Of a stretch of DNA of 64,000 nucleotides, positions 1-64,000 are shown piece by piece. Position 1 is the stretch's first letter; each line of letters starts with the position of its first letter. Position numbers and translations under genes: made by a program. Source of the DNA: Methanosarcina thermophila TM-1. GTDB taxonomy: Archaea; Halobacteriota; Methanosarcinia; Methanosarcinales; Methanosarcinaceae. Where the stretch lies: positions 1,612,001 through 1,676,000 of the forward strand of contig NZ_CP009501.1 of assembly GCF_000969885.1 (NCBI RefSeq). Direction: 5' to 3'. The notes below the pieces were generated by a model. It ran no database searches. It was not told the DNA's origin and saw only the letters and a program-made list of their open reading frames with translations.

Positions 1-2
1 TA

Positions 3-212
3 GAGCAGAGTACTGAAGAGATAAAAGCAGAAGTTCAGAAGGCTTATGAGAAGCCAGTCAGTAAAGCCAGGAGCACTCCAGCAGGGAAGGAGACAATTAA
101 GAAGATCTGCAAGAATTGCGGAGCAGAATTTGATGCTCAAAGCCCTAAAGCAGAAACTTGCAGTAGCAAATGCAGAGCCGCATTTTATAGGAAAAGCAGA
201 AAAGAAAGATAA
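3..212 (+). CDS. C-terminal part of a zinc-finger protein (5' end outside window)
   Basis: An open frame enters from the left edge and ends at TAA 210-212. The visible 69 residues are a charged, probably flexible stretch followed by a compact four-cysteine module (CKNCG, about 15 residues, then CSSKC) and a basic end (RAAFYRKSRK). This is the layout of short treble-clef/zinc-ribbon tails in archaeal virus and plasmid proteins. The start lies outside the window, so total length and function are unknown. It converges on the toxin-antitoxin remnant with only 3 bases between the stop codons. Confidence 0.6.
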   Translation, partial: EQSTEEIKAEVQKAYEKPVSKARSTPAGKETIKKICKNCGAEFDAQSPKAETCSSKCRAAFYRKSRKER

Positions 213-215
213 TAA

Positions 216-484
216 TTAGATCAGCCGATCATATTTTTTATGTGCTTGTTCCTGTGTCAGAATTTCGTATACATAGACTTCAGCTTTCTTTGAATCGAAT
301 CTGTACATGGCCCTATAATTGCCTATCCTAAGCCTATAGATTTCTTCCTTGTAACCTTCGATCCGGCTTTTATTCCCTCCAGGGAAGGGGTCATTTAGCT
401 CTTTCAGAGCCGCTTTAATTTGATCTACCCTATTTTTGGGAATGTCATTAAGGGCTTTGGATGAATCAAGATTTTAAAGGTCAT
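216..484 (-). pseudogene. RelE/ParE-family toxin, frameshifted
   Basis: Translation from ATG 484 gives MTFKILIHP. One frame over, the reading continues as KALNDIPKNRVDQIKAALKE and on through EEIYRLRIGNYRAMYRFD to TAA 216-218. Together this is a complete RelE-superfamily toxin of about 89 residues: a beta strand, two helices, and the typical 'YRLRIGNYRAMY' strand pair. The span of 269 bases is one short of 90 codons, so a single base is missing near 452-463. The start overlaps the end of the antitoxin gene, the usual toxin-antitoxin coupling. As written, the toxin cannot be made whole. A sequencing error is the alternative. Confidence 0.65.
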
Positions 485-689
485 CAATGCTCACAAACTC
501 GTCTCTGTGTTCTTTGATGAACTCATCCGCTTCCTCTGCAAGCCTGTCTATTCTCGATTTGTATTCATGATCTTTGTATTCTCTGATCAATTTTTCAATG
601 ACAGCGTTGTAATCGTCACCCATCGACCCGATTTTTTTTAATTCATCTCTGGTCTGTCTGGTTACTTGAATTGTTGTTGTTTCAGACAT
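474..689 (-). CDS. Antitoxin of a RelBE-type pair
   Basis: A protein of about 71 residues. The N-terminus (SETTTIQVTRQTRDELKKIG) looks like a ribbon-helix-helix strand and helix that would bind DNA as a dimer. The acidic helical C-terminal half would wrap the toxin. I prefer ATG 689 over the upstream ATG 698 because the sequence GTGAT lies a few bases before it and the protein then begins MSETTTIQV. It overlaps the start of the frameshifted RelE-like gene by 11 bases. If the toxin is dead, this gene is either an orphan antitoxin or decaying. Confidence 0.65.
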   Translation of the reverse strand: MSETTTIQVTRQTRDELKKIGSMGDDYNAVIEKLIREYKDHEYKSRIDRLAEEADEFIKEHRDEFVSIDDL

Positions 690-836
690 GATAATCACTA
701 TAGGAGCTATGATATTTATAATTAGCTAAAAACAGAAACATGCTCCGATAAGTGCAGATCAGCTTTCAAGACGAAAAAAAACACCTTAAGTCAAAAGTAT
801 GAATATGAGGGTTAATTTGTCCCTCATAACTCAATT

Positions 837-1409
837 TCATTGGATTGTACCTAAAGAGACTAACTTCGTATCTGTGCCCCATATTCCATCAGCTACTTGT
901 AAATTGGCAGTGATTCCTTTAGGCACATCGAAAATAGTCTGCCCCATAACTGGAAGTCCTGGTTGAATCTGTTTCAATAAAATGTTTTCTTCTAAAGCAG
1001 ACCAAGCTTCTGTATCACTTTCAAAGGTTCTCCCTTCAGAGTCTATAATTTTTACATCACCAGTGGTCATTGTTGCAGACTCTTTGCCAATGTTTTCTAT
1101 AGTCATGGTTACAATGACAAAAATTCCGGATGCGGTTTGTTTAGTGAAATCATTCCCTATAGAACTCGCAGTTCTTACATCTGTTATTGTATATGCCCTC
1201 TCGCCAACAACAACCCTGTCACCAATCTTATAAGTTTCAGGTGTAGCTTCAGGGGTTGCTTCAGAAGCTGGAGCAGATTCTTGAGCCTGTTTTGAGTTAC
1301 TATTATCTGTTGTACTATCTCCACCAGATCCTAAAAGACCAACTATAACAAGTAAGACAAAAATTCCAAGAATAACTTTTATAATTTTGTTCAACGCCTT
1401 ACACTCCAT
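837..1409 (-). CDS. DUF4352-type membrane-anchored or secreted protein
   Basis: 190 residues. A hydrophobic segment at about residues 10-27 (IKVILGIFVLLVIVGLLG) anchors or exports the protein. A low-complexity Ser/Thr/Glu/Pro linker follows to about residue 60. The C-terminal beta-sandwich begins at YKIGDRVVVGERAYTITDV and contains the IVTMTIENIGKES strand pattern of DUF4352 domains, which form small immunoglobulin-like extracellular modules. Its ATG lies inside the end of the AbrB-like gene (11-base overlap), so the two are probably translated together. Function is unknown. Related proteins are common on archaeal and Gram-positive mobile elements. Confidence 0.7.
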   Translation of the reverse strand: MECKALNKIIKVILGIFVLLVIVGLLGSGGDSTTDNSNSKQAQESAPASEATPEATPETYKIGDRVVVGERAYTITDVRTASSIGNDFTKQTASGIFVIVTMTIENIGKESATMTTGDVKIIDSEGRTFESDTEAWSALEENILLKQIQPGLPVMGQTIFDVPKGITANLQVADGIWGTDTKLVSLGTIQ

Positions 1410-1560
1410 TTTTATTTTTTGGTGTTATTATAATATTTTTCCCATCGGTATCAATATCGACTAAACTTCCATTTTGCAGATTGAATTTATCCCTCAGGAA
1501 AGCAGGCAGATAAATAGAAGTCCTATTATTTTTATCCCTGTTAATTCTCATTTCTGCCAT
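1399..1560 (-). CDS. Small AbrB/SpoVT-type DNA-binding protein
   Basis: 53 residues, MAEMRINRDKNNRTSIYLPA onward. The pattern (basic start, TSIYLPAFLRDKFNLQNGSLVDI, then a strand with KNIIITPK) is the swapped-hairpin AbrB fold: 'x-SIYLPA-x-R-x-x-x-L-x-x-G-x-x-V'. Proteins of this size act as antitoxins or as autoregulators of small operons. It is the first gene of a two-gene operon with the DUF4352 protein, overlapping it by 11 bases. An inverted repeat directly upstream could be its operator. Confidence 0.65.
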   Translation of the reverse strand: MAEMRINRDKNNRTSIYLPAFLRDKFNLQNGSLVDIDTDGKNIIITPKNKNGV

Positions 1561-1588
1561 ATGTCGGTACATTTGTAGACAAACATAT
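1559..1588. promoter_or_regulatory. Inverted repeat at the AbrB-like gene start
   Basis: ATATGT at 1559-1564 is mirrored by ACATAT at 1583-1588, and an inner TTTGT/ACAAA pair lies at 1572-1583. It sits at and just upstream of the start codon (1560) of a small DNA-binding protein. That suggests an autoregulatory operator. No binding data are available. Confidence 0.3.
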
Positions 1589-1695
1589 AATCTTTGTTAT
1601 TTCAATCAGTTTTTATAAAGTCGAGTTGATTGGTGTGTTAGATTGATATTTTTATAGACTTTCTCGAAGTGGAGGCAGATTTGATTTACTGCCTG

Positions 1696-1887
1696 TTAAT
1701 CCTGGTTTGACTTTTTGATATATTTACAGCTATCTGATGGGCACCCAAGCCCTACAGCTACATAAGCACGTTTGCCGTCCACAGTCTTTCTGAGATATGC
1801 TACACTGAGTATTTCACCACATAGCGGGCACAGTTCTTTTGCTTTATAGCCTCTCTGTCCTTGATAGTGTTTTTTATCTTCAGTCAT
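1696..1887 (-). CDS. Small zinc-finger protein
   Basis: 63 residues with CPLC at about 20-23 and CPSDSC at about 49-54, separated by a predicted beta hairpin (VAYLRKTVDGKRAYVAVGLG). This is a zinc-ribbon arrangement. It lies 18 bases downstream of the next gene on the same strand, so the two are probably cotranscribed. Function is unknown. Such short ribbons are typical of virus and plasmid accessory proteins. Confidence 0.55.
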   Translation of the reverse strand: MTEDKKHYQGQRGYKAKELCPLCGEILSVAYLRKTVDGKRAYVAVGLGCPSDSCKYIKKSNQD

Positions 1888-1905
1888 GTTTTCACCAAAA
1901 AAGAG

Positions 1906-2193
1906 TTAGAGGTAATAGTTTACCTTGTACTCCTCCCATTCTCTTTTAAAATCGGCTTTCGTCCTCAGCACTCTGTTTTCTCTTCCAGGAACTCTTATGG
2001 CAACAAGCTCATCAGTCAGAAACTCAAAGTCATAACCTTTTGCTTCAAAACTTCGAAAACCTCTTAAAAACCATTGGGAGAAGTCGAGAGGCTCATCAAA
2101 GATTGATCTTTGAGCAGGTGCTTTCTTGCTGTTGTTATAGACCTGTTTGCCGTAATGCCTGTTTATGTAGCTGTGTTGCTGTCCTGAAATCAA
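1906..2193 (-). CDS. Hypothetical protein, first gene of a two-gene unit
   Basis: 95 residues, rich in aromatic and charged residues, with no membrane segment or cysteine motif. I do not recognise a family. The composition (FEFLTDELVAIRVPGREN, then a charged helix) looks like a real soluble protein. A strong inverted repeat with a TATA-like spacer lies about 65-115 bases upstream of the start, which fits a regulated promoter. Confidence 0.45.
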   Translation of the reverse strand: MISGQQHSYINRHYGKQVYNNSKKAPAQRSIFDEPLDFSQWFLRGFRSFEAKGYDFEFLTDELVAIRVPGRENRVLRTKADFKREWEEYKVNYYL

Positions 2194-2255
2194 GCCGAGT
2201 TGTTTTTATTTATAAGGTTCTGCATATTGTTTCATGCTCCTGTTTGTTGTGCAAA

Positions 2256-2309
2256 TAATACTAGGCATGCCAGGTATATAAAGGTTAGTATTTGGCATGC
2301 CTAGTATTA
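2256..2309. promoter_or_regulatory. 17-bp perfect inverted repeat flanking a TATA-like spacer
   Basis: The arm at 2256-2272 (TAATACTAGGCATGCCA) is exactly mirrored at 2293-2309, with a 20-base spacer containing TATATAAA. On the minus strand the spacer reads TTTATATA, which could be the TATA box of the gene starting at 2193. Two identical operator halves around a TATA box would let a dimeric repressor block TBP binding. This is inferred from the layout. Confidence 0.5.
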
Positions 2310-3653
2310 AACAATAGGAGCAACTTTATACTGTTAACTTACTTAGGAACTGCATCCAGATTCAAGTGTTCGAGTGTTCCCTCGATTATTCCACAACATA
2401 CCGGAATAAGGCGATTCTCAATTGTTTGGCCAACATGAAAAGCAAAATCAGTTTAAAAATCCACATAACAATGGCACTAAAACAGATACAAGAGGCTTAA
2501 TTTATACGCATATCGAAATGCTGTTCCACTTCATTAATTAGTTTAGTTCCAAGGGGTATTTTCAGTGATATATTCAGAGCTTCCAATGCGAATCTAAATC
2601 CTTTCTATCAATAGCAAGTATATACATATCTTTCAACATTGCCCGAATGAGGACAGGATTTCTATTGTGAAGCTATCCAAAAGTGCTGTTTTTCTATCCT
2701 CCACCGGTCAATCACAACTGCGAACTTTCCACCAGCACATGTAGCCCTACAGTCTAACTTCCGAAAACTGAGCCAAAGTTCAGGAATTGCAGGGAAACAT
2801 AAGCCTGATATAACTGAGAATTTTAAGAAAGTGTTAGAATCAATAGGTTAGAGTATCGGCTTAATCTAAGGCTCATAGAGCGATTTAAATTAAAGGGCGT
2901 GATTAAATTCTTCCAGCCCTGAAGAGTTTTATCTATGGTGCCCTTCTCCTTGAGCCGGTCTTGAATCTATGGGATATAGTTCTTTAATCAACCCTCACTG
3001 CAAACTTCCACCGGCACTTCCAATTTCTCCACCGGCACTTCCAATTTCTCCACCGCCACTTCCAATTCCCTACTTAACCTACTTAACTTCTTTAAAGTGC
3101 ATGTTCTATTCACTTCCTGATTTTTGAGCGATTAACCGAGGGCAGGAGCCATAAAAGTATATAGGGTGAAATGGTATATATGGGCTAGTTGCTGAGTGGT
3201 TGCAGTTCTATTAAGGTTTCTTTTCTGATTTAAAGGATTTAAAAGCACTCCGAAAGCTGGACTGATTAAGGATATTCACAGCGGAAAGCGCAACATTCCA
3301 GGAAAGTAAAACAGTATCGGATAAGCCAAAAAGTGCTGATTATGAGCTGATCTTTAAAACAGTATTAATTTTTTGACTTTACAAGTTCCCACCGGAGATA
3401 CACTGGCAGGAGCAGGACAAAGACAAGTTAACAAGTTCCATTTTGTTCGATTCAATAGAATGCTCATGGCATTATCTATATAAAAATTAATATAAAGCAC
3501 GTTGTATAAATCGCTTTTTATGCTTTGCCGTGACTCAGACAAAATAGAGAATAGGCGGCCTCATTTTATCATTATTCTAACTTAGCGATGTTAAGTAAAC
3601 TTTACATTTTGTTAAACATTTCTAACATTTTCGACTAAGGAGTATACCAAATA
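2310..3653. other. 1.3-kb stretch with no recognisable gene
   Basis: Frames are short and broken on both strands. The stretch contains a three-copy direct repeat (3007-3069) and short repeated words such as CTACTTAAC (about 3071-3088). It may be decayed coding DNA or a replication/maintenance region of the element. I found no tRNA or transposase. Confidence 0.4.
3007..3069. repeat. Three tandem 21-bp repeats
   Basis: Units at 3007-3027, 3028-3048 and 3049-3069 begin TCCACCGGCACTTCC. The first two are identical and the third differs at a few bases. A shorter related word (TCCACCAGCAC) occurs near 2729-2739. Head-to-tail units of this size next to a replication gene can be iterons. They could also be slippage products. 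Confidence 0.55.
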
Positions 3654-3938
3654 ATGTTTAAAAGACCACGTGCTTTTTATACTCTGACCCTCATAAGACA
3701 TTGTATGTTAATGTGCGAGTCAGATGCTTGTGAAGTCAAGGAAACTTTCCACTGTTTGAGATGTGGATACTCCTGGCCACAGCGCATACCTGGTATTGTC
3801 CCAAAAAACTGCGCTAATAGGGCATGTAAGAGCCCCAACTGGCAAAAACCACGTAGCGAACGGAAGAAGTACACCTGGCAAAGCGAAGAAACGAAAGCTA
3901 GAGCCAGCCATAAGGTACGATACGGACTCGAAAATTAA
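3654..3938 (+). CDS. Small zinc-ribbon protein
   Basis: 94 residues. The core CLRCGYSW, a short proline-rich loop, then CANRACKSPNWQKPR is a zinc ribbon of the type 'C-x2-C-G-x-x-W ... C-x4-C-x-S-x-x-W', common in small archaeal virus and plasmid proteins. The N-terminal 25 residues are less convincing; an internal ATG near 3705 could be the true start. It lies upstream of the primase-helicase gene on the same strand. Confidence 0.5.
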   Translation: MFKRPRAFYTLTLIRHCMLMCESDACEVKETFHCLRCGYSWPQRIPGIVPKNCANRACKSPNWQKPRSERKKYTWQSEETKARASHKVRYGLEN

Positions 3939-4180
3939 CAAAAACAAGAAAAACAAGGGCATTGTTGAAAGATAGAAACTTTGGATTGTCTCCAAACTAC
4001 TCCAAAGCTTCCATGTGTTGCCTATTCTCAATAAACGAGAGTCACTTTAAGCAAGTGATCACAATAAATACTACGTTGATAGTATTTATAACTTTTCTTG
4101 CCTATAAGCCTAACGCTCCGGTTATTGTTGCGAAACACAACGTGTCTTTTTTTACGATGTGCCTTAGAGAGGCATAAAAA

Positions 4181-6541
4181 TTGAGCGATACCAACACACA
4201 CAAAAATATAGAAATGCCACCTGTGGGAAGCATAGATTTACCAAATCCCTTTAACATTCCTGAAGAACTTAAAAGCCTTAATCAGTGGGTTCTATGGAAA
4301 TATGAAATCGACACCAACAGCAAAGGCGAAAAGAGATTAACAAAAATACCTTATCAGATAACACCAGCCACCGCAGGAAAGGAAGCAAAAGCAAAGCCTA
4401 ACGACTCTAAAACATGGGGGAGTTTTGAAGAGGCTTATAGTATCCTCGCAGATTCAATTAAAAGGAAAGGCTATCATGGTCTAGGGTTCGTATTCTCAGA
4501 GCATGATCGTTTTGTAGGCGTTGATATTGATCACGTTTTCGACCCTGAAAGCGAAGAATGGAACGACTTCGCATTAGACGAAGTTTTAAAGCTTAACTCG
4601 TATGCGGAACTTTCCCCAAGTAACACCGGAGCACACGTTATAGTAAGAGGCTCAAAGCCTCCTGAAAGATGCAGGTCTAATAATTGGGAAATGTACGAAG
4701 CAGGGCGTTATTTTACATTTACAGGTAATCACATTCCGGAAACACCGAAGGAGATAAGAGAGGCACCGGAAGCACTTAAAGACCTTTACAGCAGGAGAAT
4801 AAACAAGGATGCAGGAGAGACACAGAAGAAAGGGAGAGGTAGGCCTAAAAAGAACGTAGTAATTAAGGCAAACCTCACAGACTCAGAGGTTATAGAGAAG
4901 TGCAGAAGGGCGAAAAACTACGAAGCCTTTGAAGCTCTCTATAACGGTAAGTTTGATAATTATGTCTCTCAGAGTGATGCAGATTTAGCACTATGTAGAA
5001 GGCTAGCATTTTACACTAAGAGCCCTGAGCAGATTGATAGAATATTCAGAACATCAGGGCTTTTCCGTTCCAAGTGGGAAAGGGAAGACTACCGAGCCGA
5101 CACCATAAACAAAGCAATAGAAAGCACACCGGAAACATATAACCCTAATTACAAGAAAGAGAAGGACAAGAAAACCAAGATTGAGATAACCTTTGATGAA
5201 ATAGGGGATAGGATATTAGAGAACCATAATATCTTTACAATGCGGGACAATGGGGAACTATTCATTTATCAAGATGGGTATTACAGCAATGAGGGGAGCG
5301 AGTCAGTATTAGACACCATCATAAGAGATACACAGATAGAGATATATAAAGAGAAGTGGGAAGAGGCAACAGGGGAGGACGAGCCCGAAAAGATAGACAA
5401 GGCTACTTCTAAAAGAGTTTCGGAAGTACTGGCATATATCAGGGCTTACACTTACGTTTCGAGAAGTCAGATAGACATAGAGCAGGACGGGTATGTAAAC
5501 TTTAAGAATGGGCTGTTTGACCTTAAAGAATGGAAGCTAAAGCCCCATACACCAGAAGTAAGAAGTATAGCACAGGTGCCAGCAGTCTACAACCCTACAG
5601 CAGAATGCCCGAACATTAAGGATTATATGAATACCTGCGAGCTACCACAGGAAGACCAGGATGTATTAATAGAGTTTGCTGGATACTGCTTAATATCAGA
5701 TGTCAGCCTGCAAAGGGCTGTTATGCTGTACGGGAGCGGGTCAAATGGGAAGAGCGTATTTATCAACCTCTTGAAAGTCATTCTGGGAAAGTCCTATGTG
5801 AGCGGTGAAAGTCTTCAGAACCTTGAGACTGATAAATACAGAGTCGCCAACCTATACGGCAAAAGGCTTAACGCTTTCCCAGATCTGAAAGATACTCCCC
5901 TGCAAACAAATGAGGTATTTAACACCCTTACAGGTAACGATTTAGAGCTTACAGGAGAAAGGAAATATCAGCACTCTTTCAGCTTTAGACCTACAACGAA
6001 ACTTTTGTTTTCCGCTAACAAGCCCCCTTTTGCACACTCTGACAACTACGCATATTATAGAAGATGGATTCTTATAAAATTCCCTAAGACATTCGAGAAG
6101 GAAGAGATAAAAGAGAGGCTTATAGACGATCTCACCACAGAGGAAGAGATAAGCGGGTTTATTAATCTCATGCTGGAAGGGCTTGAAAGGCTCCAGAAGA
6201 ACCGCAAATTCTCATATAATGCAGGAGTCGAAGAGGTTGAAAGAATCTATTTAATGCACTCTGATAACGTCAGGATATTTGAAGAGGAGTGTTTAAGGGA
6301 CTGTTCAGGGAACGAGGAGCCAACAGAGAAGAAAAGGGTTTACTCTTTATATTGTGAGTGGTGCAACCAGAACGGTTTAACCCCTGTTAAGCCTAATGCA
6401 TTTACCATGAGGCTAGGAAAATTAGGGCGCAGAGTACACGAAACCACAAAATACGATATTGTCACAAAAAGGGGAGAGCACATATCTACATATTTTAATA
6501 CAGTTGTTGACAGACAAGACTGGTTTAAAACTAAAGAATAA
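4181..6541 (+). CDS. Primase-polymerase / D5-like helicase of a virus or plasmid
   Basis: 786 residues from a TTG codon. The N-terminal third resembles the archaeo-eukaryotic primase fold of mobile elements: GLGFVFSEHDRFVGVDIDHV (about 103-122) holds the metal-binding aspartates, and SPSNTGAHVIVRG (about 145-157) matches the second catalytic strand. A basic linker KKGRGRPKK lies near 215. The C-terminal half is a D5/P4-type SF3 helicase with Walker A YGSGSNGKSV (about 517-526) and a downstream SANKPP segment typical of the family. The protein would synthesise primers and unwind the element's DNA at replication start. The start is uncertain; Met12 is an alternative. An array of inverted sites lies just downstream. 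Confidence 0.85.
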   Translation: MSDTNTHKNIEMPPVGSIDLPNPFNIPEELKSLNQWVLWKYEIDTNSKGEKRLTKIPYQITPATAGKEAKAKPNDSKTWGSFEEAYSILADSIKRKGYHGLGFVFSEHDRFVGVDIDHVFDPESEEWNDFALDEVLKLNSYAELSPSNTGAHVIVRGSKPPERCRSNNWEMYEAGRYFTFTGNHIPETPKEIREAPEALKDLYSRRINKDAGETQKKGRGRPKKNVVIKANLTDSEVIEKCRRAKNYEAFEALYNGKFDNYVSQSDADLALCRRLAFYTKSPEQIDRIFRTSGLFRSKWEREDYRADTINKAIESTPETYNPNYKKEKDKKTKIEITFDEIGDRILENHNIFTMRDNGELFIYQDGYYSNEGSESVLDTIIRDTQIEIYKEKWEEATGEDEPEKIDKATSKRVSEVLAYIRAYTYVSRSQIDIEQDGYVNFKNGLFDLKEWKLKPHTPEVRSIAQVPAVYNPTAECPNIKDYMNTCELPQEDQDVLIEFAGYCLISDVSLQRAVMLYGSGSNGKSVFINLLKVILGKSYVSGESLQNLETDKYRVANLYGKRLNAFPDLKDTPLQTNEVFNTLTGNDLELTGERKYQHSFSFRPTTKLLFSANKPPFAHSDNYAYYRRWILIKFPKTFEKEEIKERLIDDLTTEEEISGFINLMLEGLERLQKNRKFSYNAGVEEVERIYLMHSDNVRIFEEECLRDCSGNEEPTEKKRVYSLYCEWCNQNGLTPVKPNAFTMRLGKLGRRVHETTKYDIVTKRGEHISTYFNTVVDRQDWFKTKE

Positions 6542-6554
6542 CCCTAAAATTAAG

Positions 6555-6854
6555 GTATATCGGAAAACTCAAAATACCTTTTCCGATATACAAAATAAAT
6601 TCTCTTGCTACTGTTTTTAACTTCTTAAATCGGAAAACTTTTCTATTTGTTACCTCACACCATACAAATTAATTATTTAATTCATTTATTCCCGTTCTCT
6701 CTTTCTTCTCTTTCTTGCACAGTAAGATGAATATTCAATTTATTTTTTTGTTTGAACACTACAATAGGAAAAGATTCCCGATATAAGAAGTTATTTTCGA
6801 TAGCGTGAGAATTTTTTTTGTATATCGGAAATCCCTTTTTGAGTTTTCCGATAG
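6555..6854. repeat. Array of inverted TATCGGAAAA-type sites, possible origin
   Basis: The word TATATCGGAAAA occurs directly at 6556-6567, inverted at 6579-6590, and as variants at 6627-6638 (direct), 6774-6785 (inverted), 6821-6832 (direct) and 6843-6854 (inverted). The first and last pairs form inverted repeats with an AT-rich spacer. The array lies in AT-rich non-coding DNA immediately after the primase-helicase gene. This is the expected place for an origin with initiator-binding sites, or for a cluster of repressor operators. Confidence 0.55.
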
Positions 6855-7364
6855 AATCATTTTTCCTTTTTTTTCTTTCCTTATTGTGTTAGTCATACAT
6901 ACCCAACTTTCACCGGAGCCCAGGAGAGAAATATGCAGGAAAAAATATACTGAGCCTTCATCCACCATTGAGAGTTCCCATTTCCCTTCCCAACTCTCCT
7001 CTCTCCACTGTGTAGCATATATGAGCCAAAGTGCGAAGACACCATAAGTAGAACTTAGTATAACTTTAATTGAGGTATGCAGATAGAGCTCAGGTTAAGA
7101 GCTTGCATTAGTCCAGGACTGAATACTAAGGCTCTCTATACTCTCAGGAGCCCTCGAAATTAATATATCAGTTTCTTTAATAAATTCAGCTGTATAAAAG
7201 TTATACCAGCAGTTCCCTCCGCAACTTCTTTAATAAAATGTACATGGTTAAAAATAGCCTGGGTTCCGAATACTTTTCTCTCTAATTACTCCACTTCTCA
7301 ACTTATAAAAGCAATCGGAAGACACAATTACACTTTTATACAAAAGACATAAATAGACAGTTAT
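6855..7364. other. Non-coding AT-rich stretch
   Basis: I see no convincing gene. It is rich in T and pyrimidine runs and reads into the promoter region of the downstream gene. A weak further copy of the ATCGGAA word occurs near 7313-7320. Confidence 0.35.
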
Positions 7365-7805
7365 ATGGTTAAAAAATGTCTCATAAATGATGCTCTTATC
7401 CAGAAATGTTACGACAATCTTCTTTTAGGAATGAGCCAGACAGCTTGTGCAAAGTCTATTGGGGTTGCAAGTTCTACATGGTTCAACTGGCAGAAACTTG
7501 CTCTCGAAGGAAAAAGACCTTATGCGGATTGGTGGTTTCAATGCCAGAAAGCGGAGGCTGAACTCCAGGCTAATTGTCTAAAATCCGTAAAACTTGCTAT
7601 GGATCACGGAGATTCAAAGGCGGCAATGTTTCTCTTGTCTACCAAGTTTGCGGGCGAGGGCTTCGGTAAACAGTCTCAGGTAAACATGAACTCCCAGAGT
7701 GTTAACATGAATTACAACACGAAACGCAAAGAGAAGACTGATGACGAGATAAGAGCCGAGATTCTTGCCATGCTTGCTCCAAAGAATTCTCAGGTTCCGG
7801 AGTAA
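7365..7805 (+). CDS. Terminase-small-subunit-like helix-turn-helix protein
   Basis: 146 residues. The N-terminal 50 residues form a helix-turn-helix (CYDNLLLGMSQTACAKSIGV followed by SSTWFNWQKLALEGK), the pattern with which phage small terminases recognise packaging sites. A helical middle (KAEAELQANCLKSVKLAMDH) could oligomerise. The C-terminus is Asn/Lys-rich. No large terminase is present in the window, so it could equally be a replication or regulatory protein of the element. A hairpin with a T-run follows the stop codon. Confidence 0.5.
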   Translation: MVKKCLINDALIQKCYDNLLLGMSQTACAKSIGVASSTWFNWQKLALEGKRPYADWWFQCQKAEAELQANCLKSVKLAMDHGDSKAAMFLLSTKFAGEGFGKQSQVNMNSQSVNMNYNTKRKEKTDDEIRAEILAMLAPKNSQVPE

Positions 7806-7914
7806 CCTCCAGGATCTTTCCTGGAATTCTTCATTTTCTCCAGCAGTATTCTCCTTTTCCTCCAGGATTCAGTAATTCCCGAGTAATCGAACAGGCCTTA
7901 TTTTGTCTATATCT

Positions 7915-7956
7915 CCAGGAACTTTAATTCCTGGCTTTTCTCTTTTTCTTTCTTTT
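7915..7956 (+). terminator. Hairpin followed by T-rich tract
   Basis: CCAGGA at 7915-7920 pairs with TCCTGG at 7929-7934, followed by a pyrimidine tract (CTTTTCTCTTTTTCTTTC) to 7956. A related hairpin using the same arms (7809-7814 with 7819-7824) lies directly after the stop codon of the upstream gene. Both look like transcription end signals. Confidence 0.5.
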
Positions 7957-8183
7957 TGAGGATTTAAGTTTCAGAAAAAGTGGTACAGTATAGCGATTCA
8001 CGATAGATTACATCTTTTACAATATACTGACAGCTCTCAGAATCACAGACCGTATATACAGGAATAAATAGAAAACAATTTTATTGTTAATGCCTTTATA
8101 AAGCTGGAAATATACTGATTTCTTTAGAGACTCATAAAATAAGTTTTGTAATAATTGAGGTACATTCCCAGGAGATGTGACAG

Positions 8184-8624
8184 ATGAAAACGAGTATGAA
8201 AACAAGTATTTGTATAGGACTTGTGATTCTAGCTGTTGTAGGAATAGCTGGATGTGCGGGAAGCAATGAACAGAAGAGTGAAGTCTCACAACCTGCCGCA
8301 GAAGTAACAACGCCAATCTCTGAGCCAACAACTGCATCAGGTACTGTAATCGCGACCTGGTCTGGAGATGATGGTAAAACGACAGAACCGTTTACAGTAC
8401 CTTCTTCTCCCTGGATAGTTGAATGGGATGCTCAAAATAGTACAAAGTATACACAGACAGTTTTTTCCATTTTCGTGTATGACCAAAAAAATAATTTGAT
8501 TGATATTGCTGTGGATTCTAGCAATGCAACCATTGGTTCAACATATGAGTATGAACCTGCCGGAGTTTATCACTTGAAGATCTTCTCTGGAATGCCATAC
8601 AATATCACGGTAAAAACGGCTTGA
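8184..8624 (+). CDS. Small lipoprotein
   Basis: 146 residues. The signal peptide (ICIGLVILAVVGIAGC) ends in a lipobox-like GIAGC at about residues 21-25, so the protein is probably lipid-anchored outside the cell. A Ser/Thr/Pro/Glu linker is followed by a beta-rich domain (about 55-145) with repeated aromatic strands and NXT/NXS sites. This layout is common among Methanosarcina surface proteins of unknown role. Of two Met-Lys-Thr-Ser starts, the first (8184) follows GGAGATGTGA at a suitable distance. It is isolated and is probably not part of the replication module. Confidence 0.7.
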   Translation: MKTSMKTSICIGLVILAVVGIAGCAGSNEQKSEVSQPAAEVTTPISEPTTASGTVIATWSGDDGKTTEPFTVPSSPWIVEWDAQNSTKYTQTVFSIFVYDQKNNLIDIAVDSSNATIGSTYEYEPAGVYHLKIFSGMPYNITVKTA

Positions 8625-8671
8625 GAGGAGCATTAAAAGCCACTTAGAAGATCACATAGAAGAGAGAAACG

Positions 8672-8797
8672 ATGTTGAAAAAGAGTGGTCTTGGGGTTAG
8701 ATGCATAAAGAAAGCAAATGGCAAGTACGTAATATACCGTGAGTATATTGGGGATATAAACAAAGAAGATGGCTCTTCATTTTTTAGGGTGGGTTGA
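8672..8797 (+). pseudogene. Short coding remnant at the edge of an insertion
   Basis: A 41-residue frame (begins MLKKSGLGVRCIKKANGKYV) shows the basic, aromatic beta pattern seen at the N-terminus of some transposases. It stops exactly where the MITE-like sequence begins. It may be the start of a gene cut by that insertion, or a chance frame. Confidence 0.25.
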
Positions 8798-8927
8798 GAG
8801 CCTATCCAAAAAATGTTTGACCCATTTTACCATTCGCAGTAAGGGATATACACATAGAGTAGATACTTAGACATTATAAGCCTGTTATAGCTTTTCAACG
8901 TGTATTCTGACTTTTCGGATAGGTTCT
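8798..8927. mobile_element. MITE-like element of about 130 bp
   Basis: The left end GAGCCTATCCAAAAA (8798-8812) and the inverted right end (TTTTCGGATAGGTTC at 8912-8926) match at about 12 of 15 positions. The element is too short to code for a transposase. Flanking TGA and TAA triplets do not give a clear target duplication. It would be a non-autonomous derivative of an insertion sequence with the same ends. Confidence 0.4.
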
Positions 8928-9015
8928 AAGTTAATCATAATTTTATACCTATAGAACTATATTTATAAAGTGTTAACGTAATTCACGGTCTATTTGATTG
9001 ACTATATAAAACATA

Positions 9016-9082
9016 AAAACTCCCTCTTTTTTAAAGAGTTCTTAATTCACATATGATAACTTTTAAAAAAAGAGGGAGTTTT
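9016..9082. repeat. Long inverted repeat, about 20-bp arms
   Basis: AAAACTCCCTCTTTTTTAAA (9016-9035) is mirrored by TTTAAAAAAAGAGGGAGTTTT (9062-9082) with one extra A. About 26 bases separate the arms. It lies between the two replication modules and could be a bidirectional terminator or the end of a mobile element. I see no other supported gene between 8930 and 9294. Confidence 0.55.
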
Positions 9083-9294
9083 CCTGCAGTAATGGATATA
9101 GAATACCCCGTTAATTGGGTGAATTTATAATGTTATTTGTTAGGATGAGGTCGACCGTAATCATTCGGATTTTCCGCCAGTTCCTAAAAGAGAACTCGTG
9201 TTTAGTAGGATGGATAGGAAATTTCAACAAAATGAAAAAAGAAAAGATGGTTGCTGTTTTAACAACCAGCTTAAAAATAAAAAAGCGATATTAT

Positions 9295-11283
9295 TTAGCA
9301 ATACGATGTAATAATATCTTGATCTGTTGCGGCTTCTGAGGGACAGTATTTTTTATACTTTGATTGCGGTTTCCAAGAATAATTCAAGACGAAGCAATGA
9401 TGACTAGTTAATCCCTTGTTCTTGAACACTCTCTGTGCGTCTCCAATACCACCACAGAGTTCAACCATGTCTCCCAGATCGAACGATCTTTGCGGGAGCA
9501 GATCTTCTCCTTGCTTGTTATCAATGCACCAAGCCTTGAGAGCGGTAAAGAGCTCATCTTTAATGAAGGATGTTCTCCCTCCTGCTACCATGTTATCTTC
9601 AATGAACTTGTATAGGATATTTCCTGCCTGCATCCATTTTCTCCGGACTTCTGTCCATTCTTCTTTTTGTACTACTAAATGTTTCTCTTGCCTGATTTCC
9701 ACAATCATTTTGATTACTTCATTCAGGAAGGCACTTTTATTTTCTTCAGTAAATGTGTTCTTCTGAAACTCATCGTTCTGGTCGAAGTGGTTGGGGAAGT
9801 ATACGTAATACCAACGTCCCCAAAAAGCCTTATCAATGTAAATATTCCTGTTGAACCCAGCCGGACGATTTGCTGTGTAGACATCAACGGTTGTTATTCT
9901 TCCATCATACCCGTCTTTGCCTTTGCGTTCTATCTTGTGATTATACCCTCCGGACATTGCCTTTACTCGACCAGTATCCCCCATTTTGAAGTATCCGAGG
10001 TCATCGTGGAGGTTTAATATTTTTCCTTCTTTTCTGGCCATTACAAACCGGTCACCGGATGTAAATTCATCTAAGCCGATCGTACATTTACAGGAGTCAC
10101 CAACAAAGTAAGAAATAAAGTCAATAATAGACGTTTTTCCACTATTTGGTTCCCCGACTAGTAAGTACACTGATTTATACGGCCCATAGCCCATTGCCTG
10201 CAAAATACCCTGCGCTGGAATCTGTAAAATTATTTTAGAATCATATCTTCCATTCGCTTCATCTACATCAAGAGGTTGCTCCGGGTTATCATAAAGATAT
10301 TTCGCAATTCTTGTCATTATATAGTTTGAATCTGCTTCGTCGTCATAATCCACATCAAGCACATAATCGAACTTCCATGTATCTGGGTCTGGATTTTCTT
10401 CCAACCAATGAGTTCCATTTTCAAAATCAAATACTACAACGCCATTTCTTACAGGGAATGCATTATTATAGTTATTAAATGGATACTCGTTTACGACATT
10501 GTAATTTTGGATATACGTCATGATATCAGTTAGCCGTTTTGATATGTCCCTGCTATTTTCATTTTTCATGATTCCGTTGAGTACTCTGGTAGCCTCTGCT
10601 TTTACTGTATATGGGTCTATTTTGTAGCACCCTTCTTTATAGATGAATAGGTTTCCGCGAAATGATATCACATGAAATTTATCAGATACGTATTTGGCTA
10701 TCCTGTCGTAGAAAGGTTTGATCGTAATATTACCGGCCTCACTTTCTGACATTTGATAAAGGTCATTGAATTCGCTGTCTATGTCAAACGTACATGCGCC
10801 AGCTTTTGATTCAGCCTTCTGTTTATTCGAAAGCTCTTTCTTTTTGGCTTTGATAGTGCCGGCATATCCACTTCTGAAAATCTTATTCATTTGGTGATTC
10901 TTTCCCTTCGGAATATCGAAATAATCAATGACCTTACATTCTATGAACAGTTCCATTTCCTGTACGTTTCCCTCTTTTGACAGCACTATTGAATTTACAA
11001 AATCGATTGCCTGTAGGATTCTATCTTCTAACTCCGCCTTCGGTGTTATCTGAAAAAGTTCTTCAACACATTGGCTGTAATTAAATTCATTTTGTGCCGC
11101 CCTGATCTGAGTTGAAATTTCATTTAAAAGCCTGACTAAGTTGTCTTTTGGAACTGGGCAATCGAGTTTATCGTTTTCGTCCTCAACAAATTGAACCATT
11201 GCGTCAATATCATTCATTTTCACGGCTTCATATGCGATTTCAGTGATGTCCTTATAATTAGAAGGAGGATTAATTCCTGCCAA
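9295..11283 (-). CDS. D5/P4-like replication helicase of an integrated element
   Basis: 662 residues. The C-terminal half is an SF3-type helicase: Walker A LLVGEPNSGKTS (about 375-386), Walker B region KILNLHDDLG (about 423-432), and the TANRPAGFNR segment corresponding to sensor 1. The N-terminal half is poorly conserved. There is no primase domain here; the adjacent upstream gene, overlapping by 14 bases, supplies one. The pair therefore works as a split primase-helicase, where the gene at 4181 carries both in one chain. The stop lies at the module edge. Confidence 0.8.
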   Translation of the reverse strand: MAGINPPSNYKDITEIAYEAVKMNDIDAMVQFVEDENDKLDCPVPKDNLVRLLNEISTQIRAAQNEFNYSQCVEELFQITPKAELEDRILQAIDFVNSIVLSKEGNVQEMELFIECKVIDYFDIPKGKNHQMNKIFRSGYAGTIKAKKKELSNKQKAESKAGACTFDIDSEFNDLYQMSESEAGNITIKPFYDRIAKYVSDKFHVISFRGNLFIYKEGCYKIDPYTVKAEATRVLNGIMKNENSRDISKRLTDIMTYIQNYNVVNEYPFNNYNNAFPVRNGVVVFDFENGTHWLEENPDPDTWKFDYVLDVDYDDEADSNYIMTRIAKYLYDNPEQPLDVDEANGRYDSKIILQIPAQGILQAMGYGPYKSVYLLVGEPNSGKTSIIDFISYFVGDSCKCTIGLDEFTSGDRFVMARKEGKILNLHDDLGYFKMGDTGRVKAMSGGYNHKIERKGKDGYDGRITTVDVYTANRPAGFNRNIYIDKAFWGRWYYVYFPNHFDQNDEFQKNTFTEENKSAFLNEVIKMIVEIRQEKHLVVQKEEWTEVRRKWMQAGNILYKFIEDNMVAGGRTSFIKDELFTALKAWCIDNKQGEDLLPQRSFDLGDMVELCGGIGDAQRVFKNKGLTSHHCFVLNYSWKPQSKYKKYCPSEAATDQDIITSYC

Positions 11284-12394
11284 GGTTAATCCCCTCCTGC
11301 TTTGCTACCAACAGAGTTAGCGTATAACCTAAGATCGGAAGCCGATTACCTTCCTGTATCTCACTTTTCTTGCAACATCCTCTGTCCACCGCATAATAAA
11401 CCAGCGCACTTCTTGGTATCGGATCATCCTCTGGTATCATTCCGTGTTCCTTCGCATACATCCATACTTTAAACACGGTTTCCCCGTCTTGTGCATTTAC
11501 ACCGAAAAACCGGCCTCCATGTGGTCTGCCTGCCCTTTCACAAGACGCAATACCCGCAAGCATACACAGGTATGAAAATGCGTTATGACATACACTATGC
11601 CGCCAGCAATGCATTAAACCATTTGAGACTTTGCAATTGTGCCCGGTTTCAGATCCATGTATCACAGATGGCATAGGGATATACCGCCCTCTCGTGTCAC
11701 TAACTCCAGATACATCGGTAATATCAAGATCCCATAGGGCGCTCTTTTTACCTCCGATATTTTTACCAGTATACTTTTCCCGTTTAAGTTCCCGGATTGT
11801 TGCATCAACCTCTAACTTCTTCATTTCAGCATACCGCGCTGTATAGACTTCCGGTAGCTCTTCGAAAGTTATTGTATTGATCGGGAGTTCATTGTTTAGC
11901 GTATATCTTCCTGCGTATGGTTTTTCACAATCAGGCATCCGGTTTATTTCTTCTTCGGAGCACGGCACATATGATCCTGGAGCAAGAACATACTGCCAAA
12001 CCGATCGGACTTCTCCGGCATCCTTAGTCGGGATATTTCGTTTTGCAGTTCCATCTATGGCAAAAAAATAATTATGCCTTCCAATTCTCTTCCTGGAGGT
12101 TACTTGCAAGGTTGGCTTAATTTCCGGGACTTGTGCGAGATCATCGACATCGACGATGCAAAGGGGATCTTTAGCAGTTGCACAGATTGCTATATTGTGC
12201 CCTCTTCTCATCCAGTAAAGAGCTTCAGTTATGGTTTTTCTGTTGTTTTTCCAGCTTATCCCTTGCTTCGGCTCCTTTCCTCCGATCTCAAGTACAAAAT
12301 AGAAAGGATTGTACCCTCTTGGCGCATATTTCATTAACCTAGTATGAAACTTTAACAATTCTTCCGGGTTTGTTTTAGTATCAGGAAGTGCCAT
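11270..12394 (-). CDS. Primase-polymerase-like protein (split from its helicase)
   Basis: 374 residues. Residues about 60-185 match the bifunctional primase/polymerase fold of mobile elements: GHNIAICATAKDPLCIVDVD with the paired aspartates, then VTSRKRIGRHNYFFAIDG and the VWQYVLAPGSYVP strand. A His/Cys cluster follows at about 250-285 (ETGHNCKVSNGLMHCWRHSV, then CHNAF), which may bind zinc. The end overlaps the helicase start, so translation is coupled. The expected role is primer synthesis for element replication. Confidence 0.75.
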   Translation of the reverse strand: MALPDTKTNPEELLKFHTRLMKYAPRGYNPFYFVLEIGGKEPKQGISWKNNRKTITEALYWMRRGHNIAICATAKDPLCIVDVDDLAQVPEIKPTLQVTSRKRIGRHNYFFAIDGTAKRNIPTKDAGEVRSVWQYVLAPGSYVPCSEEEINRMPDCEKPYAGRYTLNNELPINTITFEELPEVYTARYAEMKKLEVDATIRELKREKYTGKNIGGKKSALWDLDITDVSGVSDTRGRYIPMPSVIHGSETGHNCKVSNGLMHCWRHSVCHNAFSYLCMLAGIASCERAGRPHGGRFFGVNAQDGETVFKVWMYAKEHGMIPEDDPIPRSALVYYAVDRGCCKKSEIQEGNRLPILGYTLTLLVAKQEGINLGRN

Positions 12395-12396
12395 AT

Positions 12397-12612
12397 TTAG
12401 CCCCTCCTAGTCTGCTTCCACTCTTCCCACGAAACTTCAGGTTCTTCCAGTTCCAAATCAAAATTAGTCACTGGCAAGCTTTGAAAAACATTACCGGAAA
12501 TATTGATATAGGCAGAAGGGTTTATAAACTCAGAAGTTAATTTATATTTTGAAGTCAGAACATTTGCTTGTTCCGGAAGCCTGGAACCTTCCGGACTATC
12601 GTTTTTAATCAA
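12397..12612 (-). CDS. Small hypothetical protein in the primase operon
   Basis: 71 residues from a TTG codon that overlaps the stop of the preceding small gene by 8 bases. The stop lies 2 bases before the primase start. The tight packing is the main evidence that it is real. The C-terminal end is acidic and aromatic (LELEEPEVSWEEWKQ), as in proteins that dock onto a partner. Function is unknown. Confidence 0.5.
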   Translation of the reverse strand: MIKNDSPEGSRLPEQANVLTSKYKLTSEFINPSAYINISGNVFQSLPVTNFDLELEEPEVSWEEWKQTRRG

Positions 12613-12769
12613 TATTCTCAGCTCCTGCTGTTTGCATTATTCGTTTTGCGATAGCTCGATCCATTGGATCAGTACTCTTCCTCATGTGCTCTAAAATTTC
12701 AAGATGGTTGGTGCAAGTTTGTTTCGCCCATGTGGAAAAACATTTATCATTAGATATCGTAGTTTTCAT
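12605..12769 (-). CDS. Small hypothetical protein in the primase operon
   Basis: 54 residues beginning MKTTISNDKCFSTWAKQTCT, with a helical C-terminal half (LEILEHMRKSTDPMDRAIAK). Its ATG (12769) lies inside the end of the AbrB-like gene and its stop overlaps the next start, so it fills the operon without a gap. I know no family for it. Confidence 0.5.
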   Translation of the reverse strand: MKTTISNDKCFSTWAKQTCTNHLEILEHMRKSTDPMDRAIAKRIMQTAGAENID

Positions 12770-12992
12770 GCGGACACTTCTTCTTTAAGTTGGTTGGTGT
12801 TGCGCTCCCAGTTCCTTCAGAGTCTTGGCGGGCCTGTGGAACTGGGGTTATTCTTAAGCTCTGGTCGGACAACATTTCGATACACAATACGTCACTCTTT
12901 TCTAACTTCATGTTTCTAATCCAGTCTGTCGGAATTGGCAACATGTATGTATATCGAACTTTCTGTATTTTTCTTAATCCAAAGTTAAACAT
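12750..12992 (-). CDS. AbrB/SpoVT-type regulator, first gene of the primase operon
   Basis: 80 residues. The N-terminal 50 show the swapped-hairpin pattern: RKIQKVRYTYMLPIPTDWIR, then KLEKSDVLCIEML and QSLRITPV. The C-terminal tail is Ser/Thr/Lys-rich and likely disordered. It heads the operon leading to the split primase-helicase and starts about 55 bases from a 28-bp palindrome shared with the divergent winged-helix gene. It is a good candidate for the regulator that binds there. Confidence 0.65.
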   Translation of the reverse strand: MFNFGLRKIQKVRYTYMLPIPTDWIRNMKLEKSDVLCIEMLSDQSLRITPVPQARQDSEGTGSATPTNLKKKCPHENYDI

Positions 12993-13045
12993 AATGTTTT
13001 AACCTCAACCATAACCTAAGTGAAGATCCTATAAATATTTATTTA

Positions 13046-13073
13046 GTTATTAATAACCTAGGTTATTAATAAC
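13046..13073. promoter_or_regulatory. 28-bp perfect nested palindrome between divergent genes
   Basis: GTTATTAATAAC, then CCTAGG at the centre overlap, then GTTATTAATAAC again. The whole 28 bases equal their own reverse complement, and each 12-base half is itself a palindrome. It lies between the AbrB-like gene (minus) and the winged-helix gene (plus). A degenerate half site (ATAACCTAAG) lies near 13011-13020. It is probably the control operator of this module. Confidence 0.6.
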
Positions 13074-13113
13074 CAGTAAACATAGCCGGAATAATTAACA
13101 TGTATTTTAAACT

Positions 13114-14265
13114 ATGTTTAAATACCCAGACAACATACTATATTTTATGACAAAAAGAATGACAAAAAGAAAAGGAGAACATTTGAAACATAGAGAAGTC
13201 AAGTCCAGTATAATTGAATGTATTTTAGAAAGAAATGAAGAGGTTCCTGAGCCGGATATCAGAATCTATTTAAAGAAAAAACATAACGTTGAAGATCAAA
13301 GTACAATCAATAAGCATCTCCACGATTTGCAAAAACTTGACTGCATAGAATTAATTCCTCCTGTAAAAAACGGCCTTCGTAACAAATGGAATATAACGAC
13401 GATTAAGAACTTGAAAAATATTAGACATGGATTTTCCGAACTACGTTTGAACAATTATGAAAAAGCTATTAATATCATCCTGCGGGAACTTGAGTATTTT
13501 GATAATAGTCCAGACTGGTTAATTTATCATGTGAAGTTTTATTTGTCTGCTTCCTTTTTCAATACATGCATAGAAACTGGTAAAAGGCCACTTGAAACCG
13601 CAGTTGTAAAACTCTACAGAAACAGCATAGATGCTCCCAGACAACAACGCGTTGATGATCTGTTGAAAAAGTGCTACATCTCTTGTACAAAGCATTATCC
13701 TGATTTCAAAGCTCCAGAAGAAGAATTTATAGGTGTAATGTATACACTTCGCTTTGAACCAGTATTATCTTCCCTTCCACTAATATTCGAATTATTTAAA
13801 GAACATGTACCCGGATTGCCTGAAGAAATCCCTCTGCAAATATTCCAAACACAGTTATCCGGAACAGTAGAAATACCAGAGAAGATACCGGAAGAAATAG
13901 ACGATGAGGATCTTGTAAAATATGTGCTTAATACGCTACACTTGATTAGGAAGCAATGGAAGGATTTTGAGTCTACACATGACGATTTACTTTTCGAACA
14001 TTTCTTGAATCATGATATATTAATTGGTGCCGATTCCGATGACCAACTATATTTTGTGAAGAAATCAAAAGAGAACCACGTTTTGCCCAGAGGATCTACA
14101 GAACCATCTCAAATAATCATGAAAGAAGCGGAATTAGCTGATTTGAAGCTAGCCAGTGAAATGATATTTAAATATAAGCAACCATCGAGATTTAGTCTTA
14201 ATACTGTAGATGAGATATATCAAGCAGTACTGGATTACTATAGTCGCTGGCAAGTACGACTATAA
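13114..14265 (+). CDS. Winged-helix protein of the integrated element
   Basis: 383 residues. About residues 24-95 form a winged helix (VKSSIIECILERNEEVPEPD, then STINKHLHDLQKLDCIELI and NKWNITT), the pattern of archaeal transcription regulators that read protein or DNA signals. The rest is helical with a Pro/Glu-rich loop (PEEIPLQ, PEKIPEEIDDED) and no recognised enzyme motif. It is transcribed divergently from the primase operon and next to the integrase. It is probably a regulator of maintenance or excision. An in-frame ATG a few codons later is an alternative start. Confidence 0.6.
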   Translation: MFKYPDNILYFMTKRMTKRKGEHLKHREVKSSIIECILERNEEVPEPDIRIYLKKKHNVEDQSTINKHLHDLQKLDCIELIPPVKNGLRNKWNITTIKNLKNIRHGFSELRLNNYEKAINIILRELEYFDNSPDWLIYHVKFYLSASFFNTCIETGKRPLETAVVKLYRNSIDAPRQQRVDDLLKKCYISCTKHYPDFKAPEEEFIGVMYTLRFEPVLSSLPLIFELFKEHVPGLPEEIPLQIFQTQLSGTVEIPEKIPEEIDDEDLVKYVLNTLHLIRKQWKDFESTHDDLLFEHFLNHDILIGADSDDQLYFVKKSKENHVLPRGSTEPSQIIMKEAELADLKLASEMIFKYKQPSRFSLNTVDEIYQAVLDYYSRWQVRL

Positions 14266-14412
14266 TTGGCACAACTTTAGAAGTTCTGATAGGATATAAC
14301 ATCCCGAGAGAAAAGGACGTGCTCCATGTTTTAAAGATTTCATCACAATAAGCAAAGATTATCAGCCACTTATAATTATACTAAAAAATGAGTGAAAGTT
14401 TGGTTGAGAAAG

Positions 14413-15606
14413 TTATTTCCCACTTTTTAGCATCTTCTCCTTCAGCTTGGAGATTTCTTCAAGCCCTTGTCTATATGCATCCTTCATTTCTCTAAGTTCT
14501 TCTAAGTCCGCAAATTGGATATAATCATTTCTTATGGATTCTACCGTTGTTGTAGCTTCTCTAGATAAAGGCAATCCACATTTAAGACAGAACCTTGCAT
14601 TTACAGGAGTTAGCTCATGGCACCTGGGACACACTCCAGGCTTCAAGAATTCAGTATCATCTTCATTTGTTTTAATGCCATACATTTTCAAAACAGCGTC
14701 GTCCATATTTTTTCCACTCAAATGAACGTATGTAGCTGGTTGGGTCGATGTAGGAGACCAACCTAAATACATCTTGAGCTGTTGTTCTGTAAAATTTGTA
14801 GCTAGGTGAGTTGCTCTATCGTGGCGGAAGGAATGAGGATTGACTTTTTTCTCTATTCCTGCTTTTTCCCCACATCGATTGAATACATTAACAAGCCCGG
14901 TAACTGACATGAGTCCAGCGTTTTTATCCAATGTACACCATAAAGGTGCATCCCTCTCATCCTTTCTAGGGTGATCATCTATCCATTCCCGTAGGTATGG
15001 AGCAGAGAAAACCAATCTAACCCTCCTAGCTCCTGTCTTACCTTCTGGGAAGGTAATCACAGCCCCATACTCATCAAGCTCTACGTTTTTGAGCTTAACA
15101 GAAAGCTGTTCCCCTCTTCTGGCGCCAGACTCATAAAAACAAGCTATGATGGCTCTGTCCCGACTATTGCTACCTGCTTCAATCATTTTTACAATATCTT
15201 CTTTACACTTAATATCTTCAGGAAGCTTCTTTCCTTTGAGTCTCTTACACTTTATTTTTTCGTGAAGCTCGTAATTTTTGTTCCATTTTAAGAACTTCTT
15301 CAAAGATACTTTTCGAGTCTCCTTTGTTGGCTCAGAATATTTCTTTATCTTACCTGCCCTGTCTGTGTAAGTGTAGTTTTCTAAAGCATCAAAAAAGAGA
15401 TAAAGGTCATCCTCTGTAAGTTTCCCTAGATCACACTCATGAAGAGCCTTCGCTACCCATATCATATTCTCCATATGGTTTAAAGCTGTTCTTTCGCTAT
15501 TCCCTTCATGCCTCAAATATCTGAAATACTTACTCAAAATTTCCCGATTACATTCTGAAAGCTCTTCAGACTTTAGGAAGTTTTCAGCATCCACTAATTT
15601 AAACAT
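14413..15606 (-). CDS. Tyrosine recombinase (integrase) with zinc-ribbon tail
   Basis: 397 residues. An N-terminal SAM-like core-binding domain (about 5-115) precedes the catalytic domain, with Arg163 in GARRGEQ, the HSFRH box at 258-262 (His258, Arg261), and the nucleophile Tyr293 in ATYVHLSG. A zinc ribbon CPRCHELTPVNARFCLKCG (about 324-342) and a helical coiled-coil tail (ELREMKDAYRQGLEEISKLK) follow. This layout is typical of archaeal XerA-like and element integrases. It sits at the chromosome-facing end of the accessory region, so it probably catalysed integration. I could not identify attachment sites or a target tRNA. Confidence 0.88.
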   Translation of the reverse strand: MFKLVDAENFLKSEELSECNREILSKYFRYLRHEGNSERTALNHMENMIWVAKALHECDLGKLTEDDLYLFFDALENYTYTDRAGKIKKYSEPTKETRKVSLKKFLKWNKNYELHEKIKCKRLKGKKLPEDIKCKEDIVKMIEAGSNSRDRAIIACFYESGARRGEQLSVKLKNVELDEYGAVITFPEGKTGARRVRLVFSAPYLREWIDDHPRKDERDAPLWCTLDKNAGLMSVTGLVNVFNRCGEKAGIEKKVNPHSFRHDRATHLATNFTEQQLKMYLGWSPTSTQPATYVHLSGKNMDDAVLKMYGIKTNEDDTEFLKPGVCPRCHELTPVNARFCLKCGLPLSREATTTVESIRNDYIQFADLEELREMKDAYRQGLEEISKLKEKMLKSGK

Positions 15607-15730
15607 ACTAAGTAAATGGTATTCTTAGTATTTAATTCATGAGGTACTCAATTTTCGTGCCTCAGAACTCATAGGGCTCATCATAAATCAGCAAAGTTTT
15701 TCATCACAGGCACTCAATTGATCAGATAAT

Positions 15731-15809
15731 ATAGCTAAATAATAAATATCTCTCAACATAGCTAAATAATAAATATCTCTCAACATAGCTAAATAATAAA
15801 TATCTCTCA
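15731..15809. repeat. Three tandem 27-bp repeats
   Basis: Units start at 15731, 15758 and 15785, each beginning ATAGCTAAATAATAAATATC. The third differs only at its last bases. They lie between the integrase gene and pyrF, at the border of accessory and core DNA. They could be integrase arm-type sites or simple slippage. Confidence 0.65.
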
Positions 15810-15866
15810 GAAAACGGAAAAATATTTTTAGAAGAAATAAATTCTAAAAACATTTAAAAATATTTT

Positions 15867-16532
15867 TCAGCCCTCTCTTCTGAGTTCAGCCTCAATCTCG
15901 GCAGCAATCTCGCTGGCAGCCTTCTTTGGTAATTCTGCTTTATAGATGCTCCTTCCTACTATTACCCAATCGGCACCTGCGGCAATAGCATTAGAGGCTC
16001 TTCCTCCCTGGGCACCAACTCCAGGCGAGATAATAGTGAGTTTATCTCCAACGATTTCCCTTATTTTCTTTACTCTTTCCGGTCTAGTCGCAGGAGCAAC
16101 AAGACCAGAGGCTCCTGCTTCAGCTGCCATTCTCGCAATTGCTTCTCCGACAGGCTGGAGGAATTCGGCTCCTCCTGGATGGCTCATCTCGCTTACCACG
16201 AACACATCTTTCCTGTATTCAGAGGCAACCTCAATGCAGGCATCAAGGCTGTCGCGACCTGTGAACCCCTGGACAATCACGGCATCGGCTCCTACTTCAA
16301 AAACCTGTTCGCAGATAAGGCGGTTGGTATTGGGAATATCGGCAACCTTGAAATCTGCGATTATTGGAGCAAATTCAGCAAGTTCCCTGATTATCTCAAG
16401 CCCGGTTGCGAGTACAAGGGGGTAGCCTACTTTTATGGCGTCCACGAATTCTGAAACATCCTCTGCAATTTTAAGTGCTTCTTCCCTGTCAGAAACATCC
16501 AGGGCAAGAATTATACGGGTTTTCCTTTCCAT
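15867..16532 (-). CDS. pyrF: Orotidine 5'-phosphate decarboxylase
   Basis: 221 residues. It decarboxylates OMP to UMP, the last step of pyrimidine synthesis. The TIM barrel starts [20 protein letters not shown]. The catalytic Asp/Lys array is seen in [14 protein letters not shown] (about 58-71). Phosphate-binding strands [12 protein letters not shown] and [11 protein letters not shown] close the barrel. Length fits the short archaeal form. It lies 4 bases after the deoxyhypusine synthase gene on the same strand and is probably cotranscribed with it. Confidence 0.93.
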
Positions 16533-16536
16533 AAAC

Positions 16537-17490
16537 TCATCTCTTTAAAAGGCGTGTCCGCACAGCTGCAACTATAAGAGGAAGGGTAATAGTTGCATCA
16601 GCGTACACAGTTACAGTTTTTGCATTTTCTCCGACCTTTCCCCATGACTGGGCTTCGTCAAGTGTTGCCCCGCTTAGACCTCCGGTCTCAGGGCGATCCA
16701 TGGTCAACTGGATTGCATAATCAAATGACCTGGGGGTCACAAGCATAGACTGCAGAATATAGTTTTTTGGAACTCCGCCCCCAAGGAGCATGGCGCCTGC
16801 ACACTCGGTCTCATAGCAGATATCCATAAACTCATGCATATCAGCAAAAGCATCCACATGCAGAGGATTCCCTTCTTTATATAACCAGGCTTGAAGCCCT
16901 ATTACAGAATCTTGAATGGCAGGGCAGTACACAGGCACGCCCATATCTGCTGCGGTTTTCAGGATAGAGGAATCGTCATCAAGGTTTTTCCCTATCTCAG
17001 TGAGAACCTGCCGGATAGAAAGTTTTTCCTTAGGAAGCCCGGCATAGATGCTCTGCAGAAATTCTTCAAGTTCGGTAAAGTGCTGGTCTGGCAGGTAGAC
17101 GTCATAGATCCTGTCGATGCAGTCGTGCCTGAGCTGGATATCATTTGCACAGGCTGTACCCTTATAATGGTGAAGACCCAGAGCCTCAACAGTATCATGT
17201 ACCATATTTGCTCCAGTAGTAACAAGCACATCGATATAGCCGTCGCGTATCAAATCAGCGATAATATTTCTCATGCCTGCTGGAATCATAGCTCCTGCAA
17301 GCCCAAAAAATTTCGTAGTTTTCTCGGAAGCCAGCATTTTATAATAGATATCCACGGCTTCAGCCAGCCTGCCTGCTCCAAAGGCACAGCCACTATATTC
17401 CCTTACAAGCTCGTCTACAGTCATATCCGCAACTATCTTTGCACCCCTAATCGGAGTTGTAAGGTTCTTAGAAGAATCTTCAATATCCAT
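16537..17490 (-). CDS. dys: Deoxyhypusine synthase
   Basis: 317 residues. It transfers the aminobutyl group of spermidine to a lysine of initiation factor aIF5A, using NAD. Family marks are [20 protein letters not shown] with [19 protein letters not shown] near the N-terminus, [13 protein letters not shown], the [17 protein letters not shown] stretch holding the active-site lysine, and the [17 protein letters not shown] end. The length is normal for archaeal members. The downstream neighbour is pyrF. Confidence 0.92.
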
Positions 17491-17825
17491 TTTTATTCCT
17501 CAAAATTTACAGGATTAATTAATTTACAGGATTAATTAAGAGATTATTGTAAGAGTAATTACAGGTTCATGTCTCAAATGGAGTACTGATCTGAGAGAAT
17601 TTATGTGGGCATGTCTGTATACATAAACCTTCTCTTCTGATAAGTTCCTTTTCTAAGAATATAGTAAAAGATTTTAGAAAAGCTGAGGTTGAATATCGCA
17701 GGGAAGACAGGCTTGTCAGTATCCTGGCTGCAGTTCAGGCTATATTTGAGAAGTTCGGGCTTGTGAGAGAGGAATCTACAGGCAGAAAGAAAAGGAAAAA
17801 AAGAACCTGGGTGCTGACCCGCAGG
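17491..17825. other. Intergenic region with a possible coding remnant
   Basis: From about 17647 a plus-strand frame without a start codon reads DFRKAEVEYRREDRLVSILA then AVQAIFEKFGLV and a Lys/Arg-rich end, running into the 3' end of the convergent thioredoxin gene. It looks like the tail of a decayed gene of unknown family. Nothing else is recognised. Confidence 0.3.
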
Positions 17826-18215
17826 TCAAACGTATCCCGTGATGTCCTGACCGATTGGAGTGCTTTTCTTTATACATTCTTCTCCGTAATTAATCATATC
17901 TTCAACTGCCTTTTTCAGTATGGAAGGATAGATCTGGCCTACCTGCTCCCACACGGGTCTTCCCCGGCAGAAGAACTTAAACGTAGGCGTGCCAAGAACG
18001 CCGTACCTTTCTGCAGTCCATGGATTTGTTTCAATATTCAGACGGGCAAAAATTGCCGAGTTTTTGAATTCTTTTGCATAGTCTATAAAATAAGGTTCCA
18101 TAGCTTTGCAATAAGGGCAGGTAGAGCTGTAGAACATTACAATAACCGGCTTTTTAGAGCTCTCTACAATTTCTCCCCAGTTCATATCTCCAATTTCAAT
18201 CACACTGCTTTCATT
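17826..18215 (-). CDS. Thioredoxin-like protein
   Basis: About 129 residues. The active site CPYC lies in VIVMFYSSTCPYCKAMEPYF, the cis-proline in LGTPTFKFF, and the fold order is that of a thioredoxin. CPYC, rather than CGPC, points to a glutaredoxin-like redox potential. The C-terminal extension (EECIKKSTPIGQDITGYV) carries an extra cysteine. I place the start at TTG 18215 (MNESSVIEIG), after GGGGTAAT. ATG codons at 18236 and 18263 would add 7 or 16 unlikely residues. Role: disulfide exchange in the cytoplasm; the partner is unknown. Confidence 0.85.
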   Translation of the reverse strand, partial: NESSVIEIGDMNWGEIVESSKKPVIVMFYSSTCPYCKAMEPYFIDYAKEFKNSAIFARLNIETNPWTAERYGVLGTPTFKFFCRGRPVWEQVGQIYPSILKKAVEDMINYGEECIKKSTPIGQDITGYV

Positions 18216-18263
18216 CAATCTATTACCCCGCGAGATCATGGATAGTTTAATAAAACAAAACAA

Positions 18264-18485
18264 ACAGAATTACCATGCTTATAGATATCAGTCGCTCTAT
18301 TTGTCAGATTTTATTTATCTGTTTTTATTTATTCTATTTATCTGGTTCTATTTGTCAGTCCCCGTTTATTGGATTATGTTTGTCAAACTCTGTTTATTAG
18401 ATCAATAGTCTCTACTTTTATAAGATTAATATTTATGCTTTATAAAATCTAATTTCATGGATCCGCGAGTAATTGAATAGGGAAT
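18264..18485. repeat. T-rich degenerate repeats upstream of the thioredoxin gene
   Basis: The words TTTGTCAG, TTTATCTG and TTTATTGG recur roughly every 15-25 bases from about 18299 to 18400. The stretch is upstream of the minus-strand thioredoxin gene and may contain its promoter. The pattern could be decayed tandem repeats. Confidence 0.35.
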
Positions 18486-18587
18486 ATGATGAACTATCAA
18501 TTTTTAAATGAAGAACTTTTAGATAGCTTAAGAAGAAAAAAGGCAAAGAAAAATAAAAGTAAGGACAAGAAACAAAAAAGAAAATAA
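18486..18587 (+). CDS. Possible 33-residue basic peptide
   Basis: ATG 18486 to TAA 18585-18587 encodes MMNYQFLNEELLDSLRRKKA followed by an almost purely Lys/Arg/Gln tail. Similar short lysine-rich peptides exist in archaea, but the run of A-rich codons could also be chance. No clear ribosome binding site. Confidence 0.25.
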   Translation: MMNYQFLNEELLDSLRRKKAKKNKSKDKKQKRK

Positions 18588-18743
18588 AGGGGAAAAAATC
18601 CGGAAAAAATTAGAAAAAACTGGTGACAGAACTGAAGAATAGTTCTGTATTTCCGGGCAGAAATTCTCGGTAACTGATGCCTGATTCCTGCCTATTGATT
18701 AAAAATTCAGGCAGAGGGATTAAGTTTACACACAGATTTCCAT

Positions 18744-19088
18744 TTAATCTTCTTCGTCACCCTCGGGATTCATTATCTCAGAAAAACATGTGCTGCAGAT
18801 ATATTTATCATCAAGACATATCTCTTTAAAGTCAACTTTGGGACCGCCAGGTTTTGTGGTTGCTTCCCTGAATACATAGAACTTTTCATTAAATTCGATT
18901 GGCTGCCCGCATCTTGAACATACAAAGGGTGGATTTTCAATCGAATCAATTGCACACTCAATGCAGATCAGATCGGACTTATCCCCGTGGACCTCTTTGA
19001 ACTTTATTGGTTTCATATCCAAGCTAGTGTCCACAACCATTACGTCTTCCAGCAATTCCCGACCGCAAATATTGCAATACTCCTTCAT
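18744..19088 (-). CDS. Cysteine-rich (double zinc-ribbon) protein
   Basis: About 114 residues starting MKEYCNICGRELLEDVMV. Four CxxC-type pairs are visible: CNIC (about 5-8), CIEC (about 42-45), CSRC (about 57-60) and CSTC (about 101-104). This indicates two zinc sites, perhaps a LIM-like or rubredoxin-like arrangement. The acidic C-terminus (NPEGDEED) could contact a basic partner. I prefer the ATG at 19088 to the upstream 19124 because it begins directly at the first zinc ribbon. Function is unknown. Confidence 0.65.
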   Translation of the reverse strand: MKEYCNICGRELLEDVMVVDTSLDMKPIKFKEVHGDKSDLICIECAIDSIENPPFVCSRCGQPIEFNEKFYVFREATTKPGGPKVDFKEICLDDKYICSTCFSEIMNPEGDEED

Positions 19089-19124
19089 TGTGTCGCCTCC
19101 CTTACTCAGAGGGTTTCTCACCAT

Positions 19125-19671
19125 GCCCTATGCTGAGCCTACACAGGGCTTCAATGTCTCCGTGTTTTCACTCAAATCATATACCCCATTTTCAGCTTAT
19201 TACCATTATACCGAATCGGGCTATTTTGAGGTGTCCAATCCGGCTCAATTTTTCACATCATTGAGCTGTGTCTTACTTGCCGGTATTACCCGACTTGCAC
19301 ATCGATCTCGAGAAGATCGGTCCAGAGCTGAAAAGCAAACATAAAGACTAACAGCACAACATTTATTCTAATGTTGATTCAAAAATGCTTCTCGCATTTG
19401 AGTCGAAACAACATTAGAAGACACTTTATAAAATTTGTTTTAGATAGCTTTTTAGCCTCTGGTTTTAACTTCCCTATGAAAATATATGTCTTAAAACTAT
19501 ATACAGTTATTGATTTTGATTAAAAAATAAACAGATAATAAAAAAAGAAGGACTATAAAAACAGAAAAAAGATAAAAAGTTAGTAAATGATCGGAATAAA
19601 ACAAAGAATTTTATTGATCATTGATCAATACATAAAATGGGTAAATAGATTGTTCTAAAAGGTTTGAAAAA
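19125..19671. other. Intergenic region with a long hairpin
   Basis: No supported gene. At 19366-19419 the arms TTCTAATGTTG and CAACATTAGAA pair perfectly, and most of the 32 bases between them pair as well (ATTCAAAAATGC with GCATTTGAGTCG), giving a stem of about 22 pairs with a small loop. This may be a structured RNA or a terminator. Confidence 0.5.
19614..19628. promoter_or_regulatory. Small palindrome upstream of the HARP gene
   Basis: TTGATCA, a single T, then TGATCAA. It lies 44 bases before the start codon, close to where an archaeal promoter or operator is expected. Confidence 0.3.
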
Positions 19672-20421
19672 ATGCTCAAACAGAGATTTGTGCTGGATAC
19701 TACAGCATTGACGGATCTGCAGACGCGTGAGGTTATGGGTTATACTTCCCTTTGTGAGGGAATGAAGGCAATCCTTGACCTGATAGCCAATGTTCGCCTG
19801 CAGTTCGGGATAAGCTGTTACGTGCCCTATCCGTCAGTGTATAAAGAGATGTATGAATTCGCAAGCCACAATGGCTGTGACAGGGAAGTTATGGCAAAAA
19901 TAGATACCTGGCTTGTGAAAAAATCTCCTGATCGATACAGGGTTAGTGTAACTTCTCAGATTTTCCATGAATATGTTACTTATATGCGGGAAAGGATCAA
20001 CCGGGGCATGGGAGTTGCGGAAGATGCGATATGGGAAGCCGCTACTGAGTGCCTCTTCATGGAAAATCCGCAAAATAAGAAAAAAGAGTATAAGGAAGAA
20101 GTTGAGAGGGAAGTAATCGGGGGGATAATTGGCAAATTCCGGAATAAATATCGTGCTGCCCTGAGATATGGGATTCTTGATAGTGCTCCTGATATTGATG
20201 TTCTCATCCTTGCCAAGGAGCTTGACGCCGCAGTTATTGCAAGTGATTATGGGATTGAGAAGTGGGCTGAGCAGCTTGGAGTACGTTTTGTGCCTGCAAA
20301 TACTTTCCCCATGATGATGAAAGAGTACCTGAAACATCTTCCGGAAACCGGAAGTGAACCCGAATCCGGAAGCCAGAACAAAAGCAAAAAAGGATCATCT
20401 GAAGAACTGGAATTCATTTAA
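19672..20421 (+). CDS. HARP: protein-only RNase P homologue (UPF0278, PIN domain)
   Basis: 249 residues. The PIN-like nuclease core begins [14 protein letters not shown] with the first metal-binding aspartate. The inserted helical hairpin (about 75-150, rich in Arg/Glu) is used for oligomer formation in the Aquifex RNase P family. The closing acidic strands are [20 protein letters not shown] and [13 protein letters not shown]. Family members cut pre-tRNA 5' leaders without RNA. In M. mazei the homologue is known not to be the main RNase P, so the in vivo role is open. An older name is RNA ligase partner protein. The C-terminal tail is Ser/Lys-rich and not conserved. Confidence 0.88.
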
Positions 20422-20540
20422 TAAGTTAATCTTGAATAATGATAACAGCACGATTCCTGAGATTCATCGGAAAGGATTTAAATTCGACCGATATAATGCC
20501 TGAAATTTATCATGGAACTTAATTTCGGGCTACTATTAAA

Positions 20541-20582
20541 ACATGAATCTCGGTGAATTATTGGAACATAAATCTCAGTGAA
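20541..20582. repeat. Two 17-bp direct repeats upstream of the SAM synthetase gene
   Basis: ACATGAATCTCGGTGAA (20541-20557) and ACATAAATCTCAGTGAA (20566-20582) lie one 25-base period apart, about 100 bases before the start codon. They may be regulator half sites. Evidence is limited to the repetition. Confidence 0.3.
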
Positions 20583-20682
20583 AAATAGTATCATTAATCT
20601 TTATCAAGCCTTAGGGGAGTTAACGCCTTTAATGCAACTGCCTTTAGTGTAATTGTATTTTTAGAATTTGGGGGATGAGAGT

Positions 20683-21915
20683 TTGAGGAATATAGTCGTA
20701 GAAGAATTAAAAGCGCCTGAGGTTTACCGCCAGAGAGTTGAAGTTGTTGAAAGAAAGGGGCTAGGGCATCCGGATTATATCTGCGATGCAGTTATGGAAC
20801 AAATATCAGTGAACTTGAGCCAGAAATACCTTGAGACTTTTGGGACTATTCTGCACTATAACATTGACAAAGGTATGCTTGTTGCAGGAGAAGTGGAAGG
20901 GAAATTAGGAGGAGGCAGAGTAGTAAGCCCTATGAGGCTTATCATCGGGGACAGGGCGACTTTTGAATTTCAGGGAATAGAGATTGACGTTCCCGAGCTT
21001 GCGATCAGTACAGCGAAGCAATGGATTCAGGATAACCTCCGGTTTGTGGATCCTGAGAATCTTATCTATCAGGTAGAGTTAAAAAAAGGTTCTGCAGAAC
21101 TTACAGATATATTTATCAGAGGAGGGGAAATTCTCGGGGCAAACGACACATCCGCAGCAGTCGGATATGCACCATTGAGCCCTACTGAAAGGCTTGTTTT
21201 TGAATGTGAGAGATACCTGAACTCGAAGAAGTTCAAAAAAGAGTATCCGGAATCCGGAGAAGATGTAAAAGTTATGGGACTCAGGCATAAGGAAGACATA
21301 CATCTGACTGTTGCGATGCCGCTGGTGGACAGGTTTGTTGAATCCGAAAATGAGTATTTTAAGAAGAAAATCGAACTTCACGAGCGGATAGAAGAGTTTG
21401 CTGCCGAGTTTGCAGAGAAAGCAAGAGCTGAATTTGAAGGCTGTATGTGCCTGAAGCCGACAGCTTCCCTGAACACTCTGGATGTTCCGGGCAGGGGGCT
21501 GCAGGGAATTTATACCACTGTAACTGGCACTTCTGCAGAAGATGCGGACGGCGGGCAGGTTGGACGCGGAAACCGAGTAAACGGAGTAATTCCCCTGAAC
21601 CGTCCTGTTAGCAGCGAAGCCGCAGCAGGCAAAAATCCTGTGAGCCATATAGGAAAAGTTTACAACCTGCTTTCCCACAGGATTGCAGCCCAGATCTATA
21701 AAGAAGTGCCTGATGTTTCCGAAGTTTATGTCTGGCTTTTAAGCGAAATCGGGACTCCAATAGATCAGCCCCAGATCGCCACTGCCCAGCTGATAATGAA
21801 GAAAGGATCTGCAAGCGAAGTAGAAAAGGAAGTAGCCGAAGTAATGGAAAAAGAGCTTGAGAATATACGGGATTTTTCAATGGAACTGGTCGCAGGAAAA
21901 TGTCCAATCTGCTGA
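20683..21915 (+). CDS. mat: S-adenosylmethionine synthetase, archaeal type
   Basis: 410 residues. It makes SAM from methionine and ATP; SAM is needed for corrinoid and other methylations. The start TTG 20683 gives [14 protein letters not shown], matching the MRNI- start of the archaeal family, with a GGGGGATGAG ribosome site before it. The upstream TTG 20668 would remove that spacing. Conserved segments: [72 protein letters not shown] and the [11 protein letters not shown]-terminal motif. It shows little resemblance to bacterial MetK, as expected. Confidence 0.93.
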
Positions 21916-21964
21916 AGTAAGTTTAATAGAGAAGGATCTACAAATTTTTGAAAAACTTTTTTCT

Positions 21965-22002
21965 AAAAACTTTTTGATAAAACATTTTTCTAAAAAGTTT
22001 TT
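21965..22002. terminator. Hairpin between convergent genes
   Basis: AAAAACTTTTT (21965-21975) pairs with AAAAAGTTTTT (21992-22002) across a 16-base loop and is followed by T runs on both strands. It lies between the ends of the SAM synthetase and UbiA genes and suits a bidirectional transcription end. Confidence 0.5.
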
Positions 22003-22037
22003 TTCTAAACGGTTTGTATTGCTTAGCCGGAAAGAAA

Positions 22038-22907
22038 TTATACCCCGGCAATAAAAGCAATGAGAGCAAAGAACATAGCTATCTTGAACATTCTTGAGGA
22101 CTTTGTAGGATTGTTCCTGATAAGTAACTGGTAGATGGCTGCGAGAAATCCCATATCTGCCAGAAGGACAAGATAAAGATAACGTACGCCAAGAATCTGC
22201 ATAAAGTAAGGAAGAGGGCTTAAAAGCACGGCAAGGAGTCCTATAAATACTGCAAGGTAACCTGCCTTTTTTGCCCCGACCCTGATAGGCAGGGTGTCTG
22301 CCCCTTCGATCTTGTCCCCTTCAATGTCCTCAATATCCTTTACAATCTCTCTGGCAGTAATCCCGAGGGCTGCTAGCAGGAAGAGTACGAAAAGCACGTC
22401 CAGTCCTTCAAACCCGAAAACTGAAGCTCCGAACAGGAAGGTTGACCCGGTGAGATAGCCTATGCTCAGATTTCCTAAAAGAGGAGTGCCTTTGAGAGTT
22501 TTTGCATAGAAGATTAGCAGCAGGGAATTAAACAGGGCAATAAATCCGCAGATTAAGTTAATCCAGAAAGCTAGGAGTGTGCCAAGGGCAAACAGAGTGT
22601 AAGAAAAATAGAGAGCTTCTTTTAACGTTGCCCGACCTGAGGGGATAGGTCTCTCAGGGCGATTTATCGAATCTATCCTCACGTCAAAATAATCATTAAT
22701 GGTATTTCCTGCACCTGAGACTAAGAATACGACTAGGAATACAAGGCAAGAATAAAAAAAAGGAAAATCTTCAGGGCTATAAGATCCTGGGGCTTCAGAG
22801 ATAAGGATATTAAAAGCGATCAGTGTTCCGATTACGGCTGCAAAACCCGCCATCAGGCAGTTTTCGTATCTCATAAGTTCCAGATATGTGCGTATGCCTG
22901 CAGACAT
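22038..22907 (-). CDS. UbiA-family geranylgeranyl-transferase of archaeal lipid synthesis
   Basis: 289 residues with eight or nine hydrophobic segments. The two Asp-rich Mg-prenyl-diphosphate motifs are [20 protein letters not shown] (about 66-85) and [20 protein letters not shown] (about 188-207). The likely reaction is attachment of the second geranylgeranyl chain to GGGP, giving the archaeal diether lipid (DGGGP synthase). Membrane-bound. The alternative is another UbiA activity (quinone or haem prenylation), but Methanosarcina lipid enzymes have this size and motif set. Confidence 0.85.
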
Positions 22908-23140
22908 CAGTACAAAGCAGTATTACAAAGTATTAAAGGTATCGGATTTTCTCGCCCGAATCCCGTCTTGGGAGGATGGCTCCTTTTTCTTTCACCTCGT
23001 TCGCTCAAGAAGCGTATCTATTGGACAGAATTTATAATATTTCCACTCCAATTCCGCAAATTTCTATAATGTTTGATCAAAAACGGCATAATCTTGGATT
23101 TTAGAACTTTATCCCCTAACCCTATCTGGCGTGATAAACA

Positions 23141-23304
23141 CAAACTTTTTAAGAAAAAGTTTGATCACAAGCCTTTTCAAAAAAGGCTTGAGCGAAAACC
23201 TTTTGAGAAGGTTTTATCGAAAACGGCGTGACGGCGTGGTCAAGCGGCACAACGCTTGGTGATAAACCGGTGCAACGGTTTTGGTCAAGCCTTTTCGTAA
23301 AAGG
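23141..23304. repeat. Row of seven short stem-loops with near 4-base linkers
   Basis: Stems: 23141-23150/23154-23163 (10 bp, loop AAG), 23168-23177/23181-23190 (10 bp, loop CAA), 23195-23203/23207-23215 (9 bp, loop TGA), 23223-23228/23232-23237 (one mismatch, loop TGA), 23241-23246/23253-23258, 23264-23269/23276-23281, and 23290-23295/23299-23304 (loop CGT). Linkers between stems are ATCA, AGCG, about ATCG, and GGT-like words. Stem sequences differ but the architecture repeats. The rest of 22908-23873 shows no gene. Confidence 0.6.
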
Positions 23305-23873
23305 GTCGCAGTTCAACGGTTTCGAGTCAATGGTTCTGGTATAAAATTTGCATTAGAGAGTAAATTACTGATTATTACGAGAGGTTACATGAAGGACAGG
23401 ATTTCAGGGAGGAAGAATACAACTAACAAGGGAATAAAAAGAATTATAATATGGGCTTCTTGAAATATTTTATTTTTTGATTTATTTAAAATTATGCGAT
23501 GTAAGAGGAAGCTATATAGTAAATATGCGGATATTGAATCAAAGGAAATTTATAGTAACATACTAATTAAAAAGTTAATATTAAGTAAGACGGTTTTATG
23601 TCCTGCCGTTCTTCCCTTTGATATATAAAAGGTTTACCAATTTCAGAAACAGGCAAACCCAAAAAATGCCCTAAACTCAAATAAATATTTGTTCAATCTT
23701 AAACAGATTCAAATATTGAACTGGAGCAAAGAAATGTGTTGACTTAGGATCTATTAAAAATCTACTATAATCAAGATCTTAATTTTATTTATACGAATTA
23801 TATACTATTCCGTTAATAATTAGGAAAGAACCGGAAATTTTTGTTTACTGACGCATGGGTGGAGGCCAATAAG

Positions 23874-25337
23874 ATGAAAGCCGATTTTTTTAGCTCTTTG
23901 ATTTATATATTAGTTATAATACTAATAATTCCCGGGACAATCTCCAGTATGGCATCTGCTATAGATCAGGATCCCGGAAATGATGGAAGTGATACAGCAG
24001 GTCCCAATCTGAATGAGGAAAATCCGAGAGATGGAACTTCGAATGAGGAAAGCCCAAATGAGGAGAATCCAAATGAGGAGAATCCAAATGAGGAGAATCC
24101 AAATGAGGAGAATCCAAATGAGGAGAATCCAAATGAGGAGAATCCAAATGAGGAAAGCCCAAATGAGGAGAATCCAAATGAGGAGAATCCAAATGAGGAG
24201 AATCCAAATGAGGAGAATCCAAATGAGGAGAATCCAAATGAGGAGAATCCAAATGAGGAGAATCCAAATGAGGAGAATCCAAATGAGGAGAATCCAAATG
24301 AGGAAAGCCCAAATGAGGAGAATCCAAATGAGGAGAATCCAAATGAGGAGAATCCAAATGAGGAAAGCCCAAATGAGGAAAGCCCAAATGAGGAGAATCC
24401 AAATGAGGAGAATCCAAATGAGGAAAGCCCAAATGAGGAGAATCCAAATGAGAGAAGTCCAAATAAAAAGAGTCCAAATGAGAGAAGTCCAAATAAAAAG
24501 AGTCCAAATAAACAAAATCCAAACACCAAAAATCCTAATACTGTAACTTTAGATAACAGGGAAAATAAAGAAGATAATAATTCCAATTCTTCTTCCGATA
24601 GTTCATCCCCTACTAACAATTCATCCTCTTCTGGCAGTTCGTCCTCTAGCGGTTGGGGAATGAACCTTGTTTCTAGTGAGGATGCGAGCAATATTGCCGC
24701 CAAGGAACTTGCTACCAGAAGCGTTATAAGTGGTTACCCTGTCAAATTTGATTTTGTAGAAGGTGTTACATGCGTTACCTACATCAAATTTGATCCGAAG
24801 AAGACTTTCAGGAGAACAACAACAGTTGTAGAAGAACTTAAAAACAAATCCACTCTTGTCCCGACAACTCCTCAAGGCAAGGTCTATAAGCATGTAAATG
24901 TCTGGGTAGGAGATAAGGGAGCAGGACTTCCCACTTCCATTAGAAACGGACTTATAGAGTTTAAGGTTGAAAAATCGTGGATTAAGGATGAGAATATTAA
25001 TGAGACTCTGATAACTCTTCAAAGGTACGACGAAGATTGGCAGCCCCTTTATACTGAAAAAGTCAGAGAAGACAAGAATTACGTTTACTTTGAAGCGGAA
25101 ACCCCTGGCTATTCTTTCTTTGCAATAACGGAATACGAAGGAAGTGGAGAAATCCAGGGCGCAAATAAGATACCCCTGAGAAGCATTGGAAGCGAAGGAA
25201 GGGCAGCTATGAGCGGAAACGCGGGAGGAGATAGTAGAATCAAGGATCCGATGGGAGCAGCCAGGATATTTATGGCAATTTCCTTACCGCTTTTCATGAT
25301 TATTGCCGGGTACTGCGTGTTAAAGAAAAAGATCTGA
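23874..25337 (+). CDS. Surface protein with Pro-Asn-Glu-Glu repeats and PGF-pre-PGF-like domain
   Basis: 487 residues from ATG 23874, which follows GGTGGAGG at good spacing; the upstream ATG 23841 is less likely. A signal segment (about 6-28) is followed by roughly 26 five-residue PNEEN/PNEES units. About six basic variants (PNERS, PNKKS, PNKQN) come next, then a Ser-rich linker. The folded domain (about 270-420) contains NVWVGDKGAG, then ITLQRYDEDWQPL and ETPGYSFFAITEY, the pattern of the PGF-pre-PGF domain of Methanosarcina surface proteins. A single C-terminal membrane anchor (FMAISLPLFMIIAGYCVL) ends in KKKI. The protein probably projects from the S-layer on a long polar stalk. Confidence 0.8.
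   Translation: MKADFFSSLIYILVIILIIPGTISSMASAIDQDPGNDGSDTAGPNLNEENPRDGTSNEESPNEENPNEENPNEENPNEENPNEENPNEENPNEESPNEENPNEENPNEENPNEENPNEENPNEENPNEENPNEENPNEENPNEESPNEENPNEENPNEENPNEESPNEESPNEENPNEENPNEESPNEENPNERSPNKKSPNERSPNKKSPNKQNPNTKNPNTVTLDNRENKEDNNSNSSSDSSSPTNNSSSSGSSSSSGWGMNLVSSEDASNIAAKELATRSVISGYPVKFDFVEGVTCVTYIKFDPKKTFRRTTTVVEELKNKSTLVPTTPQGKVYKHVNVWVGDKGAGLPTSIRNGLIEFKVEKSWIKDENINETLITLQRYDEDWQPLYTEKVREDKNYVYFEAETPGYSFFAITEYEGSGEIQGANKIPLRSIGSEGRAAMSGNAGGDSRIKDPMGAARIFMAISLPLFMIIAGYCVLKKKI
24042..24520 (+). repeat. 15-bp coding tandem repeat (Pro-Asn-Glu-Glu-Asn/Ser)
   Basis: About 32 head-to-tail units of a 15-base word (AATCCAAATGAGGAG and variants). The first 26 or so differ almost only at one Asn/Ser codon, so the array was homogenised recently. 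The last units change Glu-Glu to basic residues. Copy number is expected to vary between strains. Confidence 0.9.
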
Positions 25338-25449
25338 GAATGAATTAAATTAGATGGGGCAGGTGGATTTTTTATACCTGTCCCTTGTTATCTTTATAAT
25401 TGCAATTGAATAAATCGTTAGAGGCTGCAAGGTTTAAAGTACCAGACCT

Positions 25450-26364
25450 TTATCGGATTTTTACTGCAAGCATACGGTCAAGCGCTTTTTTTGCCCTGAT
25501 CCTGACGTCATAAGGAACGGTCACTATATGCTGGATTTTTTCAAGGGAGATCAGGACTTTCTCAAGATTGATCATTTTCATGCTCGGGCAGCAGGTGAAT
25601 TCGGAAATGCAATAATATTTCTTTTCAGGGGCTGCTTTATGGATACCGTGGAGAAGTCCACACTCCGTACCTATAATAAACTCCTTTGCAGGAGAGTTCT
25701 TTGCATACATAATCATCCCTCGTGTGCTTGCTATGTGGTCTGCAAGCTCCAGAACCTCAGGGCGGCACTCGGGATGTGCAATAAACTTAGCTTCAGGATG
25801 CTTTTCCTTCATTCTAAGGACGTCCTCTCTCAGGATCTGGTGGTGAGTGGGGCAGTGTCCTTCCCAGGGAATGATTTTTTTGTCAGTCCTAGCTTCAACG
25901 TAGGCAGCCAGGTTTTTATCAGGCACAAAGATAATTTCATCGACATCCAGTGAATTTACTACCTCAACGGCATTAGCCGATGTACAACAGATGTAAGATT
26001 CAGCCTTGATGGCAGCCGAACTATTAACATAGCAAACAACCAGGGCATTGGGATGCTTTTCCTTTTCTCGCCTGAGACCTTCAATATCCACCATGTCTGC
26101 CATAGGGCAGGTGGCATCGATTTCCGGCAAAAGGACAGTTTTGTCAGGACAGAGAATTGCAGCGCTTTCTCCCATGAAATGAACACCGCAAAAAACAATA
26201 ATATCAGCAGTCTGACGGACAGCCTCCTGGCTCAGACCAAGAGAGTCTCCGACAAAATCTGCAATATCCTGAACCTCAGGACGGGCATAGTAATGAGCAA
26301 GAATAACTGCATTTCGTTTTAATTTGAGTTCTTTGATCCTTTCAATAAGCTCTGCTTGCTGCAT
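25450..26364 (-). CDS. nadA: Quinolinate synthase
   Basis: 304 residues. It condenses iminoaspartate and dihydroxyacetone phosphate to quinolinate, using a [4Fe-4S] cluster. The three cluster cysteines are seen in [21 protein letters not shown] and [13 protein letters not shown]. Other marks are [20 protein letters not shown] and [14 protein letters not shown] 26364 is chosen because AGGTGGTC precedes it; the longer frame adds 21 unrelated residues. It is on the same strand as nadX but more than 400 bases downstream, with stem-loops between, so it may have its own transcript. Confidence 0.93.
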
Positions 26365-26596
26365 TTGACCACCTGGTTTTTGAAACAAAATCCGAAAATA
26401 AGACTCGGATCTGAGATTGAAGGTCAAGCTTGAGATAACCAGTTTTAATTTAACGGAAGTCTAACAGGCAAATGGATGTAGAAAAGAGTTAAACAAAGGA
26501 AACCTTATCCAGTATACTCTTTTTGTACATATACCATTTGCTTCTGGGAACTTACGTGCTTAACTCTTCCGCACTATATAATATTTATGAGTCTCG

Positions 26597-26661
26597 CCCG
26601 AATTGCGCTTCGGGATCACAGAAAAACAAAGATTTTCTGGGAGTTGCACTGCAAGTGCAAC
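26597..26661. repeat. Three consecutive stem-loops between nadX and nadA
   Basis: Stems 26597-26602/26609-26614 (CCCGAA/TTCGGG), 26619-26625/26633-26639 (CAGAAAA/TTTTCTG) and 26643-26650/26654-26661 (GTTGCACT/AGTGCAAC, loop GCA), with linkers ATCA and GGA. The style is that of the larger array at 23141. The word CTCGCCCGAA before it also occurs near 22951. No gene is seen in 26365-26807. Confidence 0.55.
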
Positions 26662-26807
26662 AGTACGCTTCTCTTTTCGCTTCCCAAGTTCCGTCTCGTT
26701 ATGGGTTGACAATTTCTTCAACTCAGGTAAACTAGAGAAGAAATATTAGATTTCTGATTGTGAGAAAAAGTGTTAGGCGGCAAGTTAAATTCTTGCTTTT
26801 TCCGAGC

Positions 26808-27623
26808 TCAGGTACCTATCTGGACCGGGCTCAGGATTTTCTTCAGGGTGGAGATTGCAGAGAGGGCTGCAAGGTAACTTGTTTTCGGGTTCTCAGGGGA
26901 GGGAACATTTTCGACTCTGGTGAAAAATTTGCCGAATTTGCCTTCTACGGTTATCTCATGCACGTTTCTGGAAAGGGAAGGGTCGGCTACTACTTTTACT
27001 TTCGTCCGGTCAAAGCCTATACCTGCAAGGCTTATCGTAGCTGCAACATTTACGTTTGCAGGAAAGGCTTTGACCGCTTCTGACGCAGGCCCTTCGAAAA
27101 GCAGGGTTTCTTTTTCGATCTTTTCAAGCTCAATTCCAAGGGCTTCAATGTGTGGGGCTCCTGCAAGGTTCAGAGGCGGTTTTCGGGTAGTAAGGGTAAC
27201 TGAGGAAATTTCGGAAGCCGAGGCGGAATTTATTCCATCTATACCCACGATTGCTCCTGAAGGGAAATACAGCTTGCAATTGTTCTGTTCTGCAAGCCTG
27301 AAGAGTTTTTCCCGGAGTTCTTCATCCGCAAGCGCACCTACACTGAGTACCATTACATCACGCCCTGCTTCAAGAGCCTGAGGTACTATAAGTCTGACAG
27401 CGTTTTGAGAGGCACTTTCAATAACAAGGTCTACGCTTTGCAGTAACTCCTCAATTCTCATATATGCAGGGCTGTACCTTTTCAGGGAGGCTGTAAGTTT
27501 AAGGGCTTTGCTCTGAGAAGAGTCAAAAAGAGCATACAGCTCCGCATCAAAAGCCCCGCTATCAATAGCTCTGCAAATCTGTCCGCCAATAAATCCGCAA
27601 CCAATAACTCCTATTTTCAGCAT
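26808..27623 (-). CDS. nadX: L-aspartate dehydrogenase
   Basis: 271 residues. It oxidises aspartate to iminoaspartate with NAD(P), feeding NadA. The Rossmann motif GVIGCGFIGGQICRAID lies directly at the N-terminus. The substrate domain contains YFPSGAIVGIDGINSAS and SLAGIGFDRTKV. The start ATG 27623 (MLKIGVIG) follows AGGAG; the longer reading would place 11 residues before the Rossmann strand. NadX replaces the bacterial oxidase NadB, which suits an anaerobe. Confidence 0.92.
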   Translation of the reverse strand: MLKIGVIGCGFIGGQICRAIDSGAFDAELYALFDSSQSKALKLTASLKRYSPAYMRIEELLQSVDLVIESASQNAVRLIVPQALEAGRDVMVLSVGALADEELREKLFRLAEQNNCKLYFPSGAIVGIDGINSASASEISSVTLTTRKPPLNLAGAPHIEALGIELEKIEKETLLFEGPASEAVKAFPANVNVAATISLAGIGFDRTKVKVVADPSLSRNVHEITVEGKFGKFFTRVENVPSPENPKTSYLAALSAISTLKKILSPVQIGT

Positions 27624-27876
27624 TCCAGGCTCCTGAGAAACAACCAATAAAATCATGTTGTTTTATTATTACTTCTAGCAGCAGGCTTCATAAGCCTGAG
27701 GACAGGGATACTGTATTCCATTTCCTATCTTTAAATCTTCTGCTGAGCCCCTTTAGTAGAAGATTTACCTTTCTCTATTCATATATAGACTGCTTTCTAC
27801 TGTTTTTACATAATCCGGTAGCAAGGACACCGTACCTCTTATTAATTACGGGATCATAACATAGCAGGGTAAAATT
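27624..27876. promoter_or_regulatory. Divergent promoter region of nadX and nadC
   Basis: The two NAD genes are transcribed away from each other from this 253-base region. TATA-like words occur near 27780-27790 (TATATA) and 27660-27670. No clear palindrome was found. Confidence 0.35.
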
Positions 27877-28701
27877 ATGCTTATTAAAGAAGTTGAAAGA
27901 TTTATAGAAGAAGATCTAGGATACGATGATGTCTCGTGCACTATTGTACCTGACAAACCTGTAGAAGCCATTATTTTTACGAAAGAAGCCTGTGTTATTG
28001 CCGGAATTAAAGAAGCCGAATCAATTTTTTGCTATCTTGGAGTTCAGGATGAGACGACGCTTAAAGATGGAGACCATGTCAAAGAAGGCGATATAATTTT
28101 CAGGCTAAAGGGAGGAGCTGTATCTATCCTTAGAGCAGAAAGGCTTGTCCTGAATTTCCTTGGCCACCTCAGCGGGATTGCAACCCTTACCCGAGCATGC
28201 GTGGATATAGTAAGGAAGCATTCTGAGACCACAAGGGTGGCATGCACCAGAAAAACCACTCCAGGCATAAGGAAATTCGAAAAACTGGCTGTGGCTGCGG
28301 GTGGAGGAGACACCCACAGGTTCAACCTTTCTGATTCGGTTATGATTAAGGATAACCATGTCAAGCTGATGGGAATAGAAGCTGCAATTAATGCTGCGAA
28401 AAAAACCAGCTTCACCCGGAAAATAGAAGTTGAGGTGGAGTCTGCAGAAGATGCCGTGCTCGCTGCAAAACTCGGAGCTGATATTATAATGCTGGATAAC
28501 ATGCAGCCCGAAGCCGTCAGGGAAACACTGGAAATCCTTAAAGAAAAAGGACTTAGAGACTCAGTTATTGTGGAAGCATCCGGAGGGATTTCCCTGGAAA
28601 ACCTTGAAAATTATGCAAAAACGGGAGTGGATGTAATATCTATGGGTTCTCTTATCCATAAGTCCAGATGGATAGATCTCAGCCTGGAAATAATGAGTTA
28701 A
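27877..28701 (+). CDS. nadC: Nicotinate-nucleotide pyrophosphorylase (quinolinate phosphoribosyltransferase)
   Basis: 274 residues. It converts quinolinate and PRPP to nicotinate mononucleotide. Active-site segments: LNFLGHLSGIATLTR, CTRKTTPGIRKFEKLAV, GGGDTHRFNLSDSVMIKDNH, KIEVEVESAEDA, IIMLDNMQPEAV and VEASGGISLENL. The length is standard for the type II enzyme. With nadX and nadA it gives the full aspartate-to-NaMN route in one locus. Confidence 0.95.
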   Translation: MLIKEVERFIEEDLGYDDVSCTIVPDKPVEAIIFTKEACVIAGIKEAESIFCYLGVQDETTLKDGDHVKEGDIIFRLKGGAVSILRAERLVLNFLGHLSGIATLTRACVDIVRKHSETTRVACTRKTTPGIRKFEKLAVAAGGGDTHRFNLSDSVMIKDNHVKLMGIEAAINAAKKTSFTRKIEVEVESAEDAVLAAKLGADIIMLDNMQPEAVRETLEILKEKGLRDSVIVEASGGISLENLENYAKTGVDVISMGSLIHKSRWIDLSLEIMS

Positions 28702-29035
28702 AACCCTTATTAAGGTAGCAACAGGAAGGAATATAAAATATAAAAAAGGAGATAAGAGAAACAGGTAAATCATAAAATTTATGTTGTTAATAGATCAGGA
28801 AAAAATCCGTTAGCTTTAAAGTTCGGTTAGAAACCGAATTCACAGGTCTAAAGGCTTATTTTCAGATTTTTCTTTTAAAAAAGAATAAAAAGAGATCACA
28901 AACTTTATATTTGTTTTTGTTGAAAATATTTAGGGTCAAGGGAGTGAAATTACTGTTAAAAAAGCTTATCTAAAACATTTAAGTAGTAATCTGTTATAGA
29001 CAGGCTTTTTTATCAGGGTCTTTGGGGTAGCAGAA
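28702..29035. other. Intergenic region with a small hairpin
   Basis: TTCGGTT (28822-28828), loop AGA, AACCGAA (28832-28838) form a perfect hairpin about 120 bases after nadC. No gene is seen. The region also carries the promoter of the next gene. Confidence 0.4.
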
Positions 29036-30295
29036 GTGAAACTGAAAAAGATTCATACAACTTTGTTACTTGCGTTTTTCATTCTGCTGGGATCTGGCAG
29101 CACAGCATCGGCAAAAACTGCAATATATGAAGGTGACATTAAGGAAGGGCAGGCATACCAGCTTAATAATTACATAATCGAATTTACTGATATTTTTCCA
29201 GAAGCCAATACAGCCTCATACTATGTTTATGAGAAAGATAAAGAAGTAAAGGACGGCTTGCTGGGTGTAAACAAGACTGCCAATTTTAGTTTTGAGGAAA
29301 AGGGCAAAGTCGAGATGCGTCTTAAGTCGGTGCATGGCGGGAGAGTTGCCACGGTTGTGATTACGCTGTCAAACTACAATCCAGGAGACCTTTATATAAA
29401 CAAACTTCTTGAAAATGGGCGATCTGAAGCAGTTTTTGCAGGTGACCCTGAAGTCGTGATAACAAAAAGCATAGATAAATCGAAAATCAAACTCGGAGAA
29501 ACTGTAACTGTTACGGTAAAGGCAAAGAATATCGGAAACGATACTGCAAATAACATCACGTTTATAGACCCGAAGCAAGAACACTTTGTCCTTGAAGAAA
29601 CCATATATGAAGTCCCAAGTACGATTCCTAAAATGGAGCATGGGGAATCAGTCCCTGAAACGCTCGTTTATATATATAAATTAAAGGCAACCGCTGCGGG
29701 AACTTTTGACCTCAAAGCTGTTAATGCGAGCTACACCAATAGTATCGGGCAGATCTACCAGATATCTTCTAACATACCTTCCATAACTGTGAGTGAAGGA
29801 AACAAATTGCATGCAAACGTGGAAGCCAGAATGAACGTTGACAGCTTATCCGTAGAAAGGAATGAAAAAATAGCCTCGAGCATTATCCTGAGAAACACAG
29901 GTAATGCTCCTGCACAGGCTGTCCGGGTTGATATCCATCTTCCTGAAAGCTTTGAATATGTGGGAGGGGAAGAAGGCATCGAGTCCATCGGTGGAACCCC
30001 CAGGATATACATTGAAACCCTGGAACCAAATAATGATAAAGAATTCACATACACTTTAAGGGCAAAAGAAGTGGGAATCTATAACATAAGTTCCAGGCTT
30101 TCTTATGAATATAATAACGGCATAGAGGCACAGAATCAAAAGGTGAATAATAATTCAACCACTTTGAATATAAATGTGAAAGAAGGAAAGTTCGATTTTT
30201 TAATTAAAAGTCCGCTGTATATTGTAGTTTCTACCATTATTCTGGCAGCTGTGGGTATCCATATATATAGAAAGCATAAAGAATATCGATATTAG
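29036..30295 (+). CDS. Secreted membrane-anchored protein with DUF11/CARDB-like domains
   Basis: 419 residues from GTG. A signal peptide (TTLLLAFFILLGSGSTASA) is followed by a beta domain (about 28-125). Two DUF11/CARDB-type immunoglobulin-like repeats come next: DKSKIKLGETVTVTVKAKNI with GNDTANNITF at about 145-250, and LSVERNEKIASSIILRNTGN with APAQAVRVDI at about 278-385. A C-terminal membrane helix (SPLYIVVSTIILAAVGIHIY) has a short basic cytoplasmic tail (RKHKEYRY). The external part is predicted to bind surface polymer or protein. The next gene on the strand, 127 bases on, is a tubulin-superfamily protein, so the tail could contact it. That link is inferred only from adjacency. Confidence 0.75.
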   Translation: MKLKKIHTTLLLAFFILLGSGSTASAKTAIYEGDIKEGQAYQLNNYIIEFTDIFPEANTASYYVYEKDKEVKDGLLGVNKTANFSFEEKGKVEMRLKSVHGGRVATVVITLSNYNPGDLYINKLLENGRSEAVFAGDPEVVITKSIDKSKIKLGETVTVTVKAKNIGNDTANNITFIDPKQEHFVLEETIYEVPSTIPKMEHGESVPETLVYIYKLKATAAGTFDLKAVNASYTNSIGQIYQISSNIPSITVSEGNKLHANVEARMNVDSLSVERNEKIASSIILRNTGNAPAQAVRVDIHLPESFEYVGGEEGIESIGGTPRIYIETLEPNNDKEFTYTLRAKEVGIYNISSRLSYEYNNGIEAQNQKVNNNSTTLNINVKEGKFDFLIKSPLYIVVSTIILAAVGIHIYRKHKEYRY

Positions 30296-30422
30296 AATAA
30301 TTGGTGGGATATTAGAAAAACAATTCGAGGTAAAACTCTGGGGAGTGTAACCGTAGATCATAAAAGCTGAGAACTAGCTCCAGCAGGAAGATCTCGGAAT
30401 ATCTTCGAAACGGAGGAGTTTT

Positions 30423-31538
30423 TTGCTTAATATACTGATAATAGGAAATGGGCAGTGTGGGAACAGAATTCTTGATGCTATTAACCGGCGTGCTCTGGGA
30501 GGGGGGAAAAACTGCAGCAGACTTGCCAGGTTTTATTCCAGGCAGAAATTTAAGAGCCACGTTGAGACTCTTGCACTGAACACTGCAATTAACGATCTCA
30601 AGGAAATGAAATTTACGAAAGCAAAAGATAGAATCCATATCGAGCATCTGCATGGGGTTGGTGCAAACCGGAATATCGGAAAACAGGTTTTTGGAGAAAA
30701 AAAAGAGAGAATAATGCGGCAGATCGAGGAAAGGGGAAATTTTGATATTGCTTTCGTGATAACCTCGGCATCAGGAGGAACAGGTTCTTCTTTTACCCCT
30801 CTGCTCGTAAAAGAAATGAAGAATAGGTATAACTATCCTGTTTATTGCCTTGTTGTGCTTCCTTTCAGGGAGGAAGGAACGCTTTATCTTCAGAACACTG
30901 CTTTTTCAATCCGGGAAATCCGCCAGAGCGGAACAGATGGGATAATCCTTGCAGATAACCAGTACCTTAAAAACATTGGAGGAAGCATTCAGGAAGCCTA
31001 TAACGGCATTAACGACATGATTGCCGAACGCATTCTTTTCTTGCTCGATGCCCTTGATAGTGAAATGATGATGGTAACTGACCTTGGGGACTTTAAATCT
31101 GTTATGAGCGGGGGAGCAGGTCTTGCAACAATGGGCTTTTTTAAATCAGACAAGGAAACATCTATAAAAACTGCAATCCAGAGTACCCTCTCTCCAGCTG
31201 GACTTCTCTTTTCCACAGATGTATATAAGGAAGCAAGCCGTGCAATGATCATTATAAAAGGCGACCGCAAGTACCTGAACGTAGATGATATCTCAGATGA
31301 AATCGAAAAACTATCCAGAGCCATAGGGCATGTCTTTAAGGGAATAATCGTACGTAGTGGAGAGTATCCCCAGGTTCTGTCCGTACTCACTCTGGAGTCA
31401 GCTCATGAGATGGAAAAACTGTATAATATAGCCATCCAGGCGATTCAGCAGGAAAAGGAGAAAAAACAGAGGGTAGAAAAAGAATCCGAACTGGATAAAA
31501 CATTTTCCATGATCGAGGGACTGGAACCTGAATACTGA
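30423..31538 (+). CDS. Non-canonical tubulin/FtsZ-superfamily GTPase
   Basis: 371 residues from TTG after CGGAGGAG. The N-terminal nucleotide loop IIGNGQCGNRILDAINRRA is closer to the GQCGNQ of eukaryotic tubulin than to FtsZ. The GTP signature is ITSASGGTGSSFTPLLVKEM (about 118-137), a variant of GGGTGSG. The length and the absence of the FtsZ C-terminal tail place it with CetZ-like or other archaeal shape proteins. It should polymerise with GTP in the cytoplasm or beneath the membrane. The helical end (QQEKEKKQRVEKESELDKTF) is charged. Confidence 0.75.
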   Translation: MLNILIIGNGQCGNRILDAINRRALGGGKNCSRLARFYSRQKFKSHVETLALNTAINDLKEMKFTKAKDRIHIEHLHGVGANRNIGKQVFGEKKERIMRQIEERGNFDIAFVITSASGGTGSSFTPLLVKEMKNRYNYPVYCLVVLPFREEGTLYLQNTAFSIREIRQSGTDGIILADNQYLKNIGGSIQEAYNGINDMIAERILFLLDALDSEMMMVTDLGDFKSVMSGGAGLATMGFFKSDKETSIKTAIQSTLSPAGLLFSTDVYKEASRAMIIIKGDRKYLNVDDISDEIEKLSRAIGHVFKGIIVRSGEYPQVLSVLTLESAHEMEKLYNIAIQAIQQEKEKKQRVEKESELDKTFSMIEGLEPEY

Positions 31539-31690
31539 ATTAACTTTTTGTGGATAGCCTCAAAATAAATATTATTATTTGATTTCATCCTGTATTATTC
31601 AATTTTCATTTATTTTTCACTTATCTTAACTTTCATTATCCGAGCTTTATCCCTTTTGAGGAGTTTATCTAATTTTAATCAAAGCTTACC

Positions 31691-31741
31691 CGATCAGTTT
31701 TCATGAAATAAATCTTTTCTTACTCGATCAGTTTTCATGAA
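31691..31741. repeat. Two direct repeats upstream of the ABC importer
   Basis: CGATCAGTTTTCATGAA occurs at 31691-31707 and 31725-31741, one 34-base period apart, with similar following bases (AATCTTTT). They lie about 230 bases before the binding-protein gene. They may be regulator sites. The remainder of 31539-31970 has no gene. Confidence 0.4.
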
Positions 31742-31970
31742 GTTAATCTTTTGCAGCTTTAAATCTACAAAAAAGAAGCATTCACAGATGTCGATTTCAA
31801 TGATTGAACTCAGACTGAACTCAGATAGTGCTGCTAGTTTATGTTCATCAGGCTTTAAAAGTTATAATAGCTCATCAATTTTGAGAATCTTTTAAGATAT
31901 AAATAATAAACAGATAAATTAAGTTAGCTTTATGTAATACTTTCACTCTCTAATTACAGAGGAAAATAAC

Positions 31971-33182
31971 ATGAAAGTGGGATATAGTATTAAATTAAAT
32001 AAAATTATCCTAGTTGGAATACTCATTGCTGCCCTAGTTATTAGTTCGGGATGTGCTGAGGATTCTACTTCGGCTGATAATTCTGAAGTACCGGCTCCGG
32101 CGGAAGCTTCAGGAGCTGTAGATGCCAATGAAGGAGTTGAATCAGCAGAGCTTACACTCACGGATGGGTTTGGCAGAGAAGTGACCATACCCGGGAACGT
32201 GGAAAAGGTTGTTTGCTCGGGATCCGGCTGTCTGCGCTACCTTGTATACCTCCAGGCTGAGGATTATGTAGTAGGAGTCGATAGCATGGAGAAAAAGGTA
32301 AATGAGATTGAAGGCCGCCCCTATTTCCTTGCAAATCCGCAGCTCAAAGACTATCCCCTGATTGGTGAGTTCAGAGGCAAGGATGATCCTGAGAAGCTCA
32401 TTGAGGTTAACCCCCAGATTATCTTGAAAAGCAGCACAACTGGCCAGGCATCGACACAGGCTGCTGCTGAAGCTGACACCCTTCAGAGTAAAACCGGTAT
32501 CCCTGTTATCTCATTCCCTTACGGGTCTTTGAACAATGAGGAGCAAAAAGCCGAAATGTATAGTTCTCTCAGGATTATGGGCGAGGCTGTAGGCAAACAG
32601 GAGAGAGCAGAAGAGGTAATTGCTTATATCGAGGCTACCATGCAGGATCTTGAAAGCAGGACTGCGGACATTCCGAAATCCGAACGAAAGACGGTCTATG
32701 TTGGTGGAGTAAGTATGTCAGGAGCTCACGGAATAGTCTCCACAGAGCCTGCTTACGCGCCGTTCCTCTGGGTAAATGCAGATAATGTCGCAGCCGGCAT
32801 GGGCACAGAACATGCGGATATTGCTAAAGAGGCTCTTGTAGACTGGGATCCAGAGTATATATTTATTGATGTTGGCACCCTCCAGCTCGGTAATGAAGGT
32901 GCAGTTGGAGAACTCAAGAGTGATGCGTCACTTAAAGGGCTTTCGGCAGTAAAGAACGGCAAAGTGTATGGAGTAATCCCCTATAACTTCTACAGCACCA
33001 ACTATGAGTCCGTGCTGGCAAATGCTTATTTTATTGGAAAAGTGCTCTATCCGGACAGGTTTGAAGATATCGATCCTGAGGCAAAGGCTGACGAGATATA
33101 CACTTTCTTTGTTGGCAAACCCGTATTTTCGGACCTTAACGAACAGTACGACAATTTAGGGTTCAAACAGATTCCGCTATGA
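31971..33182 (+). CDS. Substrate-binding lipoprotein of a cobalamin/siderophore-type ABC importer
   Basis: 403 residues. A signal peptide ends in the lipobox ISSGC (about 23-27), followed by a Ser/Glu/Ala linker. The class III binding-protein fold (FecB/BtuF type) begins LTLTDGFGREVTIPGNVEKV, with VNPQIILKSSTTGQ and VDWDPEYIFIDVGTLQLG typical of the two lobes and the joining helix. It captures ligand outside the membrane for the permease and ATPase downstream. In a corrinoid-dependent methanogen a corrinoid ligand is attractive, but iron chelates cannot be excluded from sequence. Confidence 0.82.
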   Translation: MKVGYSIKLNKIILVGILIAALVISSGCAEDSTSADNSEVPAPAEASGAVDANEGVESAELTLTDGFGREVTIPGNVEKVVCSGSGCLRYLVYLQAEDYVVGVDSMEKKVNEIEGRPYFLANPQLKDYPLIGEFRGKDDPEKLIEVNPQIILKSSTTGQASTQAAAEADTLQSKTGIPVISFPYGSLNNEEQKAEMYSSLRIMGEAVGKQERAEEVIAYIEATMQDLESRTADIPKSERKTVYVGGVSMSGAHGIVSTEPAYAPFLWVNADNVAAGMGTEHADIAKEALVDWDPEYIFIDVGTLQLGNEGAVGELKSDASLKGLSAVKNGKVYGVIPYNFYSTNYESVLANAYFIGKVLYPDRFEDIDPEAKADEIYTFFVGKPVFSDLNEQYDNLGFKQIPL

Positions 33183-33202
33183 TGGATGGAGGGTAAAAAC
33201 AG

Positions 33203-34285
33203 GTGCATTTTGCCAGTGGAGCCGTTCCGGAAGACTATCTCGCATATGTGCGCAGGAAGTACTTCTGGATCATGGGGGGGCTACTGCTCCTCTTCTTTAT
33301 GCTTGTTTACTCAATCTCGGTAGGAGCGGTAGAGATCCCTTTTTATAAAGTGGTGCAGACATTATTAGGTCAGGAACCCATAACCAAATCTGATGAGAAC
33401 ATATGGAGGATTGTCTGGAATATCCGGCTCCCTCAAGCTCTAGCTGCAATAGTTGCAGGAGCTGGACTTTCAGTTGCAGGGGTTGTGATGCAATCCATCC
33501 TGCGTAATCCGATAGCATCTCCATTTACGCTCGGCGTTTCAAATGCCGGTGCTTTTGGAGCTGCAGTGTCTGTAGTAGTTCTGGGCACCGGCAAGATGCA
33601 ATCCACAGTTGCAGATGCTGTTATTATAAACAACCCTTACATGACTACAACGGTAGCTTTCCTCTTTTGCCTCCTTGCAACCGGAGTGATCTTGTTAATC
33701 TCGAAAATCCGGGGAACTTCACCCGAGGTAATGGTGCTTGCAGGAGTTGCACTTTCATCTCTCTTCACCGCAGGCACGATGTTTCTCCAGTACTTTGCTG
33801 ACGATACTCAACTTGCAGCAGTCGTATTCTGGACTTTTGGAGATGTAGGTAGGGTAAACTGGGTGGAACTTGAGATAATGACAAGCGTTGTGCTGCTTGC
33901 AATCCTATTCTTTATTGTAAACTGCTGGAACTACAATGCCATAGACGCAGGTGATGAGACCGCAAAAGGTCTTGGTGTCAATGTGGAGAGGATAAGGTTA
34001 ACAAGCATGGTAATTTCAGCCCTAGTCTCGGCAGTGATTGTTGCTTTCCTTGGGGTTATTGGGTTTATAGGGCTTATCTGCCCTCATATGGTTAGAAGAG
34101 TAATAGGAGACGACCAGAAATACCTGATACCCGGTTCCGCCCTATTTGGAGGAATCTTGCTTCTGGTGTCGGATACCGCAGCCAGGCTTATAATATCACC
34201 ATACGTGCTTCCTGTCTCGGTCCTTACGGCTTTCATGGGAGCACCTGCTTTCATTTACTTACTTCTCAGGGGGTACAAAAGATGA
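33203..34285 (+). CDS. FecCD/BtuC-family ABC permease
   Basis: 360 residues from GTG, with about ten membrane helices. Family marks: IRLPQALAAIVAGAGLSVAG, QSILRNPIASPFTLGVSNAG, the TVAFLFCLLATGVILLI helix, and GVIGFIGLICPHMVRRVIGD, which contacts the ATPase. It forms the transport channel as a dimer. It lies 20 bases after the binding-protein gene and overlaps the ATPase gene by 4 bases, so the three genes form an operon. Confidence 0.9.
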   Translation: MHFASGAVPEDYLAYVRRKYFWIMGGLLLLFFMLVYSISVGAVEIPFYKVVQTLLGQEPITKSDENIWRIVWNIRLPQALAAIVAGAGLSVAGVVMQSILRNPIASPFTLGVSNAGAFGAAVSVVVLGTGKMQSTVADAVIINNPYMTTTVAFLFCLLATGVILLISKIRGTSPEVMVLAGVALSSLFTAGTMFLQYFADDTQLAAVVFWTFGDVGRVNWVELEIMTSVVLLAILFFIVNCWNYNAIDAGDETAKGLGVNVERIRLTSMVISALVSAVIVAFLGVIGFIGLICPHMVRRVIGDDQKYLIPGSALFGGILLLVSDTAARLIISPYVLPVSVLTAFMGAPAFIYLLLRGYKR

Positions 34286-35058
34286 TTCTATCTGTAGAAG
34301 AGCTTGAATTCCTATATCGAAACCGTAAAGTCCTTCACGAAATTGCTTTTTCTATTGATGAAGGAGAAATTGTAGCGATCCTTGGACCCAATGGAGTTGG
34401 CAAAACTACACTTTTAAAATGCCTTAACAGGATTCTCCGTCCTAAAGGAGGAACAGTTCATCTTGATGGGAATAACCTTTTTGACCTTGGAACAATGGAA
34501 ATTGCACGCCTTGTAGGATATGTTCCCCAGAGGGTGGAAACCGGAAGGCTGACTGCTTTTGATGCAGTCTTGCTCGGAAGACGACCCCATATCAAATGGG
34601 ATGTAACCGAAAAAGATCTTCAAATAGTCGACTCGGTATTCAGGCTGCTCTCAATGGAAAAACTGCGCCTGACTTATATCGACGAGATGAGTGGGGGTGA
34701 GCTCCAGAAAGTCGCAATCGCTCGCTCCCTCGTACAGGAGCCAAAAGTCCTCCTCCTTGACGAACCCACAAGCAGCCTTGATCTGAGAAACCAGGTTGAG
34801 ATCCTTGCCATTATCAGGCAGATTGTCCTTGAACACGGGATTGCAGCCGTTATGACCATGCACGACCTTAACCAGGCTCTCAGGTACGCAGACAGGTTTA
34901 TTCTCCTGAAGGATGGAAAGGTTCATGCACACGGAGGAGCCGAAGTGATTACACCTCAGGTAATCGAGGAAGTATATGGCTTGCCAGTAGTTATCGGAGA
35001 GATTGCGGGTATGCGGTGCGTAGTTCCCGGAAATCCTGAAGTAGCACTCGTAAAATAA
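34282..35058 (+). CDS. ATPase of the cobalamin/siderophore-type ABC importer
   Basis: 258 residues. Walker A GPNGVGKTTLLKCL (about 34-47), Q-loop VPQRV, signature DEMSGGELQKVAIARSLVQE (about 134-153), Walker B KVLLLDEPTSSLDLRNQ and the switch histidine in MTMHDLNQ. It is the BtuD/FecE type and powers uptake by the upstream permease, overlapping it by 4 bases (ATGA). It is the last gene of the operon. Confidence 0.92.
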   Translation: MILSVEELEFLYRNRKVLHEIAFSIDEGEIVAILGPNGVGKTTLLKCLNRILRPKGGTVHLDGNNLFDLGTMEIARLVGYVPQRVETGRLTAFDAVLLGRRPHIKWDVTEKDLQIVDSVFRLLSMEKLRLTYIDEMSGGELQKVAIARSLVQEPKVLLLDEPTSSLDLRNQVEILAIIRQIVLEHGIAAVMTMHDLNQALRYADRFILLKDGKVHAHGGAEVITPQVIEEVYGLPVVIGEIAGMRCVVPGNPEVALVK

Positions 35059-35139
35059 CCTGTAAAAAGGGTAGGATCTGAAATTCCTTCAAGAAATAAT
35101 TAGCAATAACTTAAAAAGCAGTAGAAAAGAGCAAAAATA

Positions 35140-35270
35140 ACTGACACAGTGAAGCAAAGCCGGTTGGAGAAGTCGGAAAAGACAGAAAAGAACAGGAAAA
35201 CAGAGAAAAACAGAAAAAAGCGAAAAAACAGAGTAAAACAGAGAAAAACAATAACATAAAGGTGAAAAAA
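35140..35270 (-). terminator. U-rich 3' region of the S15 gene
   Basis: On the plus strand the stretch is purine-rich with repeated ACAGAAAA words. Read on the minus strand downstream of rpsO it is a series of T runs, the signal for transcription termination in archaea. It also spans the end of the convergent ABC operon. Confidence 0.4.
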
Positions 35271-35283
35271 GATTTCCAGGTGT

Positions 35284-35742
35284 TTACCTGGTAATCATCA
35301 CCTCTGCAGTTTCAGGCGTGTAGAACCAGTCTTTCGGAAGTACCTTTTCCCGCTTGTAGTACTTAACAAGCCTTCTAATCTTGGACTCGGTAAGGTTAAG
35401 GGAACGTCTGTTATGGATATCTTTCTTGTTAATAGAAAGGTGTTTTCTGAGTCTGAGAGCCTTTACAATCAGATTGGTAAGGTCTTCAGGGACGTTTGGA
35501 GCAACATTGTTCTCCTTAAGAATGGTTGTGATTTTCTTGCCTGTGATAAGCTTGGCATCTGGGACACCGTAGCGGTCTCTTAAAGTCATTCCAATTTCAG
35601 CTGTGGAGACTCCCTGCTTCCAGAGATCGAGAATAATTGTTGTAACTTCGTCTGCGCTGATCTTGCACCATTCAGGCGGCTCAGTTCTGTTTGGCCTGGT
35701 GGAAGAGGACTTGCCTTTTCTTCTAGTATGCATTTTTGCCAT
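35284..35742 (-). CDS. rpsO: 30S ribosomal protein S15 (uS15), archaeal/eukaryotic type
   Basis: 152 residues. It binds 16S rRNA in the platform of the small subunit. The N-terminal archaeal extension ([17 protein letters not shown], then PPEWCKIS) precedes the four-helix core with [19 protein letters not shown] and [20 protein letters not shown]. The length is that of archaeal S15 rather than the bacterial protein of about 89 residues. A TTGATCAA palindrome lies just upstream. Transcribed alone on the minus strand. Confidence 0.95.
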
Positions 35743-36028
35743 AATATTTCTCCTGATATCAATTGATCAATGCCTGAAGAAAGCTCTTCGGGCTGAAGTT
35801 ATATCTTTACCGACTATAACGGACCAATACATCGATCGGGAGATTTTAATCCGCCACAGCAAACTGCTGCGTGGCTTTTCAGGAATTCCTGCAAAAGCGT
35901 AAATTTTTCGGTAAAAACATCACTAGAGAACGCACCATACCATATATACTTTGTGTTGAGAAGAGGAAGGATTAAGTCTTTTCTAAAGTCCTAAAGAATA
36001 TATAATCTGAGTCTTATAAGAAAGAGGT

Positions 36029-36343
36029 ATGACAGGAGAACCTAAAAAACCATCAAAGACCACTGCTATGAAAATTTTGTGTAATATGGTATTAATCCCG
36101 AACCTTAACGATGAGGTTGAATACTTTACCGTTGATTCTAAAGGATATCCAGCTCCGAAAAAAACAGAATATGCCAATAGGGAAGCAACTATAATTGTAG
36201 GACACAAAGAACGAAGTTACCTTGTGGTTACTCCTGAAGATCGAGTATTCACTGGTGCTTTTAGGAGCAATGGACGACTTTCTTCTGTAGGGCAAGAACT
36301 TGAAGGAAAGGAATTGACAGTTATTATACATATGCCTGAATAA
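36029..36343 (+). CDS. Hypothetical protein
   Basis: 104 residues, preceded by AGAGGT at suitable spacing. The C-terminal two thirds is predicted to be beta-rich (EATIIVGHKERSYLVVTPED, then FTGAFRSNG and LTVIIHMPE). I do not recognise a family. It is monocistronic, between S15 and the pilin-like genes. Confidence 0.5.
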   Translation: MTGEPKKPSKTTAMKILCNMVLIPNLNDEVEYFTVDSKGYPAPKKTEYANREATIIVGHKERSYLVVTPEDRVFTGAFRSNGRLSSVGQELEGKELTVIIHMPE

Positions 36344-36403
36344 AAATAAAAAACTCAACTTTATTTATATAAAAGGATTCAGTGGCAAGTATATTCTCTA
36401 TGC

Positions 36404-37705
36404 TCAGGACGAGGGACTCCAGAAGCTCAAAATTATACGCGCCCCGCCCGGGTTTATCTGCCTGTAAACAGATTCAATCTGCTCGTCCCGAAGCATCCGG
36501 GCTTTCTGAAGATTTTCAGCTTCAAGAATGGAAAAGACCGTTTCGTTGATCTCATCTGAGAATTCAGTTTCAAGTGCGTTTCTAATTTCATCCCTTAAAT
36601 ATTGGGTCATTTGTTCTTCAAGTAAAGGAAGATCAGCCGCCGACGTATTTTCAGGAAGAGTCCTAGAATCTATCGGGAACCCGGCTTTAAGCAGATTCGA
36701 AAAATATGCTGCGAAAGCCTCTTCTCCAGAGATTCCCTCTGCAGGCCGTTCGGAAACTCCGTAGAGCAGGATCTGGAAAGATTCCTCAGTTTCCTCTCCG
36801 AAAACCGATCCGAAATAATCCGAAGGGAAAAGCAACCCGGTAACTGCTTCGGCTCCTTCAATAGCTGCAACGTCAAGTGAAGCATTAAAAGCCTCAAAAA
36901 GTATCTTACTGGCTTCTTCATCTGAGGAGTTAAAAGAAGCTTCAAGCACGGAATCGTTGACACAGGCAAGCAGAGAAGTTTTTGAAGTAGTGCTGGCATA
37001 GAGAGGCATTGAAAGTTCTGTACTTTGCCGGATAGCATTTTCAGGAGGTTCTTCCCCTATAATAAGTTCGCTTTGAATGGGAAAAGCTTTTATGGGATGC
37101 CAGTAGGCTTCAAACCTGTAAGAGAATCTCCCTCCAGTCTTTTGATCCAGATACGCTGAGAGGACTTCCGCATCCCGGGAAAAGTAGTTCGCAGCAAGAG
37201 GGTTTAGAAAAACCGAAGAATCATTATTTGAAACTGTCAGGGAAAGGGCAAGATATTCAGCGACCAAGTCAGCAAAAGTCCTGTGTTTCTGCTCTTTCCC
37301 GAAGAGGGCATGAGAGGAATTTTCCACAAATGAATTTTGAGGTACTGAGATATTAAGAGCAGCAAGAGGGGAAATTACATATTCGAAATCCTCAAGTTTA
37401 CAGGAAAGCAGCGACTCAAGCAGATAAACATCAAGTTCTGAAGAAGTAGTGTAGCCGGCTGCATAATACTGATTTTCAGCCTTCATGGAGGGCATTAACA
37501 CGACACCTGCAAGCGAAATCAGGACAAGCAAAAAGATAGCATCAAAAACTGTGGAATAGCCTGAACACTTTGAAGCCAGCCCGGCTTTTTTCCTTCGGTA
37601 CTTTCCGGAGATCTCAGAAGCTCTTAAATGCGCTACTTTACCCTGCCTTCGGAGCTTTGATCTCTGGCTTTCTTTTATGATTTCTTCAGTTTTTCTTCTT
37701 TTCAT
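36404..37705 (-). CDS. Membrane-anchored protein of a pilus-like gene cluster
   Basis: 433 residues. A strongly basic cytoplasmic N-terminus (about 1-48) is followed by one hydrophobic helix (STVFDAIFLLVLISLAGVVL, about 51-70), then a large extracytoplasmic domain rich in Ser, Glu and Ala with helical and beta parts. It is the last of four genes on one strand, each with a single N-terminal membrane helix. The layout recalls the accessory DUF7283-7288-type proteins next to archaeal Tad/type IV pilus ATPases in haloarchaea. No ATPase is present here, so the assignment is inferred from organisation. Confidence 0.55.
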   Translation of the reverse strand: MKRRKTEEIIKESQRSKLRRQGKVAHLRASEISGKYRRKKAGLASKCSGYSTVFDAIFLLVLISLAGVVLMPSMKAENQYYAAGYTTSSELDVYLLESLLSCKLEDFEYVISPLAALNISVPQNSFVENSSHALFGKEQKHRTFADLVAEYLALSLTVSNNDSSVFLNPLAANYFSRDAEVLSAYLDQKTGGRFSYRFEAYWHPIKAFPIQSELIIGEEPPENAIRQSTELSMPLYASTTSKTSLLACVNDSVLEASFNSSDEEASKILFEAFNASLDVAAIEGAEAVTGLLFPSDYFGSVFGEETEESFQILLYGVSERPAEGISGEEAFAAYFSNLLKAGFPIDSRTLPENTSAADLPLLEEQMTQYLRDEIRNALETEFSDEINETVFSILEAENLQKARMLRDEQIESVYRQINPGGARIILSFWSPSS

Positions 37706-37794
37706 GCGATCTCTCTCATCTCAAGCCATATTTACACTTCATGCCTTGTTTCCGCTTAGAATTTACTTATATCTGTCATTTATTACGGGTTTTC

Positions 37795-38292
37795 TTACAT
37801 CCATGCCGTCTTATAAATCACGACAGTAAGGAATCCAGGCACCGATTGTGCGGGATTCAACTCAATAACAACAGGTACAGAGGCTGCAACCTTTTCCTTA
37901 CCATCGGCAAAAGCTTCAGGTTCAACATTGTCCGGTACAATCCGCCAGCAACACTGGGCGTCCTCTGTGCGGATTTCAACCAGAAACCGGTAGTTCCCGG
38001 AAAAATTTGCAAAAAGCCTTTCTCTTTCATTGAATCCATCTGGATCCGAAAGAGAATCAAGTGCAGTTGCCGATAGCAAACCTGAACTTCCAGTCTTCAG
38101 AATAGGATTGTCAGCAAGGGTTTCGGCAAGAAGGGAAGCGCTTTCGTAATTCTCCAGGGCAAACGAACGGTCCTCATAGCCGAAGTAGGTCTGCGAAATC
38201 AGGGCTGCAAAAACCATGAAACCTGTGACAGCGAGGGCTATGGAAAGCAAATCGGCATGGGGTTCAATTATTGCTCGCTCGTCAGTGAACAT
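37795..38292 (-). CDS. Small membrane-anchored protein of the pilus-like cluster
   Basis: About 165 residues from ATG 38292: a short acidic N-terminus (MFTDERAIIEPHADLL), a hydrophobic helix (SIALAVTGFMVFAALIS), then a beta-rich domain with a Cys-Cys pair (EDAQCCWRIV). The frame is open for 58 codons upstream (to 38466), which would overlap the previous gene; the shorter start places the helix as in its neighbours. No clear ribosome site supports either choice. The acidic stretch just before the helix is reminiscent of archaeal class III prepilin signals but no cleavage site is evident. Confidence 0.55.
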   Translation of the reverse strand: MFTDERAIIEPHADLLSIALAVTGFMVFAALISQTYFGYEDRSFALENYESASLLAETLADNPILKTGSSGLLSATALDSLSDPDGFNERERLFANFSGNYRFLVEIRTEDAQCCWRIVPDNVEPEAFADGKEKVAASVPVVIELNPAQSVPGFLTVVIYKTAWM

Positions 38293-38419
38293 TACGGAGC
38301 ACTTTTGTTTTACAGGCTTTATGGCGGTGCAGGGTAGATACACAGTCACTAACCAATCTTTGGGCAGCAGTTTCTCGATGGGATTTTTGAGAATACTTTT
38401 GAGATGAACCTTGAGCCAA

Positions 38420-39091
38420 TCATTGATAAACAAGGACACAGCCAAAAGCAGAAATTCCCTCCTCATCTTTTACATAAATAAGCTCTTTTTTCAATGAAAT
38501 TTTTTCATTTGGATCCAGAACTGCCTCATCTGTCCCGACAGCCTGAAGAAAAGCTTCTATTTCGGCATAATCAGCTGTAAGGGGAGTTTCTTCACCGCCC
38601 TGAGCTCCGAATTTAGTACTGAGCTTTTCATGCAGAACAGATTCATTAAATGGTAAAACTCTGAATGTAAAGGGTTTGACAGCCCTGAAACTCCGTTCCC
38701 GATACTTGGTTTCAAGACAGATGTATTCTCCCGAGACTTTTATTTTTAGATCTTCCATAAAAGGCGAATTCCTGAAAATTTCCTCATCTTCAAAACAATA
38801 GTAACCATCCGCCTGAAGATTATTTGAACCTGGATTACCTGGATCTGAATTATCTGAACCTGAATTATCTGGTCTTAGGTTATCCGATCCTGAGTTACTT
38901 GATCCAATCATATCTACCGCAGTTTTAAAGTCCCGGGAAAGAAAATCAAGCTGTTCCTGAATCTCAAGCTCTTTAAAGCTTGCAGCCAGATGAAAGATTC
39001 CTGCAAACAAAATAACGCTTGCAAGAATGAGTGCCGCCTTTGAGATTAGAAAATCGGCCCATGCCGAGTCATCCTGAGCAAAATTTCTCAC
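38420..39091 (-). CDS. Membrane-anchored protein of the pilus-like cluster
   Basis: 223 residues. The short N-terminus MRNFAQDDSAWADFLISKAA leads into one membrane helix (LILASVILFAGIFHLAASF). A helical stalk (EIQEQLDFLSRDFKTAVDMI) and an Asn/Ser/Asp/Gly repeat (about 75-100) join it to a beta domain. The repeat is made of GSDN-like units encoded by an imperfect tandem sequence (about 38824-38910). It lies 29 bases after the preceding gene. Function is inferred from the cluster only. Confidence 0.55.
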   Translation of the reverse strand: MRNFAQDDSAWADFLISKAALILASVILFAGIFHLAASFKELEIQEQLDFLSRDFKTAVDMIGSSNSGSDNLRPDNSGSDNSDPGNPGSNNLQADGYYCFEDEEIFRNSPFMEDLKIKVSGEYICLETKYRERSFRAVKPFTFRVLPFNESVLHEKLSTKFGAQGGEETPLTADYAEIEAFLQAVGTDEAVLDPNEKISLKKELIYVKDEEGISAFGCVLVYQ

Positions 39092-39120
39092 AGCAAATCT
39101 TCTCCTGAGTGTCAGATTTT

Positions 39121-39606
39121 TTAAAGGCTTTCTTTTTCGGAAATAAGTACGAATAATCTTCCGGATTTTGGTTCGAGCTTTGTAGATAGAAGAAGCCTGT
39201 GCCTGCCAGAAGCAAGGGATACGGGCCCATTAAGCTCAGGATTTGAAAATGAAGCGGCAGAATAGTAGAACGTGACCTTTTCTGCTGTACGGATGCAGTA
39301 ATCATTCGCATCCGCAGGCCATTTGTCTTCCCGGCCGGGCAGAGCCCCAAAATCCACACTCACGCCTTCAGGAAGCCTGAGTTCCAGGGAAATTTCACTT
39401 CCTTCTCCATGCAGTGAGAGCTGTTCGGCAGCAGCCGTAAGCTTTGAGACCTCGTCCAGAGCTGTCTTCTCCTTTGCCTCCTCCAGAAAATCAAAAAGAT
39501 AAACTGAGGAGAGAAGTAAAATTACAACAAAAAGGACGCCTGAAACCGTAAGCCTGAAAGGAAGTGAAGTAACAGCGGATTCGTCAGTTCCAATCCGACG
39601 AGGCAA
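39121..39606 (-). CDS. Small pilin-like membrane protein
   Basis: 161 residues. The N-terminus (MPRRIGTDESAVTSLPFRLT) is followed by one helix (VSGVLFVVILLLSSVYLFDF), a charged helical stalk (LEEAKEKTALDEVSKLTAAA) and a beta-rich end. This is the lollipop shape of type IV pilin-like proteins. It is the first gene of a run of four on the minus strand. Whether it is processed and assembled is unknown. Confidence 0.55.
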   Translation of the reverse strand: MPRRIGTDESAVTSLPFRLTVSGVLFVVILLLSSVYLFDFLEEAKEKTALDEVSKLTAAAEQLSLHGEGSEISLELRLPEGVSVDFGALPGREDKWPADANDYCIRTAEKVTFYYSAASFSNPELNGPVSLASGRHRLLLSTKLEPKSGRLFVLISEKESL

Positions 39607-39946
39607 AACTGGACTTTCATTAACCGTAAATTAACCCCCCATTCAGAACTCCTGAAATTCTGAGTGTTGAGAATAATGAATTTAGCCTGCCAGAGTATAA
39701 AAAATTTTTTACTCTTTTGGCTAAGAAATAGTAATCCGAGTGAAGACGTAAATCCAGAAGTTAAGGTGTTCTTAATCGCAGCTTTATCCAATTTGCGAAT
39801 GGGCGCACCAGCATTTGCTATGTTTTTATTGAAAAATAGAAAAAATATGAAAATTAATATTTGAAGAGAGTTTTATCTTTTATATCTCAAGGAAATAAAT
39901 ATTATAAACTCAAAGAAATAAAAATTATAAAACAGAAATTTTTTTG
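39607..39946. other. Intergenic region, nothing recognised
   Basis: The stretch contains the promoter side of the pilin-like cluster and A/T-rich repeats of AAAGAAATAAA (near 39888-39930) at the 3' end of the SDR gene. An 89-codon minus frame here lacks coding character and overlaps the pilin-like gene. Confidence 0.35.
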
Positions 39947-40714
39947 TTAAATTGAGGTCCAGCCGCCATCAACTATAATCATTTGACCTGTAATATATGT
40001 TGATGCATCGGATGCGAGATAAAGGACTGTCGTATCCAGTTCTCCAGACCTTCCCGGGCGTCCCATCGGGCACATGAATTCAATGATTTTCGCAAATTCC
40101 GGATCAGCAACAACCCCTTCAGCCATTCCGAGAGCAAAATATCCTGGTCCGATAGCGTTAACCGTAATCCCTTCTTTTGCCCATTCGCTTGCCAGAGCCT
40201 TTGTGAGCGTTAAAACCCCACCTTTTGTTGCACAATAAGCTGTGACCGGCATTTCTTTCATTGATACAACTGAGTGAATCGATCCTATGTTAATGATTCT
40301 TCCGTATTTTTGCTTCAACATTACTTTTCCGACCTCGCGGGCAAAGAAATAAACCCCGTTCAGGTTGGTATCAACCATTGTGCGCCACATCTCATCCGTT
40401 GTTTTTTCGGCAGCATCAACAAGCCCGAGCCCGGCATTATTTACAAGAATATCAATTCTGCCGAAGTCTTTTTCCACCCGCTCTACAGTATCCTGAATTT
40501 GATCGGTTTTCATTACATCACATACATAATAGCGGCAGGTTACGCCGAGCTTTTCAATTTCCTTCTGTACTTCCTTCAATTTATCTTCCCGGCGTGCAAT
40601 GAGAGCAAGATTTGCACCCTGATTTGCCAGAGCTTTTGCAAAATCCACTCCAAGCCCTGAGGAAGCCCCTGTAACAATAGCAACTCTTCCAGTTAAATCA
40701 AAAAGATTCTTCAT
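39947..40714 (-). CDS. Short-chain dehydrogenase/reductase
   Basis: 255 residues, a classical SDR. The cofactor motif is TGASSGLGVDFAKAL (about 16-30), with DVMKTDQ, the NNAGLG strand, catalytic Ser in INIGSIHSV, and Tyr/Lys in AYCATKGGVL. The arginine pair after the second strand (LIARREDK) suggests NADP. The C-terminus ITGQMIIVDGGWTSI is typical of the FabG / gluconate 5-dehydrogenase branch. The substrate cannot be told. It stands alone between long AT-rich spacers. Confidence 0.85.
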   Translation of the reverse strand: MKNLFDLTGRVAIVTGASSGLGVDFAKALANQGANLALIARREDKLKEVQKEIEKLGVTCRYYVCDVMKTDQIQDTVERVEKDFGRIDILVNNAGLGLVDAAEKTTDEMWRTMVDTNLNGVYFFAREVGKVMLKQKYGRIINIGSIHSVVSMKEMPVTAYCATKGGVLTLTKALASEWAKEGITVNAIGPGYFALGMAEGVVADPEFAKIIEFMCPMGRPGRSGELDTTVLYLASDASTYITGQMIIVDGGWTSI

Positions 40715-41713
40715 TATAACCCTCCCCTTACTTTATTAGCTAAATATTGATTATGTATTAGTCCCCAAAATTGCATTTTATCCAGAGACTTTATAAGGCT
40801 TATTATCAGCTCTATAAACTTTTAAAGTATAGTTTATAATTTCTTTGTGAATCCGTGCACATATAAAAGTCTTCAGAAAAGTGAATAGGTCTGCATATAA
40901 GTTAACGTTGTGGACTTTGTTCGATTTACTTTTATGTAAGTCATTTGTCAAGTCAGATATTACTGGTCTTAGGAGCAAAGGCTTTATAGCCAACCATATG
41001 CAAAAGCTAGAAAAATATAAATTTTATATCAGTTCTTTAAAATATTAAAAAGCATGACAGTCTGTAATAATAGGAATAAGTTTATTAGCTTCAAAGGCAA
41101 CCTTTAGCCAAAATTAAAGATAAGAATAATTGCATAAGGAAAAACTCAAATTTAATAAACTATACTATTTTTATTTTTTTAATTTGTTAATAGATATTTA
41201 AATTTTTGGGTTAAAACCGTATATTTTACTATTAATAATCATCTATTTCATAAGAAATTCGTATTTATGAGATATAATACGAAAAAATCATCTTAGATAG
41301 TCTTGTTTACCTTTGTAAAACCGAAGACTCTTTATAGTTATTTTACAGAAATATCTATTGATTTACAGAAATATTTATTGAGGTGATTTGAAAAGATCAA
41401 AAAAAGCATTTAAGAGTTTAGTGGCATCAAGGTTGCCGGACCCGATGCCACCTAAAGATTCTTGGACAAAGAATAGATCTTCGTCGTATAACGTAGCCAA
41501 TTGTTTATGGTACTTAAAGTTTAAAACCCTTCCCTTTTAAAAATTTTTAGTTAGGATTAATTTTTAAAAGGAAAAAAATTACGTATGAGAGTCTATTTTT
41601 TACAAGAGTCTTTACACACCGAATCTGTCACAAATGATGTTTTATTTTAGGGTTCAACTATAAAGAATTGTTATAACTTCTGAAAGATACAACGATAGAG
41701 GTGAGTAAAGCAG
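40715..41713. other. 1-kb AT-rich intergenic region
   Basis: No supported gene; a 71-codon minus frame at 40778-40993 has no ribosome site or family features. A GC-richer island with two stem-loops lies at 41417-41474. The last 100 bases hold the promoter of the SpoIID-like gene. Confidence 0.4.
41417..41474 (+). ncRNA. Candidate structured RNA or terminator (two stem-loops)
   Basis: GTGGCATC (41421-41428) pairs with GATGCCAC (41444-41451), extended by TTTA/TAAA outside a bulged C and by GGT/ACC inside. Directly after, ATTCTT (41458-41463) pairs with AAGAAT (41469-41474). It is the only GC-rich segment in a 1-kb AT-rich spacer far from either neighbouring gene. Strand is a guess. Confidence 0.35.
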
Positions 41714-42742
41714 ATGTTTCACAGAAAGCTTTTGGCATTTTTACTATTAGTATTCTTTGTAATATCTTTAACTGCTCCAGCAGCAAGCGGTATTGCTGGA
41801 AAGAAGACAGTTACCCCAACCGAAGATACCATAAGAGTATATAGAACTGCTACGGGTCAAATTGAGGTATTAGATATAGAAACTGAGTATTTGCCGTATG
41901 TTGTAGCTGCAGAAAATGGTGAAGCTCCGTTTGAATCCATGAAGGCACAGGCTGTGGTTTCAAGAACATTTGCTTACTACAAGAAAAACCATCCAAGTGG
42001 ATCAAATTTTGATTTATATGATGATGAGAGGGACCAAGTCTATAATCCTAATAAAGTCCTCAATAAGAACCACAAAAAAGCAGTTTCTGAAACAAATGGT
42101 TTCATTTTAAAATATGATGGAGATACAATTTGCAGTTTTTACGTAAAGGGAACTGGTAATACGGCAAAGTATGTTACTTACAATGAGGGAAAGAGTGGAG
42201 ATAGTATTTATCAAACTTCTCTGGGTTGGAGAACTGACCCTCCTTCTAAAAACCCATATAATCGGGGTTGTATGGGGCAAGTTCAGGCAAATAAACTAGC
42301 TAATAAAGGGTATGATTGGATTAGCATTTTTAAATACTTCTACGGTGAAGATATCATACTCACTAAAATTGACTTAACCAAGTCTAATTACAAGTCACAA
42401 TCAAAAAATACAAAATTACCCAATAAAGCAAGCGAAGACGAAGTTGTATCATTATCTGTTCTTCGAAAAGCTGCAGCTAATGACCCCGCAAGACCACAAG
42501 GTGAAATAACTCCAGATGCAGATGATGATGTGAAGATTGTTGAAGAAGCTTTGGCTAAAGAAGGATTACTCAGCAGCAAATATGCATATGATGGAAGCTA
42601 TGGAACTGCTACTATCAAAGCATATAAAAAATGGCAGGAGTCTATTGGTTCTGCGCCAAGATACTGTGACGGGATACCTGGGAAGAAGGATCTGACCAAG
42701 CTTGGTAAAAAGTATGGGTTTACTGTGGATACCTCGAATTGA
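41714..42742 (+). CDS. Secreted SpoIID/LytB-like protein
   Basis: 342 residues. A signal peptide (LLAFLLLVFFVISLTAPAASG) precedes a SpoIID domain (about 38-210): IEVLDIETEYLPYVVAAENG, then FESMKAQAVVSRTFAYYKK, the family hallmark, and NRGCMGQVQANKLANKGYDW. In bacteria SpoIID cuts glycan strands of peptidoglycan, which Methanosarcina lacks. The C-terminal part (about 265-342) resembles a peptidoglycan-binding helical repeat (KAYKKWQESIGSAPRYCDGI). The target could be methanochondroitin, an S-layer glycan or neighbouring bacteria. Probably acquired from bacteria. Confidence 0.8.
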   Translation: MFHRKLLAFLLLVFFVISLTAPAASGIAGKKTVTPTEDTIRVYRTATGQIEVLDIETEYLPYVVAAENGEAPFESMKAQAVVSRTFAYYKKNHPSGSNFDLYDDERDQVYNPNKVLNKNHKKAVSETNGFILKYDGDTICSFYVKGTGNTAKYVTYNEGKSGDSIYQTSLGWRTDPPSKNPYNRGCMGQVQANKLANKGYDWISIFKYFYGEDIILTKIDLTKSNYKSQSKNTKLPNKASEDEVVSLSVLRKAAANDPARPQGEITPDADDDVKIVEEALAKEGLLSSKYAYDGSYGTATIKAYKKWQESIGSAPRYCDGIPGKKDLTKLGKKYGFTVDTSN

Positions 42743-43424
42743 TCCACGAAATGAAAAATCAACATAAAATGCAGAAGCAATCAAAGGTATCAGGATATAT
42801 CATTGAATTGTCAATAAGCAGTAAGTTAACCTAAAAGTAGTTTCTTGAGAATTAGGCTTTAAGAATAATCTCAAAAAGTCGGTTCCTTCAAGTTTAGCCA
42901 TTTAAAAATTAGCCCCTCAAGGATTAATCTCTAAAAGGTTAGTTCCTTGAAGGTCAATATTTTTTAAAGTCAAGTATCTCAAGGTTAACCTCTTGAAATT
43001 CTTGTTTTTTGAAGTATGCATTTACAATTAATGATCTTTAACGTTGCTATTTCTTTGAGTGTTATTTTTCTACAATACTTCAGACTTAGAAGATTCGTTT
43101 TAGCAATATTTTAGAGTCTTATTCCTATGTTTCAGGTTTCTCTAATTAAAAAAGAAGGAATTTAAAAAAGTGGCTGGCGGAATAAGCAGTTTTTAAAAAT
43201 GAAATTAGTAAGTACCAAAAAGGCACTACAGATAGTGTAAAACCTAAATTTGATCCACAATTGGGATATTCGAGTATTTGACTATGCGTTAAATTCACAC
43301 CTGAAGCTTGGAACATCTCTACCGGTTTTAAGTCAAATATCCAGTATCCAACTGTAGAATCAATCGAGTTTTTAGACAGCCTCAAAAGAGCTGTCTTTTC
43401 CTTGCTTTTAACAAACCCTCGCTT
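42743..43424. other. Intergenic region with degenerate repeats
   Basis: From about 42840 to 43010 words like TTCCTTGAAGGT and CTCAAGGTTAA recur every 30-40 bases, suggesting a decayed tandem repeat. A 79-codon minus frame at 43146-43385 is not convincing. No RNA gene recognised. Confidence 0.35.
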
Positions 43425-44654
43425 TTAACAAACTTTCTCAATAATCTCTTCCAGCGTCAGAAGTTCCTGTTCTCCTGAAACCATATTTCTCAGCGTAAGT
43501 TTTCCAGCTTCTAATTCTTTTTCCCCGACTATGACAACGTAGTCGGCATTGATGGCGTTTGCATAGGAGAGCTGGGCTTTGAAATTGCGTTCCATAAGGT
43601 CTATGTGGACTGGAACGTGTTTTCTTAATTCTTTTGTAAAGTGAATAGCTTCGCGATGGACATTGGGTTTCGATACAAGGACAAGGGTTTTGGGCATAGG
43701 AGGTTCAAGAGGGCAGATTTCCATTATCCTGTCGAAACCGATTCCAAAGCCAGTTGAGGGTACGTCTCCACCGCCAAAAAGCTGGATAAGCTGGTAGGAG
43801 CCGCCTCCGCAGACCTGTTTCTGGGCGCCGAGACCCTCGGCATAAACTTCAAAAACCATGCCTGTGTAGTAGTCGAGCCCGCGGGCGATCCCGAAATCAA
43901 GGGAATAGTCTACCCCATAGGCATCAAGAAGATTGAGGGTTTTCTCAAAACTGACGAGTTCGGGAATATTCCCGACAATTTTTATTACTTCGGGGAGGAT
44001 ATACTTGCCTTCCAGTTTAATAAGGTGGAAAAGGTCTGATTTGAGCTTTTCCTCGGTTCCGATCTCATCAAGCAGGGCTTCAAGGCCTGCATATTCTTTT
44101 TTGTCCACAAAGCGCATGACCTTGCTTACGATTTCGGGCTCAAGCCCGCTCAGGAGTGTGCGTATGACTGCAAGATTTCCAATCTTCATATCGCCCTTCA
44201 CTCCAGCAGCTTTTAGCAGGGCATCGGCAAGGGCAATAACCTCGGCATCAGAATCGGGTTTTCCGCTCCCGATAAGTTCAACCCCAAACTGCCAGAATTC
44301 CCTGAAGCGACCCTTCTGGGGGCGTTCATAGCGGAAGCAGTTCTCAAAATAAAATAATTTTAAGGGCTTCGGGAAGGACTGGAGTTCATTCACATACAGG
44401 CGCATGACAGGGGCGGTAAGCTCGGGCCTTAGGGTCATTTCCCTGCCGCCTTTATCCTCAAAGTTATAGAGTTCCTCTACTATTCCTTCCCCTGACTTCA
44501 GGGTAAAAAGGTCAAGATGTTCAAACGTGGGAGTAATGATCTCACTGTAGCCCCATTTGTGGGCGACATCGCGCATAATACTTTCCACGTATCTCCTCCG
44601 GGCAGTCTCGGCAGGTAAAAAGTCCCGGGTCCCTCTTGGTCTGTTAACTATCAT
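43425..44654 (-). CDS. hisS: Histidyl-tRNA synthetase
   Basis: 409 residues. Class II synthetase charging tRNA-His. Motif 1 lies near the N-terminus ([20 protein letters not shown]). Motif 2 is [20 protein letters not shown]. The histidine-specific motif is [20 protein letters not shown], and motif 3 is [11 protein letters not shown]. The C-terminal anticodon-binding domain begins [11 protein letters not shown] prefer ATG 44654 ([12 protein letters not shown]), after AGGTG, to the ATG four codons upstream. Monocistronic. Confidence 0.95.
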
Positions 44655-45206
44655 TTTTAAATGCACCTGATAATCTCAAATATTCCTTATTTTCCTGACT
44701 AACTGAGCTTCAAACCAGGTTTTATTGTTCTTCTAACTTTATACATATCGTTAATGCATATTGCTGATAGATATGATCTTTTTCAGCTAGTCTGGATGAT
44801 TCTGATGATTCTTAGCGATTCCAGATGAATCTGGATGATCCTTAATGAGTCTGGATTGTACTAAGTTAAAAGCAAGCTATTTTACTTTTTCGATACTATA
44901 TGAAGTCGGCAAAAATAGTAGAGCTAAAAAAGGTTTCTATTTTTGGAGTATCCGTTTTTATTCAACTTTTTATTTTAGTTGATCACATAAACCCAACTTT
45001 CAGCTAAGGTAACAATAGAAAATTCAAGGTAAACAGCAGGTATTTTAGAGAAAATTGAAGTCTATACATTTAGAAGAAGCTATACCGCACCCATTTAAAC
45101 TTTCACAGAGATAATAAAAAGCTATAAAAGAAAAAATAAAGTTCATTTAATTAATAGAAATTATTAGTTAATAGAGTATTAATTAACAGGGCTTAATAGA
45201 AGAGCA
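44655..45206. other. AT-rich intergenic region
   Basis: Near 44789-44860 the word TCTGGATGAT recurs with a small hairpin CCAGATGAATCTGG. No gene is seen. The 3' part is downstream of the protease and rich in ATTAATAG words. Confidence 0.35.
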
Positions 45207-47228
45207 TCAAGTCTTAACTTTAATTTTTAACCCCCAGTTGTTTAAGGTTCCGCGGTCCTGTGCCCATTTATCAACTATTTTTAACTGCCATTTGCCTTTA
45301 ATGCTCTTTCCTTCAAATTGCTTCAATTCCGGCTTGTTTTTAGAATCATAAGTCTCGCTAAGGTTATCTTTCCCTCCACCTTCACCTTCATGCAAAGGTA
45401 TAACCGTGTTATCAGGGCTCACCAGTGAGACAAATAAATCCCCTATATAAGTGTGAGATATATCGACAGAGACTGCTTCGACAGATTCTACAATGCCCTC
45501 TTCATCAATCTGTATCTCGCTAACAATTCCGTTCAAATCGTTATCAGGTATTGCAACTCCCGAAAGGATATTTTTTTCAACAATTCCCCTGGAAGAGTTT
45601 TCCATATCATCCTTAACTGCCTTAAGTGCTTTATAGGCGTTGATTCGCCCATAGCCGAACATTTTGCTATAGCCATCGATGTATTTACCTCTATTCGGAT
45701 CAATTTTGTCTGCAGTATCACACATATATTTTCTAACCTGATCCCACCGCAGGCTCGGGTTTAGCTATAAAATCAGAGCAGCAACACCTGCGGCTAACGG
45801 TGTGGCTGCAGAAGTTTCCCCAAAAGAGTTCGTGTAAAAACCATCTGCATCACCTTTGCCCACATCTCCAACATTATATCCCCTTCCGGGAATCGATACA
45901 TCTGTTGTATAAACCCTTTTTGTTCCTCCGCTGCTTGGAGCAACAAACGCAAGTCCCTCTCCACAGTTACTGTAGGCTGCGATTTCACCCCTGTTAGTTG
46001 AGGCACCTACAGCGATAGCCTCCGGCACATTCGAAGGAAATCCAATTTGATTTTTTGACCCATTCCCAGCCGCCACAAAAACAGGACAGCCTTTGCCGCC
46101 ACGCCCAGTTTGAATGACATCTCTAATGGCATATGTTACATCGTTGCTCTCAGGGCAATTCCAGCTATTGCTCAGTATATCGGCTCTTTGCCCGGCATAG
46201 CGAATTGCATCTGCCAGTCTATTATTTTGGACCAGGTTGTCACCCATAAAAATTTTCACAGGCAGGATCTTGCAATTAGGGGCAACCCCAATAACACCTA
46301 GTGCCCCATTTCCAGTAGCTGCTACCAGACCAGCACAGGGTGTCCCATGATTATCGTTACCTCTCGTCACATAATAAGGAGGAGTGAATTTCTTCGGATT
46401 CGGATCACTGTTACCATCGAAGAAGTCCCAGCCATGTATATCAGGCTGAGAGCTATCAGGATTCGTCCAGATATTGGGCTTTAAATCGGGATGATTAATA
46501 TCCACGCCATCATCGATAATAGCGACTGTAATGTCTGGAGAGCCTTTAGTTAAGCCCCAGGCTTCCTTAGCCTTAATGTCCTCCCCAGGCACACCATGAT
46601 TTTGTCCTGTATTGTGCAGGTACCATTGTTCAAAATATGGCACGGAGGTTTTCTCAATTTCAGAGAGGAAGTTAGGCTCGGCAAATTCGGTCAGATCTGA
46701 TTCATGATATTTCCTTGCTATGGCGAATGTTTCTTTAGGATCCTTTACTTTGAGAATATACTGATTGGGAGCAAAGCGGTCTTTTTCGAGAATCTCAACG
46801 CCAGTCTCTTTGTTAAGCCTATCAATGGCATCATCGGAGACACCGCTTTTAAATCTGACTGTTATTTCATCTGTTACAACCATGCGCAATCCAGACTGAG
46901 GCTCTTTATAGACGGGAAGGACAAGCTCAACACGATCATCGTCTTCAAGGTTTTGTATGGATTCTTTCACATCAACCAGGTGTTTGGGCTGCGGCAGGGT
47001 AACAATTACAAGGTTGTTAGCTGGTATATCCTTGCGCTCTTCGGCATCTGCCAGATCAGGCATATCCAGTAACTTTTTTTCAATAGCATGCGCTGGTACA
47101 TCGCTCTTATATCTCAAAGCAAAGCTGTCAGGCAATTTATTTAGCTTAACTTTTTTATCGCCTACATAATAATACTCATACTCCTCGCTCTGGTTTGCCA
47201 CTTGTTTATCCCCCGTTAAAATCCCCAC
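45207..47228 (-). CDS. Subtilisin-like protease with P domain, interrupted by one in-frame amber codon
   Basis: 673 codons plus stop if the amber at codon 488 is read through. An N-terminal propeptide-like region (about 1-190) precedes the S8 peptidase: Asp239 (IIDDGVD), His294 (NDNHGTPCAG), oxyanion Asn389 (VFVAAGNGS) and Ser473 (GETSAATPLAAG). The frame reads AALIL, TAG, then LNPSLRWDQVRKYMCDTADK without any shift, through to GYGRINAYKAL, the normal end of the peptidase fold. A proprotein-convertase P domain follows (about 540-673; VDISHTYIGDLFVSLVSPDN). The stop falls inside the helix after the catalytic serine, so a truncated protein would not fold. Either UAG is read as pyrrolysine, or the gene is a new pseudogene. 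No signal peptide is seen from GTG 47228. Confidence 0.75.
45765..45767 (-). other. In-frame amber (TAG) codon in the protease
   Basis: The minus-strand codon 488 is TAG, between ATT TTA and CTA AAC. Upstream and downstream are the same frame and the same conserved helix, in a position where related subtilases usually carry a small residue such as Ser. TCG to TAG or TTG to TAG is a single change. Confidence 0.85.
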
Positions 47229-47872
47229 TTTTCAAGATAATTTAGAATATTTTTTTATTTATTAAGTAATTCCAAAACTCAAAACTAAGTCCCTAACTCT
47301 GAAATTTTGAGCAATTAACAGATAATATATTTTCGTTTTGTTGTATACGTTGTTAGAATCACATCTATGTCTATCAACTGCTGATTTGATTGTATGATTT
47401 TATTGCTTAAGTTATATATTAAATAATGCACGTCCCTCGATAAATAAGCGTAAATGAAGAGAATTTTCCAATTAACGACATTAAATATTCACTTTTCCAT
47501 TTTACATTTAAAGCAAGACTTTGTTATCCTGCTGAAAAATCGTTTAAAATCAGGTTTTTCTAAAGATAACACCAAAAAAGCTTTATTTTCACAACTTTCT
47601 GTGATAACCTTCCACCTGAGATTGGCGAAAAAATTCTGGTTTTTGACTATAAATTTCAGGGGAAGGGGTGTAATTTTAAATACGATTCTTCCGTTATTAA
47701 AAAGAAGTAAATCTAAATTAATATATTTATTCTGCGAGATAAAGTAGAATGGATTCCAGAAAGAGAAGTTTTCGCAATCAAACAATTGTAAAGCAAATAA
47801 AGGCAAGTTTAAAATGAATAATATAATAAGCAGCTTAATATACATGATTTACACTAAATTATTGCGATCATC
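47229..47872. other. AT-rich intergenic region
   Basis: Upstream of both the protease (minus) and the cobamide operon (plus). Short frames on both strands have no coding character. Nothing specific recognised beyond AT-rich promoter-like DNA near 47820-47870. Confidence 0.35.
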
Positions 47873-49363
47873 GTGTCAGAGCAAAGAAGTGTACCTTTAA
47901 GGAAGCATCTGATGGACCTGAAACCCTGCAGACATGGAGGGTTGGTTCAGGAAACATCTGAGACTTATAGGATCCCTGAAAGCGAAATTCTTGACTTCAG
48001 TGCCAACTTTAATCCTCTGGGAAATCCTTTTGAGCATCCGGAAAGCGGATTGAACTTTGATGAGGTTCTTAAAAACAGCTTTAAGAAACTTACCGAATAC
48101 CCTGACAACAGGTATCTTGAGTTTAGGGAAGCTGCTGCAAGGTTCGTAGGACTTGGGGTAGCCCCACAGAATATAATTCCGGGTAACGGTTCAACAGAAA
48201 TTATAAGGCTTGTAGTGGAATGTGTGGTTGAAAAAGGGGATCTTGTCCTTCTTCCTCAGCCCACTTTCGGGGAATATGAAATGCAGTGCCGGATTATGGG
48301 AGCAGAACTTCAGTACCCGAACCAGGACGAGGTAGAAACACTTCCTGACGAGCTTCTGGAAAAAGCAAAAATCCTGTTTATCTGCAACCCTAATAATCCT
48401 ACAGGGAAGCTCCGTACAAGGGATGAGATCAAAGCCCTTGCCGAACGCTGTACAAAGCATAAAACTCTTCTTTTCGTAGACGAGGCTTTTATTGAGCTAT
48501 CCGATCCTTCACAGAGCGTTGCAGACCTTGCAATAAGCAATAATTACGTTTTTGTCATGCGCTCCCTTACAAAAGATTTCGCAATCCCTGGAATCAGGAT
48601 AGGTTTCGGAATAGCTTCTCCCAAGATGGCTGAGATTCTGGATACTGCAAGGCTGTCGTGGAACCTCGGAACCCTGGCAAATGCCATGGGAACTGCGCTT
48701 CTTAATATTGAAAACGGGGTAGAAAATCCATACCTGAAAAAAGCCAGGCTTATGATCAGGGAAGAAGGTGAGAAGCTCAAAGCGAAACTCGACAGGATTC
48801 GAGGTTTTAAAGCCGGAGAAGTAAATGTGAATTTTATTTTTGTCAATGTCAGCAAATTCATGCTTGACTCGACAGAGTTAAGTGCGCGCCTGGCAGCTCG
48901 TAGAGTCCTTGTAAGGGATTGTTCTTCCTTCCACGGTCTTGGAAAAGATTACATAAGGGTTGCAGTGCGGACTGCAGAAGAAAATGACAGGCTGATTGCC
49001 GCAATAGGGGACGTAATTACCCAGTGGGGCAAAGAACAGGCGAAAAGCGAACTTCAGCATGTAATAGAAAAGGCTTCTGAAGAAGGCATAGGAAGCAGGA
49101 AAACCTGCGAGTATTATCCCTGCCACTTTGAAGGCCAGAACTGCACCTTCTGCTTCTGCCCGTTTTATCCCTGTGAAAACGAGCGTACAGGAGGGAAATG
49201 GATTGAGAGCTCAAGAGGCGGCAAGGTATGGAGCTGCGTTGACTGTCATCTAGTTCACAAGAAAGAGACCGCCCAGAAAATCCTCGACTGCCTTATGCAG
49301 GAAGGAAACACAGACGAACTTGTGAAAGTGGCTTGGAAGAAAGTTATGGAGCCTATCCTATGA
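47873..49363 (+). CDS. cobD: L-threonine-O-3-phosphate decarboxylase with Cys-rich C-terminal domain
   Basis: 496 residues. The N-terminal 390 are a PLP enzyme of aminotransferase fold: DFSANFNPLGNP, GNGSTEIIRLVVE, FICNPNNPTGKLR, the Asp of LLFVDEAFIELSD and the PLP-lysine in MRSLTKDFAIPGIRIGFG. It makes aminopropanol phosphate for the cobamide nucleotide loop. Residues about 410-465 form a metal-binding tail: CEYYPCHFEGQNCTFCFCPF, CENE, then WSCVDCHLVH. In M. mazei the corresponding CobD is reported to have threonine kinase activity and metal centres in this tail, which fits the absence of a separate kinase gene. It overlaps cbiB by 4 bases. Confidence 0.9.
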   Translation: MSEQRSVPLRKHLMDLKPCRHGGLVQETSETYRIPESEILDFSANFNPLGNPFEHPESGLNFDEVLKNSFKKLTEYPDNRYLEFREAAARFVGLGVAPQNIIPGNGSTEIIRLVVECVVEKGDLVLLPQPTFGEYEMQCRIMGAELQYPNQDEVETLPDELLEKAKILFICNPNNPTGKLRTRDEIKALAERCTKHKTLLFVDEAFIELSDPSQSVADLAISNNYVFVMRSLTKDFAIPGIRIGFGIASPKMAEILDTARLSWNLGTLANAMGTALLNIENGVENPYLKKARLMIREEGEKLKAKLDRIRGFKAGEVNVNFIFVNVSKFMLDSTELSARLAARRVLVRDCSSFHGLGKDYIRVAVRTAEENDRLIAAIGDVITQWGKEQAKSELQHVIEKASEEGIGSRKTCEYYPCHFEGQNCTFCFCPFYPCENERTGGKWIESSRGGKVWSCVDCHLVHKKETAQKILDCLMQEGNTDELVKVAWKKVMEPIL

Positions 49364-50346
49364 TTTTGCCAGACAGCGGGCACCTTGCTCTCGTACTTCT
49401 GCTTGCAGCAGCAATAGACATAGTTTTCGGGGAACCGCCTGCTGCCGTACACCCTGTTGTGTGGATAGGAAAATTAATCAACTTTTTGAAAGATGCGGCT
49501 CCTCGGACCCACAGAAAAATTTATGGAGTTGCAATGGCTCTATGCTGCGTTTTTTTCGCAGCTTTGCTTGGATACTCAGTGCTTTACATTGCAGCCCTTC
49601 CAGGAATGCCAGGCGTACTCGGGCTCCTTCTCGAAGCCTATTTCCTGAAAGCTACCTTTGCCATTAACTGTCTGCTCAGCCCTGCAAGGGAGATTTACGG
49701 GCATCTTGAAGCAAACAGGCTTGAGAAAGTCCGGGAAATGCTCCCGATATACGTGAGCCGTAACCCTTCCAAACTGACCAGAACCCAGATGTCGTCGGCA
49801 GTTATCGAATCCGTATCCGAGAATTATGTTGATGGTGTCCTGAGTCCAATATTCTATTATACCATTTTCGGGGGATACGGGCTTGTTGCTGCGTATGCAT
49901 TTAAAGCTATAAGTACTCTGGATTCAATGGTAGGATACAAAACCGAGCCGTATAGGGAACTTGGGTACTTCTCGGCAAAATCCGATGATGTACTGAACTG
50001 GATCCCTGCCCGAATCTCAGTTATATTTATTCTTGCTGCAGCCCTTACAGTGGCTTTGCTCCCGAAAAAACCTGGGCAAATTTTCCCCTTAAACAGCATA
50101 AAGAGCGCCCTTGAAGACGGAATGAAAACTCCGTCCCCCAATTCCGGCTATCCCATGGCAGCTACTGCAGGAGCGCTCGGAATCAAACTTGAAAAACCTG
50201 ATAATTACATACTTGGGGCCTTATATCCCCCGAGCGAAGTAAAAGATATAAAAAGGGTATCCCAGTTAATAGCATTAGCTTCAGGCTTCTCGCTTGCTGC
50301 CTTTGCGGCAGTAATCCAGATAGCAGGGATACACCTGCATCCGTGA
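49360..50346 (+). CDS. cbiB: Adenosylcobinamide-phosphate synthase
   Basis: 328 residues, a polytopic membrane protein. It joins aminopropanol phosphate to adenosylcobyrate. Marks: VFGEPPAAVHPVVWIGKLIN, SPAREIYGHLEANRLEKVRE, VSRNPSKLTRTQMSSAVIES, VSENYVDGVLSPIFYYTIFG and the conserved MKTPSPNSGYPMAATAGALG. Start ATG 49360 overlaps the cobD stop (ATGA); a TTG 9 codons upstream is unlikely. Second gene of the cobamide operon; it uses the product of CobD. Confidence 0.92.
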   Translation: MILPDSGHLALVLLLAAAIDIVFGEPPAAVHPVVWIGKLINFLKDAAPRTHRKIYGVAMALCCVFFAALLGYSVLYIAALPGMPGVLGLLLEAYFLKATFAINCLLSPAREIYGHLEANRLEKVREMLPIYVSRNPSKLTRTQMSSAVIESVSENYVDGVLSPIFYYTIFGGYGLVAAYAFKAISTLDSMVGYKTEPYRELGYFSAKSDDVLNWIPARISVIFILAAALTVALLPKKPGQIFPLNSIKSALEDGMKTPSPNSGYPMAATAGALGIKLEKPDNYILGALYPPSEVKDIKRVSQLIALASGFSLAAFAAVIQIAGIHLHP

Positions 50347-50482
50347 CTTTTCCTTTGCCACCGGAGCCAATCCGTTAGATATCCAGAACTTCATATGGAA
50401 GCAGGTTTCCAGGAAAAGCCATGTGATGTTGTTAAAGATTCTCGAAATCAATAGAACTGTTTAACAACCCCGAAGTGATGAT

Positions 50483-51025
50483 ATGAAGTTATCCGATATT
50501 GAGGAAAAGAACCTGAAAAAAGGACAGCCTGAGAATGTAGAAGAAAAAGCTACATTCGACATTCTTGACGTCCTGGCTGAAGAAGGCATCAGTATTCAGG
50601 ATCTTACAGATACGGCTCTGGAGATGTATGTTCCACATCCGGGGCTTGAGACCAGGGAGAAAGCCGACACTCTGTTCAAAAGGGAACTCAAGTACGCGCT
50701 TTCTGATCCAAACCTCTGCCTTCTGATCTATTCCGGAATCCTGCTGGAGCGAGAAGGCAGGGCAGGAAACCTTCCGAACCTCAGCAAAAAAGCCTATGAG
50801 AAGGATCTTACTTTTATAATTGCAGATGAAGTCCTTGGCACAAGTATTGCAAACTATATCAGCGGTTCCAAAGGCACGTTTGAGTATATCAGGTACGATA
50901 AAAAGAAACCCGGAATCCTTGCAAAACTCGGGCCTTTTATGGATGATGTAATAGGGGGCCTTATAGGAGGCGTGTCCTCCAACATGTATTCACGAGGTAT
51001 GGCAGAGTTTGAAAGAAAGGATTGA
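50483..51025 (+). CDS. cobZ: Alpha-ribazole-5'-phosphate phosphatase, archaeal type
   Basis: 180 residues. It has the PgpA-like helical fold seen in the M. mazei CobZ that removes phosphate from alpha-ribazole phosphate and replaces bacterial CobC. Segments: [40 protein letters not shown] and [20 protein letters not shown], a Gly-rich membrane-associated end. A 136-base gap precedes it, so it may have its own promoter. Its end meets the cobS frame. Confidence 0.87.
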
Positions 51026-51042
51026 AAAACAGGCGATATTCA

Positions 51043-51885
51043 ATGAATTCATATTTGCTGGCTTTTAAATCAGGCTTTGGCTTCCTGTCCACGATCCCTG
51101 TGGGAATTAGCATGGAAGGGATCGAAGAGCTAATGAAGAAGATCTACTTCTATCCTGTGGTAGGAGCAGTTCTCGGGCTTCTTATAGGGTCAATTGCATA
51201 CATCGGGCAGATAATATTTCCCGCACCAGTGGTTGCAGCCCTTATCATGGGATTCATATATTATATTACAGGGTTTAACCATCTCGATGGAGTTACTGAT
51301 ATAGGGGATGGTTTCATGGCCCACGGATCGAGAGAAAAAAAGCTCAAAGCTCTCAAGGATACATCCCTTGGGACAGGGGGGGCAGCCTTTTGCATGTTGC
51401 TGCTGCTGACCCTTTATGGTTCCATAAGGGCAGTTCAAGAAGAAGGCCTGACTGTTTTCGGACCTGACCTCCCGGTTCTAATGTTTGGATCAATGTTTAT
51501 TGCCGAAGTCAGTGCAAAACAGTCAATGTTGACTATTGCTGCCTTTGGGAAGCCAATACCTCCACGAGAAAAACAGGCTTATCCTGGCCTTGGAACCATG
51601 ACTATAAACGGAGCAACAAAAAAGAATTTCCTGATAGGCTTCATATTCGGTGCCGTTGTTTGTTTCCTGCCCTTCGGGTGGATAGGGCTTCTGGCTTATC
51701 TTGGAGCCTGTACCTCGGCTCTGGTGATTCTTAACCGGAGTTATGCCCATTTCGGCGGCTTAAATGGCGACGGAATCGGTACTGCTAACGAAATCGGCAG
51801 GGTGACCGCTCTTACTATTCTCGCAGTTATCCTGAAACTATCATTGAACGGACAAATGGGAGGTTTAGAATGGACGCTATTGTAA
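51043..51885 (+). CDS. cobS: Adenosylcobinamide-GDP ribazoletransferase (cobalamin synthase)
   Basis: 280 residues, multi-span membrane protein. It joins adenosylcobinamide-GDP to alpha-ribazole. Marks: [45 protein letters not shown] with the metal-binding aspartates, [20 protein letters not shown], and [21 protein letters not shown] use ATG 51043 ([14 protein letters not shown]); a TTG at 51022 is possible. It overlaps cobY by 16 bases, so the two are coupled. Confidence 0.92.
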
Positions 51886-52475
51886 TGGCAGGAGGATTCG
51901 GGCAGAGGCTTGGAATGGGAGAAAAGCCATGTGTTGAGCTGCTTGGAAAGCCACTCATAGCCTATGTAATAGATACCCTCAGAGCCGCAAAGGGTATAGA
52001 CAGGGTTTTCGTAGCGGTCTCTCCTGTTACTCCCAAAACTGAAATCATGATTCATGAGCGCTACAAAGGAGAAGTCCGCGTAATAAGAACCTTTGGCGGA
52101 AACTATGTAGGAGACATGATTTATGCGGTAGAAACTGCAGGAGCAACTGGTCCTGTAATGATTATCATGTCCGACCTCCCCCTAATAGACCCAGAACTTA
52201 TCGATTTGGTAATTGAGAGGTATAAAGAAGAAGGAAAGCCTGCACTTTCGGTCTATGTCCCGATAAATGTCTGCAAAGGAGTTGGAATCAGGCCGGACAC
52301 GGTTTTTAATAAAGATGGGAAGCTCATAGTACCTGCTGGAATTAATATTCTGGATAGTTCTCAAATCCGAAAAGAACAGGAAGACTTTAATCTGATACTT
52401 GATAATCCCAAACTAGCAATAAACGTAAATACCGTTGAGGATCTGCAGCGCTGCAGGGATCTGCTGCAGGTTTAA
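51870..52475 (+). CDS. cobY: GTP:adenosylcobinamide-phosphate guanylyltransferase
   Basis: 201 residues. It activates adenosylcobinamide phosphate with GTP. It is the archaeal replacement for CobU and has a nucleotidyltransferase fold: [20 protein letters not shown] (GTP loop), [15 protein letters not shown], and the metal-binding Asp in [15 protein letters not shown]. The C-terminal end ENINTVEDLQ-like strand ([17 protein letters not shown]) is typical. Fifth gene of the cobamide cluster. Confidence 0.92.
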
Positions 52476-52495
52476 AACTAAAAAACTTACTAGAG

Positions 52496-53236
52496 GTGTC
52501 GTATATTCTATCATTAAAAAACCTGGTGCTGAGCCGTGATGGAAAGAAAATCCTGCATGGAGTCAATCTTGAGGTAGGCGACCGGGAAATTCACAGCATT
52601 ATCGGTGCAAACGGCGCGGGAAAAAGTACACTTGCATATACCCTGATGGGACTCCAGGGTTATGAATACGAAGAAGGTAGCCTCATCTTTGATGGGGAAG
52701 ATATCACACCGCTCTCAATAACCGAACGTGCTAGAAAAGGCATTACCCTCGCCTGGCAGGAGCCTGCCCGTTTTGAAGGGCTGAAAGTCAGGGATTACCT
52801 AGCAATCGGGGCAAAAGGCAATGGAGGCATTACTGAGGAGGAACTTAAAGAAGCCCTGAGGAAAGTTGACCTTAATCCCGAAAAATACCTGGACAGGGAA
52901 GTTGGTGAAGCACTCAGCGGAGGGGAAAGAAAACGTATAGAACTTGCATCAATAATCACGATGAAACCAAAACTTGCAATTCTTGACGAACCGGATTCCG
53001 GGATCGATGTTGTCTCCTTAAAAGAGATCGTGGCTTTGATCCAGACCTTAAAGGAAAATGGTTCCTCGGTACTTGTAATTACACACAGGGAGGAGATTGC
53101 AGCCGCATCCGATAAGGCGTCCCTGATGTGTGAAGGGACTATCCTCAGGAGCGGAGACCCCCTGGAAATCAGTGAGTTTTTCAAAAACAGATGCATACCA
53201 TGTGACAACAGGGTATCCTCACCAAAGGCGGCTTAA
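52496..53236 (+). CDS. sufC: SufC-type Fe-S assembly ATPase
   Basis: 246 residues from GTG after AGAGGTG. It is an ABC ATPase without membrane partner: Walker A IIGANGAGKSTLAYTLMG (about 34-51), signature EALSGGERKRIELASIITMK, Walker B KLAILDEPDSGIDVVSL, and the switch ITHREEIA. It pairs with the SufB-like protein encoded 3 bases on, forming the minimal archaeal SUF scaffold. It lies 20 bases after cobY and may be cotranscribed. Confidence 0.9.
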   Translation: MSYILSLKNLVLSRDGKKILHGVNLEVGDREIHSIIGANGAGKSTLAYTLMGLQGYEYEEGSLIFDGEDITPLSITERARKGITLAWQEPARFEGLKVRDYLAIGAKGNGGITEEELKEALRKVDLNPEKYLDREVGEALSGGERKRIELASIITMKPKLAILDEPDSGIDVVSLKEIVALIQTLKENGSSVLVITHREEIAAASDKASLMCEGTILRSGDPLEISEFFKNRCIPCDNRVSSPKAA

Positions 53237-53238
53237 CG

Positions 53239-54201
53239 ATGACCCAGATAACTGTTAATACGCTTTCAAGTGAAATCAAAGAAATGGACGCAGCCTATTC
53301 GGCAGCAGGAGGGAATCCTGCAGTACTGCATAAGCATGAGCTTGCAAGCCTTGTGATAAGCGGAAACAAAGTACTTAATGCAAACGGGACAGAAGGAATT
53401 GTGCTTGAAACTAATCGGACAGAACATGGAGTGGACGTTAATATGACCATTAAGAAAGGGTATAAAATTCCACTTCCTGTCCATCTCTGCTTTGGGCTTA
53501 TTCCGGAAGACGGACTCCAGGAAATAAAGATGAATTTTGTGGCTGAAGAAGATTCAGCTGTCGAGCTCATTGCACACTGCACATTCCCTAACGCTGTGAA
53601 GGTTATTCATAGAATGGACGCCAAAATGGTCATAGGGAAAAATGCCTCATTAAAGTATACGGAAACCCATTTCCACGGTCCCCACGGGGGAGCTCAGGTG
53701 ATTCCGAAAGCTTATGTAAAGATAGAGGAAGGAGGCCGTTACTATAATAATTTCTCACTGGTCTCGGGCAGAGTAGGATATCTTGAGTTTGATTACAGCG
53801 TGGATGCCGAGAAGGATGCTGTCTGTGAGATGGTTACCAAAGTCTATGGGAAAAAGGACGATAAAATAAAAATCCTAGAAAAAATATCCCTTAATGGGGA
53901 AAATGCAAGAAGCGTAATTAAAAGCCGACTGGCCATTACAGATAACGCGGAATCGGAATTCAGGGGAATTACCGAAGGTCATGCCCCGGGAGCCAGAGGG
54001 CATGTGGATTGCATGGAGGTTATCCAGGGCAATGCAAAAGCCGAAGCTGTCCCCATAGTACGTGTTGATAACCCTCTTGCCAAAGTAACCCACGAGGCTG
54101 CAATTGGGTGTGTGGACAAAAAAGAGGTAGAAACCCTGATGGCTCGCGGCCTTGAAGAAGAAGACGCAATTGATGTCATCGTGAAGGGAATGCTGGCCTG
54201 A
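53239..54201 (+). CDS. sufB: SufB/SufD-type Fe-S cluster scaffold protein
   Basis: 320 residues, shorter than bacterial SufB (about 480) as usual in archaea. The beta-helix core runs through ENARSVIKSRLAITDNAESE and GARGHVDCMEVIQGNAKAEA, with the conserved VDNPLAKVTHEAAIGCVDKK, then a C-terminal helix ETLMARGLEEEDAIDVIVKG. Cysteines in HVDCMEV and IGCVDK are candidate cluster ligands. It works with SufC in Fe-S cluster building. The neighbouring CobD tail may need such metal centres, though this link is inferred. Confidence 0.88.
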   Translation: MTQITVNTLSSEIKEMDAAYSAAGGNPAVLHKHELASLVISGNKVLNANGTEGIVLETNRTEHGVDVNMTIKKGYKIPLPVHLCFGLIPEDGLQEIKMNFVAEEDSAVELIAHCTFPNAVKVIHRMDAKMVIGKNASLKYTETHFHGPHGGAQVIPKAYVKIEEGGRYYNNFSLVSGRVGYLEFDYSVDAEKDAVCEMVTKVYGKKDDKIKILEKISLNGENARSVIKSRLAITDNAESEFRGITEGHAPGARGHVDCMEVIQGNAKAEAVPIVRVDNPLAKVTHEAAIGCVDKKEVETLMARGLEEEDAIDVIVKGMLA

Positions 54202-54329
54202 GACCCGTTTTATTCCCTTTTTCACGCATAACTTAAGAAACTTAATTATCTCTCCAGGAATACTGGAAGTCTATCCCGTAAACTGTAAAAGGGGGATCCA
54301 ATTTAATCTGAATGAGATCTTAACAAGAG

Positions 54330-54704
54330 GTGAGAGACATAGTTGGTGAAATTATTATCTTAGAGAAAAAATATTCCGAAAAAAACCTGCAGCTTATTAC
54401 AGGAAAAAAAGATATATCTTCACATTATCAGGATATTCCCGAAGAAATGCTGCTCTTAAGTGAAGTCATTGAAGATCCCCTCAAACTACCTTACATGCTG
54501 GAAACTTTCTATACCGCTCCGATAAAGAATGAAAAAGCCTTCCATTTTGCTCTCCTGCGAGTCCAGGTAGATTCCGACCTCAGGATGCATGAGGATATCC
54601 AGAAATATCAGCAAAGGAAATATGTAGCCGAAACCCTGGAAAAGCTGCTCTATGGAGAACTTATGCTTTCAGTGGGAGAAAGTTCAGGCATGGAAAACGA
54701 CTGA
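54330..54704 (+). CDS. Hypothetical protein downstream of sufBC
   Basis: 124 residues from GTG. It is predicted to be mostly helical, acidic, with no membrane segment and no cysteine. The central EEMLLLSEVIEDPLKLPYML and PIKNEKAFHFALLRVQVDSD look like a conserved small archaeal protein, but I do not recognise it. It lies 128 bases after the SufB gene on the same strand. Confidence 0.5.
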   Translation: MRDIVGEIIILEKKYSEKNLQLITGKKDISSHYQDIPEEMLLLSEVIEDPLKLPYMLETFYTAPIKNEKAFHFALLRVQVDSDLRMHEDIQKYQQRKYVAETLEKLLYGELMLSVGESSGMEND

Positions 54705-54858
54705 TTAGTTCAGTTTCCTATAAGTGATTTTTATCTGGCTGTGCCATCTTTTTGGCTAATCTGGCTCCCGGCAGATTGGCATGGGATCTTGAAGTATATT
54801 CTTATTCTCCTGGGACTTTTTACAATAGCTCAATGGCAATAGAGATCAACCACCGAAG

Positions 54859-55101
54859 ATGTTCGGAAAATTATATCTCTATAGTACTCCAGTCCTCACA
54901 ATGCTGGTAATAGCAATGTCTTAACTGGCATTCATATTTTTAGGATTCTGGAAGTTTATTGCGCTGGCTTATGGACTTTTCAATCAGTTCCTCTTTTGTA
55001 TAGACATAATATCTCTGAACAGGCTTGAAATAGGATGGACATCTACGCCAATTGAATTCATCGCCCTGGCGCTATATATCTCGCTCTGGGTCTATTCATA
55101 A
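54859..55101 (+). pseudogene. Broken small membrane protein gene
   Basis: ATG 54859 begins MFGKLYLYSTPVLTMLVIAM. An in-frame TAA follows at 54922-54924. The same frame continues hydrophobic (LAFIFLGFWKFIALAYGLF, then TPIEFIALALYISLWVYS) to TAA 55099-55101. The downstream half is clearly membrane-protein-like, so a stop has disrupted it. It could be the end of a longer decayed permease in the methylamine locus. Confidence 0.45.
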
Positions 55102-55385
55102 CAGGAGGCTACAGAGAAGAAGCCAGAATTGAAACATTGACCTGATTAGTTGTATTTCTCAAAAAGAGTTTGGTAATTCCTGCCCGAAGTATGACGGAAA
55201 TCCCTCAGAAGCTGTTGAAAATAAAGATACTATACTGTAAACACCTGGAAGCCGTCATATAATGTGAGCAAACTCTATAGAGTCTCATGGAGTTTAGATT
55301 TTCCAGAAAGCCTATTGGATAAATCTGATTGTATTTGCATAAGTCGGAAAATTAAATTAATGAATAAAAAAAGTTTCTAAGATAA

Positions 55386-55830
55386 GAATAAATATATAAA
55401 TCTAAAATAACATATAGGGAAGCTTAGGGGAATATTAATTTTTATTAAAACTGTCCCTGGAGTTCAAAACGAGGGTTTAAATCGGACGGCTTGCTTGAAG
55501 ATTTCAAAAGCTGAATCTTCCCATAGAGAAAAAGTATTTTGGAACATTATGATTCTGGTTAGAGGGGTGAAAGCCAGATGTAGGGGTTGTACAGGCAGCA
55601 AAGGATTATAAGAGTTATATTTATGGAAAATACTCGATTGGAAACGTTCGATTATTGTATTAATAAGGATGCTGAAGCTGAAACCCCTATATCCGGGCAG
55701 TCGTCTCTGAAGTGACTAATTTTCTAATTACAGTGAGGATTAGAAAAGCCACGCCTTCTATTATATAAGGCGATAAAGGTTGATAAAAGCTTTCTAAAAT
55801 AAAACAAAGATCTGGATAATGGGGGTTGAA
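55386..55830 (+). promoter_or_regulatory. Promoter and long leader of mtbC
   Basis: AATATATAAA at 55391-55400 is a good TATA box. A transcript starting about 25 bases later would carry a leader of some 400 bases before mtbC. The leader has no supported gene and contains GC-richer segments near 55470-55600. Long untranslated leaders are typical of methanol and methylamine operons in Methanosarcina and are linked to regulation. Confidence 0.45.
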
Positions 55831-56481
55831 ATGGAAAGTAAAGAAGAGTTACTTCAGGAACTTTCAGATGCAATTGTTTCCTGTAAAAAGGATAGAGTAA
55901 TTGATGCTGTAAACAAAGCAAAAGAAGTAATGGAACCTTCGGAAATAATTGAAAAAGGACTTTCTGCAGGCATGACTCAGGTAGGAATTCTTTTTGAGAG
56001 AGGGAAGCTTTTCCTTCCACACGTAATGATGGCTGCGGATGCAATGACAGCAGGAGTCAAAATTCTTGAGGCTGAAATGCCTGCAGAAACTCAGACAAAG
56101 AAACTGGGAGTTATCGTAAACGGCACGGTCGAGGGAGATGTGCACGACATTGGAAAATCAATTGTGTCCACAATGCTCCAGTCTGCTGGTTTTGAGGTGC
56201 ACGATATCGGACGTGATGTTCCAATCAGGGATTTTATCGAGAAGGCAAAGGAAGTCAATGCTGATATGATTGGACTCTCCGCCCTTATGACCACAACCCT
56301 CCAGGGACAGAAGGACGTAATCGAGCTTCTCAAGGAAGAAGGGCTCAGGGACAAAATAAAAGTCATGGTAGGCGGTGCACCTGCAACCCAGGCATGGGCG
56401 GACAAGATTGGTGCAGACTGCTATGCTGAAAACGCAAGTGAGGCTGTCGCAAAGGCAAAAGAGCTGCTGGTCAGGAAGTGA
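55831..56481 (+). CDS. mtbC: Dimethylamine corrinoid protein
   Basis: 216 residues from ATG 55831 (MESKEELLQELSDAIVSCKK), which follows GGGGGTTG; the ATG 4 codons upstream overlaps that site. The helical cap domain (about 1-90) is followed by the B12-binding Rossmann domain with the base-off signature GDVHDIGKSIVSTMLQSAGF (His is the lower cobalt ligand), then LSALMTTTLQGQKDV and VMVGGAPATQAWADKIGAD. MtbB methylates its Co(I) with dimethylamine; the methyl group is then passed to coenzyme M by MtbA, not in this window. It lies 6 bases before mtbB. Confidence 0.92.
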   Translation: MESKEELLQELSDAIVSCKKDRVIDAVNKAKEVMEPSEIIEKGLSAGMTQVGILFERGKLFLPHVMMAADAMTAGVKILEAEMPAETQTKKLGVIVNGTVEGDVHDIGKSIVSTMLQSAGFEVHDIGRDVPIRDFIEKAKEVNADMIGLSALMTTTLQGQKDVIELLKEEGLRDKIKVMVGGAPATQAWADKIGADCYAENASEAVAKAKELLVRK

Positions 56482-56487
56482 AGAGAA

Positions 56488-57894
56488 ATGGCAACCGAAT
56501 ATTCTTTGCGTATGGGAGACGGGAAGAGAATCTTCCTTACAAAAGATAAGATCATGGAGGAGATTGAGGCAGGTACTGGAAATGCTGCCGACCTTGGTGA
56601 AATCCCTGCTCTGAATGCCAATGAAATTGACAAGCTTGCTGAAATCCTCATGATGCCCGGCAAGGCTGTGAGTGTGGAACAGGGCATGGAAGTTCCTGTA
56701 ACGCACGATATAGGTACTATAAGGCTCGACGGTGACCAGGGCAATAGTGGCGTTGGAATTCCTTCAAGCCGTCTTGTTGGGTGCATGATGCACGAGAGGG
56801 CTTTTGGTGCCGACACAATGGAACTGGGACACATTGACTACAGTTTCAAGCCTGTAAAACCTGTTGTTTCAAACGAGTGCCAGGCAATGGAAGTCTGCCA
56901 GCAGAACATGATCATTCCGCTGCTTTACGGTGCAATGCCCAATATGGGACTCTATTATACCCCGGATGGTCCTTTCGAGAACCCTGGCGACCTTATGAAA
57001 GCTTTCAAGATTCAGGAAGCCTGGGAATCAATGGAACACGCTGCAGAACACCTGACAAGGGACACGGTCTGGGTTATGCAGAAACTCTTTGCCTCAGGAG
57101 CCGATGGGGTCAATTTCGATACAACTGCGGCTGCAGGGGATGCTGATATGTACGGTACCCTCCATGCGGTCGAAGCCCTTAGAAAAGAGTTCCCTGATAT
57201 GTACATTGAAGTAGGAATGGCAGGGGAAATGGTGCTTGGCATGCACGGAAACCTTCAGTACGATGGGGTGACCCTTGCAGGTCTGTGGCCTCATCAGCAG
57301 GCTCCTCTTGTTGCAAAAGCCGGAGCAAACGTTTTCGGTCCTGTCTGCAATACAAATACCAGCAAAACCTCAGCCTGGAACCTTGCCCGTGCAGTTACCT
57401 TCATGAAGGCAGCTGTGGAAGCTTCTCCAATTCCCTGCCACGTTGATATGGGCATGGGAGTCGGCGGAATCCCCATGCTTGAGACTCCTCCGATTGATGC
57501 AGTTACGAGAGCAAGCAAGGCAATGGTCGAAATTGCAGGCGTCGACGGCATATAGATCGGGGTCGGCGACCCTCTGGGTATGCCGATCTCCCACATAATG
57601 GCTTCTGGTATGACAGGAATTAGAGCTGCAGGCGACCTTGTTGCAAGGATGCAGTTCTCAAAGAACATGCGCATAGCCGAGGCAAAAGAGTACGTGGCAA
57701 AGAAACTCGGGGTCGATGTCATGGACCTTGTAGACGAGCATATCATGCGCGAGCTGCGTGAAGAACTCGATATCGGTGTGATTACCTCAGTCCCTGGAGC
57801 CGCAAAAGGCATTGCTGCGAAAATGAATATCGAAAAGCTGCTCGATATAAAGATAAATTCCTGCAACGTCTTTAGAAAACAGATAAGGGAGTAA
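56488..57894 (+). CDS. mtbB: Dimethylamine methyltransferase, pyrrolysine-containing
   Basis: 468 residues with UAG at codon 356 (57553-57555) read as pyrrolysine, matching the known MtbB length and position. The N-terminus [20 protein letters not shown] is that of MtbB. The TIM-barrel protein uses pyrrolysine to orient dimethylamine for methyl transfer to the Co(I) of MtbC. The frame continues after the amber with [20 protein letters not shown] to TAA at the family-normal end. It is cotranscribed with mtbC. Ordinary annotation splits it into two frames. Confidence 0.95.
57553..57589 (+). other. Amber (pyrrolysine) codon of mtbB inside a potential stem-loop
   Basis: TAG 57553-57555. AGATCGG (57554-57560) can pair with CCGATCT (57583-57589), and GGGTC (57560-57564) with GACCC (57568-57572), giving a nested hairpin that begins within the amber codon. 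A hairpin downstream of UAG (PYLIS) was proposed for mtmB; it is not essential for readthrough there. Confidence 0.6.
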
Positions 57895-58168
57895 GAGGAA
57901 AATTTATCCGAAAAATCAGAGGAGATTATCAAGAAATTATGTTAGGTGCTATAAGATATATTTGATTATATAATCTGGAAAAAATTAAAGTTACAGGGAT
58001 TTGATCCGGAAAAGTATGAGATTTTGCCAAAAGGCAGCGTGGTTTTTCTCTATAAATGCAAGGGAGGGAATGGCTATTTAAGGTTTTAGAAAAGCGAACA
58101 GATTTTCTCTGGTTCGGTAAAAGTGGACAAAAGCAAATTTAGGAAACTCGAGAATAAGGAGGGAGGAA
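57895..58168. promoter_or_regulatory. mtbB-mttB spacer with possible own promoter
   Basis: A TATA-like stretch (TATAAGATATATTTGATTATATAA, within 57951-57977; only its short words are meaningful) could start a separate mttB transcript. A frame near 57987-58089 reads KLKLQGFDPEKYEILPKGSV and then FLYKCKGGNGYL without a start codon, perhaps a remnant. No complete gene. Confidence 0.35.
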
Positions 58169-59656
58169 ATGGCAAAAACTAATGCAGTTGCAGGATTTAA
58201 TGCACTTAATGGCGTAGAATTAAACCTTTTTACTAATGAAGAACTCAAAGCAATACACTATGCTACCATGGAAGTTCTGATGAACCCCGGTGTTCAGGTT
58301 TCTGATCCCGAAGCAAGGCAGATCTTCAAAGAAAATGGCTGCGAAGTCGACGAGGAAACCAAAGTTGTAAAAATCCCTGAATATATTGTAAGAAAAGCTC
58401 TTCAGCTTGCGCCTTCCAGATTTGTCCTCTGGGGTCGCGATAAAAAATACAATACTGTACAGGAATGCGGCGGTAAAGTGCACTGGACCTGCTTTGGTAC
58501 AGGAGTAAAGATGTGCAAATACCAGGACGGCAAGTATGTAACAGTTGACTCCGTTGAGCAGGACATTGCAGACATCGCAAAACTCTGTGACTGGGCTGAA
58601 AATATTGACTACTTCTCACTGCCAGTTTCTGCAAGGGACGTTGCAGGTCAGGGTGCACAGGATGTCCACGAGACTTTCACACCGATTGTAAACACATCTA
58701 AACACTATCATCACATAGACCCAGTCGGCGAAAACGTCGAATATTACTGGGACATCGTAAAAGCATACTATGGCGGCGACGAAGAAGAAGCAAGGAAAAA
58801 ACCAATTTTCTCAATGCTGCTCTGTCCAACAAGCCCGCTCGAGCTCAGTGTAAATGCCTGTCAGGTCATAATTAAGGGCGCTCGCCTCGGAATCCCAGTT
58901 AATGTCCTGAGTATGGCAATGTCAGGGGGGTCGTCTCCTGTTTATCTTGCAGGCACGCTTGTAACCCATAATGCCGAAGTGCTCTCAGGAATTGTGCTTG
59001 CCCAGTTGACTGCTCCTGGAAGCAAAGTATGGTATGGAAGTTCCACAACGACATTTGACCTGAAAAAAGGAACTGCTCCTGTCGGATCTCCTGAACTCGG
59101 CTTGATAAGCGCCGCAGTCGCAAAACTTGCCCAGTTCTATGGCCTACCATCCTTTGTGGCAGGTTCCTAGTCTGATGCGAAGATCCCGGACAGCCAGGCA
59201 GGACATGAAAAAACTATTACCACCTTACTTCCAGCCCTTGCAGGAGCAAACACTATCTACGGAGCTGGAATGCTCGAACTCGGAATGACATTCTCAATGG
59301 AGCAGCTGGTAATTGACAATGATATTATTAGTATGGTCAAGAAGGCTATGGAAGGGATCCCTGTCTCAGAGGAAACCCTGTCAGTGGAATCAATCCAGAA
59401 AGTAGGCATCGGAAACAATTTCCTTGCCCTCAAACAGACCAGACAGCTTATAGACTATCCTTCCAGCCCAATGCTCATCGATAGGCGTATGTACGGAGAC
59501 TGGGCAGCATCTGGTTCAAAAGATCTTGCAGCAGTCGCACATGAAAAGGTCGTGGACGTTCTTAAGAACCACCAGGTAAAACCAATTGATGCAGACATCC
59601 TCAAAGATATGCAGGCTGTTGTGGACAGGGCTGATAAAGCCTTCAGAGGCATGTAA
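58169..59656 (+). CDS. mttB: Trimethylamine methyltransferase, pyrrolysine-containing
   Basis: 495 residues with UAG at codon 334 (59168-59170), exactly the published size and position for MttB. It demethylates trimethylamine to dimethylamine and methylates MttC. The N-terminus [20 protein letters not shown] and the barrel segments [20 protein letters not shown] and [20 protein letters not shown] belong to the MttB family. After the amber the frame continues [20 protein letters not shown] to the end. Its product, dimethylamine, is the MtbB substrate, so the locus degrades trimethylamine in two steps. Confidence 0.95.
59168..59170 (+). other. Amber (pyrrolysine) codon of mttB
   Basis: TAG lies between GGT TCC and TCT GAT in a single open frame of 495 sense codons plus the amber. 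No strong stem like that at the mtbB amber was seen directly after it. Confidence 0.9.
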
Positions 59657-59679
59657 AAACAGGAGCAGGAGATCTAAAA

Positions 59680-60333
59680 ATGGCAAGCAAAGAAGAGATT
59701 TTAGCAAAAGCAAAAGAAGCGATTACTGAGTTCGATGAGGAAATGGCGGCTGAAGTCGCAGAAGAAGCCCTTGCTGCAGGGATTGATCCTGTAGAACTTA
59801 TTGAAGAAGGATATACTGCAGGCATGCAGGAAGTAGGAGAGAAGTTTGAACAGGGATCTCTTTTCCTGCCTCATGTGATTGCAGCCGCAGAGGCTATGAA
59901 AGCAGGAATAGATGTCATTACACCGGAAATGGAGAAGCGTAAATCCGAGACAAAGAACCTCGGAACTGTTGTTATAGGAACCATAGAAGGTGACATTCAC
60001 TCCATTGGAAAGGACATCGTAGCCTCCATGCTCAACATCGCAGGTTTCAAAGTTGTGGATCTTGGAAGGGATGTTCCTATTAAAACCTTCGTCGAAAAAG
60101 CAAAGGAACTCAAACCCCAGGTTGTCGCATCCTCCGCTCTTATGACAACCACAATGGTCAACCAGATTCAGATTGAAGAACAGCTGAAGGAAGCAGGCAT
60201 CCGCGATCAGGTTAAAACCATGGTCGGAGGCGCTCCTGTAACCCAGGACTGGGCAGACAAGATCGGCGCAGACATCTATGGTGAGAGCGCTAACGATGCA
60301 GTCGCTAAGGTAAAAGCAGCCCTGAAGGTCTAA
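59680..60333 (+). CDS. mttC: Trimethylamine corrinoid protein
   Basis: 217 residues. The cap domain begins MASKEEILAKAKEAITEFDE. The B12 signature is GDIHSIGKDIVASMLNIAGF, with the cobalt-ligand His in the D-x-H-x-x-G pattern, and SSALMTTTMVNQIQI plus MVGGAPVTQDWADKIGAD follow. It carries the methyl group from MttB. It lies 23 bases after mttB and is the sister of MtbC. No mttP permease gene follows, unlike some Methanosarcina copies of this locus. Confidence 0.92.
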   Translation: MASKEEILAKAKEAITEFDEEMAAEVAEEALAAGIDPVELIEEGYTAGMQEVGEKFEQGSLFLPHVIAAAEAMKAGIDVITPEMEKRKSETKNLGTVVIGTIEGDIHSIGKDIVASMLNIAGFKVVDLGRDVPIKTFVEKAKELKPQVVASSALMTTTMVNQIQIEEQLKEAGIRDQVKTMVGGAPVTQDWADKIGADIYGESANDAVAKVKAALKV

Positions 60334-61040
60334 TAATCGGGAGGGCAGACAGTCCCGGGAATCCGTGGTAGATTATATAAACCCGGTTCCCGGCACACCT
60401 GCTCAATAGCTCTGACAAAAGAGGGGGTGAGCACGGATCGGAAATTTTTGAAATATAGAAAATAAAAGGAGACCGATCAAAGGAGATCAATTAAAAATAT
60501 ATGTGAGGAAAAACTAGTTTTACTCACTTATTTTTTTCAGCTTACACTCTGCTTTTAGTATTCAAAGCCAGATAGGTGCTCCTTAATACTATGTCTACTC
60601 TCATAATACTATGCCTACTATTTTCTAGTCCTGAGCAGCCACTTAAAAACTTTTAATATCCCTGATTAAATTACCTGTATTCTAGCTCTTTTTCATATTA
60701 TTCTAGCTCTTTTCCATATCTATCTGTACCATATTTATCCATTTTTGAAGAGTGAGAAGCAGCCAAAACCCTCCATTTTCCGCAAGAGAAATTTCTTTGT
60801 CTTAAAATTTCAGAAAAAATCAATAAGAATCAATTTATAGAATCATAACTATATTAAAAAAACAGGGTTGTAATCGGTAAAAAGATGCATAAACATGCTT
60901 GAATAGGTTTTTTAAAGGAGCTTTCGAGCGATATGCATTGGCGCAGATGTCATACTGAGGAAAATTGGGAACGTTGAGAAAAATTTGCTGAACGGAATTA
61001 TCAGATATAACTTTTTAAAGAAGGGATTTGGGGCGAAAAT
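60334..61040. other. Intergenic region after mttC
   Basis: No gene is seen. Just after the stop (60340-60395) are complementary words CCCGGGAA and TTCCCGG that could form a terminator hairpin. Repeats of CTACTCTCATAATACTATG-like words occur near 60588-60616 and of TATTCTAGCTCTTTT near 60678-60714. Confidence 0.4.
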
Positions 61041-61970
61041 TTGAAAGCGATAAAGATTTATGAGTTTGGGGGACCAGATGTTCTCAGATATGAAGATATC
61101 CCGAAGCCTAAGCCAGGACCTGGGGAAATCTTGATTCGAATTATTGCAGCCGGAGTTAACCCTATAGATTGGAAAATTCGCAGCGGATATATAAGCGGGT
61201 TGCCTCTGCCGATGATTATGGGGCTTGATGTCGCAGGTATCGTGGAAGCTGTAGGGCAGGGAGAAACTTCCTTCCAGCCTGGAGATGAAATTTTTGCTAA
61301 AGTTTCTATAGGGCAGGGAGGCTACGCCGAGTATACCGTTACCAGTTCTACGCAGGCGGCGAAAAAGCCCAGAAGTATCGGGTTTGTTGAAAGTGCTGCC
61401 ATTCCTACTGCCGGCCTTGCTGCCTGGCAGTCACTTTTTGATATTGCAGGCCTGGAGAGTGGACAGAGCGTACTCATTCACGGCGCTGCGGGTGGGGTAG
61501 GGACTTTTGCAGTCCAGTTCGCCAAATGGAAGGGAGCACATGTTATCGGCACAGCATCGAGTAAAAATGCAGAGTTCCTGAGGAGTATAGGCTCTGACGA
61601 AGTGATCGACTACAGGAACCAGCGGTTTGAGGAGATCGTCAATAATCTGGACGTAGTGCTGGATACCATAGGTGGAGATACATTCGAAAAGTCGTGGAAA
61701 GTACTGAAACCCGGCGGATTCCTGGTATCGACCGTAGCCAGCATTCCCGAAGGTATGCCGCAAAAGTATGGGGTACGTGCAAAAACTCTCATGACTCAGG
61801 CTGATGGAAGAGAACTTGCTCAGATAGCAGCCATAATAGATGAACAAAAAATCAAGCCAATCGTAACGACTGTGCTTCCTCTAGCTGATGCTAAAAAAGC
61901 GCATGAAATGAGTGAAAGCCGTCATACTCGCGGCAAGATTGTACTGCGCGTTGCAGAGGATCCAAGATAA
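61041..61970 (+). CDS. Zinc-independent quinone oxidoreductase-like (MDR) protein
   Basis: 309 residues from TTG. A GroES-like N-terminal domain (MKAIKIYEFGGPDVLRYEDI, GVNPIDWKIRSGYI) is followed by a nucleotide-binding domain with HGAAGGVGTFAVQFAKWKGA (about 150-169). No zinc-binding cysteines are seen, which places it with quinone oxidoreductase/zeta-crystallin types that reduce quinones or enals with NADPH. The sequence is much like bacterial versions, so transfer is possible. It is monocistronic with a small membrane protein 36 bases downstream. Confidence 0.87.
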   Translation: MKAIKIYEFGGPDVLRYEDIPKPKPGPGEILIRIIAAGVNPIDWKIRSGYISGLPLPMIMGLDVAGIVEAVGQGETSFQPGDEIFAKVSIGQGGYAEYTVTSSTQAAKKPRSIGFVESAAIPTAGLAAWQSLFDIAGLESGQSVLIHGAAGGVGTFAVQFAKWKGAHVIGTASSKNAEFLRSIGSDEVIDYRNQRFEEIVNNLDVVLDTIGGDTFEKSWKVLKPGGFLVSTVASIPEGMPQKYGVRAKTLMTQADGRELAQIAAIIDEQKIKPIVTTVLPLADAKKAHEMSESRHTRGKIVLRVAEDPR

Positions 61971-62006
61971 AACCTAAAAGTGCCAGTAATGTAATACTCG
62001 GATTGC

Positions 62007-62411
62007 ATGAAGGGAGAGAGAAGGGTGTCAGAAAAGGAAAAAAAGTCCAGGAGCCTCATCCCGCTTTATATATTGATAATATTATTTTATATAGTTGCTT
62101 CGCTTCAAGGAGACGAAGATAATGTCCTCTCAAAATCTGTGTCTAAGGAGTCCGATTTTGAAGTTAACCTTACTCAAGGTGTGAATTACACCCTCTGGCT
62201 TGAGAGCCCTGATGGTCCCGAGAAAATGAATGTGACAATAAGCAATGGTTCCTATGTTGCTTTTGAAAACACATTTGTTATGACACCTTCAGGAAAAGAT
62301 TACCTTCCTTACCATCCGAAATTTACTGTTAAAGAAAACGGGATTTATCACGTGCATGTCAAACCACTGGATTCTGGAATTGTCAATTTGGAAATCAAGA
62401 AAACCAGATAA
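62007..62411 (+). CDS. Small membrane-anchored protein
   Basis: 134 residues. A basic N-terminus and one helix (SLIPLYILIILFYIVASLQG, about 16-35) are followed by a beta domain outside the membrane (EVNLTQGVNYTLWLESPDGP, then MNVTISNGSYVAF and PKFTVKENGIYHVHV) that resembles a small jelly-roll or immunoglobulin-like module. The gene cut off at the right edge of the window has a related N-terminus. Function is unknown. Confidence 0.65.
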   Translation: MKGERRVSEKEKKSRSLIPLYILIILFYIVASLQGDEDNVLSKSVSKESDFEVNLTQGVNYTLWLESPDGPEKMNVTISNGSYVAFENTFVMTPSGKDYLPYHPKFTVKENGIYHVHVKPLDSGIVNLEIKKTR

Positions 62412-62448
62412 ATGGAAGAATGCACCTTGATCGATATTGATTTGATGT

Positions 62449-62922
62449 TCATTTAACGAGAAGCTTTCTCATTATAAAATTGATTAAAGTTAGACCTTTA
62501 CGCTCAACGCTTTGCTGCTTAACTGTTTTGTAACCGCGCTTCTCAAAAAAGGGTTTTGCAGTAATTGATGCCTCGGTGGTAATAATAGTAATATCGTGCT
62601 TCTGTGCATATTTTTCTAATTCATCCACGATTATGGTTGCTATTCCCTGACCCTGGAAGTCTTTATGGACATAAAGCTGGTCAAGATATCCGGTTTTATC
62701 CAGATTTCCAAAACCCACAATTGAGCCTTTGATTTCAATTACAACTGTATAGGTGCTGGAAAGGGACTTATCCCACATATCTATATTGTTCTCTTCCGGT
62801 GCCCAGGCATCAAGTTGTGCTGAACTGTAGTCCTTCGAATTAATTGTGTGGACTGTATCGTAAAACAGCTCAACTATTTCTTTGCAATCCTGTGATCGAT
62901 ATAGCCTGACTATTTTCTGCAT
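62449..62922 (-). CDS. GNAT-family N-acetyltransferase
   Basis: 157 residues from ATG 62922 (MQKIVRLYRSQD); the longer frame adds 7 residues. The acetyl-CoA site is YLDQLYVHKDFQGQGIATII (motif A, Q-G-Q-G-I-A), and the preceding strand is GSIVGFGNLDKTG. The C-terminal strand TIITTEASITAKPFFEKRGY completes the fold. The substrate is unknown; this branch (YafP-like) modifies small molecules or protein N-termini. Confidence 0.87.
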   Translation of the reverse strand: MQKIVRLYRSQDCKEIVELFYDTVHTINSKDYSSAQLDAWAPEENNIDMWDKSLSSTYTVVIEIKGSIVGFGNLDKTGYLDQLYVHKDFQGQGIATIIVDELEKYAQKHDITIITTEASITAKPFFEKRGYKTVKQQSVERKGLTLINFIMRKLLVK

Positions 62923-62943
62923 TTCAGTGGATCCTTGGACCAT

Positions 62944-63290
62944 TCATATAATATACATGGGAATTATGAATACAAAACTGAGAATTGTGAGTTAAAGAAA
63001 ACAATAACGGCTCAAATCGAATAATTATCAGCCGTGGGGGTTTTTATAAAACCTGTTTCAATAAGCTTAATATATCCATTAATTCTTCTTTATTAAAATA
63101 TAATTATTTTTATTACTCCTGCAAACACTGCTCGATATAAAACGAGATTGAATTTAGTTTTGTGAAAAAAATCGTTGGTTGCTTTACACTACTAGTGAAA
63201 AAAGGTTTACTAAACTTAAATAAACTTAATAGCCCCGGAGCATAATCTGATAAAACTGGAGGATTATTGGAGAATTATTGGAGGATTATT
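62944..63290. other. Intergenic region with short repeats before the DUF1232 gene
   Basis: GGAGGATTATTG, GGAGAATTATTG and GGAGGATTATTA follow one another at about 63260-63290. The last supplies the ribosome site of the next gene. No other feature recognised. Confidence 0.4.
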
Positions 63291-63689
63291 ATGGATAAAA
63301 CCGATAATATCAGAATGAAACATGTTGAAGCAAATCTTGAACATCTTAACCCCATTCCAGACAAAGTTTCCGATACAAGTGTGGGTTTTCCAGAAGAAGT
63401 CAGAGACTACAGGTATCGCTCAACAAATTTTAGAAATGTCTGGAAATATCTGGAACTATTGTTTTCCATGCTGGTAGATTCCTTTAAAGGAAGATACCCG
63501 CTCCCAAGGAAAACCGCATTCGTGCTAACACTCGCTTTTCTATATCTCATAACTCCGATTGACATCGCTCCGGATATTCTTCCTGCAATCGGTTTTGTGG
63601 ACGATGTCGCTATGTTTGCTTTTGCAACAGGCCTTATAAAAAGTGACCTGGAAGATTATAGAGTCTGGAAAATGAGTCACTGGCAGTGA
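63291..63689 (+). CDS. DUF1232 (YkvA-like) membrane-associated protein
   Basis: 132 residues from ATG 63291, 7 bases after GGAGG. The frame also has an upstream ATG at 63267. The DUF1232 core is RYPLPRKTAFVLTLAFLYLI followed by TPIDIAPDILPAIGFVDDVA, two short hydrophobic helices with the T-P-I-D-x-x-P-D motif. The role of the family is unknown; it is linked to membranes and cell envelope in bacteria. Confidence 0.85.
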   Translation: MDKTDNIRMKHVEANLEHLNPIPDKVSDTSVGFPEEVRDYRYRSTNFRNVWKYLELLFSMLVDSFKGRYPLPRKTAFVLTLAFLYLITPIDIAPDILPAIGFVDDVAMFAFATGLIKSDLEDYRVWKMSHWQ

Positions 63690-63897
63690 TTGTTTATCTG
63701 TGATTTCAATTAGCCTGACCGTTCCTGCTCTATCAGAATCGCCTTTGAGAAGAAAAGTAAGTATTAGATCAAACTTTTTTCCTTAACTCCTCATACTTAC
63801 ACAGAAGAGAGGTGCTATGTTTGAAAAATTTTAAATTAGTTAAAAAAAGAATTTAAATATATATTTCAGACTGAACATCATCTGAAAAGAGGAATAG

Positions 63898-64000
63898 ATG
63901 CCGGCAGAACAGAAAAAATTTATGAATTTTATACAAATTTGCATAACTATTACTATATTTTATGTAATCTTCTCACTTCTGGAAGGCGGAGAATATATTT
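63898..64000 (+). CDS. N-terminus of a small membrane protein (cut by window end)
   Basis: ATG 63898 follows AAAGAGGAAT. The 34 visible residues (MPAEQKKFMNFIQICITITI, then FYVIFSLLEGGEYI) form a basic end and one membrane helix. The FYVIFSLLEGGEY stretch resembles FYIVASLQGDEDN of the gene at 62007, so the two are probably paralogues. The rest lies outside the window. Confidence 0.5.
   Translation, partial: MPAEQKKFMNFIQICITITIFYVIFSLLEGGEYI

Follow-up and report, generated by a model that had tools for sequence, protein, structure and literature searches.

An in-frame amber codon in a lineage-specific subtilisin-like protease gene of Methanosarcina thermophila TM-1

The interrupted gene and its locus

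The window, the whole stretch of 64,000 nucleotides of the Methanosarcina thermophila TM-1 genome that was analysed, contains a gene for a subtilisin-like (S8) protease on its minus strand at 45207-47228, where the plus strand is full of stops (Table 1). The frame runs from a GTG (47228) to a TGA (45207-45209) and consists of 672 sense codons and a single TAG, giving 673 residues. The original prediction had described one continuous frame with an in-frame amber codon as its sole interruption and this was confirmed, save for the trivial difference that 673 sense codons had been counted instead of 672 plus the TAG. No further stops or frameshifts were identified across the other 672 codons. From alignment with the nearest orthologues, the GTG at codon 10 (47201) is the likelier start of the protein. 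The N-terminus is without a signal-peptide-like leader and the protease looks cytosolic by type. The loss of an N-terminal portion, which would constitute a hidden lesion, was rejected: the nearest orthologues begin at the same place, also without an extra leader, and the N-terminus thus looks complete.

Table 1. Features of the protease gene, its insertion locus and the neighbouring methyltransferase cluster (positions within the window)
Feature	Position	Strand	Remarks
Insert of ~2.8 kb with the protease gene, between hisS and cobD	44905..47708	.	
Whole interrupted frame	45207..47228	minus	674 codons with the TAG and the final TGA
Likely true gene extent	45207..47201	minus	GTG at codon 10, in alignment with the start codons (ATG) of L014 and L111
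Catalytic Asp239 codon	46512..46514	minus	
Peptidase_S8 catalytic domain (PF00082), residues 232-527	45648..46535	minus	Pfam; spans the TAG
Catalytic His294 codon	46347..46349	minus	
Glu471 codon (GAA)	45816..45818	minus	Replaces the invariant Gly of G-T-S-x-[SA]-x-P
Catalytic Ser473 codon	45810..45812	minus	
In-frame TAG (codon 488)	45765..45767	minus	
P domain (P_proprotein, PF01483), residues 585-669	45222..45476	minus	Pfam, 68.9 bits; past the TAG
PYLIS_2 (mtbB) match	57553..57652	+	Starts at the mtbB amber codon
PYLIS_3 (mttB) match	59168..59267	+	Starts at the mttB amber codon

No orthologue of the protease was found in the 30 other Methanosarcina species searched (one genome per species), the best match within the genus being 37% identical. 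In these species hisS adjoins cobD directly, with no trace of the protease, wherever both genes are visible; hisS is not visible in the stretches of a few assemblies, which are uninformative on this point. Homology between the window and the nearest species (G006) ends at ~44904 and returns at ~47708, with 117 unrelated AT-rich bases in between. The protease gene is thus located in a lineage-specific insert of approximately 2.8 kb. Judging from these comparisons, the insert was gained in this lineage, its loss in all other species being the less simple explanation. No mobile-element genes or clear target-site repeats were found at the insert ends. A 118-aa ORF lies at the cobD end of the insert (47489-47845, minus strand), and imperfect TCTGGATGATTCT repeats are present upstream of hisS (44785-44860), with a copy number differing from that of G006.

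Searches of plasmids and of genome contigs returned distant S8 relatives only (24-32% identity for the latter) and viral contigs gave no match. The nearest relatives, L111 (62% identity) and L014 (61%), are from a different family within the order and match over nearly the whole length. They share the N-terminal region, catalytic domain and first P domain with the protease, but differ in being uninterrupted, in possessing Ser at the TAG site and a G-G-T-S motif, and in carrying a second, C-terminal P domain.

Domain organisation and active site

Pfam analysis identified a Fervidolysin_NPro-like prodomain (residues 118-186), a Peptidase_S8 domain that runs across the TAG (172 bits, cut-off 21.8) and a P domain, bearing out the predicted subtilase with a complete P domain past the amber codon. 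On these matches the protein is certainly homologous to the S8 subtilases. In sequence, the protease comes nearest to the solved structures of Mirolase (8ehe) and, when both domains are taken together, of kexin (1r64, 1ot5). While Mirolase-like and kexin/furin-like S8 proteases (8ehe, 1r64) match the catalytic domain, and kexin also the P domain, the protease differs from them in its TAG at residue 488 and in having Glu where the motif has Gly.

The catalytic triad (D239, H294 and S473) and the oxyanion residue N389 are all present in S8 context, with the TAG 15 residues past Ser473, as had been predicted. The serine motif reads G-E-T-S-A-A-T-P and so does not match the pattern G-T-S-x-[SA]-x-P. 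Gly occupies column 471 in all 42 aligned relatives, Glu being found in the protease alone among the 43 sequences; the codon is GAA, against GGG in L014 and L111. This change (G471E) is a missense change two residues ahead of the nucleophile. It could be a tolerated one. From its position, G471E would nevertheless reduce the odds of the full-length product being a normal protease, although it is not proof of this: at least one column that is otherwise invariant is also broken by five other sequences (two such columns by one of them), and the total of violations in the protease is ordinary (two, compared with up to three in others). The earlier claim that the gene carries no second lesion consequently holds for stops and frameshifts, but is weakened by this overlooked change in the catalytic serine motif.

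Residue at the amber site

Both L014 and L111 encode Ser (TCC) where the protease has TAG, and Ser is likewise found at this site in L006, L007, L112 and L113. Among the 42 aligned relatives the column is varied (S 17, A 10, E 7, Q 6, Y 1 and N 1), which indicates a tolerant site. It corresponds to residue 236 in subtilisin BPN' numbering and, by analogy with that residue, probably lies at the surface of the helix following the catalytic serine. Pyrrolysine could fit at residue 488, where it has no evident task; nothing in the sequence shows a need for it. The TAG is one step away from TCG, CAG or GAG and is known in one sequence, with no conservation among orthologues, and no isolated TAG was found in other S8 domains of the genus. 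It had been proposed that sense codons in the orthologues would speak against pyrrolysine use: such codons are found in part, namely Ser in the nearest orthologues, which lie outside the genus.

As the TAG rests on one assembly and is accompanied by no further stop or frameshift, a sequencing or assembly error was considered, in which the true codon would be a sense codon such as TCG. This would have to be a base substitution outside a homopolymer, in a genome assembled as a single contig (3,127,379 bases, 99.95% complete), and is considered very unlikely.

UAG decoding and cis signals

The original prediction held that this genome decodes UAG as pyrrolysine, and components of the machinery were identified: PylS (413 bits), PylD and a tRNA-Pyl (anticodon cta), with a PylB ORF next to the tRNA-Pyl gene. 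Three methyltransferase genes of the genome (mtmB, mtbB and mttB) contain TAG. The predicted amber codons of mtbB and mttB are present, each with a PYLIS match, in a cluster approximately 9 kb from the protease gene. UAG is surely decoded in this cell. The mtmB-like ORF, called mtmB on its sequence, has an in-frame TAG (201 + 256 codons; L105, 9872-10477 and beyond, minus strand) and lies ~2 kb from the contig position of the pyl genes, serving as an internal positive control.

No Rfam PYLIS match was found at the protease TAG, even at E<=10, and the 100 bases past it do not fold better than shuffled controls (z -0.83). Judged in this way, the proven mtbB and mttB regions are likewise unremarkable (z -0.91 and 1.43, respectively). 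It has been described that PYLIS is not essential for pyrrolysine insertion (PMC2933860; PMC9499178), and that amber codons introduced in Methanosarcina acetivorans receive pyrrolysine at an apparent 20-30% in the absence of such an element (PMC2933860). The absence of PYLIS at the protease TAG therefore says little and is not evidence against readthrough.

Census of interrupted reading frames

A census of stop codons was performed on 864 kb (two sets of stretches and the window), representing 28% of the genome. Seventeen of 566 coding-like ORFs in this sample end in TAG (3.0%), and 13 of these 17 reach another stop within 24 codons. Only four continue for at least 40 coding-like codons past the TAG, namely mtmB, mtbB, mttB and the protease gene, with 112 to 256 open coding-like codons each. 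Since there are just four long continuations and three of them are methyltransferases, the TAG of the protease is more than chance, and in the continuity of its frame it resembles the TAGs of the methyltransferases.

An excess of TAG over TAA/TGA continuations was considered as evidence of a tolerated TAG and rejected, the numbers being too few (one against one doubtful TAA case). Continuations past TAA or TGA at L126, L116, L119 and L118:10674 are two neighbouring genes according to Pfam; the remainder were judged by eye. In L118 (5080-8121), a 933-aa HEAT-repeat ORF is followed by TAA and then by 80 coding-like codons in frame, which is possibly a TAA-interrupted gene or a short neighbour. 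Past the TGA of a membrane-protein ORF in L110 (11972-12874 and beyond, minus strand) the frame enters a short tandem repeat (SGNKTGSGNKTK...).

Constraint on both sides of the amber codon

Relaxed selection past the TAG is not visible in coding score, GC3 or unique changes, tests which would not detect a very recent event. Before the TAG the coding score is 0.180, and after it 0.197 (gene mean 0.167, sd 0.068), while GC3 is 0.39 on both sides. Unique changes in the protease and L014 (outgroup L006) number 37:29 before the TAG and 15:10 after it, and in the protease and L111 (outgroup L112) 23:23 and 11:10. Values of dN are 0.28 before and 0.37 after the TAG against L014, and 0.26 and 0.31 against L111; dS is saturated in both comparisons (pS 0.85-0.89), so that no dN/dS ratio is given. 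L014 and L111 are themselves 94% identical in the catalytic domain and 76% in the linker and P domain, and the slightly higher dN past the TAG fits the ordinary lower conservation of these regions.

This lack of any drop in coding constraint counts in favour of a functional pyrrolysine protein, in which selection keeps the TAG and full-length protease is made only with pyrrolysine, resulting in methylamine-dependent proteolysis. It is in keeping with such a protein that the other three long TAG continuations in the 864 kb are known pyrrolysine methyltransferases, that the mtbB/mttB cluster is close by and that the site tolerates long polar side chains (E and Q in relatives). However, the TAG is known from one sequence only, at a site which is not catalytic and which is Ser in the nearest orthologues, no PYLIS-like element accompanies it, none of the other Methanosarcina species searched has the gene, and a working protease is less likely with G471E. 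Although possible, a functional use of pyrrolysine is unsupported, and we regard it as improbable. Slimmer still is the chance of a conditional pyrrolysine protein, whose active full-length form would arise only when methylamines raise the pyrrolysine supply.

The intact coding character on either side of the TAG also bears on a plain recent pseudogene, the second of the two options named in the original prediction, which were the right ones. Here, UAG would terminate translation, the fragment would be inactive and degraded, and any readthrough would be negligible or irrelevant. The confinement of the TAG to a single sequence with Ser in its orthologues, the change in the active-site motif and the accessory, lineage-specific nature of the gene all agree with this, and the possible TAA-interrupted ORF of L118 suggests that such lesions occur in the sampled genome. 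On the other side, flanking genes compared with those of G006 show a dS of ~0.17-0.25, of which each lineage accounts for about half, and a stop results from 4.1% of point changes in the protease gene; by a rough reckoning, neutrality ever since the G006 split would have brought the gene ~8 new stops. As it contains one TAG, any loss must be recent; were the TAG a full null, its age would have to be less than most of the time since that split. The published leakiness of UAG in Methanosarcina furthermore argues against complete termination, and a plain pseudogene is a serious but rather unlikely alternative.

Proposed origin and expression of the gene

The explanation we consider probable is that an acquired accessory protease recently underwent a nonsense mutation, which host UAG decoding renders leaky rather than purposeful. 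It is favoured by the uninterrupted L014 and L111 with TCC at the site, the lack of an orthologue in the genus and the empty site of G006. The variable nature of the TAG site, G471E and the lack of isolated TAGs in other S8 domains of the genus are also in agreement with it, as are the absence of a PYLIS match or unusual fold, the presence of the Pyl machinery and the precedent in M. acetivorans. Against it stand the lack of relaxation past the TAG and of any further stop or frameshift.

According to this leaky-nonsense explanation, this Methanosarcina lineage would have acquired a gene for an S8 subtilase with a P domain, located between hisS and cobD. A nonsense mutation would then have followed recently at a tolerant position of the helix past the catalytic serine, the simplest route being the change of a Ser codon to TAG. 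Charged tRNA-Pyl in the cell would make the UAG leaky: during growth on methylamines, when pyrrolysine is made, partial readthrough would give a full-length protein with pyrrolysine at residue 488, while a fragment of 487 residues would be produced without pyrrolysine. This fragment, having lost the last part of the catalytic domain as well as the P domain, is unlikely to work. Such incidental readthrough is likely, given that pyrrolysine is inserted at introduced ambers in Methanosarcina (M. acetivorans; PMC2933860). The direction and recency of the mutation, the readthrough of protease mRNA and a low activity of the product are what we infer from these observations. Pyrrolysine at residue 488 would be incidental. 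To judge by G471E, the protease may already be under loosening constraint, with the gene perhaps heading towards a pseudogene.

Comparison with known amber-containing genes

Amber-codon genes besides those of methyltransferases are few in pyrrolysine-decoding archaea (Thg1, transposases and a CobN-like ORF). In the MtmB, MtbB and MttB families a long coding frame likewise continues past the TAG in this genome, but each of these families conserves its TAG and has pyrrolysine in the active site, whereas the orthologues of the protease have Ser at a variable site. UAG readthrough outside methylamine metabolism, as considered here, has been predicted for TAG-containing transposases of Methanosarcina and the CobN-like ORF (PMC2933860, PMC1242214); the TAG of the transposases is conserved among copies and species, while that of the protease is known from one sequence. 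Given that no such conservation was found and that pyrrolysine is here predicted only, the protease is not placed among the established pyrrolysine proteins.

A closer parallel is Thg1, the tRNA-His guanylyltransferase of M. acetivorans, whose in-frame amber, according to the account of Heinemann et al. (2009) given in PMC2933860, was gained by neutral evolution and is dispensable. Both are non-methyltransferase genes of a UAG-decoding host with TAG in a single species, a sense codon in the orthologues and a residue at the amber site that is not expected to be needed. Readthrough and dispensability were demonstrated by experiment for Thg1, whereas the protease is known from its sequence; the latter also differs in being an acquired gene that bears a second suspect change, located in the active site. 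By this analogy, the protease most likely resembles Thg1 in its working, as an amber-suppressed gene of that type.

A single TAG is in itself poor ground for calling a gene either a pseudogene or a pyrrolysine protein. Were a conditional pyrrolysine protease nonetheless to exist here, it would couple proteolysis to methylamine metabolism through a codon. A clean lineage-specific gene with a single TAG provides a natural test of the extent to which UAG decoding buffers nonsense mutations, and such buffering bears on how ambiguous codes persist.
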